DNA of 64,000 bases from positions 41,296-105,295 of the forward strand of contig DUMU01000035.1 in NCBI GenBank assembly GCA_012839805.1, given 5' to 3'. This document shows positions 1 through 64,000 of the stretch, in pieces (position 1 is the stretch's first letter; each line of letters opens with the position of its first letter). Under the pieces are notes generated by a model. The model made no database searches and was not told the DNA's origin. It saw only the letters and a program-made list of their open reading frames with translations. Both the position numbers and the translations under genes were made by a program. The stretch is from Bacillota bacterium. GTDB lineage: Bacteria > Bacillota > Limnochordia > Limnochordales > DUMU01.

Positions 1-813
1 CTACCGCCGGCGGTGGACGATGTGGCTTTCCGGCTTCCGGTGGGCGGGGTGAGTGACCCGATCAAGGGTCCGGACGGTTACTACATCGTGCGGGTGTCGG
101 CTCGTAAGGAAGCCACCGGCCCGGATTTCGAGAAAGAGAAGGAGAATCTTCGTAAACAGCTAGCCGACCAGCGGCGTCAGGAGGAGCAGGCCCGGTGGTT
201 CGCGTCTCTCCAGGCCCAGGCAAAGGTCGAAATCCTCGACCCGGTGCTGAAGGCCCGCGATCTGGTAGGGATCGGCAAGCTGGATGAGGCCATCGCCGAG
301 TACCAGAAGGCTTTGGCCGAGCAGGATGATCCCTATGTGCGTCTGCAGCTCGCGCGGGTTTATGAGATGAAGAAAGACAAGGTACAGATGATCAAGGAAC
401 TTGAGCGTGCGGCAGCCGTCACTCCGGAGGACGTCGACATCCAGCTGGCCCTGGGGACTGCGTACAAGGATGCGGACGACAAGGAGAAGGCACTGGCGGC
501 TTTGACCAAAGCGGCCGAGGTCGCCCCCCAGTATGATCTGCAGGTCCACAGCCAGTTGTCCCAGCTTTTCTCGGAGCTCGGTCGTAAGGACCTGGCCGAT
601 CTGGAGGACAAGAAAGTAAACGAAATCTACGCTCTCTATACCCAGCGCCTGGAAGCTGCTCAGAAGGCGCAAACTGAGGCCCAAAAAGCCAACGAACCGG
701 CCCAGAATACCGCCGGGGAGTCCGGGACGGGCGACCGGACGCCGGCCGGGTCGGCCTCAGGTCAGGCCGGCGGGGCGGCGGCAGGGCAGGATGGAGCCGG
801 GGCGAAACGCTAG
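1..813 (+). CDS. PpiC-type peptidyl-prolyl isomerase with C-terminal TPR repeats (5' truncated)
   Basis: The reading frame is open from base 1, so the start lies outside the window. The first ~35 visible residues (LPPAVDDVAFRLPVGGVSDP, then a GYYIVRV strand) match the end of a parvulin/PpiC rotamase domain, as in PrsA or SurA. Residues ~75-210 form helical TPR-like repeats (LDEAIAEYQKAL, EKALAALTKAAEVAP). The last ~45 residues are a low-complexity Gly/Ala/Gln tail. PpiC family proteins assist folding of exported proteins, usually at the outer face of the membrane, but the N-terminus that would carry a signal peptide or lipobox is not visible. The stop codon is directly followed by the hisS ATG, so the two are probably co-transcribed. 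The rotamase assignment is good; the fusion to TPRs is seen directly. Confidence 0.8.
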   Translation, partial: LPPAVDDVAFRLPVGGVSDPIKGPDGYYIVRVSARKEATGPDFEKEKENLRKQLADQRRQEEQARWFASLQAQAKVEILDPVLKARDLVGIGKLDEAIAEYQKALAEQDDPYVRLQLARVYEMKKDKVQMIKELERAAAVTPEDVDIQLALGTAYKDADDKEKALAALTKAAEVAPQYDLQVHSQLSQLFSELGRKDLADLEDKKVNEIYALYTQRLEAAQKAQTEAQKANEPAQNTAGESGTGDRTPAGSASGQAGGAAAGQDGAGAKR

Positions 814-2133
814 ATGAGCGAGAGGGCTAGGGGCGAAGAGGCAGCCGCCGGGAAAGCCGTAGCGCCAGGCGCCGCGGCGGTCCGGGGAACGAGGGACATC
901 TTGCCGCCCGAAAGCAGCCGGTGGCAGTGGGTGGAGGGCGTGGCCCGGCGAGTGTGCGAGCGCTACGGCTACCGCGAAATACGGACGCCCATCTTCGAGG
1001 CGGCGACGGTCTTCACCCGCGGGATTGGCGAGGCGACCGACATCGTCGAAAAGGAGATGTACCTCTTTCGTGATCGCGCCGGGCGGGAACTGGCCCTGCG
1101 GCCGGAAGGAACGGCCGGAGTGGTGCGGGCGTTCCTCGAGCACAAGCTCTACGCCGGGCCGCTGCCCGTGAAGCTCTTCTACCTCGGTCCGATGTTCCGC
1201 TATGAACGACCCCAGGCCGGGCGATACCGGCAGTTCGAGCAATTCGGAGTAGAAGCGTTCGGCAGCGCCGACCCGGCGATAGACGCCGAAATCATCTCTC
1301 TAGGGATTGCCTTCCTCGAGGCAGTGGGGCTTGACCGTTGGGAACTTCGGCTCAATAGTATCGGTTGTCCTACCTGCCGTGCTGCCTACCGCGAGATGCT
1401 GGTCACCGAGCTCAGCCCGCGACGCCAGGAGCTTTGCCGCAGTTGCGAGCAGCGGCTGGAACGGAACCCTTTGCGGATTTTAGACTGCAAGGAGCCCGGC
1501 TGCCAGCTGCTGGTAGAGCCGCTACCCGGTTTGGAAAGCTATCTTTGCTCCGACTGCCGGGCCCACTGGGAGACGGTTCAGCACTACCTGGGTGAACTCG
1601 GTATCTCCTATCGTAAGTATCCGCGTCTCGTACGCGGTCTTGACTACTATACCCGCACGGTATTCGAGCTGGTCGGTACCGGGCTTGGCTCGCAGGATGC
1701 GCTGCTGGGCGGCGGGCGCTACGACGGGCTGGTGGAGGCGATGGGAGGACCGAGTGTCCCCGGCATTGGCTTCGCGGCCGGGCTCGACCGTTTGCTGATG
1801 AGCCTGGCCGGCGGCGACGGCCTGCCCCCGGCGGCCGCGGCAACCGACGTGTACGTGGCCCGGGCGGGGGAGGTGCCGATGGGAGCGGTGTTGCAGCTGG
1901 CCGAAAGGCTCCGCCGGGCCGGGATTCGGACGGAGCTCGAATTGGCGGGCCGCAGTTTGAAGGCGCAACTAAAGGTGGCGGACCGGCTGGGAGCCCGGTT
2001 CGTGGTGATAGCCGGAGAGGCCGAATGGGCCCGGGGCCTGGTTACGCTGCGGCGGATGGCCGATGGGCTTCAAGAGGAGGTCGCCCGGACGGAGGTGCCG
2101 GGCCGCCTGTCCGAGCTGATCTCGGAGACCTGA
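814..2133 (+). CDS. hisS: Histidine--tRNA ligase (HisRS)
   Basis: Class II aminoacyl-tRNA synthetase that charges tRNA-His in the cytoplasm. The N-terminus has the family signature RGTRDILPPE. Motif 2 is at about residues 127-148 (RYERPQAGRYRQFEQFG), the HisRS-specific motif LVRGLDYYTRTVFE is near residue 271, and GGGRYDGL with motif 3 (GFAAGLDRLL) is near 298-328. The C-terminal ~95 residues are the anticodon-binding domain. At 439 residues the length is normal, with a ~22-residue Ala-rich N-terminal extension. The start codon abuts the preceding stop; a purine-rich stretch (ggagccggggcg) acts as ribosome binding site. It lies upstream of aspS, the order also found in Bacillus. No T-box leader is visible. 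Confidence 0.97.
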   Translation: MSERARGEEAAAGKAVAPGAAAVRGTRDILPPESSRWQWVEGVARRVCERYGYREIRTPIFEAATVFTRGIGEATDIVEKEMYLFRDRAGRELALRPEGTAGVVRAFLEHKLYAGPLPVKLFYLGPMFRYERPQAGRYRQFEQFGVEAFGSADPAIDAEIISLGIAFLEAVGLDRWELRLNSIGCPTCRAAYREMLVTELSPRRQELCRSCEQRLERNPLRILDCKEPGCQLLVEPLPGLESYLCSDCRAHWETVQHYLGELGISYRKYPRLVRGLDYYTRTVFELVGTGLGSQDALLGGGRYDGLVEAMGGPSVPGIGFAAGLDRLLMSLAGGDGLPPAAAATDVYVARAGEVPMGAVLQLAERLRRAGIRTELELAGRSLKAQLKVADRLGARFVVIAGEAEWARGLVTLRRMADGLQEEVARTEVPGRLSELISET

Positions 2134-2166
2134 CGCCGGGTGGTGTAGGAGAAGGAGAGTCGAACG

Positions 2167-4026
2167 GTGGACGGAAAAACGGGCGGACGGATCATGGAGC
2201 AGCAGGAGCAGCCCGGGCAGCCGGGGCAACCCGGACGGCCGGGGCTGCAAGGGCAGGGCGAGTGGCGGCGGAGTGCCTGGTGCGGTGAACTGCGAGCCAG
2301 CGACGCGGGCCGGGAGGTAGTGTTAAACGGCTGGGTGGCGCACCGGCGGGACCACGGTGGCCTGATCTTCATCGACCTGCGGGACCGGAGCGGCCTGGTA
2401 CAGGTGGTTTTCAACCCGCAAACCGACCCGGAGGCTTTCCGCACCGCCGAGACCCTGCGCCTGGAATACGTCGTCTCGGTGGCGGGTCAGGTCCGGCACC
2501 GTAGCCCCGGTATGGAAAATCCCAAGCTTCCCACCGGCGAGATCGAAGTGGCCGGCCACACCCTGACGGTATTGAGCACGTCCAAGACCCCTCCCTTCGT
2601 GCTCGACCGAGCCCCCTCGGTGGACGAAAACCTGCGGCTTCGCTACCGCTACCTCGACCTGCGCCGCCCCGAGATGCAGAGAAACCTCGTGCTCCGTCAT
2701 CGCCTGGCGCAAAAGACCCGGGAATTCCTGAACGCCCGTGGTTTCCTGGAAATCGAGACGCCCATGCTCACGCGTAGTACGCCGGAGGGAGCCCGGGACT
2801 TCCTGGTTCCCAGCCGGCTGAGTCCGGGGACGTTTTACGCCCTGCCACAGTCACCCCAGCTTTTCAAGCAGCTTTTGATGGTGAGCGGCTTTGAGCGCTA
2901 CTACCAGATCGCCCGCTGCTTCCGGGACGAAGATTTACGGGCCGATCGGCAGCCGGAATTTACCCAGATCGATATCGAGATGTCGTTCGTAGAGCGGGAG
3001 GACGTGATGCAGCTCGGAGAAGAGCTGATCGCAACTCTCCTGGGCGAGGTGAATGTACGCGTCGAACTGCCGCTGCGCCGGATTACCTACGGGGAAGCCA
3101 TGCTCCGGTACGGGTCCGATAAGCCAGACCTGCGGTTCGGGCTGGAGATTCAAGACGTGTCTCAACTCTTTGCCACCAGCGGCTTCCAGGTATTCGCCCG
3201 GGCGGTGGCAAGCGGCGGGGTAGTGAGGGCTCTTGTATTGCCCGGCGGCAGTGACCTCAGCCGGCGGGAGCTGGACCAGCTGGTGGAGCTCGCTCCCCGT
3301 TGGGGCGCCCGGGGGCTCGTCTGGATGCTGGCCGAGGCGGAAGAGCTGCGTTCACCGATAGCGAAGTACCTGGGGGCCGGCGAGGAGGCGGCGCTACGAA
3401 AGCAGCTCTCGGTTCAGCCGGGCGACCTCATCTGTCTGATGGCCGGGCCCGAAAAGGAGACGGCCATCGCCATGGGAAGGCTCAGGCTTTTCCTGGCTGA
3501 GAAGAAAAACCTCATCCCGCCTGGCCGCTGGGAGCTCGTCTGGGTAGTGGACTTCCCGCTCCTGGAGTGGAATGAGGAGGAACGGAGGCTGGAGGCGGTT
3601 CACCATCCTTTCACTTCGCCGCGGCAGGAGGACGTTGATTTGCTGGCCACCGAGCCGTTGCGGGTGCGGGCCAACGCTTACGACCTCGTGCTCAACGGGG
3701 TAGAGCTGGGTGGCGGGAGCATCAGGAACCACCGCCGGGAGGTGCAGGAACGGGTTTTCGAGGCCCTCGGCATCTCTCCCGAAGAGGCCCGGGCGAAATT
3801 CGGGTTTCTGCTGGAAGCATTGGAGTATGGTGCCCCGCCCCACGGTGGTATCGCCTTCGGGTTCGACCGGCTGGTGATGTTACTGGCGGGGGAGGAGACA
3901 ATCCGGGACGTGATCGCCTTCCCCAAGACGCAAAGCGGGGCCGATCCACTGACCGGAGCGCCGGCCGCGGTTTCGGCGGCCCAGCTCGGGGAGTTGCATA
4001 TCATTCCGGAAGTTCCGGTGGCTTAG
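2167..4026 (+). CDS. aspS: Aspartate--tRNA ligase (AspRS), bacterial type with GAD insert
   Basis: Class IIb synthetase that charges tRNA-Asp. An N-terminal OB-fold anticodon-binding domain covers roughly residues 35-140 (VLNGWVAHRRDHGGLIFIDLRD). Class II motifs follow: FLEIETPMLTRSTPEGARDF, FRDEDLRADRQPEFTQID near residue 252, and GIAFGFDRLVMLL near 561. The bacterial GAD insertion lies between about 320 and 430. The GTG start was chosen because a strong ribosome binding site (ggagaaggagag) sits 7 nt upstream; an internal ATG at 2194 is possible. The first ~35 residues are unusual: a Gln/Gly/Pro stretch with collagen-like Gly-X-Y triplets. Whether it is discriminating or also charges tRNA-Asn cannot be told here. 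It is followed by the 6S RNA gene. Confidence 0.97.
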   Translation: MDGKTGGRIMEQQEQPGQPGQPGRPGLQGQGEWRRSAWCGELRASDAGREVVLNGWVAHRRDHGGLIFIDLRDRSGLVQVVFNPQTDPEAFRTAETLRLEYVVSVAGQVRHRSPGMENPKLPTGEIEVAGHTLTVLSTSKTPPFVLDRAPSVDENLRLRYRYLDLRRPEMQRNLVLRHRLAQKTREFLNARGFLEIETPMLTRSTPEGARDFLVPSRLSPGTFYALPQSPQLFKQLLMVSGFERYYQIARCFRDEDLRADRQPEFTQIDIEMSFVEREDVMQLGEELIATLLGEVNVRVELPLRRITYGEAMLRYGSDKPDLRFGLEIQDVSQLFATSGFQVFARAVASGGVVRALVLPGGSDLSRRELDQLVELAPRWGARGLVWMLAEAEELRSPIAKYLGAGEEAALRKQLSVQPGDLICLMAGPEKETAIAMGRLRLFLAEKKNLIPPGRWELVWVVDFPLLEWNEEERRLEAVHHPFTSPRQEDVDLLATEPLRVRANAYDLVLNGVELGGGSIRNHRREVQERVFEALGISPEEARAKFGFLLEALEYGAPPHGGIAFGFDRLVMLLAGEETIRDVIAFPKTQSGADPLTGAPAAVSAAQLGELHIIPEVPVA

Positions 4027-4048
4027 GCGGTAATCCTTCGACTGGACC

Positions 4049-4077
4049 TTGCCACGCCCGGGACGGTGTGCTATCAT
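4049..4077 (+). promoter_or_regulatory. Sigma-A promoter of the 6S RNA gene
   Basis: TTGCCA (4049-4054) and TATCAT (4072-4077) are separated by exactly 17 bp, a good vegetative promoter. Transcription would begin near 4084, about 10 nt before the 6S closing stem. It starts 22 nt after the aspS stop codon, so the RNA is probably transcribed both independently and by read-through. Confidence 0.75.
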
Positions 4078-4083
4078 GTCGCC

Positions 4084-4280
4084 GGAAAGCGAGTTCCCTG
4101 CTGTGTCCGTGATCAAGCCGGCAGATGGTATGCGCCAACACCATCTAAAAGGGATCCGGACTCTGGACACCGAGGGCAGGCCCCCCCTGCTCGGGGAAGC
4201 CCGCATGGCGTCCAGGAGGAACCCACCTGCCGGGGGCAGGTGCAAACCGGCCGGCACCTAACGGCACGGCGGGGAAATCG
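4084..4280 (+). ncRNA. ssrS: 6S RNA (SsrS), global regulator of RNA polymerase
   Basis: 6S RNA mimics an open promoter and binds the housekeeping sigma-RNA polymerase holoenzyme in stationary phase. The region between aspS and the Rrf2 regulator has no plausible ORF and folds as expected. A closing helix pairs 4094-4110 (TTCCCTGCTGTGTCCGT) with 4261-4276 (ACGGCACGGCGGGGAA), with two G-U pairs and one bulged U. Inner hairpins lie at about 4170-4194 (CCGAG..CAGG / CCTG.CTCGG) and 4225-4241 (ACCTGCC/GGCAGGT). The stem-to-stem size of 183 nt is typical. A sigma-A promoter lies upstream and an intrinsic terminator follows at 4290-4318. Placement directly after aspS matches my recollection of B. 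subtilis 6S-1 RNA (bsrA). The identification rests on structure, size and synteny; a covariance-model search would settle it. Confidence 0.85.
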
Positions 4281-4289
4281 TCGAGGGAG

Positions 4290-4318
4290 CCGAGGGGTCT
4301 GGCACTCCTCGGTTTTTT
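4290..4318 (+). terminator. Intrinsic terminator of the 6S RNA transcription unit
   Basis: The hairpin CCGAGG (4290-4295) / CCTCGG (4307-4312) is followed immediately by six T residues (4313-4318). It lies 14 nt beyond the 6S closing stem and also ends read-through transcription from hisS-aspS. Confidence 0.85.
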
Positions 4319-4484
4319 CGCGTTTCCCTACTCGTCTGCTGCCGGTTCATTGCCGCTGGTTCATCGAATTACAGAAGATCGGGTCGAAAATGTGCCTGGC
4401 TTGCCTCCGGCGATGGCGACCCCGGTGGTATACAGCTCGGGTGCAGGGTTCAGGTTGGTTGGGCCGGGTTAGGTTGAGCCGGGT
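4319..4484. other. Intergenic spacer between 6S terminator and iscR promoter
   Basis: No convincing gene, promoter or hairpin is visible. The last ~50 bases contain a repetitive GGTT-rich run with two copies of GCCGGGTT (around 4463 and 4478) just upstream of the -35 box of the next promoter. These could be an operator, but nothing in the sequence proves it. Confidence 0.4.
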
Positions 4485-4513
4485 TTGACGCCGGGGGAGG
4501 CCGGGCGTATCAT
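4485..4513 (+). promoter_or_regulatory. Sigma-A promoter of the iscR-iscS-mnmA unit
   Basis: TTGACG (4485-4490), a 17-bp spacer and TATCAT (4508-4513) form a near-consensus promoter. It leaves an untranslated leader of about 120 nt before the regulator at 4642. IscR-type regulators often act on their own promoter, so this is the likely target of autoregulation (inference). Confidence 0.7.
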
Positions 4514-4641
4514 GGGAAGGGAAAGGCGAGCAATCTGCTCGGGATTGGTGCGCCCGGTGCGGCCGCTCGCAGGCGCGACGGGGGAACGGGGCGACCTGGC
4601 AGGAGACGGAACACGCAAACGGGCTATGGGGGCGGGGATCC

Positions 4642-5094
4642 ATGAGGATATCGACCAGGGGAGAATACGGCCTGCGAGCCATGGTGGAGCTCGCGCTCCG
4701 CGCCGGGCAGGGACCGGTCCCGCTCAAGGCAATAGCCGAAAGCCAGGGCATCTCCGAGCCATATCTCGAGCAGTTGATGGGCACGTTACGGAAGGCGGGA
4801 CTGGTAAATAGCGTGCGGGGGGCGCAGGGAGGCTATGAACTCGCCCGCCGGCCGGAGCAGGTGAAGGCGGGAGACGTGGTCCGGGCACTGGAGGGTCCGA
4901 TCGTCCCCTGGGAGTGCGTGGACGAAAGCAGCGGGGCGGTTTGCCTGCTGACGGAGGGCTGTTCTACCCGCCTCCTCTGGAAGAAGCTGCAAGATGCCAT
5001 CGAAGCGGTGCTGGACTCCGTGACCCTGGCCGACCTGGTAGAAGAGCAGCAGCGACTTCGAGTGCAGGGGGGCGCGCTGCTGTTCGACATCTGA
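4642..5094 (+). CDS. Rrf2 family transcriptional regulator (IscR-like, probable Fe-S sensor)
   Basis: A 150-residue Rrf2 protein. Its N-terminal winged helix-turn-helix (MRISTRGEYGLRAMVELA, SEPYLEQLMGTLRKAGLV, RGAQGGYELAR) binds DNA. Three cysteines in the C-terminal half are spaced C-X8-C-X5-C (WECVDESSGAVC then LLTEGC), close to the cluster-binding triad of IscR, and are followed by the conserved TRLLWKKLQDAI helix. IscR controls Fe-S cluster genes according to cluster demand; the related CymR instead controls cysteine synthesis and lacks this triad. The gene starts an apparent operon with a cysteine desulfurase 20 nt downstream, which supports an IscR-like role. The ATG is preceded by ggggcgggg. 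Confidence 0.88.
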   Translation: MRISTRGEYGLRAMVELALRAGQGPVPLKAIAESQGISEPYLEQLMGTLRKAGLVNSVRGAQGGYELARRPEQVKAGDVVRALEGPIVPWECVDESSGAVCLLTEGCSTRLLWKKLQDAIEAVLDSVTLADLVEEQQRLRVQGGALLFDI

Positions 5095-5114
5095 ACTTCG
5101 GAAGCGAGGGGAAC

Positions 5115-6329
5115 ATGCCGGGCGAGCGGATCGAGCGGATTTACTTGGATCATGCGGCCACGACCCCTCTTCGTCCCGAGGTAGTCGAGGCCATGCGGCC
5201 GTTTGCCCAGGAAGTATTTGGTAACCCTTCCTCGTTGCATGCCCGTGGCCGGGAGGCAAGGCGCCGGGTCGACGAGGCCCGGGACCGTATCGCGGCCATT
5301 TTGCGTTGCCGTCCGGGAGAGATCTACTTTACCAGCGGGGGCAGCGAGTCCGACACCTGGGCGTTGATGGGTTCAGTGGTAGCCGCGCGGGAGCGGGGCG
5401 ACCCGCGCCGGCGGATCATGGTCTCCGCGGTGGAACACCGGGCGGTGCTGGACACAGCCGAAGCCCTGGCCCGCAGCGGGGTGAACGTGGACTACCTCCC
5501 CGTCGACCGGTTCGGGCGGATAGCAGTGGACGAAGTGGTCGAGCGGGTGGAGCGGCAGAAGGACACCCTGCTCGTGGCGGTGATGTACGCCAACAACGAG
5601 GTGGGGACGATCCAGCCCGTGCGGGAGCTGGGTGCCCGCCTGCGTGAACTGGGAGTTCTATTCTTCGTCGACGCAGTCCAGGCCCCCGGCTATCTGCCTT
5701 TAGACTTGCAGGAGCTGCCTTGCGATCTACTGGCCCTCTCCGCTCACAAGTTCAACGGCCCCAAGGGAGCAGGACTTCTCTACGTTCGCCGCGGGGTAGA
5801 GATCGCGCCGCTGGTTCACGGCGGGGCCCAGGAGCGAGGCCGCCGGGGCGGTACGGAGAACGTGGCCGGGGTGGTGGGGATGGCGGTCGCGCTGGAGCTG
5901 GCCGAGGGCGAGCGGCCGGCCGAAGCCAAGCGAGTGGCCGCACTTCGGGATCGCTTGTTCGCCTTGATCCGGAAGGCTCTGCCCGACACGCGGTGTCATG
6001 GTCACCCGGCGGAACGGCTGCCCAACAACCTAAACCTCTCCTGGCCCGGAGTCGCTAGCGATACGCTCCTCCTCGCCCTGGACCTCGCCGGGGTGGAAGC
6101 TTCCAGCGGGGCGGCCTGCAGCGCGGGGGCGCTCACCGAGTCCCACGTCCTCACGGCCATGGGGGTGAGAGAGGCCGAGGCGGGGGGGCCGTTGCGGTTG
6201 AGCCTGGGACGGGGCAACACCGAGGCCGAAATCGACGAAGCCGCCCGCCGCATCGTCGCGGCAGTCGAGGCGGTGCGGGAACGCAGGCAAAGCGCGGGGG
6301 GAGCCGGAGAGCCAGATGGTAGACGGTAG
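5115..6329 (+). CDS. iscS: Cysteine desulfurase (IscS/NifS family)
   Basis: PLP-dependent enzyme that takes sulfur from L-cysteine for Fe-S clusters and tRNA thiolation. The start at ATG 5115 gives [19 protein letters not shown], the normal family beginning, with gaggggaac upstream. The PLP-binding lysine is Lys212 in [11 protein letters not shown]. The catalytic cysteine is Cys335 in SSGAACSAG, in the long-loop, group I context. The length of 404 residues is normal. It sits between the IscR-like regulator and mnmA, overlapping mnmA by 14 nt. Its persulfide therefore probably feeds MnmA directly as well as a scaffold protein, though no iscU-type scaffold is in the window. Confidence 0.96.
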
Positions 6330-7614
6330 GGAAGACGGCCTGGTGATCGGAATGACCGGCGAGCAAGAGTCCCTGGAGGCCGCGAGAGACCGGGTTCGGG
6401 TCGAACTTGCCCGCGTCGCAGGTCGAGGTCCTCTGGCTCCCCGCGGGCGGCGGGTGGTGGCCGCTATGAGCGGCGGAGTGGATTCATCGGTGGCGGCCGC
6501 CCTGCTGGTCGAGGCCGGATTCCAGGTGATCGGTATCACCTTGCAGCTCTGGCCGGAATGGCTGCCGCCGGACCACGAGGGCGGATGCTGTTCACTGGGG
6601 GCGGTGGAGGATGCCCGCCGGGTGGCCAACACGCTGGGCATACCCTATTACGTCCTCAACCTGAGCGAAGCTTTCGAGGAAGTGGTGATCCGGCCGTTCA
6701 CCCGGGAATACCTGGGCGGCCGGACGCCCAATCCTTGTTTGGTCTGCAATCGGGAGATCAAGTTTGGTGTTCTACTGGAAAAGGCTCGTGAACTGGGGGC
6801 CGGCTACGTGGCCACCGGCCATTATGCCCGGATTGGCTGGGATGAGCGACGAAAACGCTATCTGTTGCGTGCGGGAATCGATTCCAGTAAGGACCAGAGC
6901 TATGCACTCTACGCCCTTACGCAAGAACAGCTGGCCTGCACCCTCACTCCTTTGGGCGTCCTTACCAAGAAGAGAGTGCGGGAGCTCGCAACCGCGCTGG
7001 GATTGGTGACGGCCCGCAAACCGGAAAGCCAGGAGATCTGTTTCATACCCGGCAACGATTACCGCCGCTTTTTGCGAGAGTACGCGGGGGTGGCGGAAAA
7101 CCCGGGCCCGATCGTGGATCGGCAGGGGCGCAGGCTCGGAACGCACCGGGGAGTCGCCTTCTATACGGTAGGGCAACGGCACGGATTGGGGTTGCCGGGC
7201 CCGGAGCCGTACTACGTGCTGGAGATCGATGCCCGGCGGAATCGCCTGGTGGTCGGGAGGCGGGAGGAAGCCAGGGGAGCAGTGCTGCTCGCGAAGGATG
7301 TTAACCTCATTTCCCAGGTCGAGGTTCCCCCGGAAGGGCTCAAGGTTTGGGCCAAGGTACGCTACCGGGTACCCAAGGCCGAGGCGCGGATCATGCCGGC
7401 GGGGCCGGATACCTCGTGGATGTGGACTTGTTTTGCGGAGCCCCAATGGGCCATCACTCCCGGCCAGGCGGTGGTCTGGTACGAAGCCGGGGACGAGGCG
7501 GATATCGTAGTCGGTGGTGGTACCATCGCGGACGCAACTGAGCTCGCCGCGAAAGCCGGGAATACTACTCCCGATGACGCCGGTTGCCGATGGGAAGGTG
7601 GAGTTAAATGGTGA
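6316..7614 (+). CDS. mnmA: tRNA-specific 2-thiouridylase MnmA
   Basis: MnmA adds sulfur at position 2 of the wobble uridine of tRNA-Lys, -Glu and -Gln, using ATP and persulfide sulfur from a cysteine desulfurase. The PP-loop [10 protein letters not shown] begins near residue 52. The two catalytic cysteines are Cys141 ([12 protein letters not shown]) and Cys242 ([14 protein letters not shown]). The SKDQSYALY motif and C-terminal beta-barrel are present. At 432 residues it is longer than usual (~360): it has a ~45-residue N-terminal extension and a tail. ATG 6316 overlaps iscS; ATG 6352 is an alternative. Translational coupling with iscS fits the shared sulfur relay. Confidence 0.96.
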
Positions 7615-7763
7615 ACCGTTTCTGGCAGGGTGTGCTCATGGGAGTAGTGCTCGGTATCGTCATGAGCTTGCGTTATCTGCAACGGGGCACGTCCGCCGAA
7701 ACGGAGACCGTGCCGCGGCGGGTGATGGCGCGGCTTGCCGTGCCTTCGCTGAGGCGAGGTTAG
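7608..7763 (+). CDS. Small single-span membrane protein (51 aa), unknown function
   Basis: A short ORF starts at ATG 7608, overlapping the end of mnmA by 7 nt, with a good ribosome binding site (ggaaggtggag) just upstream. It encodes 51 residues beginning [20 protein letters not shown]: one hydrophobic helix (about residues 5-22), then a basic, Thr/Glu-containing tail ending RRG. The layout resembles small YtxH-like membrane proteins, but no family is firmly recognised. It sits tightly between mnmA and an AI-2E family transporter and is probably translated from the same message. Support comes from the start context, the overlap and the hydrophobic segment. Confidence 0.6.
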
Positions 7764-7792
7764 GCAGTACGACCTTCGGGGAGGAAAGCGGC

Positions 7793-8980
7793 GTGCCCGG
7801 GCGTGCCGTCTCCCGCTTCGGCGCGATAGCGGTCGCGGTCGCAGCGGTGGTCGGCCTCGCCCTTCTTTACTACCTGCGCACGCTCGTCCTACCTTTCATG
7901 CTCGCCCTCTTCCTGGCCTATCTGGTCTCGCCCCTGGTGGACCGGCTGGAACGGGCAGGAGCGGGGCGGGCGGCCGCGTCCGGTATCGTGCTGGCCTCCC
8001 TGCTGGCCGGAGTGGTGGCCGGGGGGGTGTTGCTCCTGCCGGCCTTGGGCCGGGAGGTGGGCCGGGTGGTGGCGCAGGTTCCCCCGGGTACGAGCCCGGC
8101 GGGGTGGCTTACGGGATGGACGACCGGGATGATGCCGGGACCGTGGCGGGGGCTGGCGGGGCAGCTCAACGCGGGAATAGAAAGATGGATGAGGCAGTTC
8201 ACCGGCCGCGTGGTAGCCTCCGGCGGGGAATTCGCCAGCATGGCGTATGCGCTGCTCTTCGTGCCGTTCATCGCCTACTATTTCCTGCTCGACCGTGGTC
8301 GCCTGGGGCTTGGCGTCCTGCGACGTCTACCGCCCCCATGGCGGCCTCATGTGGCGGTACTGGGCGCAGAGATCGGCGCCACGCTGGCCGGGTTCGTGCG
8401 GGGCCAGGTGCTAGTATCGGCCCTGGTAGGGGTGGCGACGGCGCTGGCCATGGCTGCCTTACGAGTTCCCTTTCCACTCCTGATCGGGGTCTTGGCGGGG
8501 CTCCTGGACGTGATCCCGTACTTCGGACCGGTCATAGCGGCGGTTCCGGCGGTGGTGGTAGGGTTTTCGGTTTCCTCGTGGACGCCGGTCTTCGTCGTTC
8601 TGACCTTCTTTGCCATCCACCAGCTGGAGAGTGTCTTCCTCGTTCCACGAGTCATGGGAAGTCTGACCGGTCTGCACCCCCTCGCGGTGCTGGCGGCCAT
8701 CCTGGCCGGAGAGCAGGTCCTGGGATTGACCGGAATGCTCCTCGCCGTACCCGCTGCCGCCTGCGTGCGTATCCTGGTCGACTACTGGACGTTCCGCCGG
8801 GGTACGGGTGGTGCGCCAGGGGCGGTGGCCGGGGCAGACGGCACCCGCCAGGCCGGCAAGGCAAGCTCCGGTCGCGTTGACAAGCTGGGTTCTCATGGAT
8901 ATGATGGGGAAGATTCAGTCCAGGGTAGGGGCAGGGGGGATACTCCCGCCGCCGTGCGGGAGACCAGATGCGACGACTGA
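7793..8980 (+). CDS. AI-2E family transporter (PerM/YtvI-like membrane protein)
   Basis: A polytopic membrane protein of the UPF0118/AI-2E exporter family; members are linked to autoinducer-2 export, ion antiport or unknown efflux. The GTG start at 7793 follows a strong ribosome binding site (ggggaggaaag). Two N-terminal helices (RFGAIAVAVAAVVGLALLYY, then LVLPFMLALFLAYLVSPLVD) are followed by a soluble segment. The C-terminal helices carry the conserved DVIPYFGPVIAAVPAVVVG and HQLESVFLVPRVMG stretches. About 60 hydrophilic residues follow the last helix, and their DNA holds the alaS promoter and overlaps alaS by 13 nt. The length of 395 residues is slightly long for the family. The substrate cannot be inferred. 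Confidence 0.88.
   Translation: MPGRAVSRFGAIAVAVAAVVGLALLYYLRTLVLPFMLALFLAYLVSPLVDRLERAGAGRAAASGIVLASLLAGVVAGGVLLLPALGREVGRVVAQVPPGTSPAGWLTGWTTGMMPGPWRGLAGQLNAGIERWMRQFTGRVVASGGEFASMAYALLFVPFIAYYFLLDRGRLGLGVLRRLPPPWRPHVAVLGAEIGATLAGFVRGQVLVSALVGVATALAMAALRVPFPLLIGVLAGLLDVIPYFGPVIAAVPAVVVGFSVSSWTPVFVVLTFFAIHQLESVFLVPRVMGSLTGLHPLAVLAAILAGEQVLGLTGMLLAVPAAACVRILVDYWTFRRGTGGAPGAVAGADGTRQAGKASSGRVDKLGSHGYDGEDSVQGRGRGDTPAAVRETRCDD
8877..8905 (+). promoter_or_regulatory. Consensus sigma-A promoter of alaS inside the preceding gene
   Basis: TTGACA (8877-8882), 17 bp, TATGAT (8900-8905), inside the 3' coding end of the AI-2E family gene. Transcription would start near 8912, giving a leader of about 56 nt for alaS, far too short for a T-box. 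Confidence 0.75.
8943..8962 (+). promoter_or_regulatory. Hairpin that sequesters the alaS ribosome binding site
   Basis: CTCCCGC (8943-8949) pairs perfectly with GCGGGAG (8956-8962) around a 6-nt loop. The right arm contains the only purine-rich Shine-Dalgarno sequence before the alaS ATG (spacing 5 nt), so folding would hide it. Confidence 0.5.
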
Positions 8981-11628
8981 GCGGCAACGAGCTACGGGAA
9001 GAATACCTTCGTTTTTTCGAGGGTAAGGGGCACCTGCGTCTGCCCAGCGCCTCGCTGGTTCCGGAGAACGATCCTACCTTGCTTTTCACCGGAGCCGGGA
9101 TGGTGCCCTTCAAACCTTACTTCCTGGGCCGGGCCAGCCCCCCACATCCCCGGCTGACCACCTGCCAGCGGTGCTTGCGCACCGCCGATATCGACCGAGT
9201 CGGCACCACCGCCCGGCACGCCACCTTCTTCGAGATGCTGGGAAACTTCTCCTTCGGCGACTACTTCAAGGAAGAGGCGATTGGCTGGGCCTGGGAGTTC
9301 ATCACCCGTCATTTGGAGCTCCCGCGGGAACGCCTCTGGGTGACCGTCTATCAGGACGATGACGAGGCGGCGGCGCTCTGGGAGCGGATAGCCGGCATAC
9401 CCCCTGCACGCATCGTTCGCCTGGGCAAGGAAGACAACTTCTGGGAGATCGGAGTAGGCCCGTGCGGTCCTTGTTCCGAGATATACCTGGACCGCGGACC
9501 TGATCGAGGTTGCGGCCACCCCGATTGTAAGCCGGGCTGCCATTGCGACCGGTTCATGGAATTCTGGAACCTGGTTTTCATTCAATACTTCAAGAATGAA
9601 ACTGGCGAATACCTGCCGCTGGAACGCAAAGGAATCGATACCGGTATGGGGCTGGAGCGGATGGCCGCCCTGTTGCAAGGGGTCGAGAGTATCTTCGACA
9701 TCGACCTCGTCCGCCCGGTCCTCGACCAGGTAGCCCGGACGGCGGGTATACCGTACGGGGCGTCGCCGGAGAAAGACGTCTCCCTGCGTGTCATCACCGA
9801 TCACGTGCGGGGCGCCACGTTTCTCATCGCCGATGGGGTGTTGCCGGGAAACGAAGGACGCGGCTATGTGTTGCGCCGCCTAATCCGGCGCGCGATCCGG
9901 CACGGGCGGCTCCTGGGCATCGAACGCCCCTTCCTGGACGCGATCGCAGGTACGATGGTGGGCGTGATGGAGCCGGCCTACCCCGAGTTGAGGGAGCACA
10001 CTCCCAGGATCCGCGAGGTTTTGCGTACTGAAGAGGCCCGTTTCCGCGCTACGCTGGATCAGGGGACCCAGCTCCTTGAGCAGCTGCTCGAGCGGCTGCG
10101 GGCCGAGGGGAAGAGGGTGTTGCCGGGAGAGGACGCCTTCCGCCTCTACGACACTTACGGATTTCCCTTCGAGCTGACGAAGGAGGTCGCGACCGAGTCC
10201 GGCTTTACCGTAGACAAGTCCGGGTTCGACGCGGCGATGGAGCGGCAGCGGGAAAGGGCGCGAGCCACCCGGGGCGAGATGAGCTACCTGGGGGGCGAGG
10301 ACGACGCCTGGGCCCGGTTGGCAGAAAGGCTCCGCAGCGAGTTCACCGGGTATCAGAAGACCTCTGACGCTACCACCATCCTGGCGCTTAGCCGGGAGGG
10401 ACAGCTGGTAGATGAGCTCGTCACCGGTGAACGGGGTGAGATGGTCCTGGCGTCGACTCCGTTTTATGGTGAAGCGGGCGGTCAGGTGGGTGACACAGGG
10501 ACGATCACCGGCCCGAGCGGGCAATTCGTGGTCGAGGACACCCAGCGGCCGGCGGCAGGTTTGATAGTTCACGTGGGCAAGGTGGTCTCGGGACGGCTGC
10601 GCATGGGTGAAGAGGTGGTTGCTTCGGTGGATGCGCAGGACCGGATGGACACGGCGCGCAACCACACCGCCACCCATCTGCTGCACAAAGCTTTGCGGGA
10701 GATTCTGGGTGAGCACGTGCGGCAAGCAGGGTCGCTGGTAGCTCCCGACCGGCTCCGTTTCGATTTCTCCCAGGGACGGCCGGTAGAGCCTGCCGAGCTG
10801 GTGAGGATCGAACGGCTGGTGAACGAGAAGATCCTGGCCGACCTGCCCGTGACCGTAGAGGAGCTCCCCATCGAAGAGGCGCTCCGCCGGGGAGCGATGG
10901 CGCTCTTTGGGGAGAAGTACGGTGATGTGGTACGGGTAGTGTCGGTAGGCGATTTCTCCATGGAACTGTGTGGCGGTACCCACGTACGACGGACCGGGGA
11001 GATCGGGCTTTTCAAGATCACGGCGGAAGAGAGCACGGGGGCAGGAATCCGCCGTATCGAGGCGGTGACCGGCCGGCGGGCGCTGGCGCTGGTAGAGGAG
11101 AGGTTCGCGCTCCTCGGTCGAGTGGCGGCTTTGCTCGAGACGAATGTCGATGAGGTGACTTCCCGGGTGGAGCGACTCCTGGGCCAGTGGCGGGATCTGA
11201 ACCGGGAGTATCAGGTGCTGACGGAACGTTTGGCCGAAAAGACCGCCGACGACCTGGCCGAAAGGGCCAAGGACATCGGGGGCATGCGACTCCTGGTAGC
11301 CACGGTGAAGGGTTTTGATCCCGACGGTCTGCTCGCCCTGGGCGACCGGTTACAGGCGCGGCTGGGAGAGTCGGTGCTGCTTCTAGCCTCCATCGATGGA
11401 CAGCAGGCGCATCTCGTGACCCGGGTGAGCCGGGGTCTGGCCGGTGCCGGTCTCGACGCCGGGCGGCTGGTACGCGAGGTGGCGGAACGGGCCGGCGGGC
11501 GGGGTGGGGGCCGCCGCGAGCTGGGTCGAGGGGCGGCCCGGGATTTGCGGGCGCTGCCGGCGGCGCTGGACAGTGTGGCGGAAAAGGTTGCCAGCCAGTT
11601 GCGCGCTCTCGATCTGTCCCATCACTAG
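8968..11628 (+). CDS. alaS: Alanine--tRNA ligase (AlaRS)
   Basis: Charges tRNA-Ala and edits Ser/Gly mischarging. The class II catalytic core begins at the N-terminus ([31 protein letters not shown] is split here by its conserved core [13 protein letters not shown]). The editing domain carries the zinc motif [11 protein letters not shown] near residue 564 and CGGTHV near 666. The C-terminal coiled coil and DHHA1-like C-Ala domain cover about 720-886. The total of 886 residues is standard. It is followed by ireB and ruvX, the conserved Firmicutes order. It has its own consensus promoter and a hairpin over the ribosome binding site, so expression may be tuned at translation. Confidence 0.97.
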
Positions 11629-11666
11629 ACGTCACCAGGCAGGTTCATCCGAGGGGAGGGAGACCG

Positions 11667-11984
11667 GTGGCAAAAGAGGGGGAGACGGCAGGAGGCCCGC
11701 CCTCGCGTACCCGTGGGCACGGTTGGCAAGAGGAGACCGTGATCTTCCGCCCGCGACCGGAGGAGCAACCGAACCGGGCAAGTGATGTGTTGCGCCAGGT
11801 TTATCGGGCCCTGAAGGAAAAGGGTTACGACCCCGTGAGCCAGCTGGTCGGTTATCTCTTGTCCGGTGATCCCACCTACATTACGAGCCATGCCGGGGCC
11901 CGTTCACTCATCCGAACCGTGGAACGAGACGAACTATTAGAGGAGCTCCTGCGTACCTTTATCCGGCAGGAGCAGCAAGGATGA
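11667..11984 (+). CDS. ireB: IreB family regulatory phosphoprotein (UPF0297)
   Basis: A small helical protein of the IreB/YrzL family (105 residues). In enterococci IreB is a phosphorylation target of the PASTA kinase IreK and influences cephalosporin tolerance. The conserved core reads [38 protein letters not shown] in overlapping pieces, followed by [19 protein letters not shown]. The N-terminus is about 20 residues longer than usual; conserved sequence begins at ETVIFRP. GTG 11667 follows gaggggaggga. It overlaps ruvX by 4 nt (ATGA). The synteny alaS-ireB-ruvX-yrzB is the same as in Bacillus. Confidence 0.92.
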
Positions 11985-12448
11985 CCGGCGGGAGGTTTCT
12001 TGCTCTCGACCTCGGTGAGCGCCGTATCGGCCTGGCCGTCTCTGACCCCCTGGGGCTGGTAGGGATGGCGGCCGGCCAGATCGAACGGTGCGGAGAGGCC
12101 GAAAAGGACCTCGAACGCATTGGAGAGCTGATCAGGCAGTACCAGCCGGTGGAGGTGATCGTGGGCTTACCGGTGCGGACCGACGGCCGCTGGGGAGAGC
12201 CGGCGGTCAGGGCGCAGGAGCTGGCCGGGATGATCCGGGAACGGTTCGGGGTGCCGGTGGTGCTCTGGGACGAACGGTTTACCACGAAGATCGCCGAGGA
12301 CCTGCTCCTCGCAGCCGGGATACGGCGCCAGGACCGGCGCCGGGCGCGGGACAGTCTGGCGGCCGCGGTGATCCTGCAATCGTACCTGGAGCACCGGCGG
12401 AGGGAACGGTGTCATGAGGGTAGAATCCCAACCGGCGGCGGAGGTTAG
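11981..12448 (+). CDS. ruvX: Holliday junction resolvase-like protein RuvX/YqgF
   Basis: An RNase H-fold nuclease (155 residues), implicated in Holliday junction resolution and in 16S rRNA 5'-end maturation. The first acidic residue is in [17 protein letters not shown]. The [13 protein letters not shown] strand, [12 protein letters not shown] with the second acidic residue, and [17 protein letters not shown] with the final catalytic Asp all follow in order. Translation is coupled to ireB through an ATGA overlap. Length and motif order are normal. Confidence 0.95.
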
Positions 12449-12543
12449 AGGTTAGCAGATGAGGGAGGCGAGGGTAGGCAGGCCCCAACGGTATGGCAAC
12501 TACGGGTTCAGGGGATACGACGTGAGGAAGGAAGGGTCGAGAT

Positions 12544-13281
12544 ATGTCCCATAAGCATGATCACAGCCACGGCCATGGGCACTATCATGGCTATGATCAC
12601 GATCACGACGAGCGGTGGCACGGAGATGACGAGGACGGCGTCGAGGTAGTTACCCTCGTGGACGAAGATGGGGAAGAGCACAATTTCCAGGTCATCGATG
12701 CCGTCGAAGTAGATGACAAGGAGTACCGCGTCCTGGTCCCTGAAACCGAGGAGGACCAGGAGGAGGATGAGGACGAGGAAGGAGAAGAAGCCTACCTCTT
12801 CCGGGTCGAGAAGGACGAGAACGGTGACGAAGTGCTGGTGAGCATTGAGGACGACGCCGAGTTCGACCGGGTCGTCGCGGCCCTGCGTGAGCTCGAAGAC
12901 GAGGACGAGGATGACGAGGGGTACGAAGAAGAAGAGCTAGACGACGAAGACGACGGGTACGAAGATGAGCAAGACGACGAGGAGGACGATGCGGAAGCAG
13001 ACGGCGAGGATGAAGAGGACGAAGAAGATGAGGACGACGTCTACGACGAAGACGAGGATGAGGGCGAGGACGAAGAGGATTGGGACGATGAAGATTGGGA
13101 CGAGGATGACGACGAACTAGACGAAGACGAAGATTGGGATGATGATGACGAAGATGTTGAGGATGAAGAGGACGGAGAGGGCGACGACGACATAGACTGG
13201 GAGCCTTTCGAGGAGGAGGAAGAGGAGCAAGAGGAGGAAGACGGGCCGGGTAATTCCGGTCCCAGGCGGGGGCGCAAGTAA
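12544..13281 (+). CDS. DUF1292 (YrzB-like) protein with His-rich N-terminus and ~120-residue acidic tail
   Basis: Residues ~28-115 match the DUF1292 domain (EVVTLVDEDGEEHNFQVIDA, YRVLVPE, AYLFRVEKDENGDEVLVSIED, EFDRVVAALREL). Its place after alaS-ireB-ruvX is that of B. subtilis yrzB, which is ~93 residues. Here the protein is 245 residues. Ten histidines fall in the first 26 residues, mostly as alternating H-X-H, a pattern typical of nickel/zinc/copper binding. From about residue 118 the chain is almost entirely Asp/Glu with scattered Tyr, Trp and Gly. The coding DNA there is a GA-rich near-trinucleotide repeat. DUF1292 has no established function. Metal storage or charge-based binding is inference. 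The ATG is preceded by ggaaggaaggg. Confidence 0.85.
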   Translation: MSHKHDHSHGHGHYHGYDHDHDERWHGDDEDGVEVVTLVDEDGEEHNFQVIDAVEVDDKEYRVLVPETEEDQEEDEDEEGEEAYLFRVEKDENGDEVLVSIEDDAEFDRVVAALRELEDEDEDDEGYEEEELDDEDDGYEDEQDDEEDDAEADGEDEEDEEDEDDVYDEDEDEGEDEEDWDDEDWDEDDDELDEDEDWDDDDEDVEDEEDGEGDDDIDWEPFEEEEEEQEEEDGPGNSGPRRGRK

Positions 13282-13386
13282 GCTCCCGGTCTTGTCTTGA
13301 GAGGTGTCCAGGCACCCCGGCGGCGCCCGAACCATAAACTGATCAGGAGTCCTTTCCACAAAGGACGGGGCCTGGAGGTGGGTCGG

Positions 13387-14076
13387 GTGCTACCGGTCTG
13401 GTTGGACCTGGCTGGGTGGCGTGAGTTACTGGCCCTGGTTGCCTTCGTCAGCGGCCAGGGAGCATTTCCGGCCCCGCTGAAGCCGGAGGAGGAGGCCGAG
13501 CTCCTGGCCCGCTGGCGGCAGGGAGACCGGCAGGCCGCCCATACTTTGGCGGAGCGAAACCTGCGCCTCGTCGCCCATATCGCCCGTAAGTTCGAAAGCA
13601 CCGGCGAGGACCAGGACGATCTGATCTCCATCGGGACCCTGGGATTGGTTAAAGCCATTGACACCTTCGACCCGGAGCACAATACCCGGCTGGCTACCTA
13701 CGCCGCCCGGTGTATCGAGAATGAGATCCTGATGTACCTGCGTTCCCGGCGCAACAGCCGCCAGGAGGTCGTCCTTTCCGAGCCCATCGGGGCGGACCGG
13801 GAAGGAAACGAGGTTACGCTGATGGATGTCTTGGGTACGGACGGCACCGAGGTGTACGATCAGGTGGAGGGCCGGGTCGAGCGGGAGCAATTGCGGGAGA
13901 AGCTGGGCTCTCTGACCCGGCGGGAGCGGCTGGTGCTGGAACTCCGATACGGGCTGGGAGACGGAGTAGAACGGACCCAGCGGGAGATCGCCCGGCTTCT
14001 CGGTGTGTCCCGTTCCTACGTCTCCCGTATAGAAAAACGAGCGCTGCTCAAGCTGGCGCAGGTGCTGGGAGCTTAG
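13387..14076 (+). CDS. sigK: RNA polymerase sporulation sigma factor SigK (pro-sigma-K)
   Basis: Late mother-cell sigma factor. The chosen GTG 13387 lies 4 nt after a ggaggtggg ribosome binding site. It gives a hydrophobic pro-sequence (LPVWLDLAGWRELLALVAFV) before GAFPAPL, matching the membrane-associated pro-sigma-K leader removed by SpoIVFB-type proteolysis. Region 2 shows NLRLVAHIARKFESTGED, DLISIGTLGLVKAI and YAARCIENEILMYLR. Region 4 ends SRSYVSRIEKRALLKL. The EPIGADREGNE segment and SRSYVSRIEKRAL favour SigK over SigE. The gene is continuous, not split by a skin element. At 229 residues its length is normal. A CATAAACT sequence near 13332 could be a sigma-E -10 element, but no matching -35 is evident. 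Confidence 0.93.
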   Translation: MLPVWLDLAGWRELLALVAFVSGQGAFPAPLKPEEEAELLARWRQGDRQAAHTLAERNLRLVAHIARKFESTGEDQDDLISIGTLGLVKAIDTFDPEHNTRLATYAARCIENEILMYLRSRRNSRQEVVLSEPIGADREGNEVTLMDVLGTDGTEVYDQVEGRVEREQLREKLGSLTRRERLVLELRYGLGDGVERTQREIARLLGVSRSYVSRIEKRALLKLAQVLGA

Positions 14077-14105
14077 AAGGTATCAAGAACCAGGAGGAGG
14101 CAGAG

Positions 14106-14693
14106 GTGCAGGGGGCAGGAGGCATATGGTCGAGGATGGCCCCCGCGCGCCTGGTCGCTGCCGTTGACGAGATCGACGTGGAAGAGCTGTGGGAGGCGGG
14201 CTACCGGGGCATAATCCTGGACATCGACAATACCATCGCCCCCTGGCATGGCAGCGAGCCCGTCGCGGCAGCCGAAGAGTGGGTGGAGCGGGCGAAGCAC
14301 CGGGGATTCCGGGTCTGCCTGGTTTCCAACGCCCGGGCCGCCCGTATCCGATCTTTCGCGGCCCGTCTCGGCGTCGGCCACGTGGAGGCAGGGCGCAAGC
14401 CGGGCCGCCGGCCGTTCCTGGAGGCGCAAAAGCTCCTGGGGCTCCCTCCCTCCCAAATAGTGGTAGTAGGGGACCAGCTCTTAACCGACGTCTGGGGAGC
14501 AAGGAGATTGGGATTCCAGGCCCTCCTGGTCGACCCTATCAGCCCGCGCGAGTTTCTTGCCACCCGGTTGGCCCGCCGGCTGGAGGCGCTGGTTTTGCGG
14601 CAGCTGGCCCGCCGCCGGCTGGTCCGGCCGGAGGCGGAGGCCCGCCGGCGGCGGAGGGTGTTTTCTGACGGTTCACAGGAGGGAGAAAAGTGA
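14106..14693 (+). CDS. YqeG family HAD-IIIA phosphatase
   Basis: A HAD-superfamily hydrolase of the YqeG/PGPMitoPase type (195 residues). The nucleophile motif is LDIDNTI near residue 38, motif II is LVSNA, the Lys region is GRKPGRRPF, and motif IV is [14 protein letters not shown]. Relatives in other organisms dephosphorylate phosphatidylglycerophosphate; the B. subtilis member sits beside shikimate and ribosome-assembly genes, and its substrate is not settled. The GTG start follows aggaggaggc. The C-terminus is unusually Arg-rich. It overlaps aroC by 4 nt (GTGA), so translation is coupled. Confidence 0.88.
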
Positions 14694-15922
14694 CACTCCG
14701 CTTCTTGACCGCCGGCGAGTCCCACGGCCCTGAGCTGGTTGCTATCGTCGAGGGCCTGCCGGCCGGGCTTTACCTCTCACGGCAGGCGATCGACCGGGAG
14801 CTCAGCCGCCGGCAGCAAGGGTACGGGCGAGGGCGCCGGATGCAGATCGAACACGACCATATCCGCTGGATCGGCGGGGTACGCCACGGGTTCACCCTGG
14901 GAAGCCCCGTGGCCTTGGCCATTGCGAACCGGGACTGGCCTCACTGGCAGGAGGTGATGTCGGCCGACCCGGTGCCGTCCGAGGCGGCCGGCGACCGGCG
15001 CGCCCTCTCCCGCGCTCTCCATCGCCCCCGACCCGGTCATGCGGACTTGAGCGGCGGCCTGAAATACGGTCACCGGGACCTGCGCAACGTCCTCGAGCGG
15101 GCGAGTGCCCGTGAAACCGCGGCCCGGGTGGCGGTGGGGGCGGTGGCCCGCCAGCTCCTTGCTCATTTCGGGGTCCGCCTCGCTTCGCTGGTGGTCGAGC
15201 TGGGCCAGGTGGCGGCCGATCCGGCCACCTATCTCGAAACCTCCAGCGAAGCTCCCCGCCCGATCGCCGACTGGCAGGAGGTAGTCGAAGCCTCGCCGGT
15301 GCGCTGCCCCGACCCGGAGGCGGCGGCGGCGATGATGACGGCGATCGACCGGGCCCGGGAGGAGGGTGATACCCTGGGCGGTATCTTCCTGGTGGTAGTG
15401 GAGGGCCTTCCGCCGGGGCTTGGCAGTTACGCCAGCTGGGATCGGCGCCTGGACGGGCGCCTGGCTGCCTCGCTTATGTCGATCCCCGCCATTAAGGGAG
15501 TCGAGATCGGGCTCGGGTTCACCGCGGCCAGGCGCCCGGGGTCCGAGGTTCACGACGCCATTACCTATGACCCCGGGGAACGAAAGTTTCGCCGGCCGAC
15601 CAACCGGGCCGGGGGGCTCGAGGGCGGGGTGACCAATGGAGAGACCCTGTGGCTCCGGGCGGCGATGAAGCCCATTGCCACCCTCGTCCGGCCGCTTGCC
15701 TCCGTCGACATCGAAACCGGAGAGCCGGTCATGGCCGCGGTGGAACGGTCCGACGTTTGCGCGGTGCCGGCCGCGGCGGTGGTGGGAGAGGCACAAGTAG
15801 CCTGGGAGCTCGCCTGTGCCTGGATGGAGAAGTTCGGCGGAGACTCCCTGGCGGAGGTGGAGCGGAACGTAGCCGGCTACCTGGAGGCCGTACGGAATTA
15901 TGTCGGTAAATATCACGGCTGA
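14690..15922 (+). CDS. aroC: Chorismate synthase
   Basis: Catalyses the last shikimate-pathway step, EPSP to chorismate, with reduced FMN. Visible signatures are [14 protein letters not shown] at the N-terminus, [40 protein letters not shown] and [23 protein letters not shown] and [14 protein letters not shown] also appear. The length of 410 residues is normal. The GTG start overlaps yqeG, with ggaggga as ribosome binding site. It heads the aroC-aroK-aroB-aroQ cluster and overlaps aroK by 23 nt. EPSP synthase and DAHP synthase are not in this window. Confidence 0.97.
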
Positions 15923-16589
15923 TGATCCCGGCGACCCTGGAGCGGGGCGCGCTCCGGGCATCGTACTGATCGGGCTGATGGGCGCCGGCAAGAGCGCGGT
16001 AGGACGCACCGTGGCCGCCGAGAGCGGCCTTCCCTTCGTGGACCTGGACCGGGTCGTCCAGGCTCGGGCGGGCACGGATATTCCCACGATCTTCGCTCTT
16101 GGGGGCGAGGAGGCCTTTCGAGAGCTGGAATGGCAGGCGCTGCAGGAACTTGCCGGCACCGGCGGCGATTGGAGGAGTGGTCAGCGGGAAGGGCCGCGCC
16201 GGCAGGAGATCGGGCGGCCGGTTACTTTGGAAGGTGGAAGCCCGCGTGGGATCATCCTGGCGACCGGAGGCGGTACACCCTGCCGCGAAGAAACCTGGCC
16301 CTTGCTCCGGCGCCTGGGTCTCGTGGTGTGGCTCATGGTGGACCCGGCCGTTGCCGCCGCCCGGCTCCTCGAATCTGAGCCCGAGGTGAGCGGTCGTCCC
16401 CTCCTGCAGGGGGCAGCTACCGGGGAAGAGCTGGTGCACCGGCTCACCCAGCTCTTGTCGGCCCGGACCCCCTGGTATGAACGGGCGGACGTCCGGGTGG
16501 AAACCAACGGGCGTACCGTCGCCGAGATCGCCGCCGAGGTTAGACGGGCTTGGGAGTCAGCGCGAACCGGGAGGTCGGCTCCGGCATGA
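15900..16589 (+). CDS. aroK: Shikimate kinase with an internal insertion
   Basis: Phosphorylates shikimate at O3 using ATP. The Walker A motif is [11 protein letters not shown] near residue 25, the shikimate-binding DLDRVV and [13 protein letters not shown] follow, and the GGG motif is [13 protein letters not shown]. At 229 residues it is longer than the usual ~170: a ~35-residue hydrophilic segment (residues ~85-118, Gly/Arg-rich) lies between the helix after FRELE and the ILATGGG strand. It starts inside the end of aroC and shares an ATGA overlap with aroB. The insertion should sit in a surface loop; the catalytic residues are all present. Confidence 0.94.
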
Positions 16590-17758
16590 CACGAGCTGGT
16601 GGCGTAAAGTTCTCCGTCCCCGTGAATGTCGCTCCCTGCCCATACCGGGTCGAAATCGGGGAGGGGCGCTTGGAGGAGATTGGTGTCCTGCTGCGTAAGC
16701 TTTTTCCGGCTACCGGAGACTCTCTGCTGGTGACCAACCCTACCGTGGCCGCGAAGCTGGCCGGCCGGGTGGAAAGTTCACTGGGGGAGGCCGGATTCCG
16801 ATGCCACCGGCTCCTGATGCCCGATGGGGAAGAATGGAAGACACTCGCTACGGTCTCCTCCCTTTATGAACGGGCGGCTGCCCTGGGAGCCGAGCGAGGC
16901 TGGCCGGTGTTAGCCCTGGGGGGCGGGGTAGTAGGGGATACCGCCGGCTTTTTCGCCGCCACCTATCTGCGGGGAATGCCTTTCGTGCAGCTGCCTACCA
17001 CGCTGCTCGCTCAGATCGACGCGAGCGTCGGCGGCAAGGTGGCGGTGGACCTGCCTGCCGGCAAGAACCTGGTGGGCGCGTTCTACCAGCCCCGGCTGGT
17101 CCTCATCGACCCGGCGACCCTATCCTCGCTTCCCGCCCGCCAACTCCGTTCGGGGATGGCGGAAGTGATCAAGACCGCCGCCCTGGCCGGAGGCGAGCTG
17201 CTGGAGCTACTGGAGGAGCAGCTGGAGAGGCTCCTTCGCCAACCGGGCACCGGTGAGAGTTGGGGGCGCCTGATTCAAAAGACGGTAGCTTTCAAGGCCC
17301 GGGTGGTAGAGGCGGATGAACGGGAGACGACGGGGCTTCGTACCATTCTCAACCTGGGCCATACGGTGGGCCACGGATTGGAGACCCTGACCGGTTACCG
17401 GGTTTACACCCATGGGGAGGCGGTGGCCATCGGCCTGGGGGTCGCCCTGCGGCTCTCCCGGCACCTGCTGGACTTACCGGCAGAGGAGGAAGGAAGGATC
17501 GTGGCGCTGTTGCGGCGAACCGGTCTTCCCCTGCTGCCCTTCGAACCCTGGCAGCCGGAGCGGGATGGACCGGCGCTCGCCCAAGCCCTGCAGCGTGACA
17601 AGAAAGTGCTCTCGGGAGAGGTCCGCTTCGTACTGCTTCGGCGGCTGGGAGAGCCGGTGGTGAGCCCGGTGCCCGGAGAGCTCTTGCATGCGACCCTTGA
17701 CGAACTCTGGGGGACCGGCACGGGGAACGGTGCCGCCAAGGAGGGGGTAGGAGAATGA
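16586..17758 (+). CDS. aroB: 3-dehydroquinate synthase
   Basis: Converts DAHP to 3-dehydroquinate with NAD+ and a divalent metal, the second shikimate-pathway step. ATG 16586 was chosen because it overlaps the aroK stop (ATGA) and follows gggaggtc. Signatures include the NAD-binding ALGGGVVGDTAGFFAATYLRG, QLPTTLLAQIDASVGGKVAVD and KNLVGAFYQP. The metal ligands Glu and His are in GMAEVIKTA and NLGHTVGHGLE / YTHGEAVAIG. At 390 residues the length is normal. It overlaps aroQ by 4 nt. Confidence 0.96.
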   Translation: MTRAGGVKFSVPVNVAPCPYRVEIGEGRLEEIGVLLRKLFPATGDSLLVTNPTVAAKLAGRVESSLGEAGFRCHRLLMPDGEEWKTLATVSSLYERAAALGAERGWPVLALGGGVVGDTAGFFAATYLRGMPFVQLPTTLLAQIDASVGGKVAVDLPAGKNLVGAFYQPRLVLIDPATLSSLPARQLRSGMAEVIKTAALAGGELLELLEEQLERLLRQPGTGESWGRLIQKTVAFKARVVEADERETTGLRTILNLGHTVGHGLETLTGYRVYTHGEAVAIGLGVALRLSRHLLDLPAEEEGRIVALLRRTGLPLLPFEPWQPERDGPALAQALQRDKKVLSGEVRFVLLRRLGEPVVSPVPGELLHATLDELWGTGTGNGAAKEGVGE

Positions 17759-18243
17759 GCAGGATTCTCATCTTGAACGGGCCCAATCTCAACTGGCTCG
17801 GACGCCGGGAGCCGCACCTCTACGGTGGCGCCACCTGGCCGGTCATCCAGGCCAGGCTGGAAAAGGAGGCTCGGGAGCTCGGGGCGGTGATCGAGTGCCG
17901 CCAGTCGAACCACGAAGGTGAACTGATCGACCTCCTGCAGGCAGCGGCGGAAGAAGGGCGCTACGACGCGGTGGTCTTGAACGCAGGAGGGCTTACGCAC
18001 ACCAGCGTCGCCTTAAGAGACTGCGTGGCCGCCCTGCCCATCCCGGTGGTGGAGGTGCATCTCACCAACATTTACGCCCGGGAGGAGTTCCGGCGGCGTT
18101 CTCTGCTCGCCCCGGTGGTGGCCGGGCAGATCACCGGGTTCGGCGGCTACTCGTACTCGCTGGGGCTGTTGGCCGCCGTGCACCTGGCCAAGGGAAGAGA
18201 AGGCGGAAAGGCCACGGGGACGGCGCCGGAAGCTTCGGGCTAA
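17755..18243 (+). CDS. aroQ: Type II 3-dehydroquinate dehydratase
   Basis: Dehydrates 3-dehydroquinate to 3-dehydroshikimate by the type II (anti-elimination) mechanism. Signatures are ILILNGPNLNWLGRREPHLYG with the flexible catalytic loop (Tyr/Arg), CRQSNHEGELIDLLQ, VVLNAGGLTHTSVALRD, and VEVHLTNIYAREEFRRRS with the active-site His. The final GFGGYSYSLGLLAAV segment is also conserved. The 162 residues are slightly longer than usual (~145) because of a Gly/Lys-rich tail. It is coupled to aroB through an ATGA overlap. Confidence 0.96.
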   Translation: MSRILILNGPNLNWLGRREPHLYGGATWPVIQARLEKEARELGAVIECRQSNHEGELIDLLQAAAEEGRYDAVVLNAGGLTHTSVALRDCVAALPIPVVEVHLTNIYAREEFRRRSLLAPVVAGQITGFGGYSYSLGLLAAVHLAKGREGGKATGTAPEASG

Positions 18244-18263
18244 CAAGGGGGTCTAGCTCTCAA

Positions 18264-19358
18264 ATGGCCTATACCCTGCCGGCTATCGACGTCGAAGCGC
18301 GCCTTGACCGCCTGCGGGCCAAGTTGCGGGAGAAGGGCGTCGATGGGATCCTGGTCTTCGGGCTCGAGAACATGCGTTACTTCAGCGGGTTCACCGGCGA
18401 TAGCGGAGCGCTCCTCATCACCTCCCGGGACGCTATCCTCCTCACCGACTTCCGTTACGTGGAAGCCGCCCGGGAGGAGGCGCCTGCTTTTCAGGTGGTT
18501 CAGTACCAGGATCTCTTAGAAACGTTGCCGCAGATAGTAAGCGAGCTTGCCGTCGGTTCACTGGCGTACGAGGGGAACGTGCTCACCGTGCGGCGCTTCC
18601 AGCGCTTGCAAGAAGTGCTGCCCGGCACCGGCTGGGTGGAGCAGGACGGGCTCATGGAGACCTTACGCGCGATCAAAGAGGAGGCAGAAGTGGCCCGCAT
18701 GCAGGAGGCCGCCCGGATTGGCGACGAGGCGTTCAGCTTCTTGCTGGATCGCTTGCGGCCCGGCCGCACGGAGAAAGAGGTCGCGCTGGAACTGGAATGC
18801 TATCTCAAGAAGCATTCCGAAGGGCCGGCCTTTCCCAGCATCGTTGCCTCGGGGCCCCGGGGCGCGCTGCCGCATGCGCTGCCAGGAGGGAAGGAAATCC
18901 GGCGGGGCGAATTAGTAGTGCTGGATTTTGGTGCGGTGGTGGACGGGTACCGATCCGACATGACCCGCACGGTGGCGGTGGGCGAGGCAGACGAGAAGGC
19001 CCGAGCAATCTATGAGATCGTCCGGCAGGCGCAGCTCGCGGCCCTGGCCGCGGTACGGCCCGGCCCCACCGGCCGGGAAGTGGATGCCGTGGCGCGGGAA
19101 CTGATCACGCAGGCCGGATATGGGGAGCAGTTCGGCCACGGTCTGGGACACGGGGTGGGGCTGGCCATTCACGAGGATCCACCCCGGCTGTCGCCCCGCA
19201 GCGAGGGCAGGCTCGAGGAGAACATGGCGGTTACCGTCGAGCCCGGGATCTATCTGCCCGGTTATGGCGGGGTACGGATCGAAGACCTTGTGTTGGTAAC
19301 ATCGAACGGCGCCCGGCGGTTGACGCAGTCCCCTAAGGAGCTCATGGTGGTGGGGTAG
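18264..19358 (+). CDS. M24 family Xaa-Pro peptidase
   Basis: A creatinase-fold metallopeptidase (364 residues) that removes N-terminal residues preceding proline. An N-terminal creatinase domain ([34 protein letters not shown]) precedes the catalytic pita-bread domain. Metal ligands are visible in [22 protein letters not shown] (two Asp), [14 protein letters not shown] (His) and [24 protein letters not shown] (two Glu). It occupies the same place before efp as B. subtilis yqhT. The ATG lies 20 nt after aroQ with agggggtc upstream, so it may be co-transcribed with the aro genes. Confidence 0.94.
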
Positions 19359-19458
19359 TCCCGTAGCCGCCGCCGGATCGGGACGGCGAGGCGGCAGCGA
19401 TAGCGATAGGGCGACGCAAGAGAAATGGGAAACGGAGCGAAGCAGGAGGGAACGGGCA

Positions 19459-20016
19459 GTGATATCCAGTAACGATTTTCGCACCGGCTTGACCATCGAG
19501 GTCGACGGCGAGGTGTGGAGCGTGGTAGAGTTCCTTCATGTAAAACCCGGCAAGGGCTCGGCGTTTGTGCGAACCAAGCTGAAAAACGTCAAAACCGGCC
19601 AGGTAATCGAGCGTACGTTCCGCGCCGGGGAGCGGGTAAATCTCGCCCATGTGGAACTCCGACCCATGCAGTACCTCTACCAAAGCGGCGACGAGTTCGT
19701 CTTCATGGACACCAAATCGTTTGAACAGATCTCACTGCCCCGGGAAAAGCTGGGTGACGCCCCCAAGTATTTGAAAGAGAACATGGAAATCGGCCTACAG
19801 ATGTACCAAGGCGAAGCGATCGGGGTGGAACTCCCCACCTTCGTGGAACTCAAAGTGGTACAGACCGAGCCGGGCGTGCGGGGCGATACGGCGGCCGGCG
19901 GGGGCAAACCTGCTACCCTGGAAACCGGGCTCGTGGTCACGGTGCCCTTCTTCGTCGAGGAGGGCGATGTAATCCGGGTGGACACCCGGACTGGCGAATA
20001 CCTCTCGCGAGTGTGA
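19459..20016 (+). CDS. efp: Translation elongation factor P
   Basis: EF-P relieves ribosome stalling at polyproline stretches. KOW-like domain I carries the loop [10 protein letters not shown] with Lys32, the position that is modified in Firmicutes (5-aminopentanol on Lys32 in B. subtilis). OB domains II and III follow, with [15 protein letters not shown] and the C-terminal signature [19 protein letters not shown]. At 185 residues the length is normal. The GTG start follows caggaggg. The window is rich in Pro-containing proteins, which fits a need for EF-P. Confidence 0.97.
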
Positions 20017-20130
20017 GATCGTCCATAGCCGGCGTAACCCTTGGCAGACCGGGGTCAAGCTCCCGGGGTGTCCACCGGTACTCGCCGGGAATACTGTCCT
20101 CGGGGATGAAGCACAGGGGGTGCCACCAAA

Positions 20131-20721
20131 ATGGAGAGCGTGCGGGAGAAGGTCGCTTATCTACGGGGGCTGATCGACAGCCAGCGTGCTGAACTGGAGA
20201 CAGCGGGGAGCGTGCGCCTATGGGAGGCGCTGGTAGATGCCCTCAACCATGTGGGTGAGGAGCTCGATGATCTGAGGGATAGCCTGGAAGATCAGGAGGT
20301 ATATCTCTCCGCGGTGGACGAGGATCTGATGGACCTGGAGGATACGGTGTACGGGATCGATGAGGTCGACGCCGAAGCGGGCGAGAACGACGAAGACGAG
20401 GTCGCAGAGGAGGGCGAGGACGGGGAGGAGGGCGACGCCGTGGCCGATGGCGCGACCGGTACGGCCGGTACCGTGGTGGCCGTCGGGGCGGGCCGCCCCG
20501 AGGAGGACGCTAAGGGGAACGGGCAGGCCGCCGACCACCATCCTACCTTCGTCGCGGTGGAGTGCCCAAACTGTCACGCTCGACTCTTCGTCGAGGAAGA
20601 ACTGTTCGATGAGCCAAACGTCCAGGTCACCTGCCCGGAATGCGACGAACCCGTCTACACCGGCGAGGCTTACCATGAGATCGGCCGGACGGCGGCCCGG
20701 GATGGGCGGGTAATGGTCTAA
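20131..20721 (+). CDS. CD1247-like protein with C-terminal zinc ribbon
   Basis: A 196-residue protein with three parts. Residues 1-80 are helical and acidic (REKVAYLRGLIDSQRAELET, VGEELDDLRDSLEDQE), matching the N-terminal domain found in CD1247-type Clostridia proteins. A linker of Glu/Asp and Gly/Ala follows, up to about residue 135. The C-terminus has a two-pair cysteine ribbon, CPNCHARLFVEE and VTCPECDEP, which should bind zinc. Its function is unknown. It lies after efp in the position typical of these proteins, and an intrinsic terminator follows it. The ATG follows gggggtg. Confidence 0.75.
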   Translation: MESVREKVAYLRGLIDSQRAELETAGSVRLWEALVDALNHVGEELDDLRDSLEDQEVYLSAVDEDLMDLEDTVYGIDEVDAEAGENDEDEVAEEGEDGEEGDAVADGATGTAGTVVAVGAGRPEEDAKGNGQAADHHPTFVAVECPNCHARLFVEEELFDEPNVQVTCPECDEPVYTGEAYHEIGRTAARDGRVMV

Positions 20722-20736
20722 AACGGGGCGGGTACG

Positions 20737-20765
20737 GTCTATCCCGGGAGAAGCGAGCATATCTT
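20737..20765 (+). promoter_or_regulatory. Possible sigma-E promoter of the spoIIIA operon
   Basis: GTCTATC (20737-20743) and CATATCTT (20758-20765) are 14 bp apart and resemble the sigma-E -35 and CATACAAT-type -10 elements. The spoIIIA operon is sigma-E dependent in Bacillus. The match is partial, so this is tentative. Confidence 0.35.
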
Positions 20766-20767
20766 GT

Positions 20768-20812
20768 CCCTTGCCCGCCGGAGTCTTGGCGCCGCGGGCA
20801 GGGGGTTTTTTT
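20768..20812 (+). terminator. Intrinsic terminator at the efp / spoIIIA junction
   Basis: CCCTTGCCCGC (20768-20778) pairs with GCGGGCAGGGG (20794-20804; one G-U pair). One further G is followed by seven T residues (20806-20812). It ends the upstream unit only 3 nt before the proposed spoIIIAA start codon. Confidence 0.7.
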
Positions 20813-20814
20813 CA

Positions 20815-21885
20815 GTGTTTGGCTGGACGCCGATCCTCTCTGCGATCCTCTCGGTTCTCCCGCCGCGGGTATGCACCTGGCTGGAGCGCTATCAGGCAAG
20901 GATGAGCGAAGCCGCCGGCGACCTCGAGGAAATCCGCTTGCGGGCGGAGCGACCGGTACAGCTGGTTTCGGCCCGCCGGGAAGGGTTCCTCACGGAGGCG
21001 GGCGAGCTCGTCCATGACGCTGCCGGCGCACCGGCCCTGCGGGCGGAGGAGATCGTCGAGACGGCCCGGCGGGCAAGCCGGCACTCGGTCTACGCCTTCG
21101 AAGAGGAGCTTCGCCAGGGATTTCTTACCCTGCCCGGAGGACACCGGGTGGGACTGGTGGGCCGCTGCGTGGTGGAAGGCGGGCGGGTACGGACCATCGA
21201 TCCGGTAAGCGGACTCAACTTCCGGCTGCACCGGCAGGTGACCGGGCCAGCCCGGCCGCTTCTACCCCACCTGGCCTCACCCTTCCCTCCGTACGTGTAT
21301 TCTACTCTGATCATCTCGCCGCCCGGGGCGGGCAAAACGACCCTCCTGCGGGACCTGGCCCGGCTGTTGAGCGACGGAGAGGGTTGGGGTCCGGGCGCCA
21401 TCCCGCCCCGGAAGATCGTGGTGGTGGACGAGCGCTCCGAGATTGCCGGTTGCTGGCTGGGAGTTCCCCAACTGTCGGTGGGCAGTCGCACCGACGTGCT
21501 CGACCGCTGCCCCAAGGCGGAGGGTATCATGATGGCCCTGCGGGGCATGGCTCCGGACGTGGTGGTGACCGACGAGATCGGACGGCCCGAGGACCTGCTG
21601 GCACTTGAGGAGGCTCAAAACGCCGGGGTGGCGGTCCTTGCGACCGCGCACGGCGTCTCCTGGGAGGAGGTCATCTCCCGTCCCGCCTTGCGCGATCTGC
21701 GCGACTATCCCTATTTCGACCGGGTCGTCCTGCTGAGCCGCCGCCAGGGACCGGGGACAGTAGAGCGGATCTTTCGCCCGGAAAGTTGCGCGGCATCCGG
21801 GTCCGGACCCCGGGCGGGAAGAGCCCGCCCTCCGGCCGGCCGCGGCCGGTCTAGTCCCTCCCGTCCGAGCATACACATGCCTTGA
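20815..21885 (+). CDS. spoIIIAA: Stage III sporulation protein AA (ATPase)
   Basis: Secretion-type ATPase of the SpoIIIA-SpoIIQ feeding-tube channel, acting in the mother cell after engulfment. The conserved N-terminal LEEIRLRAERPVQ is present. Walker A is ISPPGAGKTTLLRDLA near residue 166, and the Walker B region VVTDEIGRPED is near 249, followed by ATAHG. The GTG at 20815 places ILSVLPPRV at the usual distance from the N-terminus; an in-frame TTG at 20764 would add 17 residues encoded by the terminator hairpin and is less likely. The C-terminus carries an extra Arg/Gly/Pro tail. It is the first of eight consecutive spoIIIA genes. Confidence 0.93.
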   Translation: MFGWTPILSAILSVLPPRVCTWLERYQARMSEAAGDLEEIRLRAERPVQLVSARREGFLTEAGELVHDAAGAPALRAEEIVETARRASRHSVYAFEEELRQGFLTLPGGHRVGLVGRCVVEGGRVRTIDPVSGLNFRLHRQVTGPARPLLPHLASPFPPYVYSTLIISPPGAGKTTLLRDLARLLSDGEGWGPGAIPPRKIVVVDERSEIAGCWLGVPQLSVGSRTDVLDRCPKAEGIMMALRGMAPDVVVTDEIGRPEDLLALEEAQNAGVAVLATAHGVSWEEVISRPALRDLRDYPYFDRVVLLSRRQGPGTVERIFRPESCAASGSGPRAGRARPPAGRGRSSPSRPSIHMP

Positions 21886-21943
21886 AGGTGGACGAGATGC
21901 ACCCCGGCCCGGCGGAGGCGCCGGATTGCAGGGAGATCGGGCA

Positions 21944-22483
21944 ATGGGTGAGGGCTTGCTCATGGTTATGAAAGCAGCCGGAACGGTGCTGGTCCTGGCT
22001 GCCGGCACGGGAGCAGGATGGGTAGTGGCTCAGGGCTACGCCCGCCGGCCGGTGGAGCTTCGGGCGCTGCGGCAGGCCCTGGCCACTTTGCGGGCGGAGA
22101 TCCTCTACCGCTCGTCGTCGCTCACCGAAGCCTGGGCCGAGGTGGCCAGGAGAAGCCCGGCCCCGGTCACGGCCCTCTTTCAGGAAGCATCGGAAAGACT
22201 CGGAACTGACCGGGCGGGGACGGCCATGGTCGCCTGGGAGGCAGGGCTTAAGAGGCTGGCAGAAGAGAGTTCGCTCTTCCCGGAGGATCTGGAGATTTTG
22301 CGCCATCTGGGCCAGGCCCTGGGCGCGTCGGGACGGGAAGAACAGGAGCGGGTGCTGGCGCTGGCCGACCAGGAGCTGGCGAGTGCCGAAGAGATCGCGC
22401 GGGCCGAACGGGAAAAGAACGCCCGCCTCTGGCAGTATCTCGGGTTCGCCCTGGGGGCCGCCGTGGTGCTGCTTCTGGTCTAG
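21944..22483 (+). CDS. spoIIIAB: Stage III sporulation protein AB
   Basis: A membrane protein of the SpoIIIA complex (179 residues), structurally related to type II/IV secretion scaffold (GspF-like) proteins. It has a hydrophobic N-terminal helix (AAGTVLVLAAGTGAGWVVA), the conserved ELRALRQALATLRAEILYRSSSL in pieces, helical repeats, and a C-terminal membrane helix (YLGFALGAAVVLLLV). ATG 21944 was chosen over TTG 21926 because agggaga lies 8 nt upstream. It follows spoIIIAA by 58 nt. Confidence 0.92.
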   Translation: MGEGLLMVMKAAGTVLVLAAGTGAGWVVAQGYARRPVELRALRQALATLRAEILYRSSSLTEAWAEVARRSPAPVTALFQEASERLGTDRAGTAMVAWEAGLKRLAEESSLFPEDLEILRHLGQALGASGREEQERVLALADQELASAEEIARAEREKNARLWQYLGFALGAAVVLLLV

Positions 22484-22544
22484 AGGGGGGCCTGACTGCG
22501 CCGGGACGACGGGCGCAAGACGGCGGGCGCAAGGGGGGCGTGCC

Positions 22545-22742
22545 GTGGACATCAGCCTGATCTACCGCATTGCCGGCATCGGCCTTCTGATCTCCATCCT
22601 CAACATCGTCTTGAAGCAGGCGGGCCGGGACGAGCAGGCCCACATGCTTACTCTGGCCGGGGTAATCGTCGTTCTGATCGCAATCATCCAGCTCATGAGC
22701 CAGCTTTTTGCCACGGTAGAGCAGGTCTTCCAGGTGTTCTAG
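22545..22742 (+). CDS. spoIIIAC: Stage III sporulation protein AC
   Basis: A very small (65-residue) two-helix membrane protein of the SpoIIIA channel. The sequence begins DISLIYRIAGIGLLISILN, followed by the conserved KQAGRDEQAHMLTLAGVIVVL and a second helix. GTG 22545 follows aaggggggc. The length equals the family standard, and the gene sits between spoIIIAB and spoIIIAD as expected. Confidence 0.93.
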   Translation: MDISLIYRIAGIGLLISILNIVLKQAGRDEQAHMLTLAGVIVVLIAIIQLMSQLFATVEQVFQVF

Positions 22743-22825
22743 AGGTGCCCGGAACTCCCGGCCGCAGCCGGGGTGACCCGGCCCGGAATCGGCGTGATGG
22801 CGGAAGAAGCGGCATCACAAGCGGG

Positions 22826-23224
22826 GTGAGGCGGCTGGATTTCCTCTTTACGGTCATCGGCGCTACCCTGTTCACTCTGGTGGCGGTCACTTACTTTCGC
22901 CGGGAGTGGCCGGGGCTGGCCCTGGTGACGAGCCTGGCCTTCGTAGTTCTCCTGCTCCTGGCAGTGCTGCCGGGGGTGGGGCAACTGGTTCACGTGTTGC
23001 AGGAGCTGGCCTCCCGGGCCGGCGTGGGGACGACCTATCTTGCCATTCTTTGGAAGGCCATCGCCATCGGCTACCTTACCGCGTTCGCGGCCGAGCTATC
23101 GCGGGATGCCGGGGAAAAAGCCATTGCTTCCGGGGTCGAGTTGGTGGGAAAGGTGATGATCCTGGTGGCCGCCATCCCGATCGTGGTCGCCATCCTCGAT
23201 CGCCTGATGGGGATCCTGCCATGA
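22826..23224 (+). CDS. spoIIIAD: Stage III sporulation protein AD
   Basis: A polytopic membrane protein of the SpoIIIA complex (132 residues from GTG 22826). Four hydrophobic segments are visible. Conserved pieces are TTYLAILWKAIAIGYLTAFA, ELSRDAGEKAIASGVELVGK and the final ILDRLMGILP. The chosen GTG matches the family length; an in-frame GTG at 22745 right after spoIIIAC would add 27 basic, unconserved residues. The ribosome binding site is weak (agcggg). Translation is coupled to spoIIIAE (ATGA overlap). Confidence 0.9.
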   Translation: MRRLDFLFTVIGATLFTLVAVTYFRREWPGLALVTSLAFVVLLLLAVLPGVGQLVHVLQELASRAGVGTTYLAILWKAIAIGYLTAFAAELSRDAGEKAIASGVELVGKVMILVAAIPIVVAILDRLMGILP

Positions 23225-24534
23225 GGGGTCCCGGTGTGAATGAGCCGGTGCCGGGGCGGGGTTTCTTTTCTGGCTTCGTGTTCGCTTTCGCCCCGGCCCT
23301 TGCCCTGCTCCTCACCGCCATTCCCTTTTTGCTCCTCCCGGCGGACCGGGCGGTAAGAGCGGCGTCCCCGGCGGCCATCCCGGAGGCCGCCTCCCGCGCT
23401 TCGGCGGCCGGCGAGATTACGTACCTCACCGGTACGAAGAGTGCAGAGATAACGAAGCAGTCTCTGGAGGAACAGATCGACGCCCTGGATCTCAGCCAGC
23501 TGGAAGAGTTTGCTTCCCGGCTGGATCAGGACGTGCAAAGCGTGTTTCCGGCCGTGGACTTACGTGCGCTGCTGCGGGAGGGCGGGCCTCAGCTGGACCT
23601 GCGGAACCTCGCCCGGGTGGCCTTCAGCAGCGCGGCGCGGGAACTGGTCGGGGGCAGCCGGATCCTGGCTCAGCTGATCCTGATCAGCGTAATGGGGGCG
23701 CTGCTTGCCCTGCTCCAGCAGGCCTGGGAATCCCAGCCGGCCCGGGATGTCATCCTCTTTGCCCTCATGCTCTTGGTCCTCTTTCTATCCGTTCAGGCCC
23801 TGCGGACCGCCTTCTCCATCGCCCTGGGGGCCACCGAACAGCTTACTACCTTCATGTACGCTCTGCTTCCGGTGCTCGGCACGCTGCTGGCCAGTATGGG
23901 GGCGGTATCTTCGGCGACGGTTCTGCACCCGCTTTTCCTTGCAGTGGTGGCCGGGGTGGGACTGGGGCTACGCCAGGTCGTCCTGCCGCTGACCTTGATG
24001 GGACTTGCCCTGCGCCTGGCCGGTACTTTCGCCAAAGACCTGCCGCTCGGGAGGCTGGCCGGACTTGCCCAGACCCTTAGCCTCACCGCTCTTGGCCTCG
24101 GCTTCACCCTCTTTTTCGGCGTCCTCGCCATACACGGGGCGGTCGCGCCGGTGACCGATTCGCTGGGCTTGCGCACGGCGAAATTCCTGAGCAGCTCTTT
24201 TATCCCGGTATTGGGCGGCATGTTCGCCCAGGCCGTAGACGTAGTGGTGGGCGGATCACTGCTTTTACGCAACGCCGTAGGTGCCCTTGGCATGGCCGCG
24301 GTGGGCGTCCTGGTCACCTTTCCCCTCGTCAAGCTGGCCCTGCTCGTCTTCGGCTTCAAGGTGGCGGCCGCGGTGGTGCAACCGGTGGCCGACGCACGCC
24401 TGGTAGAGCTCATGGGGGCGGTGGAGGCCAGCCTCGTGTTCCTGGGCGCGTGCGTCGGCGTGGCCGCTTTGATGTTCTTCCTCATGATCCTAATCACGGT
24501 GACGGCGGGAACGTTCGCCGCCAACCTTGTCTAG
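23221..24534 (+). CDS. spoIIIAE: Stage III sporulation protein AE
   Basis: The large polytopic membrane protein of the SpoIIIA channel (437 residues). An N-terminal signal-like helix (FAPALALLLTAIPFLLLP) is followed by a ~130-residue extracytoplasmic segment (QSLEEQIDALDLSQLEEF). Eight or so membrane helices follow. Conserved stretches include FMYALLPVLGTLLASMGAVSS in pieces, FLSSSFIPVLGGMFAQAVD and the C-terminal FFLMILITVTAGTF. ATG 23221 overlaps the spoIIIAD stop. The gene order AA to AH is fully conserved here. Confidence 0.93.
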   Translation: MRGPGVNEPVPGRGFFSGFVFAFAPALALLLTAIPFLLLPADRAVRAASPAAIPEAASRASAAGEITYLTGTKSAEITKQSLEEQIDALDLSQLEEFASRLDQDVQSVFPAVDLRALLREGGPQLDLRNLARVAFSSAARELVGGSRILAQLILISVMGALLALLQQAWESQPARDVILFALMLLVLFLSVQALRTAFSIALGATEQLTTFMYALLPVLGTLLASMGAVSSATVLHPLFLAVVAGVGLGLRQVVLPLTLMGLALRLAGTFAKDLPLGRLAGLAQTLSLTALGLGFTLFFGVLAIHGAVAPVTDSLGLRTAKFLSSSFIPVLGGMFAQAVDVVVGGSLLLRNAVGALGMAAVGVLVTFPLVKLALLVFGFKVAAAVVQPVADARLVELMGAVEASLVFLGACVGVAALMFFLMILITVTAGTFAANLV

Positions 24535-24537
24535 GGG

Positions 24538-25161
24538 GTGAACGAGCTGTCTTTCATTCTGAACTGGGTGGAACGTATCGTCGCCCTTGCCGTCTTTCTC
24601 GCCCTGATCGACCTCTTGCTCCCGGAAGGCCGGGTACGGGCGGCCGTGCGAGTTACGGGAGGTTTGATCCTCCTTGCCGTCTTGCTCGAGCCGGTCTGGC
24701 TGCTCGGCACAGGCGGTGGTAACGAACTGCTGGCACGGCTGGAAGTAGCCCCTGCTACCATGCCTGCCACTACCGCCGCCCCTGCTACTATGCCCTCCCT
24801 TGCTACCTTGATCCAGCAGGGAGAGGCGATCCGCCGGGCCGGGTGGCGACCGGTGCTGGAAAAGGCTCGGGCGGAACTCAACGAGAGGCTGGAACAGGAG
24901 GCGGCGCTCCTTCTCGGCAGTCCGGTCCGGGTGGAGACCTCCTGGGACGAACAGGGGCGGGTGGAGCGCGTGGAGGTCTTTGTATCCCGGTCAACTTTCG
25001 AAACCGCGGCCGAAGCGGCGGAACGGGCTCCATGGGAGGTGGTGAGGCAGCACCTCGCCGCGCTGGCCGGGGTAACTTCACAGCAGGTAATGCTTTACCA
25101 GCCGGGGGACCCGGTGGGTTTCCCGGAGCGTGCGGCCGAAGGAGGCGGGCAAGGTGGGTAA
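24538..25161 (+). CDS. spoIIIAF: Stage III sporulation protein AF
   Basis: A SpoIIIA channel component of 207 residues, with two N-terminal membrane helices (WVERIVALAVFLALIDLLLP and VTGGLILLAVLLEPVWLL) and a soluble ring-building-motif-like C-terminal domain (VETSWDEQGRVERVEVFVS). The GTG lies 3 nt after the spoIIIAE stop and its ribosome binding site (agggggtg) overlaps the start region, so translation is probably coupled. The linker has a Pro/Ala/Thr repeat (two near-copies of APATMP). Confidence 0.9.
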   Translation: MNELSFILNWVERIVALAVFLALIDLLLPEGRVRAAVRVTGGLILLAVLLEPVWLLGTGGGNELLARLEVAPATMPATTAAPATMPSLATLIQQGEAIRRAGWRPVLEKARAELNERLEQEAALLLGSPVRVETSWDEQGRVERVEVFVSRSTFETAAEAAERAPWEVVRQHLAALAGVTSQQVMLYQPGDPVGFPERAAEGGGQGG

Positions 25162-25885
25162 AGCGACGCTGCGGCTGAATACCAGACAGCGACAGCTCCT
25201 GCGCCAGGCCGGAGCCATCGCTCTGCTGGGCCTTTTTCTGCTTCTGCTCGCGCGGAGCCACTCCTTCACCGGGGAGACCTGGCAGCCGGGAAGCGGGGCA
25301 GTGACCGGTTACCGGAGCGAAAGCAGTTCACCCGCAGCCTCACCCGGTACTTCCTCGCCTGCCGCGACGTCTTTGGTGCCCGCTCGCAGTGGATCGGCAG
25401 GCAGCGGGGCGGCCGCCGGGGGGGGCGAGGGCGCCGCTTCGGTCATGGATACCGAGGGCCTCGATTCGTACCGGAGAGAGCTCGAGGAGATCCTGGAAGC
25501 AACGCTCTCGCAAGTGGCGGGCGCGGGCGGGGTAGAAGTCTTCGTTTCCCTGGCCGACTCGGGTCGGGTCGAGGTGATGGCGAGCGAGACGCGCGAGGTA
25601 AGCCGCAGTGAAGAACGGGAGAGCCAGAGCCGGCAGCGGAGCACACTGCAAGACCGCCTGACCCGGGAGCCGAGACTCGTGCGCCGCGGCCAGGAGGAGA
25701 GCCCGGTGGTTACCCGGCGCCTGCGCCCCGAGATCGCCGGGGTGCTGGTCATTGCCGAGGGAGCGGTACGGGACGAGGTGAGGCTCGAGCTTTCACAGGC
25801 CGTGGCCACCGCCCTGGGTCTGCCTTCTCACCGGGTGGCGGTGCTCCCGCGCGCGATGGACAGGGGCGGCATGATCCGGGAGTAG
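25154..25885 (+). CDS. spoIIIAG: Stage III sporulation protein AG
   Basis: Forms the large beta-barrel ring of the mother cell-forespore channel. It has a single N-terminal membrane helix (AGAIALLGLFLLLLARS), a Ser/Ala/Gly-rich linker, and a ring-building domain from about residue 105 (YRRELEEILEATLSQVAGAG, VEVFVSLADSGRVEVM). The domain ends with the RPEIAGVLVIAEGA stretch. GTG 25154 has a strong ribosome binding site (ggaggcggg) and overlaps spoIIIAF by 8 nt. The length is 243 residues. Confidence 0.92.
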   Translation: MGKATLRLNTRQRQLLRQAGAIALLGLFLLLLARSHSFTGETWQPGSGAVTGYRSESSSPAASPGTSSPAATSLVPARSGSAGSGAAAGGGEGAASVMDTEGLDSYRRELEEILEATLSQVAGAGGVEVFVSLADSGRVEVMASETREVSRSEERESQSRQRSTLQDRLTREPRLVRRGQEESPVVTRRLRPEIAGVLVIAEGAVRDEVRLELSQAVATALGLPSHRVAVLPRAMDRGGMIRE

Positions 25886-25916
25886 GTGACGTAAGTTCAG
25901 GCAGGAGGGATGTACC

Positions 25917-26693
25917 GTGTTCATCGTAGTGGAAAGATGGGTCACCCGGACCGTGCTCGGGGTCATCATCCTGGCCATACTGGTCACTGCCTTTGTGCTG
26001 AGCAATGATGGAAAACCGGCACCGCCGCCGGCCGGGGGTGATTCCCACTGGACCTCCACCAGCACTACCGGCGGCCCGGTGGCCGGCCGGACGGTAGCCG
26101 GCGTAGCCGGCGGAATGTCTGGTGCGGCTCCGGCTCCGGCGGGTGGCTCCGGCGTAGCAGTGCCGGGCGGGATGAGTGAATCCGCCAGCGAGCGCCCGGC
26201 CTCCGGGAGTGAGGTCGACCCGGACCAGAAAGGCGATAACGCCGGCCCCGGGGCCACGTCCGGTCAGGCCGGAGCCTCCGGGACCGCAGCCTTCGAGGCG
26301 AGTTCACCGGATAGCAGCGAAGCGCTCCCCGCCGGAACCACCGGCAGCTTCTTTGCCCGCTACCGGCTGGACCGGGCCCGAACCCGCAGCCAGCAAATGG
26401 AGCTCTATAACCGGATGCTCTCCGACAGCGCGTTGGGCGAGGAGGTCCGGGAACAGGCCCAGCAGGAACTCATGACCTTGGCTTCGCAGGAGGAGAAAGA
26501 AACGAGCGCGGAGAACCTCCTCCGGGCCCGAGGGTACCGGGACGCGCTGGTCATTCTGGACCAGCGGGGAGCTACGGTGGTCATTCCGGACCAGGTGATG
26601 ACCAAAGAGAAGGCCGCTCAGATCGGGGAGCTGGTCCGCCGCATAACCGGAGTACCCCTGGATGCCATTTCGATCCTGCCGGTGGGGGTCTAA
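25917..26693 (+). CDS. spoIIIAH: Stage III sporulation protein AH
   Basis: Mother-cell partner of forespore SpoIIQ, forming the channel that bridges the intermembrane space. It has one N-terminal membrane helix (VLGVIILAILVTAFVLS), a long Gly/Ala/Pro/Ser linker to about residue 135, and a YscJ/FliF-like ring domain. Conserved pieces are SFFARYRLDRARTRSQQMEL, EEKETSAENLLRARGY and DALVILDQRGATVVI. The linker is longer than in Bacillus (258 residues in total). GTG 25917 follows caggaggg with 7-nt spacing. It is the last gene of the operon. Confidence 0.92.
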   Translation: MFIVVERWVTRTVLGVIILAILVTAFVLSNDGKPAPPPAGGDSHWTSTSTTGGPVAGRTVAGVAGGMSGAAPAPAGGSGVAVPGGMSESASERPASGSEVDPDQKGDNAGPGATSGQAGASGTAAFEASSPDSSEALPAGTTGSFFARYRLDRARTRSQQMELYNRMLSDSALGEEVREQAQQELMTLASQEEKETSAENLLRARGYRDALVILDQRGATVVIPDQVMTKEKAAQIGELVRRITGVPLDAISILPVGV

Positions 26694-26787
26694 TGGCGGC
26701 GGCCGGTGCAAAAGTTGTGGCGGGTGCTGCGGGGGCAGGGAGGGCCCGGACACTGCCGGGCGGGGGCGAGCTGCCGGCCGGTTCAGA

Positions 26788-26816
26788 TTGACACGAAAAC
26801 AGGGAAAACCTATAAT
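26788..26816 (+). promoter_or_regulatory. Perfect consensus sigma-A promoter upstream of accB
   Basis: TTGACA (26788-26793), 17 bp, TATAAT (26811-26816): an exact match to the vegetative consensus. Transcription would begin near 26823. An intrinsic terminator lies between this start and accB. Confidence 0.85.
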
Positions 26817-26855
26817 TGGTGGGACTTGAACCATCCCGCGAGCCGGGTGTCGCAG

Positions 26856-26886
26856 CTCAGGTTGGGCGGCGCCAACCTGAGTTTTT
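26856..26886 (+). terminator. Leader terminator (attenuator candidate) between promoter and accB
   Basis: CTCAGGTTGG (26856-26865) and CCAACCTGAG (26872-26881) form a perfect 10-bp stem with loop gcggcg, followed by five T residues (26882-26886). It lies about 60 nt after the predicted start site and 50 nt before accB. It could therefore terminate transcription prematurely or release a ~65-nt RNA. A small hairpin CCCG/CGGG lies just upstream of it. Confidence 0.8.
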
Positions 26887-26936
26887 CGTACGGGGGACGG
26901 AGCGCACGGGGTGGGTCGCAGCGCGGGGGTAAATCA

Positions 26937-27590
26937 ATGGGGTTGTCCATGGAGGATGTAAAGGAGCTCATCCGGCTCCTCGATGCTACGGACATCGTTG
27001 AGCTGCAGCTGGAGCTGGAAGCGGAAGGGGCGCGGCTTACCATCCGCAAGGCGGGGGCGTTTGCTACCGCCATGGGTAACGTGACGGCCTCCGTCGAAAG
27101 CGGGGAGGGAGGCAGGGGTGGCGTCCGGCCTACTATCGGCGAGGCCGGCGCGGATCGCCGGGGGCTCGGGGCGGGTCCGGGCGATACCGTAGCGCCGGCG
27201 ATGCCGGCCGCACCGGGAGGGAGCGCGACCCGGGAGAGTGCAGGGACGGTGGCCCGGGCGGACGGCACGCCGGGGGCGGAAGCTTTGGCGGCCGCGGGAG
27301 CCGGTCGGAAGGCGCAAGCGCAGGCACAGGCACGGGGAACGGCGAAGCCTCTCACGGAAGTGACGGCGCCCATGGTCGGGACGTTTTACCGGGCTCCCTC
27401 TCCGGGTGCTGAGCCCTTCGTCTCCGTCGATGACCACGTTGAGGTTGGCCAGACTTTGTGCATCATCGAGGCCATGAAACTCATGAACGAGATCCAGTCC
27501 GAGGTTTCCGGGCGCATTGCCGCCATTACCGCCGAGGATGGCCAACCGGTGGAGTACGGCCAGACGCTTTTCCTCATCGAGCCCGACTGA
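26937..27590 (+). CDS. accB: Acetyl-CoA carboxylase biotin carboxyl carrier protein
   Basis: Carries biotin between the carboxylase and carboxyltransferase of acetyl-CoA carboxylase, the first step of fatty-acid synthesis. The N-terminus ([22 protein letters not shown]) is the BCCP oligomerisation segment. A ~110-residue Ala/Gly/Pro linker follows, and the biotinyl domain starts near residue 140 ([20 protein letters not shown]). The biotinylated lysine is Lys181 in EAMKLMNEI. The linker is longer than usual (217 residues in total against ~160). ATG 26937 is preceded by gggggt; ATG 26949 is possible. The carboxyltransferase genes accA/accD are not in the window. Confidence 0.95.
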
Positions 27591-27629
27591 GGGTGAAAGG
27601 ACGGAATATACGATGAGGGGTGTCGAGCG

Positions 27630-29102
27630 TTGTTCCGCAAGATCCTGATCGCCAACCGGGGCGAGATCGCGGTCCGGATCATCCGCACCTGCCAGGAGAT
27701 GGGGATCGCTACGGTGGCGGTCTATTCCGAGGCCGATCGCGACGCGCTCCACGTGCAGATGGCCGACGAGGCGATCTGTGTCGGACCCCCTCCTTCTGCC
27801 AAGAGTTACCTCAACGTGACCAATATCGTTTCCGCGGCCATGCTGACGGGCGTGGACGCCATTCACCCGGGGTACGGTTATCTTTCGGAGCAGGCGAGTT
27901 TCGCGGAGATCTGCGAAAGCCACGGGCTCATTTTCATTGGGCCACCGCCTTCCGCCATGGAGCTTTTGGGCAACAAGGCCATGGCTCGCCGCCGCATGCG
28001 AGAGGCCGGGCTACCGGTGCTGCCGGGCAGCGACGGCCCGGTGACGGACGTGAGCGAGGCATTGTCGGTGGCGGAGAGTATCGGCTACCCGGTGATGATC
28101 AAGGCGGTAGCCGGGGGCGGAGGCAAGGGGATGCGACTGGTGCGCAACGCCGAGGAACTCCGTCACCAGTTCGCTTTGGCCCGGGCCGAAGCGGCGGCCT
28201 CCTTCGGCGACGGCTCGCTCTATCTCGAGAAGTATCTCGACTCGCCGCGGCACATAGAAGTGCAGATCCTGGCGGACAGATACGGGCATACGGTTCACCT
28301 GGGGGAAAGGGAGTGCTCGCTGCAGCGGCGCCATCAGAAAGTGCTGGAGGAGGCGCCTTCTGCGGTGCTCACACCCGCCGAGAGAGCCCGCCTGGGTGAA
28401 CTCGCGGTGCGGGGTGCGGTCGCCGCCGGGTACGTCAACGCGGGGACGATGGAGTTCCTCATGGACCGGGAACGTAACTTCTATTTCTGCGAGGCGAACA
28501 CCCGCATCCAGGTGGAGCACCCGGTGACGGAGATGGTAACCGGGCTCGACCTGGTCAGGGAGCAGATTCGCATAGCCGCGGGCGAGGCACTGGGCTACGG
28601 GCAAGAGGCTATTCGCCTGCAAGGTCACGCCATCGAATGCCGGATCAACGCCGAAGATCCCGAGGCCGATTTCCGGCCTTCGCCAGGCCTCATCGAGTTC
28701 TACCACGCGCCCGGCGGCTTCGGTGTGCGCATGGATAGCCATATCTACAGCGGTTACGAAGTGCCCCCGTACTACGATTCGCTCCTTGGCAAGTTGATCG
28801 TATGGGCCAAGGACCGGCCGGAGGCGATATCCCGCATGCGCCGGGCCCTGGGTGAGCTGACGCTGGAAGGAGTTCACACCAACATTTCCATGCATCGCCG
28901 TGTCCTGCAAGACGATCGCTTCGTCCGGGGCGAGCTATCGACACGGCTTTTGGAGGAGATCCTGCGGCCGGAGGTGAAGTTGCCCTTCGTCAACGGATCG
29001 GTGCCCGTTTCCGCGCCCGGATCTGCCAACGGTCAGGTGACGGTCAGGAACGAAGAAGACGCTAGGGTGAGCGAAGAAGGCGCCAGGTTGAAGGAGGTCT
29101 AG
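27630..29102 (+). CDS. accC: Acetyl-CoA carboxylase biotin carboxylase subunit
   Basis: ATP-grasp enzyme that carboxylates the biotin on AccB. It begins FRKILIANRGEIAVRIIRTC from a TTG start with gaggggtg upstream. Signatures are the glycine-rich ATP loop VAGGGGKGMRLV near residue 162, RHIEVQILADRYG, ERECSLQRRHQKVLEEAPS and EANTRIQVEHPVTEM near 290. The biotin carboxylase C-terminal domain carries HAIECRINAEDP. At 490 residues it is ~40 longer than usual, the extra being a hydrophilic tail. It is 40 nt downstream of accB, in the same unit. Confidence 0.96.
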   Translation: MFRKILIANRGEIAVRIIRTCQEMGIATVAVYSEADRDALHVQMADEAICVGPPPSAKSYLNVTNIVSAAMLTGVDAIHPGYGYLSEQASFAEICESHGLIFIGPPPSAMELLGNKAMARRRMREAGLPVLPGSDGPVTDVSEALSVAESIGYPVMIKAVAGGGGKGMRLVRNAEELRHQFALARAEAAASFGDGSLYLEKYLDSPRHIEVQILADRYGHTVHLGERECSLQRRHQKVLEEAPSAVLTPAERARLGELAVRGAVAAGYVNAGTMEFLMDRERNFYFCEANTRIQVEHPVTEMVTGLDLVREQIRIAAGEALGYGQEAIRLQGHAIECRINAEDPEADFRPSPGLIEFYHAPGGFGVRMDSHIYSGYEVPPYYDSLLGKLIVWAKDRPEAISRMRRALGELTLEGVHTNISMHRRVLQDDRFVRGELSTRLLEEILRPEVKLPFVNGSVPVSAPGSANGQVTVRNEEDARVSEEGARLKEV

Positions 29103-29104
29103 CC

Positions 29105-29491
29105 ATGCCGGATGTCGAACGGAGTGAGTTGGGCGAGCTCCATATCGCCAACGAAGTGGTCAGCATCATTGCCGGGCTCGCGGCCACCGAAGTCCAGGGG
29201 ATAGCCGGGATGAGCGGCGGTATCGTTGGCGGCATCGCCGAAATGCTGGGGCGCCGGAATCTTTCCAAGGGGGTCAAGGTGGAAGTCGGGACGGAACAGG
29301 CCGCCATCGATCTTTACATCATCGTGGAGTACGGGGTTAGGATCCCGGAAGTGGCGGCGCAGGTTCAGGAAAACGTGAAACGGGCAGTGGAGAACATGAC
29401 GGGTCTGCAGGTCGTGGAAGTGAACGTCCATGTGCAAGGAGTGCATTTCCCTCAGGAGGAGCGGCCGGAAGAAGCGCCGCGGGTAAGGTGA
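29105..29491 (+). CDS. Asp23/Gls24 family envelope stress protein
   Basis: A 128-residue protein of the alkaline-shock family (YqhY-like in B. subtilis). The conserved core is LGELHIANEVVSIIAGLAAT, EVQGIAGMSGG, VKVEVGTEQAAIDLYIIVEYG and NMTGLQVVEVNVHVQGVHF. In staphylococci Asp23 is tethered to the membrane by AmaP, and the next two genes are AmaP and DUF2273 homologs, so the whole module is present. In Bacillus the homolog lies beside accBC and influences acetyl-CoA carboxylase activity, consistent with the placement here 3 nt after accC. Confidence 0.93.
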   Translation: MPDVERSELGELHIANEVVSIIAGLAATEVQGIAGMSGGIVGGIAEMLGRRNLSKGVKVEVGTEQAAIDLYIIVEYGVRIPEVAAQVQENVKRAVENMTGLQVVEVNVHVQGVHFPQEERPEEAPRVR

Positions 29492-30060
29492 ACATTGTAG
29501 ATCGGATTCTGGAAGCCATCGCTTTCGTCCTCTTTTTCGCCCTGGCAGTAGTCCTGGTGGTGGTGGCCCTGGGCTGGGATCCAACCCCCACCCTGGTGAC
29601 CTGGCTGCCGCGCCTGGCCATGGAGACGACCGCCCGGTGGCTGACCGGGGCCTTGGGCCTCTTTTTCCTGGTCCTCGGCGTCTATTTCCTGACCCGAGCG
29701 ACCTCCGGAGGGGCCGGCGAAGGAGCGGTGCCGGTGACCACCGAACCGGGGCCACTGGGTGACGTCCGGGTTTCCCTGCGCGCGGTGGAATCGCTGGTCT
29801 ACCGGGTCGTCCGCCAGGAGCGGGGGGTACGGGACAGCGAGGTCAAACTGCGTCACCATCCCGAGGGCCTGAGCATCGGCGTCCACCTGGTGGTCGAACC
29901 AGATGTGCCGATCCCCAGCCTCAGCGGCATGCTGCAGCGCCGGATTGCGGAGTACGTACACGAGACCGCCGGCATCCCGGTAACGGAGGTTCGGGTACTG
30001 GTCCGTAACGTGAGCCGGCCGCCACGGGCGGAGCGGACCGCGGGGACGCCCCGGTCCTGA
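29488..30060 (+). CDS. amaP: Alkaline shock response membrane anchor protein AmaP
   Basis: Two N-terminal membrane helices (AIAFVLFFALAVVLVVVALG and WLTGALGLFFLVLGVYFLT) form a hairpin. They are followed by an Asp23-like cytoplasmic domain (DVRVSLRAVESLVYRVVRQE, GLSIGVHLVVEPDVPI). It anchors Asp23 at the membrane. The GTG start overlaps the preceding stop (GTGA), showing translational coupling. The length of 190 residues is normal. Confidence 0.9.
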   Translation: MNIVDRILEAIAFVLFFALAVVLVVVALGWDPTPTLVTWLPRLAMETTARWLTGALGLFFLVLGVYFLTRATSGGAGEGAVPVTTEPGPLGDVRVSLRAVESLVYRVVRQERGVRDSEVKLRHHPEGLSIGVHLVVEPDVPIPSLSGMLQRRIAEYVHETAGIPVTEVRVLVRNVSRPPRAERTAGTPRS

Positions 30061-30090
30061 GCAGTTCGGGGGTCCGGAAGGGGCTTTGCC

Positions 30091-30333
30091 ATGTCTCGCG
30101 ATCAGGAGGGCCTCCCGGTCTGGTGGGGCTTTTTCGCCCGCCACCGGGGTAAACTCATAGGCACGCTGGCCGGGTTGCTCTTTGGCCTCATCGTTGTCCG
30201 CTGGGGTGTGATCGCCGGGCTGGTCCTGGCGGCGACCACGGGCGTGGGATACTGGATAGGGCGACGAGCCGACGAGGAGCAAAGCCTCCTCGGATATCTG
30301 CAGGGGCTTTGGCGACCCCGGAGCCGTGATTGA
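30091..30333 (+). CDS. DUF2273 small membrane protein
   Basis: An 80-residue protein with two close hydrophobic segments (GKLIGTLAGLLFGLIVVRWG and VIAGLVLAATTGVGYWIG), the DUF2273 layout. It regularly accompanies Asp23 and AmaP genes, and its exact role is unknown. The ATG lies 30 nt after amaP. Confidence 0.87.
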   Translation: MSRDQEGLPVWWGFFARHRGKLIGTLAGLLFGLIVVRWGVIAGLVLAATTGVGYWIGRRADEEQSLLGYLQGLWRPRSRD

Positions 30334-30349
30334 AAGGAAGAAGGGTTGG

Positions 30350-30769
30350 ATGACCCGTCACGAGGCGCGCCGGCTCGCTTTGCAGGTTCTCTACCAGGTG
30401 GACCTGGTGGCGACCCGCCCGGACGTTGCCCTGGAACGGGCAGCCCGTATGATGGGCTGTGAAGGTGAAGAGGGGCTCGATTATGCCGGCGAGGTGGTGC
30501 GGGGCGTCACCGAGCACCAGGCCGAGCTCGACCGGTGGATTCAGAAGTACGCGGTGGACTGGACGGTCGACCGCATGGCGGTAGTAGACCGTAATCTCCT
30601 GCGCATTGCCCTCTATGAGCTTTTGTTCCGGCCCGACATACCCCCGGCCGCGGCGGCTTCGGAGGCCGTGGAGCTCGCCAAGGAGTTTGGCGATACCGAC
30701 TCCCGCCGCTTCGTTAACGGCATCATCGGCAGCTTCCTGCGGGAACAGGCCGACCTGCTGAACCGTTGA
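30350..30769 (+). CDS. nusB: Transcription antitermination protein NusB
   Basis: An all-helical RNA-binding factor that, with NusE (S10), promotes antitermination in rRNA operons. ATG 30350 gives the usual start MTRHEARRLALQVLYQVDL and follows aaggaagaaggg; GTG 30326, overlapping the previous gene, is an alternative. Conserved C-terminal pieces are VVDRNLLRIALYELLFRPDI and RRFVNGIIGSFLRE, with ASEAVELAKEFGDTDS between them. The length of 139 residues is normal. It begins the nusB-Kae1-like-xseA-xseB-ispA stretch. Confidence 0.95.
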   Translation: MTRHEARRLALQVLYQVDLVATRPDVALERAARMMGCEGEEGLDYAGEVVRGVTEHQAELDRWIQKYAVDWTVDRMAVVDRNLLRIALYELLFRPDIPPAAAASEAVELAKEFGDTDSRRFVNGIIGSFLREQADLLNR

Positions 30770-30783
30770 AGCTCTTTCGTTCC

Positions 30784-31872
30784 ATGGCTCCTGCTTTCGT
30801 TCTCGGTCTTGATACCAGCGCCTACACGACCTCCATCGCCCTGCTGGACGAGGAGGGAAGGCTGGTCCACGAAGCCCGCCGGCGGCTTCCGGTCGCACCG
30901 GGAGAGCGCGGGCTGCGCCAGTCGGAGGCGCTTTTCCGCCACCTCCTCGTCCTGCCGGAGGTGCTGGAGGAAGCCTCGGCCCGCCTCACGGGTGGACGGG
31001 CCGGGGAGGAGGCTTTGCCCCTGCTGGCGGTGGCGGCCAGCACCGCGCCGCGGCCGCGGCCCGAATCCTATCTCCCCGTCTTCCGAGCCGGAGAGCGAAT
31101 GGGACGGGCGCTCGCCGCCGTGGCGGGCGCGCCGTTTTTCCCTTTGAGTCATCAGGAGGGCCACCTGCTGGCGGTCTGGTACGAAAAACAGCAGGAAGCA
31201 ACCGGGCGACAGGGGTTGGCGGTGGGAGCCGGTGAAGTTGCCGGTGAGAAAGATGGAGACTTTCTCCTTTTGCATGTATCCGGCGGAACCACCGAATTGC
31301 TGCACGTGCAGCCCGACCGGAGGGGGCAGACGGTCTCGGGCTTCACCCTCGAGGAGCTGGGAGGATCGGTGGACCTGAAGGCGGGGCAGTTCGTCGATCG
31401 GGTGGCCGTTGCCCTGGGCCTCCCCTTTCCGGGCGGCCCGGCCCTGGAACGGTTGGCAGCGGCCGCCCCTTCGGTTAAGCTGGAAGGGCATCCACGCCTG
31501 CCGGTGGGTGGGCGGGGACTTCGGGTCAGCTTCTCCGGACCGGCCACCCAGGCCGAGCGGTGGGTAAAACGAGGAGTGCCGGCGGCGGTGGTGGCGCAGG
31601 CAGTTCAAGAGTGTCTGGTAGAAACGTTGCTGCAACTGGTGGCCGCCGGCTGGGAGATACTCCCCCAACGCCCCCTTTTCGTGGTGGGGGGTGTGGCGGC
31701 CAACGGGGTTTTGCGGCAGCGCCTGGTCGAAGAGGCCTCCCGGCGTGGGGCAACGGTGTATTTCGCCTCCCCGGAGCGGAGCACGGACAACGCGGTAGGC
31801 GTCGCCTACGGGGGCTGGCGGGCCTGGAAGGAAAGGGAGAAAGCAAGATGGGCGAGGCACTACGACGAGTGA
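30784..31872 (+). CDS. Kae1-like (TsaD-related) ASKHA ATPase domain protein
   Basis: A protein with the TsaD/Kae1 fold that is not canonical TsaD. It starts [21 protein letters not shown] and keeps phosphate-binding LHVSGGTTELLHV, EELGGSVDLKAGQFVDRVAVALGLPFPGGPALE in pieces, and VVGGVAANGVLRQRL. The iron-ligand region is altered: the usual HxxxH appears as PFFPLSHQEGHLLAV, which retains two histidines. In many Clostridia a paralog like this lies next to xseA, and its function is unknown; canonical TsaD makes tRNA t6A. Neither ATG 30784 nor the overlapping TTG 30766 has a clear ribosome binding site. It overlaps xseA by 25 nt. Confidence 0.8.
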   Translation: MAPAFVLGLDTSAYTTSIALLDEEGRLVHEARRRLPVAPGERGLRQSEALFRHLLVLPEVLEEASARLTGGRAGEEALPLLAVAASTAPRPRPESYLPVFRAGERMGRALAAVAGAPFFPLSHQEGHLLAVWYEKQQEATGRQGLAVGAGEVAGEKDGDFLLLHVSGGTTELLHVQPDRRGQTVSGFTLEELGGSVDLKAGQFVDRVAVALGLPFPGGPALERLAAAAPSVKLEGHPRLPVGGRGLRVSFSGPATQAERWVKRGVPAAVVAQAVQECLVETLLQLVAAGWEILPQRPLFVVGGVAANGVLRQRLVEEASRRGATVYFASPERSTDNAVGVAYGGWRAWKEREKARWARHYDE

Positions 31873-33146
31873 TCCCTTCCCTTTTACCTTTGCCCGGGGA
31901 GGAGATCCTCACGGTGAGCCAGCTCACCGCGGAGATCAAGGCGCGCCTCGAGGGTTACCCGCGGTTTCGCTTCCTGTGGGTGCGGGGAGAGATATCCAAT
32001 TTCAAGCGCCATAGTTCCGGGCACCTGTACTTCACCCTCAAGGACCAGGGGGCGGCGGTGCGGTGCGTCATGTTCCGCAGCGCCGCCAGCGGCCTTTCGT
32101 TTGTTCCGGCGAGCGGGCTGGAGGTGATCGCTGCCGGTTCACTCAAAGTGTACGAGGCGGGCGGCGAGTACGAGCTGGTGGTGGAGGCGCTGGTGCCGGC
32201 CGGGGTGGGGCAATGGTTCATCCGGTTCGAGGAGCTAAAAAGGAAGCTGGCCGCCGAGGGGTTGTTCGCGGCGGAAAGGAAGCGGCCGCTGCCCTTCTTC
32301 CCGCGGCGGGTGGGAGTGGTCACCTCCCCCACCGGGGCAGCCATACGGGATATCATCAAGGTCCTCAGCCGGCGGGCCCCCGGGATCGAAGTCTTGATCT
32401 CGCCCTGCCTCGTGCAGGGGGAGGGGGCGCCGGCCTCCATCATCCGGGCCTTGCAGCGGCTTTTGCCATTCCGGCCGGAGGTGGTAATCGTCGGGCGGGG
32501 AGGCGGCTCTGTCGAGGATTTGCAGGCTTTCAACGACGAGGAGCTCGCCCGGGCGATCGCCGCCTATCCGTACCCGGTGGTTTCCGCGGTGGGGCATGAA
32601 ATCGATTTTACCATCGCCGACTTCGTAGCCGACCAGCGCGCTCCGACCCCGTCGGCCGCCGCGGAGATGGTGGTGCCCGACCGGCGGGAATTGCGGCACC
32701 GGGTACAGGGGTATGCTCGGCGCCTGGAGCTGGGGGCAAGACGGTTCGTGGATATCCGCCGGCTCCGGGTGGAACGGCTGCTCTCCCGGCCGGTGTGGAG
32801 GCGGCCGCTGGATCTCATCCACGAGCGGAGGCGGCGGGTGGATGACGTATGGACGAGGGCAGAGGCCGCGGTGGCGGAACGGCTGGCGGAGGGGCGCGAG
32901 CGGCTGGCTTTGCTCGCCGGGCGGCTTGAGGGCTTGAATCCCCTGGCGGTGCTGGCCCGCGGGTACGCGGTCTGTGAACGGGCCGGCGACGGCCGGTTGG
33001 TGGCGCGGGCCGGGCAGGTGACGGCGGGGGATGAACTGCGGGTGCGATTCGTGGACGGGGCGGTGGAGTGCGTGGCGCAGGCAGTTCACGAGGAGGGAGA
33101 GGGTGAGGCGGGATGCGGCCCGAGCAAGCGGCTGAAGACGAACTGA
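31848..33146 (+). CDS. xseA: Exodeoxyribonuclease VII large subunit
   Basis: Catalytic subunit of ExoVII, which degrades single-stranded DNA from both ends. ATG 31848 follows aaagggag. An N-terminal OB fold (LTVSQLTAEIKARLEG, LWVRGEISNFKRHSSGHLYF) precedes the catalytic domain (RVGVVTSPTGAAIRDIIKVL, VVIVGRGGGSVEDLQAFNDE, VSAVGHEIDFTIADFVADQRAPTPSAAAE in pieces). A coiled-coil region and the C-terminal LNPLAVLARGYAVCE follow. At 432 residues the length is normal. It overlaps both neighbours. xseA-xseB-ispA next to the OLE RNA is a recognised arrangement. Confidence 0.96.
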   Translation: MGEALRRVIPSLLPLPGEEILTVSQLTAEIKARLEGYPRFRFLWVRGEISNFKRHSSGHLYFTLKDQGAAVRCVMFRSAASGLSFVPASGLEVIAAGSLKVYEAGGEYELVVEALVPAGVGQWFIRFEELKRKLAAEGLFAAERKRPLPFFPRRVGVVTSPTGAAIRDIIKVLSRRAPGIEVLISPCLVQGEGAPASIIRALQRLLPFRPEVVIVGRGGGSVEDLQAFNDEELARAIAAYPYPVVSAVGHEIDFTIADFVADQRAPTPSAAAEMVVPDRRELRHRVQGYARRLELGARRFVDIRRLRVERLLSRPVWRRPLDLIHERRRRVDDVWTRAEAAVAERLAEGRERLALLAGRLEGLNPLAVLARGYAVCERAGDGRLVARAGQVTAGDELRVRFVDGAVECVAQAVHEEGEGEAGCGPSKRLKTN

Positions 33147-33517
33147 GGCGGGAGGCGGGCGAACCGGCGACCGAGCCTGCTTTCGAGGAGGCACTCCGGC
33201 GGCTGGAGGGGGTCGTGGAGAAGCTGGAGGCGGGCGAGAGCTCCCTGGCGGAGGCGTTACGCCTGTTCGAGGAAGGGGTGGGGCTGGTCCGCGTATTGAA
33301 CCGCCAGCTCGAGCAGGCCGAGCTGCACATCCGCGAGCTGCGGGAGCAACTGGACGGCAGTGTGGTGGCGGTGCCGTTCGAGGCGACCGGGGCAGGTGAC
33401 CACGAAGGCGGCCGGGGAGGCGGCCAGGGCCAGGGGAGCGGCCAGGGGGGCGTCCCGGGGGACGGCCAGGCCGAAGCGGGAAGAGGCCGCGGAGAGGTGG
33501 ACGAAGAGGATGAGTAG
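33113..33517 (+). CDS. xseB: Exodeoxyribonuclease VII small subunit
   Basis: A small helical hairpin protein that binds the coiled coil of XseA. The conserved segment is FEEALRRLEGVVEKLEAGE, SSLAEALRLFEEGVGLVR and LEQAELHIREL (residues ~20-78). The remaining ~55 residues are a Gly/Gln/Glu-rich low-complexity tail, making it 134 residues against the usual ~80. It overlaps xseA by 34 nt and ispA by 8 nt. Confidence 0.93.
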   Translation: MRPEQAAEDELRREAGEPATEPAFEEALRRLEGVVEKLEAGESSLAEALRLFEEGVGLVRVLNRQLEQAELHIRELREQLDGSVVAVPFEATGAGDHEGGRGGGQGQGSGQGGVPGDGQAEAGRGRGEVDEEDE

Positions 33518-34418
33518 CCGGCCCTTACCCGACGGTGAAGAGCTGCGGCGGCTGGTGGACCGGGCGGTGGCGGCTTCTTTTCCCGAGCGGCCCTACCCGG
33601 AGCGGCTCTGGGAATCCATGCTCTACACGGCGGGGTCGGGGGGCAAGCGCCTGCGGGGGAGCCTCGTGCTGATGGCTTGCGCGGCCGCGGGGGGAGATTG
33701 GGAGAAGGCGTTGCCGGCGGCGGTGGCGGTGGAGTTGATCCACGCCTATTCGCTGATCCATGATGATTTGCCCATTATGGACGACGACGATTACCGGCGG
33801 GGACGGCCCACCAATCACCGGGTCTACGGACCGGCGATCGCCCTATTAGCTGGGGACGCCCTGCAGGCCCGGGCCTTTGCTGTGCTGACCGCCGTGGAAA
33901 ACGGTGCTCCGCCGCAGGTCCAGCTGGCCTGGGTGCGGGAGCTGGCGGAGGCGGCGGGGGCGGCCGGACTGGTCGGGGGCCAGGTGGTGGACTGGGAGTC
34001 GGAGGCCGGGCGATGGGAGCAGGAGGAGCGCGGGAAAGTGGCGGGGAGACTGGAGTTCATCCACCGGCACAAGACCGGGAGCCTCTTGCGGGCGGCAGCG
34101 CGTCTTGGGGGAGTGGCGGCGGAAGCTGGCGAAGAGACGCTGACCCGGCTCGGGGTTTACGGTTCAGAGCTGGGACTGGCCTTCCAGATCACGGACGATC
34201 TCCTGGACGAAGTGGGCGACCCGGCGGGGACCGGGAAGGCGGTGGGCCGGGACCGGCGGCGGGGAAAACTTACCTACGTGACGCTCTTTGGCGTGGAGGA
34301 GAGCCGGGAGGCGGCCCGGCGGGCGATTGAGAGGGCCAAGGCCGCCATCGAGCCCCTGGGGGAGGGGGCGAGGAGGCTCCTGGAATTGGCGGACCAGCTG
34401 GTGGGGCGGAGCCGCTAG
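33510..34418 (+). CDS. ispA: Polyprenyl (farnesyl) diphosphate synthase
   Basis: A class I trans-prenyltransferase that condenses IPP with DMAPP/GPP. The first aspartate-rich motif is HDDLPIMDDDDYRRGRPTNH, the second is FQITDDLLDEVGD, and KTGSLLRAAARLGG and GGKRLRGSLVLM are also typical. ATG 33510 overlaps xseB. The 302-residue length and sequence favour a farnesyl diphosphate synthase rather than a longer-chain enzyme, but chain length is not proven. Terminator hairpins follow, then the OLE RNA and, beyond it, dxs of the same isoprenoid pathway. Confidence 0.94.
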   Translation: MSSRPLPDGEELRRLVDRAVAASFPERPYPERLWESMLYTAGSGGKRLRGSLVLMACAAAGGDWEKALPAAVAVELIHAYSLIHDDLPIMDDDDYRRGRPTNHRVYGPAIALLAGDALQARAFAVLTAVENGAPPQVQLAWVRELAEAAGAAGLVGGQVVDWESEAGRWEQEERGKVAGRLEFIHRHKTGSLLRAAARLGGVAAEAGEETLTRLGVYGSELGLAFQITDDLLDEVGDPAGTGKAVGRDRRRGKLTYVTLFGVEESREAARRAIERAKAAIEPLGEGARRLLELADQLVGRSR

Positions 34419-34527
34419 GCCCGGGCAGGGCCGGGGACCTCGGGTCACCCGGGGTGGCCCGTTGCCTGATGTCGACCCGGACGGGACCCGGTCCAGACTT
34501 ACCGGCAAAGGAGACTGCGAGTACGCT

Positions 34528-34558
34528 AGCTGGGCTTTAGCGGTCCCAGCTCCTTTTT
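34528..34558 (+). terminator. Intrinsic terminator of the nusB-ispA unit
   Basis: AGCTGGG (34528-34534) pairs with CCCAGCT (34545-34551), followed by CC and five T residues. It is about 110 nt beyond the ispA stop and isolates the OLE transcription unit from upstream transcription. Confidence 0.75.
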
Positions 34559-34565
34559 CCATGGT

Positions 34566-34589
34566 GCTAATGCCTACCATTAGCCTTTT
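34566..34589 (+). terminator. Second, weaker terminator-like hairpin
   Basis: GCTAATG (34566-34572) pairs with CATTAGC (34578-34584) around cctac, followed by CTTTT. It lies directly behind the previous terminator, so the two may act in tandem. Confidence 0.45.
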
Positions 34590-34854
34590 GCCCTCCGTTC
34601 CGGCATTTGCTCGCCGCCGGGATGGCGCATTCTGCGCCAACAGGTGCCTCCAAAGCTGGTGCAAAATGCGCCAATCCGGCCCCTGGCCCCTCGAGGTGTC
34701 AGGGCTGCGTCGACCAGCGCCGGAAGAAGCCATCCCTTCGCAGGTACGTGGAGCCGGCGCGAGGTTGGGTCGGGCGAACAGGCGGCCTTTGCCCGAGCCC
34801 TCTCCTTAGCTACGTGGAGTCCGCAGCGGGGGTGAGCGAAACGGTGAGCCGGCT
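34590..34854. other. Non-coding region upstream of OLE with a long inverted repeat
   Basis: About 265 nt without a believable ORF. Its main feature is an inverted repeat: 34623-34639 (TGGCGCATTCTGCGCCA) pairs with 34657-34673 (TGGTGCAAAATGCGCCA) with one mismatch and one G-U pair, loop 17 nt. The left arm can also fold on itself (TGGCGCA/TGCGCCA). Further on, the 9-mer TACGTGGAG occurs twice (near 34744 and 34810), each followed by a GC-rich tail. No T-run follows, so this is not an ordinary terminator. Function unknown. Confidence 0.6.
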
Positions 34855-34883
34855 TTGACAGGCGACGGCCGCCCGGCTATAAT
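34855..34883 (+). promoter_or_regulatory. Perfect consensus sigma-A promoter of the OLE RNA
   Basis: TTGACA (34855-34860), 17 bp, TATAAT (34878-34883). Transcription would begin near 34890. This is one of two exact consensus promoters in the window and predicts strong expression of the RNA. Confidence 0.88.
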
Positions 34884-34889
34884 CAAATT

Positions 34890-35515
34890 GTCGGAAAATT
34901 CGGCTGACGCAGTATCCTAGTGCGGTGAGGTTCCGGCGAAGGCGGCCCTAAAAAGCCGTCGCTGGCTAACCGATGAAGTCCCTGGCGGTGGCTGGAGACG
35001 CCCAGTCTCGGGCTGCGGCTGGGGGTTAAGGAGAGGGGGCGATCCGCAACGGCATGCGGGCGTAGACCCTCTCTCCGCGGAGGCCCATCAATCATGGCCC
35101 CTCCCTCCGGATGGGCCATCCCGATGGGGTTGAATTTGCCCCGGTTCGCTGCGGTGACCGGGAGCAGCGTAGCCTGCCTTGCGTGGTCCGGCGGGAAAAG
35201 AGGATCCGGCGCCCGGTCTGGCGGCCGCAGCCGGGTGATCGCAGCTCTTCAAAGCCGGGCTGCTAAAGAGGCTAGCCGGAAACGAACCGATTGAGGAAAA
35301 CTCCTAGGCTGTCTCTCCCGGGGGCAGGCCGGGATTGCGGTGTGGACTGAGTGGTAATCCAGCCGCGCCGGTGGCAACACGGCGCAGCAGCCGGAAAGGG
35401 GAAACCGCCTGGCCGGCGACGGTGAGGAGGGCTGCTGGGAAAACCTGCTGGACCTAAGCCACAATGTTTACCGGTCCTGCTGTCAGCCGGTTCAGCTAGT
35501 AGTCAACCGGTATTC
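34890..35515 (+). ncRNA. ole: OLE RNA (Ornate, Large, Extremophilic)
   Basis: A large structured non-coding RNA of about 600-630 nt that forms an abundant membrane-associated ribonucleoprotein. In Bacillus halodurans it is linked to tolerance of cold, short-chain alcohols and Mg2+ stress. The span between ispA and the next gene has no coding gene but many hairpins: GAGAGGG / CCCTCTC (about 35032-35074), ATGGCCC/GGGCCAT (35094-35119), GCGCCG/CGGCGC (35365-35385) and CCGGTT/AACCGG (35487-35510). It follows a perfect promoter. Neighbours match the known OLE context (nusB, xseA, xseB, ispA, then oapA and dxs). The identification rests on synteny, size, structure and the downstream OapA-like gene. 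The 3' end is uncertain; a covariance search against the OLE family would confirm it. Confidence 0.92.
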
Positions 35516-35532
35516 TAAACCGGCACCGTCAC

Positions 35533-35556
35533 ACCCGCGGCGTGCTCGCCGCGGGT
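35533..35556 (+). other. Strong GC hairpin after the OLE RNA
   Basis: ACCCGCGGCG (35533-35542) and CGCCGCGGGT (35547-35556) form a perfect 10-bp stem with a 4-nt loop. No T-run follows. It may mark the RNA 3' end, protect it from exonucleases, or slow read-through into oapA, which lies 87 nt further on. Confidence 0.5.
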
Positions 35557-35643
35557 GGCGGCGCGCTCCGGACCGGCCGCGCCCCGCGCCGGCCCGCCAT
35601 CCGGGCAGGCTAACTTAAGGCAATCATAATCAGGAGGAGAACG

Positions 35644-36264
35644 GTGGGCAAACGGTTTGCGGTCATGGGCGCCGTGGCATTCGTCACCTCACTGGTCCTG
35701 AGTGGGATAACGCAAGGTGCCGCGGCGGGACTCTCTCCGGCCGTCGCCGGGTTGATCCTGGTCCTGGTGATCGCGAGCGGTATCGGCTTTGACGTGGTCG
35801 GGGTGGCAACGACCACGGCTTCCGAAAAGCCGTTCCATGCTCTGGCCAGCGACCGTGTAGCCGGCGCTACCCAGGCCGTCCGGCTGCTGCGACGACGCGA
35901 CCTGGTGGCGACGGTGACGAACGATGTAATCGGTGATATCCTGGGGACGATAGGGGGCGCAATGGGGGCTACGCTCGCCCTTCAGCTCAGCCTCTGGCTC
36001 GCCGAGCACCCGTGGCCGCTCCCCGGACCCCGGCCGGAACGGGTGCTTTTGTCCATTCTCGTGGTTGCTTGCACGGCTGCCTTGACCGTCGGGGGGAAGG
36101 CGGGGCTCAAACGGGTGGCAATCCACCGGAGCCACGAGATCGTCTTCGCGGTGGGACGGGCCATGGCCGTCCTGGAACGGTGGCTGGGTCGTCCCCTGCT
36201 CCTGGAAAGGGGCCGTAGCGCCCGCCGGAAGGGCCGGCGGGCGCTACGGCGGCTGCAACCGTGA
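35644..36264 (+). CDS. oapA: OLE-associated membrane protein OapA
   Basis: A 206-residue integral membrane protein with about four hydrophobic helices: residues ~6-24 (FAVMGAVAFVTSLVLSG), ~31-55, ~92-118 (VIGDILGTIGGAMGATLALQ) and ~132-155 (VLLSILVVACTAALTVG). The central segment GIGFDVVGVATTTASEKPFH, then NDVIGDI, resembles the DUF21-like region I recall for OapA. It ends in a strongly basic tail (RGRSARRKGRRALRR) suited to RNA contact. OapA binds OLE RNA and places it at the membrane. The GTG start has an excellent ribosome binding site (caggaggaga). It lies directly after the RNA and overlaps dxs by 4 nt, the expected arrangement. The call is strong from context; residue-level proof is lacking. 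Confidence 0.9.
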   Translation: MGKRFAVMGAVAFVTSLVLSGITQGAAAGLSPAVAGLILVLVIASGIGFDVVGVATTTASEKPFHALASDRVAGATQAVRLLRRRDLVATVTNDVIGDILGTIGGAMGATLALQLSLWLAEHPWPLPGPRPERVLLSILVVACTAALTVGGKAGLKRVAIHRSHEIVFAVGRAMAVLERWLGRPLLLERGRSARRKGRRALRRLQP

Positions 36265-38300
36265 CCGCGGGCCAACCCCGGCCCGAAGCAGGGAGGCAGT
36301 GGACAAAGGTGGGCATCCTCGACCGCATCGACTCTCCGTCGGATTTACGGCGACTTACGAACCGGGAACTGGGGGAGCTCGCCGGAGAACTGCGGGAAGA
36401 GATCATCCGTACCGTGGCCCTAAACGGCGGTCATCTCGCAGCTAACCTGGGAGTCGTCGAGTTGACCCTCGCGCTCCATTCCGTCCTGGAGACGCCCCAT
36501 GATCGGCTGGTCTGGGACGTAGGCCATCAGACCTACGCTCACAAGCTCCTGACCGGGCGGCGGGATCGCTTCCACACCTTGCGACGGGCGGGCGGTATCA
36601 GCGGGTTTCCCCGCCGGGACGAAAGCCCGTTCGATCCCTTCGGAACCGGCCATGCCAGCACGGCCATCTCGGCCGCCCTGGGTATGGCGGTGGCCCGGGA
36701 CCGTAGAGGTGAGAAGTACAAGGTAGTTGCAGTAGTAGGCGACGGAGCACTGACGGGCGGCATGGCCTACGAGGCGCTCAATCACGCCGGCCAGCTTGGC
36801 ACCCAGCTCCTTGTGGTTTTGAACGACAACGAGATGTCGATTTCCCCCAACGTGGGGGCGATCTCCCGATATTTGAACCGCTTACGTCTCGATCCCGGCT
36901 ACCGCCGGGCCAAGACGGACCTGAAAGAGCTGGCCCGTCGCTTACCCGGAGGGGTTCGTGCCTACGACCTGGCCGCGCGGGTAAAGGACTCGTTCAAGCA
37001 CGTCCTCCTGCCAGGCAGCCTCTTTGAGGAACTGGGCTTTGTCTATTTCGGACCGCTGGACGGCCACAACCTCGGGGAACTCCGGGACGCCCTCCGGGAA
37101 GTTCTGAAGCTCTGGCAACCCGTGCTCCTGCACGTAGTCACCCGCAAGGGCAAGGGCTACGAACCGGCGGAAAACGACCCCGCGCGCTATCACGGGACTC
37201 CTTCCTTTGACCGTTCTACCGGCCAGGTCAAGGTATCCGGCGACGCCGGTGCTCCCGATGCCAGAACTTACTCGGCCTTGTTTGCCGACACCCTGGTGGA
37301 ACTGGCGGCCCGCGACCCGCGGATCGTGGCCATCACCGCCGCCATGCCGGAAGGGACGGGTCTTGATCGCTTTGCCAGGGTATACCCCGACCGTTTCTTC
37401 GACGTAGGGATCGCAGAAGGCCATGCGGTCACCTTTGCCGCGGGTCTGGCCGCGAGCGGCCTGCGCCCGGTGGTGGCGATCTATTCGACCTTCCTGCAGC
37501 GGGCGTACGACCAGATAATCCACGACGTGTGCCTGCAAAAGCTCCCGGTGGTACTGGCCATAGACCGGGCCGGCCTGGTGGGCGAGGACGGGGCTACCCA
37601 CCAGGGCGCGTTCGACCTGGCGTACCTGCGCCCGATTCCTAATCTGACCATAGCGGCGCCCCGGGACGGTACCGAACTGGTGGCGCTGCTTCGCACCGCC
37701 CTGACCCTGGACGGCCCCATGGCCATCCGTTACCCCCGAGGCCTTGCCACCCTCCGCCACCGTGATCGTGAACCGGGAGACCAACCGGCAGGCGAACCGG
37801 CCGGCGAACCGGGAACCATCCCGGTCGGCCAGGGGGAGATACTCGCCGAGGGCCAGGATGTAGGCCTGGTAGCTCTGGGTTCGATGGTGGAGCCGGCCGA
37901 AAGGGCAGCCGCGCTCCTGGCCGAAGCAGGGATTACCGCCACCGTGGTGAATGCCCGTTTCCTGAAGCCCCTGGATGCTCGCCTTCTCCTGCAAGTAGGA
38001 GCTTGCGTACCTCTGGTGGTGACGGTGGAAGAAGGGGTCCTGGCGGGCGGTTTGGGAAGCGCGGTTTTGGAACTGTTTGCCAACCACGATTTGCGGGTGC
38101 CCGTTTTGCGGATCGGTATCCCCGACCGGTTCATCGAACACGCGACTCAAAGTGAACAACGGGAACAGCTAGGATTGACCGCCAGGTGGATCGCCCAAAC
38201 GGTGAAGGCCAAGCTGGAGAAGCTCTCCGGGCGAGCGGCCGCCGCGGGAGCCGTGTCTATCCCACCCGAGCCCGTCTCAACCCTGAACGGCAAGGGATGA
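36261..38300 (+). CDS. dxs: 1-deoxy-D-xylulose-5-phosphate synthase
   Basis: Thiamine-diphosphate enzyme that joins pyruvate and glyceraldehyde 3-phosphate, the entry step of the MEP isoprenoid pathway. The N-terminal signature is LDRIDSPSDLRRL. The ThDP-binding region is VVGDGALTGGMAYEALNHAG with NDNEMSISPNVG. The transketolase pyrimidine domain has IAEGHAVTFAAGLA and DRAGLVGEDGATHQGAFDLA, and a C-terminal domain follows. GTG 36261 overlaps oapA (GTGA); GTG 36309 just before GILDRIDSP would fit the family length better. At 679 residues it has extra tails. Together with ispA across the OLE RNA it makes isoprenoid precursors. Confidence 0.95.
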   Translation: MTAGQPRPEAGRQWTKVGILDRIDSPSDLRRLTNRELGELAGELREEIIRTVALNGGHLAANLGVVELTLALHSVLETPHDRLVWDVGHQTYAHKLLTGRRDRFHTLRRAGGISGFPRRDESPFDPFGTGHASTAISAALGMAVARDRRGEKYKVVAVVGDGALTGGMAYEALNHAGQLGTQLLVVLNDNEMSISPNVGAISRYLNRLRLDPGYRRAKTDLKELARRLPGGVRAYDLAARVKDSFKHVLLPGSLFEELGFVYFGPLDGHNLGELRDALREVLKLWQPVLLHVVTRKGKGYEPAENDPARYHGTPSFDRSTGQVKVSGDAGAPDARTYSALFADTLVELAARDPRIVAITAAMPEGTGLDRFARVYPDRFFDVGIAEGHAVTFAAGLAASGLRPVVAIYSTFLQRAYDQIIHDVCLQKLPVVLAIDRAGLVGEDGATHQGAFDLAYLRPIPNLTIAAPRDGTELVALLRTALTLDGPMAIRYPRGLATLRHRDREPGDQPAGEPAGEPGTIPVGQGEILAEGQDVGLVALGSMVEPAERAAALLAEAGITATVVNARFLKPLDARLLLQVGACVPLVVTVEEGVLAGGLGSAVLELFANHDLRVPVLRIGIPDRFIEHATQSEQREQLGLTARWIAQTVKAKLEKLSGRAAAAGAVSIPPEPVSTLNGKG

Positions 38301-39241
38301 TGGAAAGACTTCCGCCGCCGGCCTCCGGCGGGCGCCGGAGGCGCCTGGACGTGGCCCTCACCGAAGCCGGGCTTGCCCCCACCCGCCAGGTTGCCCGCCG
38401 CTTGATCTTAGCCGGCCAGGTCACCGTGGAGGGGCGGGTGGTTCGCAAGCCGGGCGCATCTATCCCGCCCGGCAGCACCTTGCGGGTTACCGGCCCCCTT
38501 CCCCGATACGTGAGCCGGGGTGGGGAGAAGCTGGAGGCGGCGCTGAACGCTTTTCCGGTGCGGGTGGAGGGCGTGGTGGCCATGGACGCAGGCGCCTCGA
38601 CGGGAGGGTTTACCGATTGCCTGCTCCAGCACGGGGCGCGGCTGGTTTACGCGGTCGACGTCGGGCAAGGGCAACTTGCTCCCAAGCTGAGGGCCGATCC
38701 CCGGGTACGTGTGCTGGAGCGGACCAACATTCGTTACCTCACGGCGGAGTTACTGGGTGGTGAGCTGCCGGAGCTTGCCACCATAGACGTGAGCTTTATC
38801 TCCCTGAAGTTGGTCCTGCCCGCGGTCGGCCGCCTGCTGAAACCGGGCGGCCAGGTGATCGCGCTGGTCAAGCCGCAATTCGAGGCAGGACGAGGCCGGG
38901 TGGGGAAGAAGGGAGTGGTACGAGATCCCCGACTTCACCGGGAGGTCTTGTACCGGTGGGGTGAAACTGCCCGGGAGCAGGGGTTCTTCTTGCTCGGCCT
39001 GATCGCTTCCCCGCTCCTCGGTTCGGAGGGTAACCGGGAGTTCCTGGCCTGGCTGGGCTGGCCGGGACTACCTTCACCGGCGCCGGGAGAGCCAGCCTCG
39101 AGGACGGGAGAGCCTGCCCTGCCCGCTATGGCTGCTGGAGCAGGGGGTCTATCCCTGGACGAATGGCGGAAGCGATGCGACGCGGTGATCGGCGGAGGGC
39201 CAGAGCAGGGGGAAAGGACAGGGCCCGAACACGAGACATAG
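38297..39241 (+). CDS. TlyA/YqxC family rRNA 2'-O-methyltransferase (S4 domain)
   Basis: An S4 RNA-binding domain (residues ~15-75: RLDVALTEAGLAPTRQVARR, VTVEGRVVRKPGA) is followed by an FtsJ-type methyltransferase domain. Motifs include VVAMDAGASTGGFTDCLLQHGA in pieces (SAM binding), TIDVSFISLKLVLP and LVKPQFEAGRGRVGKKGVV. Mycobacterial TlyA methylates 16S and 23S rRNA; the Firmicutes homologs are called hemolysin A-like by tradition. ATG 38297 overlaps the dxs stop. The C-terminal ~60 residues are Pro/Gly-rich and unconserved. Confidence 0.92.
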   Translation: MMERLPPPASGGRRRRLDVALTEAGLAPTRQVARRLILAGQVTVEGRVVRKPGASIPPGSTLRVTGPLPRYVSRGGEKLEAALNAFPVRVEGVVAMDAGASTGGFTDCLLQHGARLVYAVDVGQGQLAPKLRADPRVRVLERTNIRYLTAELLGGELPELATIDVSFISLKLVLPAVGRLLKPGGQVIALVKPQFEAGRGRVGKKGVVRDPRLHREVLYRWGETAREQGFFLLGLIASPLLGSEGNREFLAWLGWPGLPSPAPGEPASRTGEPALPAMAAGAGGLSLDEWRKRCDAVIGGGPEQGERTGPEHET

Positions 39242-39257
39242 CTGGTGAAGGGAGCAG

Positions 39258-40154
39258 GTGACGGTGCAGTCGGGGAGGGAGCAGCTCAGGCGAGTGGGGC
39301 TCTGGCCGCATCCCGGCAAAGTCGAGGCGCTGGAGCTCGCCCGGACCACGGCTCAAACCCTGGGCCGGCGGGGGGTGGAGGTCTGGCTGACCGACGAAGG
39401 GCATCGTCGCCTCGAGAGGCTGCCGGTGGCCGGAGTGGCCAGGCCGCAGGAGTTGGGGCGTCACGTTCAGCTGCTGATTGTTTTCGGGGGCGACGGGGCC
39501 CTGCTTTCGGCGGCCCGCGCGGTAGCGGACCAGAAGGTGCCCATACTCGGGGTCAACGCCGGTCACCTGGGCTTTTTGACCGAGGTCGAGGGGGCCGACC
39601 TGGAGGGGGTGATCGACCAGTTATTGGCAGGCAAGTTCCGGCTGGACATCCGGATGATGCTTCGCTGCCGGGTGGAGCGGGCCGGGGTCGTGATTGCCGA
39701 GCACCTGGCCCTCAACGACGTGGTGATCACCCGCACCACCTTTGCCCGGATGATCCGGCTGCGGACCTTCGTAGGCGGGGAGCCGGTTGTCGAGTTCATG
39801 GCCGACGGGATGATCGTAGCCACGCCCACCGGCTCCACGGCATACTCCCTATCGGCCGGCGGGCCGATCGTCAGCCCGGAGGTGGAGGCGATGGTACTGA
39901 CTCCGATCTGCCCGCACACCCTGGCGACCCGGTCGATAGTAGTACCGCCCCATGAAGAGGTCCGAATCGATCTGGTCGGCCGGGATGAGGGCACGATGCT
40001 GACGGTGGACGGGCAGGAGGGGACGCCGCTGGCTTCGGGAGACAGCATTCACGTCGCCGCCGCGCCTGAAAGGACGCGTCTTGTACGACTTTACTCCCGC
40101 AAGTTTTACGCTTTGTTGCGCAGCCGCCTGCACCGGGGACCGGGTGAATGGTAA
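39258..40154 (+). CDS. nadK: NAD kinase
   Basis: Phosphorylates NAD to NADP with ATP or polyphosphate. Signatures are the GGDG motif in IVFGGDGALLSAAR near residue 76, ILGVNAGHLGFLTEV, and NDVVITRTTFARMIRL. VEFMADGMIVATPTGSTAYSLSAGGPIVSP appears in consecutive pieces. The GTG start is 16 nt after tlyA; a second in-frame GTG at 39264 has better spacing to agggagc. At 298 residues the length is normal. It lies in the tlyA-nadK-argR-recN-spoIVB order common in Firmicutes. Confidence 0.95.
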   Translation: MTVQSGREQLRRVGLWPHPGKVEALELARTTAQTLGRRGVEVWLTDEGHRRLERLPVAGVARPQELGRHVQLLIVFGGDGALLSAARAVADQKVPILGVNAGHLGFLTEVEGADLEGVIDQLLAGKFRLDIRMMLRCRVERAGVVIAEHLALNDVVITRTTFARMIRLRTFVGGEPVVEFMADGMIVATPTGSTAYSLSAGGPIVSPEVEAMVLTPICPHTLATRSIVVPPHEEVRIDLVGRDEGTMLTVDGQEGTPLASGDSIHVAAAPERTRLVRLYSRKFYALLRSRLHRGPGEW

Positions 40155-40185
40155 ATAAAAGGAAGGAGCGAAAGCGAGGGAGATC

Positions 40186-40665
40186 ATGGTGAAGGAAAGG
40201 CGGCAGGCAGCCATCCTGCGTCTGGTGCGCCTGAACCGGATCGAAACCCAGGAGGAACTGGTCAGACGGTTGCAGGAGGAGGGAATCCCGGCCACGCAGG
40301 CCACGGTTTCCCGGGACATCAAGGATTTGCGCCTAAGTAAAGTTCAGGCAGGAGACGGGCACTCCTATTATGCTCTACCTGCCAGCAGCTCGCCCGGCGA
40401 TCTCTTGCAGCGGGCGCGCCGGGCTTTCCAGGACTACGTACTGCGGATCGACTGGACCGGCAACCTGATTCTCCTGCGTTGTTTGCCCGGAACGGCTTCC
40501 ACCGTTTCCCAGGCCCTGGACGATCTTCACTGGGACGAGATCATGGGCACCCTGGCCGGGGATGATACGGTTCTCGTTATCGTGCGCCGGCCGGAGGAAG
40601 ACCAGGAAGTACCGGGCTGGGAGCCCCTGCGCACGGTGGTACGGCGGCTGCGGGATCTGCGGTGA
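40186..40665 (+). CDS. argR: Arginine repressor ArgR/AhrC
   Basis: A hexameric arginine-responsive regulator of arginine synthesis and catabolism. It has an N-terminal winged helix (RQAAILRLVRLNRIETQEEL, ATQATVSRDIKDLRLSKV) and a C-terminal oligomerisation/arginine-binding domain (LPGTASTVSQALDDLHWDEI, GTLAGDDTVLVIVR with the Asp pair that contacts arginine). Length is 159 residues. Its targets (arg genes) are not in this window. The ATG is preceded by gagggagatc. Confidence 0.95.
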   Translation: MVKERRQAAILRLVRLNRIETQEELVRRLQEEGIPATQATVSRDIKDLRLSKVQAGDGHSYYALPASSSPGDLLQRARRAFQDYVLRIDWTGNLILLRCLPGTASTVSQALDDLHWDEIMGTLAGDDTVLVIVRRPEEDQEVPGWEPLRTVVRRLRDLR

Positions 40666-40683
40666 GACCCGCGGGGTGTTGAG

Positions 40684-42519
40684 GTGCTGGCCGAACTGCA
40701 CATCCGCAACTTTGCTCTGATCGACGAGATCTCTCTCTCTTTCGGTCCCGGCCTCACCGTGTTGACCGGGGAGACGGGGGCGGGCAAGTCGATCATCATC
40801 GATGCTCTCCAGCTGGCATTGGGCGCCAGGGGTTCTACCGATAGCATCGCGGACGGATCGGCCTCGCTAGTTGTTGAGGCCATCTTTTCACTATCCGATT
40901 CCAGAACCTCGGCCTGCCGGCAACTCCTCATGGAACTCGAGCTCCTCGATCCGGACGAGCCGGACACTCTCCTGCTCAGTCGCGAGATTCATCGTTCGGG
41001 GCGGAGCCGCTGCCGCGTCAACGGCCGTCTCGTCCCCTTGGGAATCCTGGCGCGTCTTGGGGGTACTCTCGTGGACTGGCTCGGGCAGCACGAGCACCAG
41101 TCTTTGCTCCAAAGGGATGTCCAAAGGCGACTCCTCGACCGGTATGGGGGTGAGGAGGAGGTTCACCTGGCCGCGGAGGTGGAACGGCTCTACCAAGAGC
41201 AAAAGCGCGTCCAGTCGGAACTCGGCCGGCTGCGGGCCGCCGAGGCCGAGCGGGAGCGCGAAATGGACCGGCTCCGCTACGAGCTACGGGAGATGGAGGA
41301 GGCCGGTCTTCGCCCCGGGGAACTGGAGGAACTGGAGCGGGAGGAGCGACGGCTGCGCCATGCGGAAAGACTCCTCACCGCAGTAACCATGGCATACCAG
41401 CGGCTCTACGAAGGAACGCCGGAGGAGGGTAGAGGACAGGCGGGGCCCGGTGCCGCGGCCGTGGACCTCTTGGGAGAGGCGGCGCGGGAGCTCGAATTCG
41501 CTGCGAAAGTGGACGAAGAGCTCAAAGGGGTGTGGCAGGCAGTTCAACAGGCGGAGGAGGAGGTAGCGGAGGCGGCCCGGCAGCTTCGCCGTTACCGGGA
41601 GACCCTGGCGGTCGACCCGGAGCGCCTGGAAGCGGTGGCTCGCCGGCTCGACCTGATTCGCCGGCTGGCTCGCAAGTACGGCAGTACTGCCGCCGCGAGT
41701 ACCCCGGGGGCCGGCGATCCGGTGGAGAGCATCCTGGCCTATCGCCGGATGGCCGAGGCCAGGTTACGGGATCTTGAGCGAAGTGATACGCGCGCCGGGG
41801 AACTGGAAAGCGAGCTACACCGGCTGCGCCGGGAACTGGTCGAACGTGCCGCCACGCTCACGGCCAGGCGCCGGGAGACGGCAGCCAGGCTCGCTGCCTC
41901 CTTACCCGATCAGCTGGGCGCGCTGGCCCTGGAGAATTCCAGATTCGAGATTGCCCTCCTTCCCGCACGTCCCGAGCCCGATGCGGGGGGCGGCGGAATT
42001 GGCCCGCACGGGGCCGAGCAGGTGGAGTTCCTTTTCTCCGCCAATCCCGGGTTGCCGCCCGAACCACTGGCCAAAGTAGCTTCCGGCGGAGAGCTTTCCC
42101 GGGTGAGCCTGGCCCTGAAAGCGGCGCTGGCCAGTGCCGACGAGACGCCGGTACTCGTCTTCGATGAAGTGGAGGCAGGTGTGGGTGGACGGGCGGTACT
42201 TCGCCTGGCCGAGGTGCTGGAACGGCTCGCCCGGCACCACCAGGTGCTTTGCGTGACCCATGCCCCGGCGGTGGCCGCCCGGGCGCACCGCCAGCTGGCC
42301 GTGGAAAAGCGGGTGGATCAGGGGCGGGCGCACGTGGTGGTGCGCGCGGTGGAAGGAGAGGAACGGCTCGCCGAGATCGTGCGCATGCTGGGCGGCGAGC
42401 GGGAATCGGCCGCGGCGTGGGAATATGCCCGCGGGTTGCTGGCCCGGCCGGCAGAGGACGAGGCCGATGGGCAGGAGGTGCGCAAAGGCGCGCGTAAGCA
42501 CCGCTCAGGCCAGAATTAA
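40684..42519 (+). CDS. recN: DNA repair protein RecN
   Basis: An SMC-like ATPase acting early in double-strand break repair. Walker A GETGAGKSIIIDALQLALG lies near residue 29. A Q-loop region WLGQHEHQSLL is followed by a long coiled coil (about 165-390, Glu/Arg-rich). The ABC signature KVASGGELSRVSLALK and Walker B VLVFDEVEAGVGG end the protein, followed by VLCVTHAPAVAARA. At 611 residues it is slightly longer than usual, with a basic tail. GTG 40684 lies 19 nt after argR. Confidence 0.96.
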   Translation: MLAELHIRNFALIDEISLSFGPGLTVLTGETGAGKSIIIDALQLALGARGSTDSIADGSASLVVEAIFSLSDSRTSACRQLLMELELLDPDEPDTLLLSREIHRSGRSRCRVNGRLVPLGILARLGGTLVDWLGQHEHQSLLQRDVQRRLLDRYGGEEEVHLAAEVERLYQEQKRVQSELGRLRAAEAEREREMDRLRYELREMEEAGLRPGELEELEREERRLRHAERLLTAVTMAYQRLYEGTPEEGRGQAGPGAAAVDLLGEAARELEFAAKVDEELKGVWQAVQQAEEEVAEAARQLRRYRETLAVDPERLEAVARRLDLIRRLARKYGSTAAASTPGAGDPVESILAYRRMAEARLRDLERSDTRAGELESELHRLRRELVERAATLTARRRETAARLAASLPDQLGALALENSRFEIALLPARPEPDAGGGGIGPHGAEQVEFLFSANPGLPPEPLAKVASGGELSRVSLALKAALASADETPVLVFDEVEAGVGGRAVLRLAEVLERLARHHQVLCVTHAPAVAARAHRQLAVEKRVDQGRAHVVVRAVEGEERLAEIVRMLGGERESAAAWEYARGLLARPAEDEADGQEVRKGARKHRSGQN

Positions 42520-42533
42520 CTGGTAATCCCTAC

Positions 42534-42563
42534 CCATAATCCGGCCGGGCGGCGTGCATGCTA
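42534..42563 (+). promoter_or_regulatory. Forespore (sigma-F/sigma-G type) promoter candidate for spoIVB
   Basis: CCATA (42534-42538), an 18-bp spacer and CATGCTA (42557-42563). The -10 fits the CATnMTA consensus exactly and the -35 fits GHATR in four of five positions. In B. subtilis spoIVB is transcribed by sigma-F and sigma-G, so both position and identity make sense. Confidence 0.55.
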
Positions 42564-42615
42564 CTCTTCGAGTCCCTGCTTTCGAACGTCGGGAGCGGGT
42601 GAGAGGAGGGCGGGC

Positions 42616-44103
42616 ATGCCGAAAAACGGCCAAGGCGAGGAGGGTCAAACCGGCGTCGCCGGCGCCGGCGGCAAGGTAGGGAAAGGAAAAAGGACCGGGC
42701 TCGCCCGGCGTCTTTTTTATTCTTTTCTGGTATTGAACGGCTTCCTCAGTTCCATTCTCGGTTGGTCGGTCTCCCGCTGGCCGGAGAGCCTGCGGATCTT
42801 TCCCGGGCAGCCACTGCCGTACCCGGCCGCCTTTCCTATTACGGTCACGGCCTCGGCCGGTTCGCAGCCGCGCACCGGAGGCCAGCCGCAACCGGAGAGG
42901 TCGGACGGCGAGAAAAGGGCCGCTCGTCGACCGGGCTCGCCAACCGGGGGCTGGCACGAGATCGGCCAGTACCGCCTGGAGATCCGGGTGGGGCGATGGA
43001 CGGTTCGGACCGTGGACCTGGAGGTCGTACCGCCGGCCCAAGTCATACCGGGTGGAGAAGCCATCGGAGTTCTGCTTGCCCCGTCGGGGCTCATCGTTTC
43101 CCGTCACCAACCCCTGATCGGAATCGATGGCAAGGAGCGGTATCCGGCCCGGGAAGCCGGTATCGAAGTGGGAGACGTCCTGCTCTCGGTGGCGTCGCGG
43201 CGGGTGGAATCGCCGGCCGACGTATCGCTGCTCGTGGAAGCCTACGGTGAGCAGGGGAAGGACCTCGAACTGGAGCTACTCCGGGAAGGGCGGATCGTTC
43301 GTACCCGCATCCGGCCGGTGGCCGTGCGTATGCCCCGACCCGATGGTTCTGAGCGAGTAGTTCACCTGCTGGGTCTGCTCCTCCAGGAACCGGTGGCCGG
43401 AGTGGGCACGCTTTCTTTTGTTGAGCCGGAGACGGGGGTATTCGGGGCCCTGGGCCATATGGTGGTGGGAAGTAGTGGTAACCCGCTGCCCATGATGGCC
43501 GGCCGGATCGTCAGTGCCTACATTACCGGGGTTCAGCCGGGGTGGCGGGGACTGCCGGGGGAGAAGATCGGCATTTTCGACCACGAACGGGACCTCTTAG
43601 GATACATCGAAAAAAATACGGCTTTCGGGATATTCGGACACCTGGATCCGGCCGCGGCCGCCCTGGCCAGCTTCCATCAGCGACAGACCGCCGTGCCGGT
43701 AGCCTTGGCGAACGAAGTTCACCCGGGGGAGGCGATGATGCTCACCGTATTACACGGCCGGGAGGTGCAAGCCTTCCGGGTGGAGATCGAAAAAGTCTCC
43801 CGGCAAACCCGGCCGGATGACAAGGGGATGGTAATCCGCATCACAGATCCGCGCCTTCTGCAGGAGGCGGGGGGAATCGTGCAGGGGATGAGCGGAAGCC
43901 CCGTCATCCAGGAGGGGAAATTCGCCGGGGTGGTCACCCACGTTTTCGTGAACGACCAGACTCGAGGATACGGAGTTCTGGCGGAATGGATGCTGGCGGA
44001 GGCGGGCTTGTGGAAACCGGGGAGGAGGGAGCCCCCCTCCGTCGAAAGGGAGGGTGCGCCGTTGCCGCTCCCCGCCGTACGGAGTTCAAGAGGAGGTCGT
44101 TGA
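42616..44103 (+). CDS. spoIVB: SpoIVB serine peptidase (stage IV sporulation protein B)
   Basis: A secreted forespore S55 peptidase that signals across the intermembrane space and triggers pro-sigma-K processing by cleaving SpoIVFA. A basic N-terminus and one membrane helix (~32-50) are followed by a linker and a PDZ domain (~150-235: AREAGIEVGDVLLSVASRRV). The peptidase domain has catalytic His281 (GALGHMVVG) and Ser426 (VQGMSGSPVIQ). The domain order is standard; at 495 residues it is ~65 longer than in Bacillus. SigK, its downstream target, is at 13.4 kb in this window. The ATG follows gagaggaggg. Confidence 0.95.
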   Translation: MPKNGQGEEGQTGVAGAGGKVGKGKRTGLARRLFYSFLVLNGFLSSILGWSVSRWPESLRIFPGQPLPYPAAFPITVTASAGSQPRTGGQPQPERSDGEKRAARRPGSPTGGWHEIGQYRLEIRVGRWTVRTVDLEVVPPAQVIPGGEAIGVLLAPSGLIVSRHQPLIGIDGKERYPAREAGIEVGDVLLSVASRRVESPADVSLLVEAYGEQGKDLELELLREGRIVRTRIRPVAVRMPRPDGSERVVHLLGLLLQEPVAGVGTLSFVEPETGVFGALGHMVVGSSGNPLPMMAGRIVSAYITGVQPGWRGLPGEKIGIFDHERDLLGYIEKNTAFGIFGHLDPAAAALASFHQRQTAVPVALANEVHPGEAMMLTVLHGREVQAFRVEIEKVSRQTRPDDKGMVIRITDPRLLQEAGGIVQGMSGSPVIQEGKFAGVVTHVFVNDQTRGYGVLAEWMLAEAGLWKPGRREPPSVEREGAPLPLPAVRSSRGGR

Positions 44104-44111
44104 TTCGACAA
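44104..44111 (+). promoter_or_regulatory. Perfect 0A box overlapping the spo0A start codon
   Basis: TTCGACAA at 44104-44111 is the exact complement of the Spo0A-binding sequence TTGTCGAA. Its last base is the A of the spo0A ATG and it lies between the ribosome binding site (aggaggt, 44092-44098) and the start. A 6/7 match (CGTCGAA) occurs at 44040-44046. Confidence 0.5.
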
Positions 44112-44917
44112 TGCTACCGGGCAAAACCCACCCGGTCGCCACCGTTCTGGTCGCGGACGCGGACGAGGCATTAACACAGGCGCTTAGAGACGAACTCGAC
44201 AGGGAACGGGATGGATTACGACTCATCGGGGTGGCGCGCAGCGGGCCGGAAGCCGTGAGAGTGTGTCAACGACGCCGGCCCGATCTTCTCCTTCTCGACC
44301 TCATCCTTCCCGGGCTCGATGGCCTGGCGGTGCTGCAGACCTTGAGGCGCCGCGCGCTCCTCGACCGGGTCAAAGTGGTGATCCATACCGCCTTGCGGGA
44401 CGAGGAAGTAGTCGCTCATTGCCTCAGCGAGTTCCGGGTTGCCTATTTCAGCGTCAAGCCGTTGCAGCTTCCGCTCCTGGTGTGCCGGCTCCGGGAGGTA
44501 GCGGCGGGCGTCTGGCCGGGTGGGCGCGATCTCGTCCGGGGGGCGCAACAAGTGGAGCAGGCCGCCACCCGGCATCTCGATTCCCTTGGAATACCGTCTC
44601 ATTACAAGGGCTACCGGTACCTGAGGGAAGCGATCCGCTTGACCGTGGTCTCGCCGGAGCTTCTCTCTCCTATCACGGGTAGACTTTACCGGTTGATTGC
44701 CCAGCGTTACGCTACCAGTCCCAACGGAGTGGAACGTTCCATTCGTCACGCTATCGAAACGGCCTGCACCAGAGGCAACCTGGAGGTGATCAATGCCCTC
44801 TTTTCTCACAGCATCGACCAGAACCGCGGCAAACCCTCCAACTCGCTTTTCATTGCCAGGCTGGCCGACAAGATCAGGCTCGAGGCCGGAAGGAAAGGGG
44901 GGTGGCGTTCCAGGTAG
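44111..44917 (+). CDS. spo0A: Sporulation transcription factor Spo0A
   Basis: Master response regulator of sporulation. The receiver domain (residues 1-~125) has acidic residues in VADADEAL, the phosphorylated Asp63 in LLLLDLILPGLDG, Thr in VVIHTALRD and Lys in YFSVKPLQ. The C-terminal DNA-binding domain has the Spo0A hallmark GIPSHYKGYRYLREAI, ATSPNGVERSIRHAIETA with the recognition helix, and KPSNSLFIARLADKIRLE. At 268 residues it is normal. ATG 44111 follows spoIVB directly, the conserved Firmicutes order. The Shine-Dalgarno spacing (12 nt) is long because an apparent 0A box lies in between. No clear sigma-H promoter was found. Confidence 0.96.
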   Translation: MLPGKTHPVATVLVADADEALTQALRDELDRERDGLRLIGVARSGPEAVRVCQRRRPDLLLLDLILPGLDGLAVLQTLRRRALLDRVKVVIHTALRDEEVVAHCLSEFRVAYFSVKPLQLPLLVCRLREVAAGVWPGGRDLVRGAQQVEQAATRHLDSLGIPSHYKGYRYLREAIRLTVVSPELLSPITGRLYRLIAQRYATSPNGVERSIRHAIETACTRGNLEVINALFSHSIDQNRGKPSNSLFIARLADKIRLEAGRKGGWRSR

Positions 44918-44994
44918 CGCCCGCGCCCGCGCCCGACCGGTGCCCGCGGGGCCAGCCGGGCAGCCGGGCAAGCTAAGGGGCGGGGGATGTCAGA

Positions 44995-46134
44995 GTGAAG
45001 GTGATCTCGGGCCGGGCGCGTCTGGGCCGGCGAACTAAGGAACTGGTTCGCCGGCTGGCCCCGGGTGATATTGCCGTGATCGACCACGCCGACCTCGACG
45101 AGGTGGCTGCCGAGGCCCTGCGGCGAGCCCGGGTGGTGGCGGTGGTCAATACTCGCCCCTTCCTTACCGGTCGTTTCCCTCATCATGGCCCGGACCGGCT
45201 CCTGGAGGCGGGTATCCCGCTTCTGGAAGAGGTGGACGAACGGGTCTTCACCGGGCTGACCGATGGTGAGCCCATCGAGATCGACGAACTCGGCCACCTG
45301 GCTCAGGCCGGGCGGCTGGTCGCCCGGGGAGTCTTTCTTGACCCGGCGGAGCTGCAGCGCCGCCGGGAGCGGGCAGAAAAGTATTTGGATCGCGCTCTGA
45401 TCAGGTTCGTTCAGAACACGCTGGATTACGCCCGGCGTGAACAGGAAGCTCTGCTGCGCCCGGTAGAGTTGCCGGAGCTCCCCGTGGATCTGTCCGGCCG
45501 GCAGGTGGTGATCGTGGTTCGCGGCCCGGGGTTCCGCGACGACCTCCGGGCGATCTTGGACTATCTGGACGATGTCAGGCCGGTAACGATCGGAGTTGAC
45601 GGCGGCGCGGACGGGTTGCGGGAACTTGGGTATGAACCCTCCCTGATCGTGGGAGACATGGATTCCGTGAGCGATGAGGCCCTGCGTTCGTGCCCGTTCC
45701 TGGTAGTGCATGCCTATCCGGATGGACGGGCCCCGGGCCTCGAGCGCATTCGTCGCCTGGGTCTCGAGCAGAAGGCAAGGGTGGCTCCTCTTACCGGGAC
45801 CAGTGAGGACCTGGCCCTCATCCTGGCCGCTCAAGAGGGAGCCTCCCTCATCGTGCTGGTAGGGGGGCACAGCCACCTGGTCGATTTCCTGGAAAAAGGT
45901 CGGGCCGGCATGGCCAGCACGCTCCTGGCCCGCCTGCGGGTGGGCCCCCGCCTCATCGACGCGCGCGGGGTGAGTATTCTCTACGGTCGCGGGGGAAAGG
46001 GAACCGGGCGCCGGGAGATGGTGGCGATCGCTGCCTCTGCCCTGGTGCCCGTACTGGTGCTCTTTGGGCTTTCCCCCCTTTGGTCCAACCTGTTCCGACT
46101 TCTGAAGCTATGGATACTGTGGCGTCTGGGATAG
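44995..46134 (+). CDS. steA: SteA-like putative cytokinetic ring protein (thiamine pyrophosphokinase-like fold)
   Basis: A 379-residue protein. The middle (about residues 165-300) resembles a thiamin pyrophosphokinase catalytic fold: VTIGVDGGADGLRELGYEPS, LIVGDMDSVSDEAL and GTSEDLALILAAQEGA. The N-terminus (GRARLGRRTKELVRRLAPGD, AVIDHADLDEVAAEAL) and a C-terminal membrane helix (MVAIAASALVPVLVLFGL) are typical of SteA. In Corynebacterium SteA and SteB affect cell division and envelope integrity; in Firmicutes the pair often lies downstream of spo0A, as here. A role in division or spore envelope is inference. The GTG has a weak ribosome binding site. Confidence 0.82.
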   Translation: MKVISGRARLGRRTKELVRRLAPGDIAVIDHADLDEVAAEALRRARVVAVVNTRPFLTGRFPHHGPDRLLEAGIPLLEEVDERVFTGLTDGEPIEIDELGHLAQAGRLVARGVFLDPAELQRRRERAEKYLDRALIRFVQNTLDYARREQEALLRPVELPELPVDLSGRQVVIVVRGPGFRDDLRAILDYLDDVRPVTIGVDGGADGLRELGYEPSLIVGDMDSVSDEALRSCPFLVVHAYPDGRAPGLERIRRLGLEQKARVAPLTGTSEDLALILAAQEGASLIVLVGGHSHLVDFLEKGRAGMASTLLARLRVGPRLIDARGVSILYGRGGKGTGRREMVAIAASALVPVLVLFGLSPLWSNLFRLLKLWILWRLG

Positions 46135-46147
46135 GAGAGTAGAGGGC

Positions 46148-47200
46148 ATGGATCGCGGGAGATTCCCGGCAGTCACCGTAGCCGCCATCTTCCTCGCCCT
46201 CGGGATCGGTCTTTTGGCCGGCTCGGCACTCTCCGTCGGAGACGATCTGCAGCAACGCCAGGCTCTGCTTTTGGCACACCTCGAAGCCGAGATGAACAAA
46301 GTTCGCCAGGCGCAGGACCGGCTAAACCTGCAGTTGCACCGGGAAGTTGCCGCCCGGGAGCGGGCCGAGGAGATAGCGCAAACCCTGCTGGAATGGGCGG
46401 TGGCGGATCGCCTGGCCGGGGAGGCCGTGGCGGTGGTCTACGCCTCCCCCACGGCCGCCGAATGGGCCCGCCCTTTTAGCAGTACTCTCCGGTTGGCAGG
46501 GGTGCAGATACTGGGTGAATGGCGCGTTCATCCCGGGGAACTTGACCCCGGCGGCCATAGCGGCGGGGCTTCCGACCCGATCGGCCAGGCCGTAACCCGG
46601 GTGCTGGCCATGATCGGTCAGGCCAGGGCGGCCGGCCGGAATCCAGGAGGGAACGAATCGTCAACGGCGCTACCGGAAGCACAGCTCCCGATGCCCGGAC
46701 CCGGGGCAGGCCCCCCGGCCGGAGAGCCGGAGATGGGCAACGAAGAGCCGCGATCGGAGGCCGCCGGGAACCCCGGCAGAGAAAAAGCCCGGGCGGAACA
46801 ACCCGTTCTCCTGGTGCTGGTTCAAGCGGTGGACATGGGGGCCGGAGCCGATAAGATCAGCAACTCACCATCAATTGATCCGGCGACCATGGAGTTTCAC
46901 CGTCAACTCCTGCTGCAGGCCAAGCGGAGCGGCTGGCAACGCCTGGCGCTGGGCGTGTTCCGGGATCCGACCTGCTCCTTGACGCCGGCGTCGCCTGGCG
47001 TCGAGGAAATAGTGCGCCTTTACGCCCGCCAGGGCGCTCTGGTCGTGGACGGTCTCGAAACCAGCGGTGGGCAAGCCGCAATGATCCTGGGCTTATACGT
47101 TGGTGCCCGCGGGGTGCTGGGCATCTTCCCGGACGGTACTCTGCTGCCTGCCTTCCCCCGGGTCGTACCGGCCGCTACGGGCGGGGAGCGGGTGTCATGA
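46148..47200 (+). CDS. steB: SteB/MctB-like (copper transporter family) membrane-anchored protein
   Basis: A 350-residue protein with one N-terminal membrane helix (VTAVAAIFLALGIGLLAGSAL region) and a coiled-coil segment (residues ~40-85: QAQDRLNLQLHREVAARERA). An extracytoplasmic domain is followed by a variable Gly/Pro/Glu-rich stretch at ~160-225. The layout matches the MctB family, annotated as copper transporter in mycobacteria but genetically paired with SteA as SteB. The adjacent steA supports that partner role over copper transport. It overlaps the next gene by 4 nt. Confidence 0.78.
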   Translation: MDRGRFPAVTVAAIFLALGIGLLAGSALSVGDDLQQRQALLLAHLEAEMNKVRQAQDRLNLQLHREVAARERAEEIAQTLLEWAVADRLAGEAVAVVYASPTAAEWARPFSSTLRLAGVQILGEWRVHPGELDPGGHSGGASDPIGQAVTRVLAMIGQARAAGRNPGGNESSTALPEAQLPMPGPGAGPPAGEPEMGNEEPRSEAAGNPGREKARAEQPVLLVLVQAVDMGAGADKISNSPSIDPATMEFHRQLLLQAKRSGWQRLALGVFRDPTCSLTPASPGVEEIVRLYARQGALVVDGLETSGGQAAMILGLYVGARGVLGIFPDGTLLPAFPRVVPAATGGERVS

Positions 47201-47925
47201 TGACGGCGAAAGCGGTGGTGAGCGCCATCGTACCGGCTCGTGACGAGGAGGCCACCGTGGCCCAGACGGTTCAGGCCCTGCGGGGCTGCCCCCTCGTTGA
47301 CGAGGTAGTGGTCGTGGACGACGGTTCCCGCGACGGGACGGCCGTCCGGGCTCAGCAGGCTGGTGCCCGCGTGGTACGTCTCAGTAAGAACCAGGGTAAG
47401 GCTGCCGCGCTGGACGCGGGCGTCCGCGAGACCGAAGGCGAGGTTCTTCTCTTCGTCGACGCCGATCTGGGGGCGAGCGCGACCCTCACCCTGCTCCTGG
47501 TGGGGCCGGTGCTTACCGGAACGGTGGATATGGCCATCGCGCACCTCCTTCCCGGCCGGTCGCCCGGTGATAATCCCGGCCTCGCATCCCGACCGCGCCG
47601 GGGGGCAGGCCTGGGCCTGGCCGTCGGGCTGGCCTGCCGTGCCATCCGCGAACTCACGGGCTGGGAGCCGCAATCGCCCCTTTCAGGACAGCGCGCCCTC
47701 CGGCGCGCGGTATGGGAGGCGGTAAGGCCGCTGCCTCCCGGTTTCGGAGTGGAGGTGGCCCTGACGATTCGTTCACTTGAGCGAGGGTTTCGCCTGATGG
47801 AGGTGCCGCTGCCGTTGGTTCACCGGGTCACCGGCTGGGGGATCAGCGACATCTGGCATCGGGCCCGGCAGTGGTGGCAGATCCGGCAGGCAGTCGAGCA
47901 GTGCCGGCGCGAGGTGGGAGGTTAG
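47197..47925 (+). CDS. Family 2 glycosyltransferase
   Basis: A GT-A fold transferase of 242 residues. The N-terminal nucleotide-sugar site is VSAIVPARDEEATVAQTVQA with VVVDDGSRDGT, and the DXD motif is LLFVDADLG. The region after ~110 is lower in similarity and ends in a basic segment (WWQIRQAVEQCRREV). The size suggests transfer of one sugar to a lipid or envelope acceptor. The acceptor is not identifiable, but the coupling (ATGA-type overlap) to steB and the following MraY-like enzyme suggest a short envelope-glycan pathway. A second ATG at 47200 is an alternative start. Confidence 0.85.
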   Translation: MMTAKAVVSAIVPARDEEATVAQTVQALRGCPLVDEVVVVDDGSRDGTAVRAQQAGARVVRLSKNQGKAAALDAGVRETEGEVLLFVDADLGASATLTLLLVGPVLTGTVDMAIAHLLPGRSPGDNPGLASRPRRGAGLGLAVGLACRAIRELTGWEPQSPLSGQRALRRAVWEAVRPLPPGFGVEVALTIRSLERGFRLMEVPLPLVHRVTGWGISDIWHRARQWWQIRQAVEQCRREVGG

Positions 47926-47930
47926 GAACC

Positions 47931-48851
47931 GTGCCGGCATGGGTCTCCGTCGTCTTCCTGATCGGTATCGGGACGGCTTTCGCCGGTTACCACTGGCTCC
48001 CCCTCGCGATGGGCATGCTCGGGCGGGGTGCGCCGACGGCCCGCAACTTCCAGGGGCGCTTCCTCCCGGTAGGGGGCGGGATCGGTTACCTCGTACCGCT
48101 TCTGGCCGCCGTGGGTTTGGGGATCGGACTGCGGGTCCTCACCGTTGAACTGGGAGCATCGTTCCTGTTCGCTTTGGCGGCCCTGGGCTTTCTCGGTTTT
48201 TTTGACGATGCGTGCGGCGACCATGTCTATCGAGGTTGGTCGGGGCATTGGCGGGCCTGGAGGCAGGACCGGATCCTCACTACCGGTCTTTTCAAGGCCG
48301 GGGGAGGGGGATTCGTGGCTCTCTTGGTCAGCCTGGCACTCACTCACCCCTGGACCGGCGGCGGGTCGTGGCCGGGCGGTGTCGTGAATGGACTCAGTTG
48401 GGTCACCGGCGCACTCTTCCTGGCCCTGGCGACCAATGCTTTGAACCTCCTCGACCTGCGACCGGGGCGGGCCATCAAAGCGTATTACCTGGGCATCCTA
48501 CCCCCTCTGTTGCTCCTTTTCGCCGGCCTTTTCGCCGAAGCGCCGGGCATGCCACCTGCCACCTCCCGTCCCCAGGTTGCCGCCATACTCCTCTGGTCGG
48601 CCACGAGCCTTCTTGCCTACCTACCTAGGGAACTGCAAGCGGAAGTGATGATAGGCGACACCGGCGCCAACCCGCTCGGGCTGCTTTTCGGGGCGGCCTG
48701 GCTTGTTCTCTTACCCTTTTGGGGCCAGGCAACGGGTGTACTCCTCCTGGTCTGGTTTCAACGCTATGCCGGTTCAGTATCGCTTACCGAAACCATCACC
48801 CGGCATCCCTGGCTTGACCGGCTGGACCGTTGGGGGCGACCCGACGGGTAG
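47931..48851 (+). CDS. MraY/WecA family (GT4) polyprenyl-phosphate sugar-1-phosphate transferase-like protein
   Basis: A polytopic membrane protein with about nine helices (306 residues). Family motifs are present: GFLGFFDDACGD (Asp pair for Mg2+), ATNALNLLDLRPGRAIKAY and MIGDTGANPLGLLFG. These enzymes transfer a phosphosugar from UDP-sugar to undecaprenyl phosphate. Canonical MraY lies in the dcw cluster, so this is a paralog; in Clostridia it is found with steAB and a GT2. GTG 47931 follows gggaggttagg. The real substrate is unknown. Confidence 0.84.
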   Translation: MPAWVSVVFLIGIGTAFAGYHWLPLAMGMLGRGAPTARNFQGRFLPVGGGIGYLVPLLAAVGLGIGLRVLTVELGASFLFALAALGFLGFFDDACGDHVYRGWSGHWRAWRQDRILTTGLFKAGGGGFVALLVSLALTHPWTGGGSWPGGVVNGLSWVTGALFLALATNALNLLDLRPGRAIKAYYLGILPPLLLLFAGLFAEAPGMPPATSRPQVAAILLWSATSLLAYLPRELQAEVMIGDTGANPLGLLFGAAWLVLLPFWGQATGVLLLVWFQRYAGSVSLTETITRHPWLDRLDRWGRPDG

Positions 48852-48953
48852 CAGGACCGGCTCGCCCCGGTGGCGAATCCCAATTGAACCAGGCCCATCC
48901 GTGGTGCGTCTAGTAGGGAAAACCCGCCAGAGGACGTTGAACGGGGCGGGAAT

Positions 48954-48983
48954 GCATATCCTGGACCAAACAATGCCATACTG
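48954..48983 (+). promoter_or_regulatory. Forespore sigma-G-type promoter candidate for the LysM-SleB hydrolase
   Basis: GCATA (48954-48958) matches GHATR. After 18 bp, CATACTG (48977-48983) matches CATnMTA in six of seven positions. It would initiate near 48990, 26 nt before the gene. SleB is under sigma-G control in Bacillus. Confidence 0.5.
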
Positions 48984-49015
48984 CCACCAGGTATAGGAAA
49001 GAATGGGGGAGGTAC

Positions 49016-49726
49016 GTGACTCGTCCAAGCAAACGGCTACATTATCGACCGGCGGGTTTCATCCGGGGAGGAGCTCTGGCCGCATTCGTGTTTTTGACCG
49101 CCCTATCGAGCTTCCTGGGTGCTATCCCGCCCAGAGGCGTGCTCTTGGCCGCTTCGCCCCAGGACGCCCACCCACCGCCGGCCTATTATCGGGTTCAGCC
49201 GGGTGATACGTTAACCTCGATTGCCCGCCGTTTCGGTTTGAGTGTGTCCGACCTCGTGGCCTGGAATAGGATTCCCGATCCCGACTTCATCCGAGCCGGG
49301 GAGTTGCTGCTGCTGCATCCGGAAGCCCGTTGGGAGCCCTCCCGAGGAGAGCTCATTTGCCGGGCGAGCGAAGAAGAGATCGAGCTGCTGGCCCGTCTGG
49401 TACAGGCCGAAGCCGGAGCCGAGTCGTATCTCGGCCGCGTCGCGGTGGCCGCGGTGGTGGTCAACCGCGTGCGAAGCCCGCAGTTTCCCGATACGATCAA
49501 GGACGTGATCTACCAGCCGGGGCAGTTTCCTCCAGTCTTTTCGCCGGGCTTCTCGAATCTAGAGCCGGATCGCCTTTCGCGGCAGGCAGCACTGGCCGCT
49601 TTACAAGGTGAGGACCCCACCGGGGGAGCTCTCTACTTCTACAATCCACGCCTGGCAGTCAACCGGAGTTTCTGGGCCACGAGGACCGTTCTCGCCGAGA
49701 TAGGTAATCACCGCTTCGCCATCTGA
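49016..49726 (+). CDS. Secreted cell wall hydrolase: LysM plus SleB/CwlJ domain
   Basis: A 236-residue exported protein. It has a signal peptide (residues ~18-45), one LysM peptidoglycan-binding repeat (YYRVQPGDTLTSIARRFGLS, DLVAWNRI), and a C-terminal Hydrolase_2 domain typical of the spore-cortex lytic enzyme SleB. The domain shows LLARLVQAEAGAESYLGRVA, VAAVVVNRVRSPQFPDTIKD, DVIYQPGQF and DPTGGALYFYNP. The first Glu of QAEAGAE is the likely catalytic residue. Such enzymes cleave muramic-delta-lactam cortex during germination. A similar hydrolase follows directly. Start GTG 49016. Confidence 0.9.
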   Translation: MTRPSKRLHYRPAGFIRGGALAAFVFLTALSSFLGAIPPRGVLLAASPQDAHPPPAYYRVQPGDTLTSIARRFGLSVSDLVAWNRIPDPDFIRAGELLLLHPEARWEPSRGELICRASEEEIELLARLVQAEAGAESYLGRVAVAAVVVNRVRSPQFPDTIKDVIYQPGQFPPVFSPGFSNLEPDRLSRQAALAALQGEDPTGGALYFYNPRLAVNRSFWATRTVLAEIGNHRFAI

Positions 49727-49776
49727 CGGCACTCCACCCGACCGAGCTCCGTCTGCCGCGAGACGTTCGCCAACGG

Positions 49777-49806
49777 TTGCGGCGTGTAGGCGGAGTTTTG
49801 TATAAT
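49777..49806 (+). promoter_or_regulatory. Sigma-A-like promoter upstream of the second SleB-type gene
   Basis: TTGCGG (49777-49782), 18 bp, TATAAT (49801-49806). A CATACAAC sequence at 49864-49871 resembles a sigma-E -10, so the gene may have more than one promoter; this second site is tentative. Confidence 0.5.
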
Positions 49807-49917
49807 AATCGCGCATATTTTGAGGGTTGCTCGCCACCCGGAATTTTGTGGGTAACGGGGGGCCATACAACCGGCCCATACGACCTGCATAAGACCGTAC
49901 AGAGAGGAGGGATGACG

Positions 49918-50679
49918 GTGGCGATGCACTGGCTCAAGCAAAAGCTGGGGAGACGTACGCCCATACCCGCCCTGCTGCTCGTAGCAGTGACCTTGATGAC
50001 GGGAGCGTTCCCGAGCTTGCTTATCGAGGCCGCTCCGGCCGGTTCCCTGCCTGAGCTCTCGATGGCGAACCCGGGCACGATGATAAAGCCGGGAGTGGCC
50101 GGGCCAGAGATCGCCGGGCAACCGGCCGGGCAGGTCTCACCGCAAGTCGCGCCGGCCGCCCAGGCCGGCCAGGTTGGGAAGGCCGAGCGGGCTCGGCCAG
50201 ATGGCCCAGGCACTGGACATGCCGGGCGGGCCCGGACCAGCGGACAAGGCAGCGGGCGTGCCGGGCAGACCGGGCAGAGCGCCCCGACCAGGCAAACGCT
50301 TGCGGCGCCCGTTCGCGGCTCGCTTACTCCGGCGGAGTGGGAGCTTTTGGCGCGGGCGGTCCACGCCGAGGCTCGTGGTGAACCGCTGGCCGGCCAGGTG
50401 GCAGTTGCCGCCGTCATTTTGAACCGCCGCGACGACCCCCGCTTCCCCCGGCGGATCGATCAGATCATCTACCAACCGGGAGCGTTCGAGGCGGTGACCG
50501 ACGGGCAGATCAACTTGAAACCCGATGCCACCGCGTACCGGGCGGTGGCCCTGGCCTTGCGCGGCTGGGACCCCAGCGGGGGCGCGCTCTATTACTACAA
50601 CCCGGCCCGCACTTCCAACCGCTGGATCTGGAACCGCCCGGTCATAAAGGTGATTGGCCGTCACTGGTTCGCCCGGTGA
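49918..50679 (+). CDS. SleB-type spore cortex-lytic / cell wall hydrolase
   Basis: A second Hydrolase_2 protein. From GTG 49918 it has a signal peptide (TPIPALLLVAVTLMTGAFP), then ~90 residues of Gly/Ala/Pro/Gln linker in place of the usual PG_binding_1 domain, then the catalytic domain. That domain has LLARAVHAEARGEPLAGQVA, VAAVILNRRDDPRFPRRIDQ, IIYQPGAFEAVTDGQINLKP, DPSGGALYYYNPARTSN and the end PVIKVIGRHWFAR, which is closer to classical SleB than its upstream neighbour. GTG 49918 lies 7 nt after ggagg; ATG 49912 is too close to it and ATG 49924 is also possible. Confidence 0.9.
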   Translation: MAMHWLKQKLGRRTPIPALLLVAVTLMTGAFPSLLIEAAPAGSLPELSMANPGTMIKPGVAGPEIAGQPAGQVSPQVAPAAQAGQVGKAERARPDGPGTGHAGRARTSGQGSGRAGQTGQSAPTRQTLAAPVRGSLTPAEWELLARAVHAEARGEPLAGQVAVAAVILNRRDDPRFPRRIDQIIYQPGAFEAVTDGQINLKPDATAYRAVALALRGWDPSGGALYYYNPARTSNRWIWNRPVIKVIGRHWFAR

Positions 50680-50811
50680 CGGCTTCTTTTACAGGCGAAA
50701 GAAGCTGGCGTCGATTTCGGCCTGTTAACCCGCAGTTCCAAAAAGTTTTACATCAGCTGAAAGGAAGTCCTTCCTTGGTGGCGAATCCCATGCTCGGAGG
50801 GCCAGGATGGG

Positions 50812-52122
50812 ATGACTTCCCGGCAGGCTTTACGGCTGACTTCCCGCCATCGTCGCCTTTTCGAACTGCTGGCACGCCGGCCGGTGTGGACCAGGTGGGA
50901 ACTGGCACAGGTTACCGGTTGGAGCGCTGCCACCGTGTGGCAACTCAGCCGCGACCTGGTGAACGCCGGGCTGGTGAGAGTAGAAGGGCCAGGGCCATCG
51001 CGAGGTGGCCGCCGGCCCCTGCTCTTCTCCCTCGCCGGGGACGACGAGTACCTGGCGGTGGTTCGGGTCGGCGGCGCCGGCCGGCTCGAGCTGCGCTGGT
51101 ACAACATGGAGGGACGCAGGGGCGCTCCCTCTTGCGACCGGGTCGTGGTACCGGCCGAGGCCGCGGAAGTTCAGAAGGGTCTCGTCGCGACGCTGGCGCA
51201 CCTGGTCGACGCCCAGCGGTCCACCTTGCCACCGCCCGCCCGGGTGGTGGGAGTCGCCGTGATCTTACCCGGGCTGGTCGATCGTGAGGGTCGTCTCCTC
51301 TTTTCTTCTCCGCTGGGCCTAAGGGAGGTTCCGGTCGCGGCCGAGCTCGGTCGGCTGCTGCATCTACCCGTGGTGTGCGGTAACGACGTTGACCTGGCCG
51401 CGCTGGGGGAGAGCCGCTGGGGCGGGGCCCGGGCCGCGCGCCGGCTGCTCTACTTGTGGGCCGATCAGGGGATAGGCCTCGGCATGGTGTTCGACGGCGA
51501 GCTTTATCTGGGTAGCCGCAGCAGTGCCGGTGAGCTCGGTCATTTTACCGTTGATCCCTCGGGCGCACCTTGCCGGTGCGGGAACCGGGGTTGCCTGGGT
51601 ATGACCGCTTCCGAGCCGGGTCTGGTTGGCCAGGCTTCCCGGCTGGTCTGGGTGGACCAGCAGACCGAGCTGCGGCGCCTCACGGGTGGCGATCTGAACC
51701 GGGTTAGCCTCGCCCAGCTGGCGCAGGCGGTTGCGGCCGGAGACCACCTGGCCGGACAGGTGGTGGATCAGGCCCTCGACCACCTGGGACTCGCTCTGGC
51801 CAACCTGGTGAACCTCCTGGGTCCTGATCTCATCCTGGTTGCCGGAAGCGTGTTCTGGATGGACCCGGAGCGAGTCCTGCATCGGCTTCAGGAGGCGGTG
51901 GACTCCCACAGCCTTCCGTTCTTCCGGGAAGGAGTCCGGCTTGAACCCGCCCCCCTGGGAGAAGAGGCCCGTTTTCTGGGGGCGGTCTCCCTCTTCCGGG
52001 AACAGCTGGCAGGGGCGCTCTGGTCGGCCCTGACGGCGACGGGCGGGAAAGGGGAAGGAGGCAAGGAGGTCGGTGATGAGGTGGTTCGGGTGGTTAGGGG
52101 GGACTTTTTTGCTGATCAGTAG
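50812..52122 (+). CDS. ROK family transcriptional regulator
   Basis: A 436-residue NagC/XylR-type repressor. The N-terminal helix-turn-helix (RRLFELLARRPVWTRWELAQ, SAATVWQLSRDLVNAGLV) is followed by a ROK sugar-kinase-like domain. The zinc/ROK signature is AGELGHFTVDPSGAPCRCGN, then RGCLGMTAS. Glycine-rich ATP-site remnants (GVAVILPGLVDREGRLLF) lack a clear kinase DTGG, so it is probably a regulator rather than a kinase. It heads a run of secreted-protein genes and overlaps the next by 47 nt. Its effector is likely a sugar or sugar phosphate (family inference). The last ~30 residues are unconserved. Confidence 0.88.
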   Translation: MTSRQALRLTSRHRRLFELLARRPVWTRWELAQVTGWSAATVWQLSRDLVNAGLVRVEGPGPSRGGRRPLLFSLAGDDEYLAVVRVGGAGRLELRWYNMEGRRGAPSCDRVVVPAEAAEVQKGLVATLAHLVDAQRSTLPPPARVVGVAVILPGLVDREGRLLFSSPLGLREVPVAAELGRLLHLPVVCGNDVDLAALGESRWGGARAARRLLYLWADQGIGLGMVFDGELYLGSRSSAGELGHFTVDPSGAPCRCGNRGCLGMTASEPGLVGQASRLVWVDQQTELRRLTGGDLNRVSLAQLAQAVAAGDHLAGQVVDQALDHLGLALANLVNLLGPDLILVAGSVFWMDPERVLHRLQEAVDSHSLPFFREGVRLEPAPLGEEARFLGAVSLFREQLAGALWSALTATGGKGEGGKEVGDEVVRVVRGDFFADQ

Positions 52123-52945
52123 CATTGGTGGGAACGGGCTGGCCCCGGCCATGGCGGCCAGCGCGGCGGGGGTCGAGCCGGCAGGCGAAGGGGTCATTAG
52201 GGTACGGGTGATGACGCTCAACATTCACCACGGGGAGGGGCTCGACGGGCGGGTCGACCTCGCTCGCCTCGCCGAGTTGATTCGGCACTGGCAGCCCGAC
52301 CTGGTCGGGCTTCAGGAGGTGGACCGAAACTGGGGGGCTCGTTCGAACTTCCAGGACCAGGCGGCCTGGCTTGCTGCTGAACTAGGCATGCAGTACGCGT
52401 TCGCTCCCGCCCTGCGGCGGCCGAGCCTCCTGGGAGCGGAAGCGGGGTTCGGGAACGCTTTGCTCTCCCGCTATCCCCTGCTGGAGAGCCGGGTGGTGAC
52501 ATTGCCCCGGCAGGGAACCCGGGAGGATCGCAGCCTCCTTATCGCTCAGGTGAAACTCCCCGGGCAGGTGGTACAGGTCGGCGTCACCCACCTCGGGCTC
52601 AGCCGCGAAGAGCGGCTCGGGCACGTTCGTATCATCCTGGACGAACTGAAGCGAGCGAACCTGCCCACGGTGCTCATGGGTGACTGGAATGACCGTCCCG
52701 ATTCTCCCGAAGTGGTGGCCGTGACCTTACACCTGCAAGATGTGGTGGCGGCCATCGGCCAGTCTGAAGCGCGAGAACAGGCGACCTTCCGGTACGATTC
52801 ACCGGACGGCCGGCCCAATGTACGGATCGACTACATCTTCGTATCCGGTGATTTCCAGGTCGAAGCGGTGCAGACCGTAGAGACCGGTGTTTCCGACCAT
52901 CTACCGGTGGTGGCGGATCTCGTCTGGCCCCGGAAACGGAGGTGA
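52076..52945 (+). CDS. Secreted endonuclease/exonuclease/phosphatase-fold hydrolase
   Basis: A 289-residue exported enzyme. A signal peptide (residues ~1-30) is followed by the EEP fold: RVMTLNIHHGEGLDGRVDL, DLVGLQEVDRNWG (metal Glu), VGVTHLGLS (His), LMGDWNDRPDSPEV (Asp/Asn), RIDYIFVSGDF and the terminal SDHLPVVADL (Asp-His). The family includes DNases, sphingomyelinases and inositol polyphosphate phosphatases, so the substrate is a phosphodiester or phosphomonoester that cannot be specified. ATG 52076 follows aaggaggtcg. The ROK regulator upstream overlaps it by 47 nt. Confidence 0.88.
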   Translation: MRWFGWLGGTFLLISSIGGNGLAPAMAASAAGVEPAGEGVIRVRVMTLNIHHGEGLDGRVDLARLAELIRHWQPDLVGLQEVDRNWGARSNFQDQAAWLAAELGMQYAFAPALRRPSLLGAEAGFGNALLSRYPLLESRVVTLPRQGTREDRSLLIAQVKLPGQVVQVGVTHLGLSREERLGHVRIILDELKRANLPTVLMGDWNDRPDSPEVVAVTLHLQDVVAAIGQSEAREQATFRYDSPDGRPNVRIDYIFVSGDFQVEAVQTVETGVSDHLPVVADLVWPRKRR

Positions 52946-53017
52946 GAGGTAAAAAGGCGTGCGATTTCGTTGTAAAGGTCAGGTGCTGGATCTTGGTGCA
53001 AAGGAGGCACGGGGTTC

Positions 53018-54343
53018 ATGAAGACCGGAGGCTCAGTCGACAGAGTTAACCGGATGGGCTCACTTCGCCGGATGGCCGTTCGAGTGGCTTTGGCTGTCAC
53101 GCTGGCTCTGAGTGCCGGTATCGCCGGGCTGATCCCGGCTACGGCTGCCGCGGGTACAGCTCAACCCATCGTGATCGAGCACTGGCAGCATTCGTCGCCG
53201 GGCCGGAATGTGGTCATCCAGCAGCTGGCAGAGGAGTTCAACAAGCGGAACCCGGACGTGCAGGTCAAGGTTCAGATATATGAGCTGGGAGAGTTTGTCA
53301 CCAAGATTACTACCGCGTTGGCTACCAACCTCGGGCCGGATACGTTCCAGGTCCGTTCGGGCGAAGTCCGCGTTTTCCAGGCGGCCGGAGCTCTTCAACC
53401 ACTGGATGAGAAGCAGATTACCGCGGAACAGATTGAACAAGAGTTCGTACCAGCACCTTTGTATCACTTCAAGCACGGCGGCAAGTATTACGCGCTGCCC
53501 GTAGATGCGCAGACGGTCGTGCTTTTTTACAACACCAAAGTGTTCGAAGAAGCCGGGCTCGATTCCCGCCGGCCGCCCCAGACCTGGGACCAGGTGGTGG
53601 AGTACGCGAAAAAGCTCGTGAAGATCGATGCGGCCGGCCAGATGCGGATCCAGGGCGCTGCCACCGGCGGCTATGGGCCGGTTTTGGCCACGTTCATGAT
53701 CCAGGCCGGAGCGTCCCTTTGGAACAAGGAAAAGGACCTCCCGGACTTCACCGGACCGGCCGTGGAAAAGGGCTTTCAGTTCGCGCTGGACCTGGTGATG
53801 CGCCACAAGGTGGAGGATCCCGGAGCGAACCGCTGGTCGGCTTTCCGGAAGGATGCACTGGGTATGGTTTGGGCCCACCCCGCCATGATCGGTAGCTTCC
53901 GGGCCGACAAGCCGACGCCCGAATTCTCGGTTACCGAAGCCCCGGCGGCGGTGGCAGGAGGGAGTCGCGCTTCCCTCATGACCAACTGGGGGCTGGTTAT
54001 CGCCAAGAAAGCGCCCCGGGAGGCGGCAACCCGCTGGATACGGTTCGTTACCTCCCCGGAAGCTCAACGCCTGTATTTCAGTTACGTGGGTGAACTGCCT
54101 ACCCGCCTGGCGGTCCTCGACCAGGTGGACGTGGTGAAAGATCCCCTCTACCGGCCGGTGGTCAGCTCCGTCAAAGTGGCAGTGCCCACTCCTTGGGTCA
54201 CCACGCGGCTCTGGGATGAGTTGCTGCGCAAGGCCTATCAGCTGGTGACCCAGGTCGGCCAGTCACCGGCTTCCGCCCTCAGCTGGCTGCAGGAGGAGGC
54301 AGTGAAGGCCGAGTTGCAGGACCGGGCCAAGGCGAAGATGTGA
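53018..54343 (+). CDS. ABC transporter extracellular solute-binding protein (copy 1)
   Basis: A family 1 (carbohydrate-type) substrate-binding protein of 441 residues. It has an N-terminal signal segment (MAVRVALAVTLALSAGIAGL, with a likely SPase I site near TAAAG). The mature domain starts IVIEHWQHSSPGRNVVIQQL, then AEEFNKRNPDVQVKVQIYE, with LPVDAQTVVLFYNTKVFEEA and WDQVVEYAKKLV later. No lipobox cysteine is present, unusual for a Gram-positive binding protein. No permease or ATPase gene lies nearby. The next gene is a close paralog, so the pair arose by tandem duplication. The ligand is probably a sugar or sugar-phosphate (family inference). Ribosome binding site aaaggagg. Confidence 0.88.
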   Translation: MKTGGSVDRVNRMGSLRRMAVRVALAVTLALSAGIAGLIPATAAAGTAQPIVIEHWQHSSPGRNVVIQQLAEEFNKRNPDVQVKVQIYELGEFVTKITTALATNLGPDTFQVRSGEVRVFQAAGALQPLDEKQITAEQIEQEFVPAPLYHFKHGGKYYALPVDAQTVVLFYNTKVFEEAGLDSRRPPQTWDQVVEYAKKLVKIDAAGQMRIQGAATGGYGPVLATFMIQAGASLWNKEKDLPDFTGPAVEKGFQFALDLVMRHKVEDPGANRWSAFRKDALGMVWAHPAMIGSFRADKPTPEFSVTEAPAAVAGGSRASLMTNWGLVIAKKAPREAATRWIRFVTSPEAQRLYFSYVGELPTRLAVLDQVDVVKDPLYRPVVSSVKVAVPTPWVTTRLWDELLRKAYQLVTQVGQSPASALSWLQEEAVKAELQDRAKAKM

Positions 54344-54433
54344 GGACGCATTGCTGCCCCAGTTTGTCACCGTTTTCCCGGGGAAGCTCACGCCCTGAGC
54401 CGGAGAGCGGAAGAGGTGCAAGGAGGTGCCGGC

Positions 54434-55723
54434 ATGCGAACAGGTCGTTCAGATACTATGGTTGGGCTGGTGGCTCTGGTAGGGGTGTTCTCTCTGGCGG
54501 CAGCAACGGCGGGGCTGACCTCGGCTGCCGCTCCTTCGAAGGCCCCGGTCCTGATCGTGCACTGGCAGCATTCGTCACCAGGTAAGGATGCGGTCATCCG
54601 GCAGCTCGCCGAGGAGTTCAACCAGCGTAACCAGGACGTGCAGGTCCGGGTAGAAACCTATGAACTGGGAGAGTATGTCACCAAAGTCACTACCGCGCTG
54701 GCGACCAATCTCGGACCGGACACCTTCACCGTTCGTTGCGGCGACGTACGGGCATACCAGGCCGCGGGGGCGCTCCAGCCGCTGGATGAAAAGCAGATCA
54801 ACACGGAGGAGATCGATCGCGACTTCGTGCCGGCGGTTCTGTACCACTTCAAGCACGGGGGCAAATACTACGCCCTACCCACGAGCGCGCAGACGGTGGT
54901 TTTCTTCTGTAACACCCGAGTGTTCCAAGAAGCCGGGCTTGACCCGGCTCGACCTCCACAAACCTGGGATCAGGTCGTGGAGTACGGGAAAAAAGTAGTG
55001 AAGACGGACGCGGCCGGTCAAATGAAGATCCAGGGCGCCGCCACGGGCGGGTACGGTCCGGTCCTTTCCACGCTCATGATTCAAGCCGGCGCATCCCTTT
55101 GGAACAAAGAAAAGGATCTCCCCGACTTCACCAGCCCGGCAGCGGCCAAAGGCCTGCAGTTCGCCCTAGACCTGGTGATGCGCCATAAGATTGAAGACCC
55201 CAGCGTAAGCCGGTGGACGGCCTTCCGGCAAGATGCGTTGGGTATGGTTTGGGCGCACCCGGGTATGATCGGGAGTTTCCGAGCGAGCAAACCAACGCCG
55301 GAGTTTCTCGTCACCGAGAGCCCGGCGCCGGTGCCAGGCGGGAGCCGAGCTTCCCTCATGACCAATTGGGGGCTGGCCATCGCGGCGAAAGCACCACGCG
55401 AGGCAGCCACCCGTTGGCTCAAGTTCATAACTTCGCCGGAGGCTCAGCTCCTTCACTTTAGCCGTCTTGGAGAACTACCTACTCGCTTTGCTGTCCTCGA
55501 CCAGGTGGACGTGGTGAAAGATCCCCTCTACCGGCCGGTGGTCAACTCGGTCAAGGTCGCGGTACCTACTCCCTGGGTCTCTTCCCAGCTCTGGGATAGT
55601 CTACCGCGTGCAGCCTATATGCTCGTACTCGTGGACGGTCAGTCACCGGCTTCCGCCCTCAGCTGGTTGCAGGAGGAGGCAGTGAAAGCCGAGTTGCAAG
55701 ACCGGGCCAAAGCGAAGATGTAG
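54434..55723 (+). CDS. ABC transporter extracellular solute-binding protein (copy 2)
   Basis: A paralog of the preceding gene (429 residues from ATG 54434, which has a strong aaggaggtg site). Mature sequence begins VLIVHWQHSSPGKDAVIRQL and stays collinear with copy 1 to the shared end ELQDRAKAKM. A stretch of about 52 nt (54113-54164 in copy 1, 55493-55544 here) is identical at the DNA level, and the last ~85 nt are nearly so. The signal peptide ends GLTSAAAPSK and again lacks a lipobox cysteine. Ligand-contact positions differ mildly (for example Cys instead of Tyr in the VVFFCNTRVF strand), so the two may bind related but different ligands. Confidence 0.88.
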   Translation: MRTGRSDTMVGLVALVGVFSLAAATAGLTSAAAPSKAPVLIVHWQHSSPGKDAVIRQLAEEFNQRNQDVQVRVETYELGEYVTKVTTALATNLGPDTFTVRCGDVRAYQAAGALQPLDEKQINTEEIDRDFVPAVLYHFKHGGKYYALPTSAQTVVFFCNTRVFQEAGLDPARPPQTWDQVVEYGKKVVKTDAAGQMKIQGAATGGYGPVLSTLMIQAGASLWNKEKDLPDFTSPAAAKGLQFALDLVMRHKIEDPSVSRWTAFRQDALGMVWAHPGMIGSFRASKPTPEFLVTESPAPVPGGSRASLMTNWGLAIAAKAPREAATRWLKFITSPEAQLLHFSRLGELPTRFAVLDQVDVVKDPLYRPVVNSVKVAVPTPWVSSQLWDSLPRAAYMLVLVDGQSPASALSWLQEEAVKAELQDRAKAKM

Positions 55724-55765
55724 GGACGCGGCGGCCAGGGGTCGCCGGGACCGGGGGGGACGCAC

Positions 55766-57469
55766 ATGGACCCTAAAAGGGGCGAGCGGCTGAGAGTTAC
55801 GAGAGCGTTTCTCATATTCGTACTGGCAATAGCTGCGGCAGGCGTGCGCGCGTACGGAGTGCAGGCGGGCGGGCCGGTGGACTTCAGCCCCCGGCCCGAG
55901 CATGTGGTCATGATCATGCTCGACGGTTTCCGGCCCGATTACCTGATTATGTACGACGCTCCCATCCTGCGGGACATGGTACGAGACGGGGCCTGGGTGG
56001 CCGAGGCCAAGGGGGTCTTCCCCTCGATGACCACTCCCAACCAGACGAGCTTCGTTACCGGGGCTTATCCGGCTACCCACGGCATTCCCAACAACGGCCA
56101 GTTTGACCGGTCCACCCGGCACATGAAGCCGGGGCCGCTGCGGGAGAACCGGGCGGCCACCATTGCCGAAATCCTGGCTGCCGCCGGCAAGTCCAGTATC
56201 GCGGTAAACCATTTCATGCTGGAAAACCGGGGTGTGGACATTTACGTGAACGGCGACATCCAGGTGGCCTGTGCTTTACTGGAAAGTCGCCGCCCCGCCC
56301 TCCTGGTTTATTATCAGGCGCTGACCGATTCCGTAGGGCATCAATACGGGCCGTTCTCGGAGGAGATGCGGGCGGCCGTCGCCCGGGTGGACCGGGAGAT
56401 CGGCAGCCTCCGGGAGGCAGCACAACGGGCAGGGATTCTGGAGCGCACGCTCTTCGTCATTGCCTCCGACCACGGCATGAGCCTCAACGACGGAGCCGGC
56501 CTCTCACCCGGCATCGGGGAGACCCTGACCCGGGCCGGGTTTACGTATACGCAAGACGAGCGGGCGCTGAAAGAGGATACCGACATCTTCTGGCTACAGT
56601 ACGGCAGCGCGTTTCTCTACCTCCTGCCGGGCCGCTTCACCGCCGATCGCTATGAGCAACTCTTGCAGGTACTGCGCGCCCTACCGCATGCCATGGTGCT
56701 CGACCGGGAAACGCTCCGGCGCGATTACCGCGTGGATCCGGAGGCGCTGGGCGACGTCGTGGTCGTGCCCGAGGAAGGGTATGCCATCGCGGGAGGTTCA
56801 GGGAGCGGCGGGCTTCACGGTCGCCCGGCCGAGAGCCGGATTTTCCTGCTATTCAGCGGGGTTGGGGTCAAGGCAGGAACTGTATGGCCCCGGGCGAGCA
56901 TCGTGGACGTGGTCCCGACCGTCCTCGCACTCCTGGGAGTAGACCCTCCCTGGCCGTCCACGGTGGAGGGCCGGGTGCTATCCGGGATTCTGGCGCGACC
57001 GGTGTGGAAGGACGAGCTGCGGGGGGCCGAAGGTGACCTGATCCCGGTGGACATAGCGGCGAGCGGGTACTACGCGGTGAATTACCCCTCCTTGGCCGCC
57101 GACGGGAAGCTCGGGACCTTCTGGGTCTCCACGGTCTTCCCGAGCCCGGATGGGTACCAGCCGCAATTCCTCGCGTTCGACCTGGGGGAGATTCGACCGA
57201 TCCGCAGGGTGGAGCTGGTCGCTCGCAACTACCAGGACCCGGTTGGTCCCAAGGCTTTCGAAGTCTGGGTGGGGCCTGGCCCCGAGGCGCTAGAACGGGT
57301 GGCCGCCGGCGACCTGCCGCCGTTGACCCGGGGGCAGGCGTATTCCATCACGTTGCCCCAGGCGGTGGAGGCACGGGTGGTAAAACTGGTTTTCCCGTCG
57401 GCCTACACCCGGTTCGTCCAGATAGCCGAGATCAGGTTTTGGAGCGGCGGAGGCGCTGCCAACGAGTAA
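55766..57469 (+). CDS. Secreted type I phosphodiesterase (alkaline phosphatase superfamily) with discoidin-like C-terminus
   Basis: A 567-residue exported protein. The signal helix (RAFLIFVLAIAAAGVRAYG) is followed by a phosphodiesterase/nucleotide pyrophosphatase domain. Motifs are VVMIMLDGFRPDYL (metal Asp), nucleophile Thr89 in FPSMTTPNQTSFVTGAYP, YYQALTDSVGHQYGP (Asp/His), ASDHGMSLNDGAG and LHGRPAESRIFLLFSG. Residues ~430-560 look like an F5/8 type C (discoidin) carbohydrate- or lipid-binding module (AADGKLGTFWVSTVF, LAFDLGEIRPIRRVELVARN, YTRFVQIAEIRFW). It probably cleaves nucleotides or glycerophosphodiesters outside the cell, in line with the nearby binding proteins (inference). Confidence 0.86.
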   Translation: MDPKRGERLRVTRAFLIFVLAIAAAGVRAYGVQAGGPVDFSPRPEHVVMIMLDGFRPDYLIMYDAPILRDMVRDGAWVAEAKGVFPSMTTPNQTSFVTGAYPATHGIPNNGQFDRSTRHMKPGPLRENRAATIAEILAAAGKSSIAVNHFMLENRGVDIYVNGDIQVACALLESRRPALLVYYQALTDSVGHQYGPFSEEMRAAVARVDREIGSLREAAQRAGILERTLFVIASDHGMSLNDGAGLSPGIGETLTRAGFTYTQDERALKEDTDIFWLQYGSAFLYLLPGRFTADRYEQLLQVLRALPHAMVLDRETLRRDYRVDPEALGDVVVVPEEGYAIAGGSGSGGLHGRPAESRIFLLFSGVGVKAGTVWPRASIVDVVPTVLALLGVDPPWPSTVEGRVLSGILARPVWKDELRGAEGDLIPVDIAASGYYAVNYPSLAADGKLGTFWVSTVFPSPDGYQPQFLAFDLGEIRPIRRVELVARNYQDPVGPKAFEVWVGPGPEALERVAAGDLPPLTRGQAYSITLPQAVEARVVKLVFPSAYTRFVQIAEIRFWSGGGAANE

Positions 57470-57571
57470 GGAACGGACAACACCGGGGGAGGTGATGCGG
57501 GGCGTTCACCGGTGTTCGCGTGGTGCTGGCAAGGGGTGAGTCCAAATACGGGAAGAAGGGGAGGGCTTGTC

Positions 57572-58447
57572 ATGAGGTCACGTAGTCAAGGACAAGGAAG
57601 CTGGCTGCGAGCGGTGATGGTTTTTCTCCTGTTCCTTGGCATGGCGGGGGTAGTAGGAGTCGCGGCTTCGGTGGCGCAAGCCGGTTGGTCGACGCCCGTG
57701 CTCTGGGAGCACAGCAATGAGGGACTGCAGCGCATGCCCTGGGTTTACGGGAATACCGTTTACCTGGTGTATGACCGGTACGACATCTACTTCTCCACTT
57801 ACGACGAGGCACTTGGTGCCTGGTCGGAGCCGAAGCCGGTCCCGGGGCCGATCAACACTTCGGCTAACGAAATCAACCCGGTGGTCGTGGGTGGTGGCAA
57901 AGTCCTTTACTTCGCACGTGAGCATCCGTTAACCAACTACGACTTTTACCGTAGCGAGTGGGACGAAGCCAAGGGCGAATGGGGCCCGCCAGTCAAGATA
58001 GAGGAATGGAGCACGGACGATCAAGAGTGGGATCTGTGGGTGAACGAAGACGAGACGGTGGCTTATCTGACCAGCAAGGGCTCCTTCGGTGGTGTAAAGG
58101 GGCTTGGCGGGCAGGATGTGTGGAAGAGTGTGAAAGTGAACGGCAAGTGGAGCACCCCGGTCAACTTGGGGGCGCCCATCAACACCTCGGGATCGGAGTG
58201 GAGCATTTTCGTCGGGCCCGACGGCAAGATCTACATCGACAGCAACCGGGAGGGCACGGTCGGTAAGATGGACATCTTCGTGGCGGCCGGCGAAAAAAGC
58301 GCCCCCGTGAGCTGGGGAGTGCCGTTCAACAGTCCGGCCGATGAGAGGTCAATCGCCTTCAACGACCGCTGGCTCTTCATCACGGCGGCGGGACGGGAGG
58401 GCGGCGCCGGCGGCTGGGACGTGTTCGTCTCCCGCTGGGAGGAGTAA
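57572..58447 (+). CDS. Secreted PD40/WD40-like beta-propeller protein
   Basis: A 291-residue exported protein with signal peptide (VMVFLLFLGMAGVVGVAASV, cleavage near AQAG). The rest is built of repeated blades resembling the TolB-type PD40 repeat: GNTVYLVYDRYDIYFSTYDE, NPVVVGGGKVLYFARE, EDETVAYLTSKGSFGGVKGL, GPDGKIYIDSNREGTVGKMD and NDRWLFITAAGREGGAGGWD. Repeated phrases such as PINTSANEINP and PINTSGSEWSI are visible. No catalytic motif is seen, so a binding or scaffold role is likely. ATG 57572 follows ggggaggg; the 100 nt before it hold an inverted repeat AACACCGG/CCGGTGTT near 57480-57520. Confidence 0.75.
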   Translation: MRSRSQGQGSWLRAVMVFLLFLGMAGVVGVAASVAQAGWSTPVLWEHSNEGLQRMPWVYGNTVYLVYDRYDIYFSTYDEALGAWSEPKPVPGPINTSANEINPVVVGGGKVLYFAREHPLTNYDFYRSEWDEAKGEWGPPVKIEEWSTDDQEWDLWVNEDETVAYLTSKGSFGGVKGLGGQDVWKSVKVNGKWSTPVNLGAPINTSGSEWSIFVGPDGKIYIDSNREGTVGKMDIFVAAGEKSAPVSWGVPFNSPADERSIAFNDRWLFITAAGREGGAGGWDVFVSRWEE

Positions 58448-58496
58448 GCTGGCAGAAGTCGGGAAGGAACGAGGCGACACCGGCGAGGTATCTTGG

Positions 58497-58528
58497 GGGT
58501 CGGGCCCCGGGCCCGGCCCTTTATGTTT
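58497..58528 (+). terminator. Intrinsic terminator after the secreted-protein locus
   Basis: An 8-bp stem from GGGTCGGG (58497-58504) and CCCGGCCC (58512-58519), one G-U pair and a 7-nt loop, is followed by TTTATGTTT. It ends the unit before the deacetylase-like gene. Confidence 0.6.
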
Positions 58529-58620
58529 CCGACTTTCCGTTTCCTCCCGCCCGGGCAAGTTGACTCGGTGGCCCGCATAGGGTCTAGCAAAGGGTCGGCT
58601 AGGCGAGGGGGCCAGGCACG

Positions 58621-59640
58621 GTGAGGGGCAAGGGAGCCGGAGCGACGGTGACGCGAAGTGCGGGTCGCCGGCCTTTCATTTGGATCGTGAACGGTAGGCG
58701 CCTCCTGGCGGTCGTCCTGGCCGGAGTGTTCCTGCTTTTTCTTGCCTGGCTCCCCTTCGGGGTGGACCGGTGGAACCGGGCCCGGCACGGGGTGGCCGCC
58801 GGCGTGACGCTCTCGGGTTACCGGGTGGGCGGTTGGTGGGAAAACGAGGTGAGGGAGCTCGTCCTCGACCTGGCCGAGCGCTGGCGGATCGACCCGGCGG
58901 ACGCGGTGTTGACCGGCACGGGGACGGTGGTGGAGGCCCGCCCAGGCCAGCGAGTCGACGTGGAAGCCACCGTACAGGCCGTTCTCCAAGCGCGGGCGGG
59001 GCAAGAGGTGAGCCCGGTGCTGGTGAGCGTGGAGCCGGCCATCACCGGAGCCCACTTCTCGCCCATCTATCGCGGTGACCCCACGCGACCGGTGGTGAGC
59101 CTGGCCATCAACGTGGATTGGGGAGCAGACGTATTACCCGGGCTTCTGAAAACCCTGGATGAACTGCAGGTACGAGCTACATTCTTCGTAACCGGTCGTT
59201 TTGCCCGCCGATTCCCGGAACTGGTGCGTGCCATGGCCAACGCCGGGCATGAACTGGGGACTCACGGGGCTGAACACGTTCACCCCGGTGTACTGGGTGA
59301 TAAGGAACTAGACAGCCTCATCCTGGAAGGAGCGAAAATCCTGCATTCGATCGCCGGCGTGGAGGTGAACCTCTTTGCTCCCCCTTACGGCGAGGTGAAC
59401 GAGAGGATTGCCCGCCGGGCCGCCCTAAACGGCTTTCGCACTATCATGTGGACCGTGGATACCGTGGATTGGATGAAAAAGACCGCGGGCGAGATCCAGG
59501 GACGGGTCTTGGAGAGGGTTGAGAACGGAGCGATCATCCTCATGCATCCGATGCCGGAGACGGTGAAGGCGCTGCCACCGCTGGTGGCCGAACTGCGCCG
59601 GCGAGGTTACGCCCTGCTACCGGTCGGCGAAATCATATAA
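58621..59640 (+). CDS. Sporulation-type polysaccharide deacetylase-like protein with PG-binding N-terminal domain
   Basis: A 339-residue membrane-anchored or exported protein. An N-terminal helix (RLLAVVLAGVFLLFLAWLPF) precedes a VanW-associated PG-binding domain (VAAGVTLSGYRVGGWWENEV, PGQRVDVEATVQAVL). A NodB fold follows (PVVSLAINVDWGADVLPGLL, RATFFVTGRFARRFPELV, GHELGTHGAEHVHP, NLFAPPYGEVN, TIMWTVDTVDWMKK). The canonical TFDDG is replaced by INVDWG, so the second Asp and the His pair for metal remain but the catalytic-base Asp is changed. This matches the YlxY/PdaB-like sporulation subfamily. It may act on or bind spore peptidoglycan. GTG start after gaggggg. Confidence 0.85.
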   Translation: MRGKGAGATVTRSAGRRPFIWIVNGRRLLAVVLAGVFLLFLAWLPFGVDRWNRARHGVAAGVTLSGYRVGGWWENEVRELVLDLAERWRIDPADAVLTGTGTVVEARPGQRVDVEATVQAVLQARAGQEVSPVLVSVEPAITGAHFSPIYRGDPTRPVVSLAINVDWGADVLPGLLKTLDELQVRATFFVTGRFARRFPELVRAMANAGHELGTHGAEHVHPGVLGDKELDSLILEGAKILHSIAGVEVNLFAPPYGEVNERIARRAALNGFRTIMWTVDTVDWMKKTAGEIQGRVLERVENGAIILMHPMPETVKALPPLVAELRRRGYALLPVGEII

Positions 59641-59875
59641 CACTGCTCTGTAGCCGTGAGCAGAATACGCATCGCGTTTGGCTGGGAAACGTAACATCAG
59701 CCACAATGTCGGCGAATTCTTGCAAAATCAATAAACGCAATCGGCCTGTATCGACGGTCCTCATGCAAGCTCCTCGAGAAGCCGGCGTAGCTGCTCCCGC
59801 TTGGCCGTCAAGTAGTCGAGCCGTTGAAAGCCACGCCAGCTTTTCGCCTCGGGGACTTAACATGCCCGTTCCGGG
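59641..59875. other. Convergent intergenic region with a possible coding remnant
   Basis: Lies between two convergent genes. A CTGCTC/GAGCAG hairpin sits at 59644-59662 without a T-run. On the minus strand, roughly 59760-59860, a ~33-codon open stretch reads KSWRGFQRLDYLTAKREQLR then RLLEELA and a stop, a helical peptide that looks like the tail of a larger protein. No start codon or full gene surrounds it, so it may be a decayed fragment. Nothing else is recognised. Confidence 0.35.
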
Positions 59876-60721
59876 TCAGTCCCCCTCCACCGGGATGGCC
59901 TCGAGCACGTGAATGGCAGCCGGCGTGACCAGGCACCGGTAGGCATAGGCCTCGACTCCCGCCGCGACCGCCTCGGCCAGGGCGCGGGCGAAAGCAGGGT
60001 CCGCCTGGCGGTGGGGCCGCAGTACCGACGCGTCATCTCGCTGGACGAACCAGACCACCGCCGCCCGGTGACCGGCCGCGACGGCCTGCCGCAGTTCGTT
60101 CAGATGGCGGGTACCACGCAGGGTGGGTGCATCGGGGAAAAGGGCAACCCCGCTTACCACCAGGTTGCAGGACTTCGTTTCTACCAAGCACAGTCTTCGA
60201 TCGTGATCACTGGTACCCCGGCTGCCGGTGCCGGCCGTGGAACCGGGGTCAGCGTTGGTTCCGGTGCAGGCGGCGCTACCCCACCCGTGTAGCCCGTCCG
60301 GCGAGCCGGCCGTAGTCAAAACGAAGTCGATACGGCCGGCACCCCAGCCGACCTCTTGCTCCCAGCGGTCGTAACCGGCCAAGGGGAGCAGCGATCCGGC
60401 CGCGAGGCAGGCGGCAAACAGGCGGTTGGGCATGCGGGCGTCCACCGATACCCAGCGGCCGGCGTAACGGACCAGCAGCAGTTCACCGGCGGTGCGGCGG
60501 CCCGGCCGGGGGGTTATGAGTGCCCTCCCCTCGGCTCCGGTCTGCAGAAGTTCTTCCATTCTTCCGGAGTTGGGCAGGTGGAGCACCAGCGGGTGCGGAC
60601 CGGGCGCCGGCGAGCCAGCCGGCTCCACTTCGACTGCGAACCGGTTCAGCCGTCGCCGCAGGAGTACCGGCACCAGCGGCCCGGTGAGCGGCAGGACGGC
60701 CAGAGAATCATTGGGAGCCAT
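59876..60721 (-). CDS. sfsA: DNA/RNA nuclease SfsA
   Basis: SfsA family protein (281 residues): an N-terminal OB-like nucleic-acid-binding part and a PD-(D/E)XK-like nuclease core. Signatures are HLPNSGRMEELLQTG, VSVDARMPNRLFAACL, GAGRIDFVL, LVETKSCNLVVSGVALFPDA, PTLRGTRHLNELRQAVAAGH and RRDDASVLRPHRQADPAFARAL near the end (the visible form is QRDDASVLRPHRQADP). It has a ~40-residue Gly/Thr/Asp-rich insertion between GRIDFVL and LVETKS, absent from usual ~230-residue homologs. The old name, sugar fermentation stimulation, is historical. It overlaps the upstream membrane gene by 14 nt. Confidence 0.93.
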   Translation of the reverse strand: MAPNDSLAVLPLTGPLVPVLLRRRLNRFAVEVEPAGSPAPGPHPLVLHLPNSGRMEELLQTGAEGRALITPRPGRRTAGELLLVRYAGRWVSVDARMPNRLFAACLAAGSLLPLAGYDRWEQEVGWGAGRIDFVLTTAGSPDGLHGWGSAACTGTNADPGSTAGTGSRGTSDHDRRLCLVETKSCNLVVSGVALFPDAPTLRGTRHLNELRQAVAAGHRAAVVWFVQRDDASVLRPHRQADPAFARALAEAVAAGVEAYAYRCLVTPAAIHVLEAIPVEGD

Positions 60722-61253
60722 GCCTCGTCCCTACCGCGCGACGCCGCACCAGGCGGCCGGCCGCGAAAAGGACCAGCGAGATGGCGGTCCAGGCCAGGAA
60801 GAAGCTGAGGGCGAGCGCGGCTTGGGGCCGGCCGGTCAGCTGGGAACGGGCGAGCCACCCGGCCCAGGCCACGCCCAGGCCGGCCGCGATCCAAAACACC
60901 AGATAGCTTCCCGATCCGATGGCGACCCAAAAAGAGACGGGATGTGACCCGGACGCGTGCTCAAGTTCGGACTTAGGTTTAAGCTTAGCCTTAGTCTTGG
61001 GGTTAGGCCGGTGCTTAGATCTGACCTTGGGGCCTGCCTGACCCTTGCTCGAGGAGGCGGGGGGAGGCAGGCCCACTTTCAGCCACCGGCGGTCCACCGC
61101 ATACACGATGGCCAGGTAATAAAGCCACAAGCCGGTGGCGGCAGCCAGGTGTATGTCCCGGACGGTGCGGCCGCTCGCGACCATGGCCAGTTCGAAAGCG
61201 CTGATCAAAACCAGGGTGACCAGCGCTTGAGTCTCGAGACGCAAAGAGCCCAT
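60708..61253 (-). CDS. Small membrane protein with Lys/Pro-rich loop, unknown function
   Basis: Four hydrophobic segments are visible: TQALVTLVLISAFELAMVAS, AAATGLWLYYLAIVYAVD, VSFWVAIGSGSYLVFWIAAG and ALALSFFLAWTAISLVLFAAG. Between the second and third is a ~33-residue basic loop with K-X-K/K-P repeats (RPNPKTKAKLKPKSELEHAS). Its DNA is locally AT-richer and repetitive (CTTAG units, about 60970-61020). The start was set at ATG 61253, although no ribosome binding site is evident; the frame is open up to 61478, which would overlap the neighbouring permease and add a low-complexity N-terminus. The family is not recognised. Confidence 0.6.
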   Translation of the reverse strand: MGSLRLETQALVTLVLISAFELAMVASGRTVRDIHLAAATGLWLYYLAIVYAVDRRWLKVGLPPPASSSKGQAGPKVRSKHRPNPKTKAKLKPKSELEHASGSHPVSFWVAIGSGSYLVFWIAAGLGVAWAGWLARSQLTGRPQAALALSFFLAWTAISLVLFAAGRLVRRRAVGTRHGSQ

Positions 61254-61353
61254 ATCAATGCAGATTCGGGCCGAATGGGGATTTTCCTGCTCGCGGCCCC
61301 GGCCACGCGGTCTTGCTGCTGAACCCGTCCGGCCTTCGGCCCGGCCGCGGCCG

Positions 61354-62871
61354 CTATTCCAGCAGTCGCCCTTCCTGGAGTGCCCGGGCCGGGGCCTCCC
61401 GGGTGGCAACCCAGATAGAGGCCAGGGTGACGAGGCAAACCAGGCTGAAGGTGACGACCGCGGAGCCCCCAAGGGCACCCAGGAATACCACGACTGCGCG
61501 CCATCCGAGACCAGTCTCCCTTGCTACCTGGGAGGTTAAGAGGTGGCGAGCCAGATCCATCGTCTCCGGCGGAATGGTCGCGATCCCCCTCCCCGCACTA
61601 CCCGCCCCTGGAAGTGCCGCGGACGTCCCGGCGGCGGAGAGCGAAAACACCACGGCCTCCATCAGCAGCCGGCGGAGCACCTCCCCGGTGGCAACGCCCG
61701 GGAGGAGGGCGGCCCATCCCACCCTGATTAACTCGGCCACTCCCTGGTAGAGGAGCATCGCTCGCCCCGCCCCCAGAGAGCGGCGCAACCCCAGCTCCCG
61801 CACGCGTCCACCCCATAGAGTCCACACTACGGCCACCGATCCCACCGTGGCAACGATCACGGAAAGGAGCAAACGCAGGCGAATTTGAACTGCCTGCTCG
61901 TGCAGGATGTCCAGCGCCGCTCCGTAGCGAGGATCCGGCCCGGCCCGGGCCCAGGGTGAGTCGCTTTGGCCGGCGTTACCCACCCCTCCGCCCGCCTGGC
62001 GTAGCGCGAGATCCCCGAATAGTTGCAGCTCCCGGGCGGCATCTTCGCCCCTCCCCGGCGCGGCCTGCGCATAGAGAAACAAAGACGGAGCGACCTGCCT
62101 GCCGGCCGTGTCCAGGTAGAGTCCCAGGGGGGCCAGCACCTGGGGCTCCGCCCCTACCAGCCGGGCCAGCTCCGATCCTTGAAAGACGCCCACTACCTGG
62201 TAGCGTTGCCGCAGGTCGGCAGCGGTAAAGAGTTCAGTCGACACCGGTGGTGCCGGGTAGGCGGGGACGGAACTGCTCCCCCGGTAGGTGATGTGTGCGG
62301 CTACGTTCGGGGTTCCGCGGGAGAACACGAGGGAACGGCCGAGCCACTCCTCCGGCGGGAGCGAGCCGAACAGGCGCCGCCCGAAGGAGCAGGACAGAAG
62401 GACCGCTCGCCCGGCGACCCCGGCGGTCCCTTCCGGCAATGGCATCCCGTACCGAAGCTCCAGGTGAACTGCGGGCAAGTAAGCCGGGGTGGTCCATTCC
62501 ACCACGGCCTGCACCGCCTTTTCCGGCCCGGGCGGCTCCCGGCCCGGGCCGGCAGGCGCCGGGTCGGGCGGGGCCGCGGCCACCCAGAGCAACTCGCTGG
62601 CAACGGGGGCGAACGCCCGGACGGAAGGGCTTTTTCGGGCTACATCCTCTAGCTGGGTGCGAGTGAACTTTACCCCGCCGGGAGAGGTAGAGGTGGCTCG
62701 CAGGATGAGCGGCGCTTCCCTGATGAGCCGCTGCTCAAGGTCATGGATCGACCGGAGCACGGCCAGGCTGCTGTAGGTGGCAGACAGAGTCAGTGCCAAC
62801 AATGCAAAGGCCAGGAAGGCAGGTAGCCGGACTCCCCGATGTAATCTGTGCCAGGACCGCACCCGGTTCAC
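61354..62871 (-). CDS. ABC transporter permease, FtsX/MacB type
   Basis: A 505-residue membrane protein. The first helix (LPAFLAFALLALTLSATYSS) is followed by a ~300-residue extracytoplasmic domain. Three helices follow in the FtsX pattern: LLLSVIVATVGSVAVVWTLW, a central one around LIRVGWAALLPGVATGEVL, and AVVVFLGALGGSAVVTFSLVC. The cytoplasmic coupling piece is GGRVRELGLRRSLGAGRAML, typical of MacB-like permeases, which work mechanically with a separate ATPase to export peptides, lipids or toxins. The GTG start overlaps the upstream permease stop (GTGA). The ATPase is not in the window and may lie beyond base 64000. Confidence 0.82.
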   Translation of the reverse strand: MNRVRSWHRLHRGVRLPAFLAFALLALTLSATYSSLAVLRSIHDLEQRLIREAPLILRATSTSPGGVKFTRTQLEDVARKSPSVRAFAPVASELLWVAAAPPDPAPAGPGREPPGPEKAVQAVVEWTTPAYLPAVHLELRYGMPLPEGTAGVAGRAVLLSCSFGRRLFGSLPPEEWLGRSLVFSRGTPNVAAHITYRGSSSVPAYPAPPVSTELFTAADLRQRYQVVGVFQGSELARLVGAEPQVLAPLGLYLDTAGRQVAPSLFLYAQAAPGRGEDAARELQLFGDLALRQAGGGVGNAGQSDSPWARAGPDPRYGAALDILHEQAVQIRLRLLLSVIVATVGSVAVVWTLWGGRVRELGLRRSLGAGRAMLLYQGVAELIRVGWAALLPGVATGEVLRRLLMEAVVFSLSAAGTSAALPGAGSAGRGIATIPPETMDLARHLLTSQVARETGLGWRAVVVFLGALGGSAVVTFSLVCLVTLASIWVATREAPARALQEGRLLE

Positions 62872-64000
62872 TCCCTTGCACTGAGATTAGCCGGTGGTGT
62901 CCGCACGCTCAGCCAGGCGGGGTAGGCCGCGGCCACCAGAACCAGTAAGAGAGAAATCAGGGCTGCCGTTATCACGACGCGCGCCTCCAGCGGCCACCAG
63001 TTTAGATCCGCCGCGCCGGCCGGGAAGGTCTCGGCCATGAAGCCCAGGCCCAACAGGCCGGCCACGGTTCCGGCCGCTCCGAGACCCAAGGCCTCCAGCA
63101 GCAACTGGGCGTAGACGGAAAGGGCGGGCGCTCCCAGCGCGCGCTGCAGCAGGGTTCGCCGGCGGCGGCGTTCGCCGAGCAGCAGGAAGAGACTAAAGAG
63201 GCTAAATGCCCCGACCAGCAGCGTAAATACGGAGGCCGCGATATTACGCCTGGCAATCTCACGTTGCACCTCCCGGCCGGCCCGGGCCATAGATACCCGG
63301 GAGGCCACAAAGAAGCGCCCGCTGCCCCACCCCTCATCCAGGTAGGAGCGAACTGCAGCCGCTACCAGATCGACATTACGCCCGGGGGCTGCCACAATGG
63401 TAGCCGCGCGGACCGTCTCCCACGGATAGATCGGGAGAAAGAGAAGAGGCCGGGCGGGATCGCCGCTCGGGCCCGGCCCATATCCGTACGCGTTGCCCCG
63501 CGCCGTGCCGGCCGAACCAGCCAAAAACCAGCCGGGATGGACTCCGGGCAATGGCTCCGTCACCCCGACGACTTTATACCAGCCGAGCGCCACCTTGCCT
63601 GGCGTTCGTGGCGAAATCGGTAGCCGGGAGGCAAGATCTGGGTCAAGCGCCTGCACTTGTTGAACCGAAAGGGTGTCGGAGCCCGCCCCCAGGTCGGCAA
63701 CCAGCAGAAACCGCTTGCCGATCACCCCGGTGGCAGGCTCCCCGGCCGATAGCAAGCCCAGGCGGGCTGCGCTGTCGCGGGCCACCCCCTCTCCTCCTAC
63801 CGGCAGCCACTTCTGCACGGTCGATTCCCATCGCACCGCCGGGAGAAGAGAGGGGATACCGTTGAGTTCCTCCGGATCCCACGGCGCGCCTGCCAACCAG
63901 CGCCAGCCTGCGTCCCACAGGCCGGCGGTAGTGCGTATCACGGTAACCGCGACCGGTGACGCTTGCGAATCCACTTCTCGCGAATCCGGTTCGCCGGTGC
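62868..64000 (-). CDS. ABC transporter permease, FtsX/MacB type (5' end outside window)
   Basis: The frame is open to the end of the window, so the N-terminus with its first membrane helix is missing. Visible are an extracytoplasmic domain and then REIARRNIAASVFTLLVGAF, FSLFSLFLLLGERRRRRTLL and QRALGAPALSVYAQLLLEAL (the coupling region). The last helices are LGAAGTVAGLLGLGFMAE and VVITAALISLLLVLVAAAYP, ending SVRTPPANLSARE, the usual MacB/FtsX end. It is translationally coupled to the second permease, so the two probably form a heterodimeric exporter. An in-frame GTG at 63974 is probably internal. Confidence 0.8.
   Translation of the reverse strand, partial: TGEPDSREVDSQASPVAVTVIRTTAGLWDAGWRWLAGAPWDPEELNGIPSLLPAVRWESTVQKWLPVGGEGVARDSAARLGLLSAGEPATGVIGKRFLLVADLGAGSDTLSVQQVQALDPDLASRLPISPRTPGKVALGWYKVVGVTEPLPGVHPGWFLAGSAGTARGNAYGYGPGPSGDPARPLLFLPIYPWETVRAATIVAAPGRNVDLVAAAVRSYLDEGWGSGRFFVASRVSMARAGREVQREIARRNIAASVFTLLVGAFSLFSLFLLLGERRRRRTLLQRALGAPALSVYAQLLLEALGLGAAGTVAGLLGLGFMAETFPAGAADLNWWPLEARVVITAALISLLLVLVAAAYPAWLSVRTPPANLSARE

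What the first reader, a model, noticed from the sequence alone, without database searches (positions are those of the whole stretch)
34855..36264. OLE RNA - OapA ribonucleoprotein locus
Between ispA and dxs lies ~630 nt with no coding gene, driven by an exact consensus promoter and rich in hairpins. It is followed at once by a basic-tailed four-helix membrane protein. Synteny (nusB, xseA, xseB, ispA, RNA, oapA, dxs) is that described for OLE RNA. OLE is among the largest structured bacterial RNAs and its biochemical activity is still unsolved, so an example from a GC-rich spore former adds comparative value.
Basis: partly seen in the sequence, partly recalled or inferred. Interest (0 to 1): 0.93.

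Follow-up and report, generated by a model that had tools for sequence, protein, structure and literature searches.

The report
OLE RNA with its membrane partner
This stretch of a GC-rich bacterium carries a complete gene for OLE, one of the largest structured bacterial RNAs of unsolved function, next to the gene for its membrane-protein partner OapA; the two likely form a membrane-bound stress-protecting complex, and the find is a well-preserved new example of a known system rather than a new kind of thing.

Summary
Confirmed. Window 34888-35502 (+) matches the Rfam OLE model end to end (391 bits, E 2.1e-111). The next gene (35644-36264) is OapA: 40% identical to an H. halodurans protein over 85%, DxxxD motif present, predicted fold closest to CNNM Mg2+ transporters. 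The genome also holds OapB-like, OapC-like and bS21 genes. The RNA keeps 186 of 191 near-invariant positions and the published dimer-contact loops. Helices P1 and P3, absent from the Rfam structure, are supported by an alignment of 95 OLE RNAs.

It is not rare: 290 of 398 sampled genomes of the phylum have OLE, 13 of 14 of the order. A new member of a known kind.

Three details have comparative value. (1) A near-invariant G-U pair (90 of 95) closing the P4 dimer loop is C-G in the window and its congener. (2) The genome has two full MpfA-type proteins beside OLE, against an anticorrelation that I reproduced. (3) In two other draft genomes OLE lies away from oapA, which speaks for action in trans. 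OLE's biochemical activity stays unsolved here.

The parts
34855..34883 (+). sigma-70/A-type promoter, TTGACA-17-TATAAT, just upstream of OLE
   Evidence: 12 of 12 consensus positions; of 93 OLE loci 47 have a site of at least 10 of 12 in the same place, against 3 of 356 control windows
34888..35502 (+). OLE RNA gene (full-length type)
   Evidence: RF01071, 391.2 bits, E 2.1e-111, model 1-616/616; single match in the genome
34902..34908 (+). P1 5' strand, pairs with 35482-35488
   Evidence: 96.4% of cells paired over 95 sequences; 26.8-65.6% when slid by 1-3 columns; 0 of 300 shuffles as high
35482..35488 (+). P1 3' strand
   Evidence: as above
34922..34937 (+). P3/P3.1 5' strand, the stem proposed in print to cross the membrane; pairs with 35275-35290
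   Evidence: 13 pairs counted, three central positions left out: 89.2% of cells paired; 36.6-55.2% when slid; 0 of 300 shuffles as high. In the window 12 canonical pairs, three internal G.A/A.G mismatches and a terminal G.A
35275..35290 (+). P3/P3.1 3' strand
   Evidence: as above
34941..34960 (+). P4 hairpin with A-rich loop CCUAAAAA (published dimer bridge B1); closing pair 34946 x 34955 is C-G here, G-U in 90 of 95
   Evidence: the bridge is from PMC12286853 (passages)
34971..35026 (+). kink-turn element CGAUGAAGU and P4a/P5, L5 loop GCCCA (35000-35004)
   Evidence: CGAUGAAGU in 86 of 95, GCCCA in 90 of 95; roles in OapC binding and dimer contact are from PMC9723947 (passages) and PMC12265935 (sections)
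35030..35076 (+). P6 with loop CAACGGCAUG (L6 dimer contact; bS21 region in print)
   Evidence: CAANGGCAUG in 93 of 95; GACCC start of the 3' strand in 92 of 95
35218..35230 (+). P9 terminal loop with self-complementary GGCC (35223-35226), published dimer kissing loop
   Evidence: self-complementary tetramer in 89 of 95, GGCC in 87 of 95
35411..35422 (+). 3'-domain hairpin loop GGCGAC, in the P12.2/P13 region that binds OapB in print; the helix number is my assignment
   Evidence: GG(C/U)(G/A)AC loop in 95 of 95 aligned sequences
35532..35557 (+). perfect 11-bp G+C-rich hairpin between OLE and oapA, no T run; possible processing site (inference)
   Evidence: fold; no terminator-like site in 34400-36400
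35644..36264 (+). oapA, 206-aa membrane protein, DxxxD motif DVIGD, basic C-terminal tail

Best explanation
This locus encodes a full-length OLE RNA, preceded by an exact consensus promoter, and directly after it the membrane protein OapA; the RNA likely pairs with a second copy of itself and is predicted to be held at the cell membrane by OapA, forming a complex that would help the cell withstand metal, cold and nutrient stress. Shown here: RNA identity, preserved dimer-contact and kink-turn sequences, P1 and P3 supported across 95 sequences, OapA identity and CNNM-like predicted fold, and presence of OapB-, OapC- and bS21-type partner genes. Inferred from published work on H. halodurans and on clostridial OLE RNAs: an abundant transcript, dimerisation, membrane placement, binding of the partners, and the stress function. 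The most likely working model is that OapA supplies a CNNM-type divalent-metal membrane domain without the usual CBS and CorC cytoplasmic parts, and that the RNA dimer with OapB, OapC and bS21 takes the place of those regulatory parts, reporting cell state (Mg2+, translation) to the membrane domain.
Against: No expression, binding or phenotype data for this organism. OapA matches the Pfam CNNM model only below its cut-off (18.6 against 28.4 bits), and profile comparison with the genome's own two MpfA-type proteins found no relationship (probability about 1%, only 2 sequences on that side). The genome keeps two complete MpfA-type proteins, so the idea that OLE/OapA replaces them does not fit simply. 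The OapB-like match covers 52 residues and is weak, with no NCBIfam match; the OapC-like protein matches L7Ae-type NCBIfam models only below their cut-offs. The window's OLE is among the weaker matches: by my count only 12 of the 290 genomes have a weaker best E-value, several of them with split or partial matches.
Confidence: 0.75

Rival explanations
1. The structured RNA is a cis-acting leader that controls oapA and dxs in the same transcript, not a separate RNA partner.
For: It lies just upstream of oapA and dxs in the window, no terminator-like site separates it from oapA, and 40 of 41 RNA-found loci keep oapA downstream.
Against: In the genome of L036 the ispA-oapA-dxs site has no OLE, while a full OLE (405 bits) lies on another contig with promoter-like and terminator-like sequences of its own (by eye). 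In the genome of L031, OLE has no OapA within 1.5 kb. P1 closes over the whole ~580-nt RNA, and OLE has published direct protein partners. Both genomes are drafts, so misassembly is not excluded.
Confidence: 0.05
2. The complex works mainly as a divalent-metal exporter, an RNA-containing substitute for MpfA-type proteins.
For: OLE and strong CNNM matches (E up to 1e-20) exclude each other statistically: of 290 OLE genomes 101 have one, of 108 without OLE 98 do (odds ratio 0.055, p 4e-25, not corrected for descent; two or more: 19 of 290 against 60 of 108, handles copied by me; domain make-up checked only for the window's two proteins). OapA has a CNNM-like fold in prediction.
Against: The window's genome has OLE plus two full CNNM-CBS-CorC proteins, and the other two genomes of its family also have two strong CNNM matches each. 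The invariant GGK of OapA stands about where these two MpfA-type proteins have GEILPK (by eye and in the weak alignment), so the metal site may differ.
Confidence: 0.35
3. The P3 stem of the RNA dimer crosses the lipid bilayer, as proposed in print (PMC12265935), placing the two RNA domains on opposite sides.
For: The P3 5' strand segment is 14-15 nt in 90 of 95 sequences (sd 0.68) while P7, P8 and P9 vary with sd 9.2, 9.4 and 7.6; 10-17 base pairs in all 95.
Against: P4, J3/4 and P4a-P5 are even more constant (sd 0.00, 0.00 and 0.26), so constant length does not single out P3. P3 reaches 16-17 pairs in 6 of 95, two of them in the window's order (L123, L124). The window's P3 has three internal G.A/A.G mismatches.
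Confidence: 0.25
4. The OLE copy is present but decaying and no longer functional in this lineage.
For: It departs from 5 of 191 near-invariant positions, more than the nine order relatives checked (0-3 each), and its model score is low for the phylum.
Against: The 34946 change is matched by 34955 (C-G instead of G-U) and shared by the congener L086; the contact loops, the promoter and oapA are intact.
Confidence: 0.03

Closest known systems
OLE RNA of Halalkalibacterium halodurans and the OLE ribonucleoprotein (OapA, OapB, OapC, bS21)
   Same: Full-length RNA model match, oapA next door, isoprenoid/nusB/argR gene neighbourhood, the four partner genes that I looked for present
   Different: High G+C (64.7% in the RNA, rank 7 of 111, median 50%); P4 closing pair C-G; the P6 anti-Shine-Dalgarno mimic described in H. 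halodurans is absent, as in 92 of 95 OLE RNAs (CCUCC in 3 of 95 in the aligned 12-nt strand); OapA has a loop insertion of about 9 residues not seen at that length in the other 23 aligned sequences
Cryo-EM OLE dimer of Clostridium acetobutylicum (PMC12286853)
   Same: Loops L4, L5, L6 and L9 that make the RNA-RNA bridges are conserved
   Different: Dimerisation of this RNA is not tested; the pair closing L4 differs from the common form
MpfA/CorB/CorC (CNNM) Mg2+ transporters
   Same: Predicted OapA fold overlays MtCorB and TpCorC membrane domains
   Different: OapA lacks the CBS and CorC_HlyC domains, scores under the Pfam CNNM cut-off, and comes with an RNA

Membership tests
OLE RNA (RF01071) | covariance-model score above the curated cut-off over the full model | tested here: met
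   391.2 bits against 50, positions 1-616 of 616
OLE RNA (RF01071) | near-invariant nucleotides and dimer/k-turn elements | tested here: met
   186 of 191 positions; L4, L5, L6, L9, CGAUGAAGU
OLE RNA (RF01071) | full-length type with P7, P8, P9 (not variant 1 or 2) | tested here: met
   P7, P8 and P9 segments of 51, 34 and 107 nt by my boundaries, whole model aligned
OLE RNA (RF01071) | abundant ~600-nt transcript at the membrane | not testable with these tools
   needs RNA-seq, northern blot, fractionation
OapA | sequence similarity to H. halodurans OapA | tested here: met
   P0009, 40% identity over 85%, E 2.2e-27; that P0009 is the OapA of that species rests on its length, motif and match, its record calls it hypothetical
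OapA | DxxxD motif, absent from CNNM domains | tested here: met
   DVIGD, both D invariant in 24 sequences; motif named in PMC11332333, section 9
OapA | gene next to ole | tested here: met
   141 nt downstream
CNNM/MpfA transporters (for OapA) | PF01595 above cut-off plus CBS and CorC_HlyC domains | tested here: not met
   18.6 bits against 28.4; no CBS or CorC_HlyC match. OapA is a fold relative in prediction, not a member
OapB (KOW protein YbzG) | similarity to the solved OapB and location between map and infA | tested here: met
   7k9b E 1.3e-4 over residues 25-76; gene order with neighbours named by eye; no hit by the Pfam KOW model or NCBIfam
OapC (YbxF) | L7Ae-type k-turn protein beside rpsL | tested here: met
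   YbxF 4lck E 4e-14; gene between rpoC and rpsL, neighbours named by eye; NCBIfam L7Ae-type models below cut-off

The most novel reading that the evidence does not exclude
In this lineage the OLE particle is not a stand-in for MpfA-type metal exporters but a regulator that works alongside them: all three genomes of the family keep OLE, OapA and two strong CNNM proteins together, and the genus carries a compensated G-U to C-G swap at the RNA-RNA dimer loop that retunes dimerisation for a GC-rich cell.
Probability: 0.2. Interest if true: 0.6.

Novelty: new member of a known kind. Interest (0 to 1): 0.33.

Why it matters
OLE is one of the few large conserved RNAs whose chemistry is unknown. A well-preserved GC-rich example, with the partner genes that I looked for present, offers a molecule for structure work, including the 3' part that the published maps do not resolve. 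The natural C-G swap at the dimer loop is a ready-made test of whether the near-invariant G-U is needed for dimerisation. A genome with OLE plus two MpfA-type proteins can help separate 'metal exporter' from 'stress regulator' models. Draft genomes with OLE away from oapA bear on cis against trans action.

Tried and rejected
Considered a coding region: no sense frame of 70 aa or more in 34888-35502. Considered another large RNA: only OLE and a 6S RNA reach Rfam thresholds in the window. Phage-borne OLE: one conserved 20-nt pattern found nothing among viral contigs; one exact pattern is a weak test. Constant P3 length as proof of membrane crossing: rejected as not specific. Numbers of pairs with a double change as evidence for P1/P3: rejected for P3, since slid versions give 8-13 of 13 against 12 observed; for P1 they give 2-5 of 7 against 6. 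OapA profile against solved-structure sequences gave only one chance match, E 0.77. OapA profile against the genome's two MpfA-type proteins: no support. OapB through the Pfam KOW model: not found, then found by gene order.

A first HMM from loci of mixed strand was discarded; one search stopped on an empty sequence and was redone.

Rows dropped: the named loci are the best 80 of at least 545. Of 126 loci searched for OLE, 15 were left out (3 without a hit, 12 partial, split or cut by contig ends; L125/L128/L129 and L126/L127 are pieces of the same contigs). The 111 kept were thinned to 95 below 90% identity. Promoter counts use 93 of the 95. Of 32 OapA homologues, 23 were aligned with the window protein. 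The P3 count leaves out three central positions, where pairing is 58 of 93, 61 of 90 and 29 of 40.

Full report
Observation. The ispA-oapA gap runs from 34419 to 35643. A cmscan of the window against Rfam 15 gives OLE (RF01071) at 34888-35502, plus strand, 391.2 bits, E 2.1e-111, model 1-616 of 616; the only other match is a 6S RNA at 4092-4279. The promoter is an exact TTGACA-17-TATAAT at 34855-34883. The RNA folds better than 20 dinucleotide shuffles (z -4.45). The flanking genes are accC, asp23, DUF2273, nusB, a TsaD-like protein, xseA, xseB, ispA, then after OLE oapA, dxs, a tlyA-like methyltransferase, nadK, argR and a recN-like gene (short names are mine from the Pfam matches).

The RNA. 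111 of 126 loci gave a full-length sequence, 95 of them below 90% identity to each other. The window's RNA has 64.7% G+C, rank 7 of 111, median 50%. It matches 186 of the 191 reference positions that are at least 95% conserved. The loops that make the published RNA-RNA bridges (PMC12286853 passages; PMC12265935 section 3 part 1, sections 4 and 6) are kept: L4 CCUAAAAA (82 of 95, GCUAAAAA 11), L5 GCCCA (90), L6 CAANGGCAUG (93), and a self-complementary L9 tetramer (89; GGCC 87). The k-turn element CGAUGAAGU is kept (86 of 95). The model score is low for the phylum: by my count only 12 of the 290 genomes have a weaker best E-value.

Helices outside the Rfam structure. The Rfam consensus leaves the first 53 positions unpaired. 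A pair search on the alignment recovers P1 (34902-34908 x 35482-35488) and parts of P3/P3.1 (34922-34937 x 35275-35290). P1: 96.4% of cells paired; slid by 1-3 columns it falls to 26.8-65.6%; shuffles average 80.7% and reach it in 0 of 300. P3 (13 pairs, three central positions left out): 89.2%; slid 36.6-55.2%; shuffles 66.5%, 0 of 300. The shuffles ignore descent. The other measures separate less: further pair types are 17 for P1 (slid 10-17) and 47 for P3 (slid 34-41); pairs with a double change are 6 of 7 for P1 (slid 2-5) and 12 of 13 for P3 (slid 8-13, one slid version exceeding it). Stems of these names are part of the published models; this is an independent check.

A natural variant at the dimer loop. 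The pair that closes L4, 34946 x 34955, is G-U in 90 of 95 sequences, C-G in 2 (the window and its congener L086), G-A in 2 and A-G in 1. Both sides changed together, so a pair is kept while the near-invariant wobble is not. The family member L085 still has G-U. Four other departures (34967, 35135, 35136, 35264) have no partner that I identified; 35264 is shared with L086.

Partners. The genome has an OapB-like protein between map and infA (L133:19225-19647; 7k9b E 1.3e-4), a YbxF/OapC-like protein between rpoC and rpsL (L133:2463-2798; E 4e-14) and bS21 (the neighbouring genes are named by eye). NCBIfam gives no match for the first and sub-cut-off L7Ae-type matches for the second. ArgR, reported to bind OLE (PMC10898510 passages), is encoded at 40186-40665.

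OLE and MpfA. PMC11332333 (abstract, section 4 parts 1-2 of 3, section 9) reports that OLE and MpfA anticorrelate. In 398 genomes of this phylum I count 101 with both OLE and a strong CNNM match (E up to 1e-20), 189 with OLE only, 98 with CNNM only and 10 with neither: odds ratio 0.055, Fisher p 4e-25, without correction for shared descent. At least two CNNM matches: 19 of 290 with OLE, 60 of 108 without. The window's genome is one of the 19; both its proteins have CNNM, CBS and CorC_HlyC domains; I did not check the domains of the others. All three genomes of the family have two strong CNNM matches each, and 10 of 14 in the order have at least one, while 13 of 14 in the order have OLE.

Promoters. 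In 93 OLE loci, 47 have a sigma-70-type site of at least 10 of 12 within 50 nt upstream to 5 nt inside, against 3 of 356 control windows 300-1200 nt further upstream; 3 of 93 are perfect, the window among them. Many control windows probably lie in genes, so part of the contrast may reflect intergenic sequence. H. halodurans OLE is described as part of a polycistronic transcript (PMC12265935 section 3); a frequent promoter of its own could help explain its abundance. A paper search for 'OLE RNA' with 'promoter' (listing) and the passages seen in two papers show no such count, but the two older OLE papers that I asked for are not held, and I did not look for others.

Cis or trans. In the genome of L036 the ispA-oapA-dxs site lacks OLE; the gap holds other sequence. 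A full OLE (405 bits) lies on a 105-kb contig, after phage head-type frames, one of which runs into the OLE start, and is followed by a terminator-like hairpin (by eye). In the genome of L031 OLE has no OapA within 1.5 kb. These are drafts, but they point to an RNA acting in trans. In the genome of L064 the split is explained by contig ends.

P3 as a membrane-crossing stem. The 5' strand segment of P3 is 14-15 nt in 90 of 95, with 10-17 pairs (mean 14.0, sd 1.3; window 11 by RNAduplex; 12 canonical pairs in the listing). P4 and P4a-P5 are even more constant, so the test does not discriminate.

Verdict. Identity is secure; the mechanism is inferred from H. halodurans and clostridial work. OLE is common in this phylum (290 of 398), so this is a new member of a known kind with some useful comparative details.

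Noticed in passing
window 4092-4279 (+): 6S RNA, 78 bits, E 1.1e-13.
   Followed up: no
window 30766-31872 (+): Divergent TsaD/Kae1-like protein (PF00814 E 8.5e-23, 115.6 bits against the NCBIfam TsaD cut-off of 296.1) between nusB and xseA, perhaps a paralogue of unknown role.
   Followed up: partly
L036 and L138/L140 (draft genome UBA5435): OLE is missing from the ispA-oapA-dxs site and lies elsewhere, after phage head-type frames, with promoter-like and terminator-like sequences of its own (by eye).
   Followed up: partly
L141 3958-4600 (-) (genome of L031): OLE with no OapA within 1.5 kb, apparently between an NFACT-like and a transporter-like gene (named by eye).
   Followed up: partly
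L139 (plasmid pMM59_01 of Pusillibacter faecalis, 504 kb): DNA similar to part of OLE (23% of the query, 68.6% identity) upstream of a CNNM-domain gene, dxs, tlyA-type and NAD kinase genes on a plasmid typed as conjugative.
   Followed up: partly
L020 between 2312 and 2560: OLE match split by an insertion of about 250 nt.
   Followed up: no
P6 of 95 OLE RNAs: The anti-Shine-Dalgarno mimic reported for H. halodurans (CCUCCU) is rare: CCUCC in 3 of 95 and CCUCCU in 1 of 95 in the aligned strand, while the neighbouring GACCC is kept in 92.
   Followed up: partly
L123, L124 and L058: P3 reaches 17, 16 and 17 base pairs, against a mean of 14.0; 6 of 95 have 16 or 17.
   Followed up: no
L134 3626-11169 (G000:C20): Two MpfA-type CNNM-CBS-CorC genes about 4.5 kb apart in the window's genome.
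   Followed up: yes
window about 44570-44875 (+): Spo0A_C domain match (sporulation regulator family); a second one is at G000:C9.
   Followed up: no
window 35532-35557: Perfect 11-bp G+C-rich hairpin between OLE and oapA without a T run, a possible RNA processing site.
   Followed up: no
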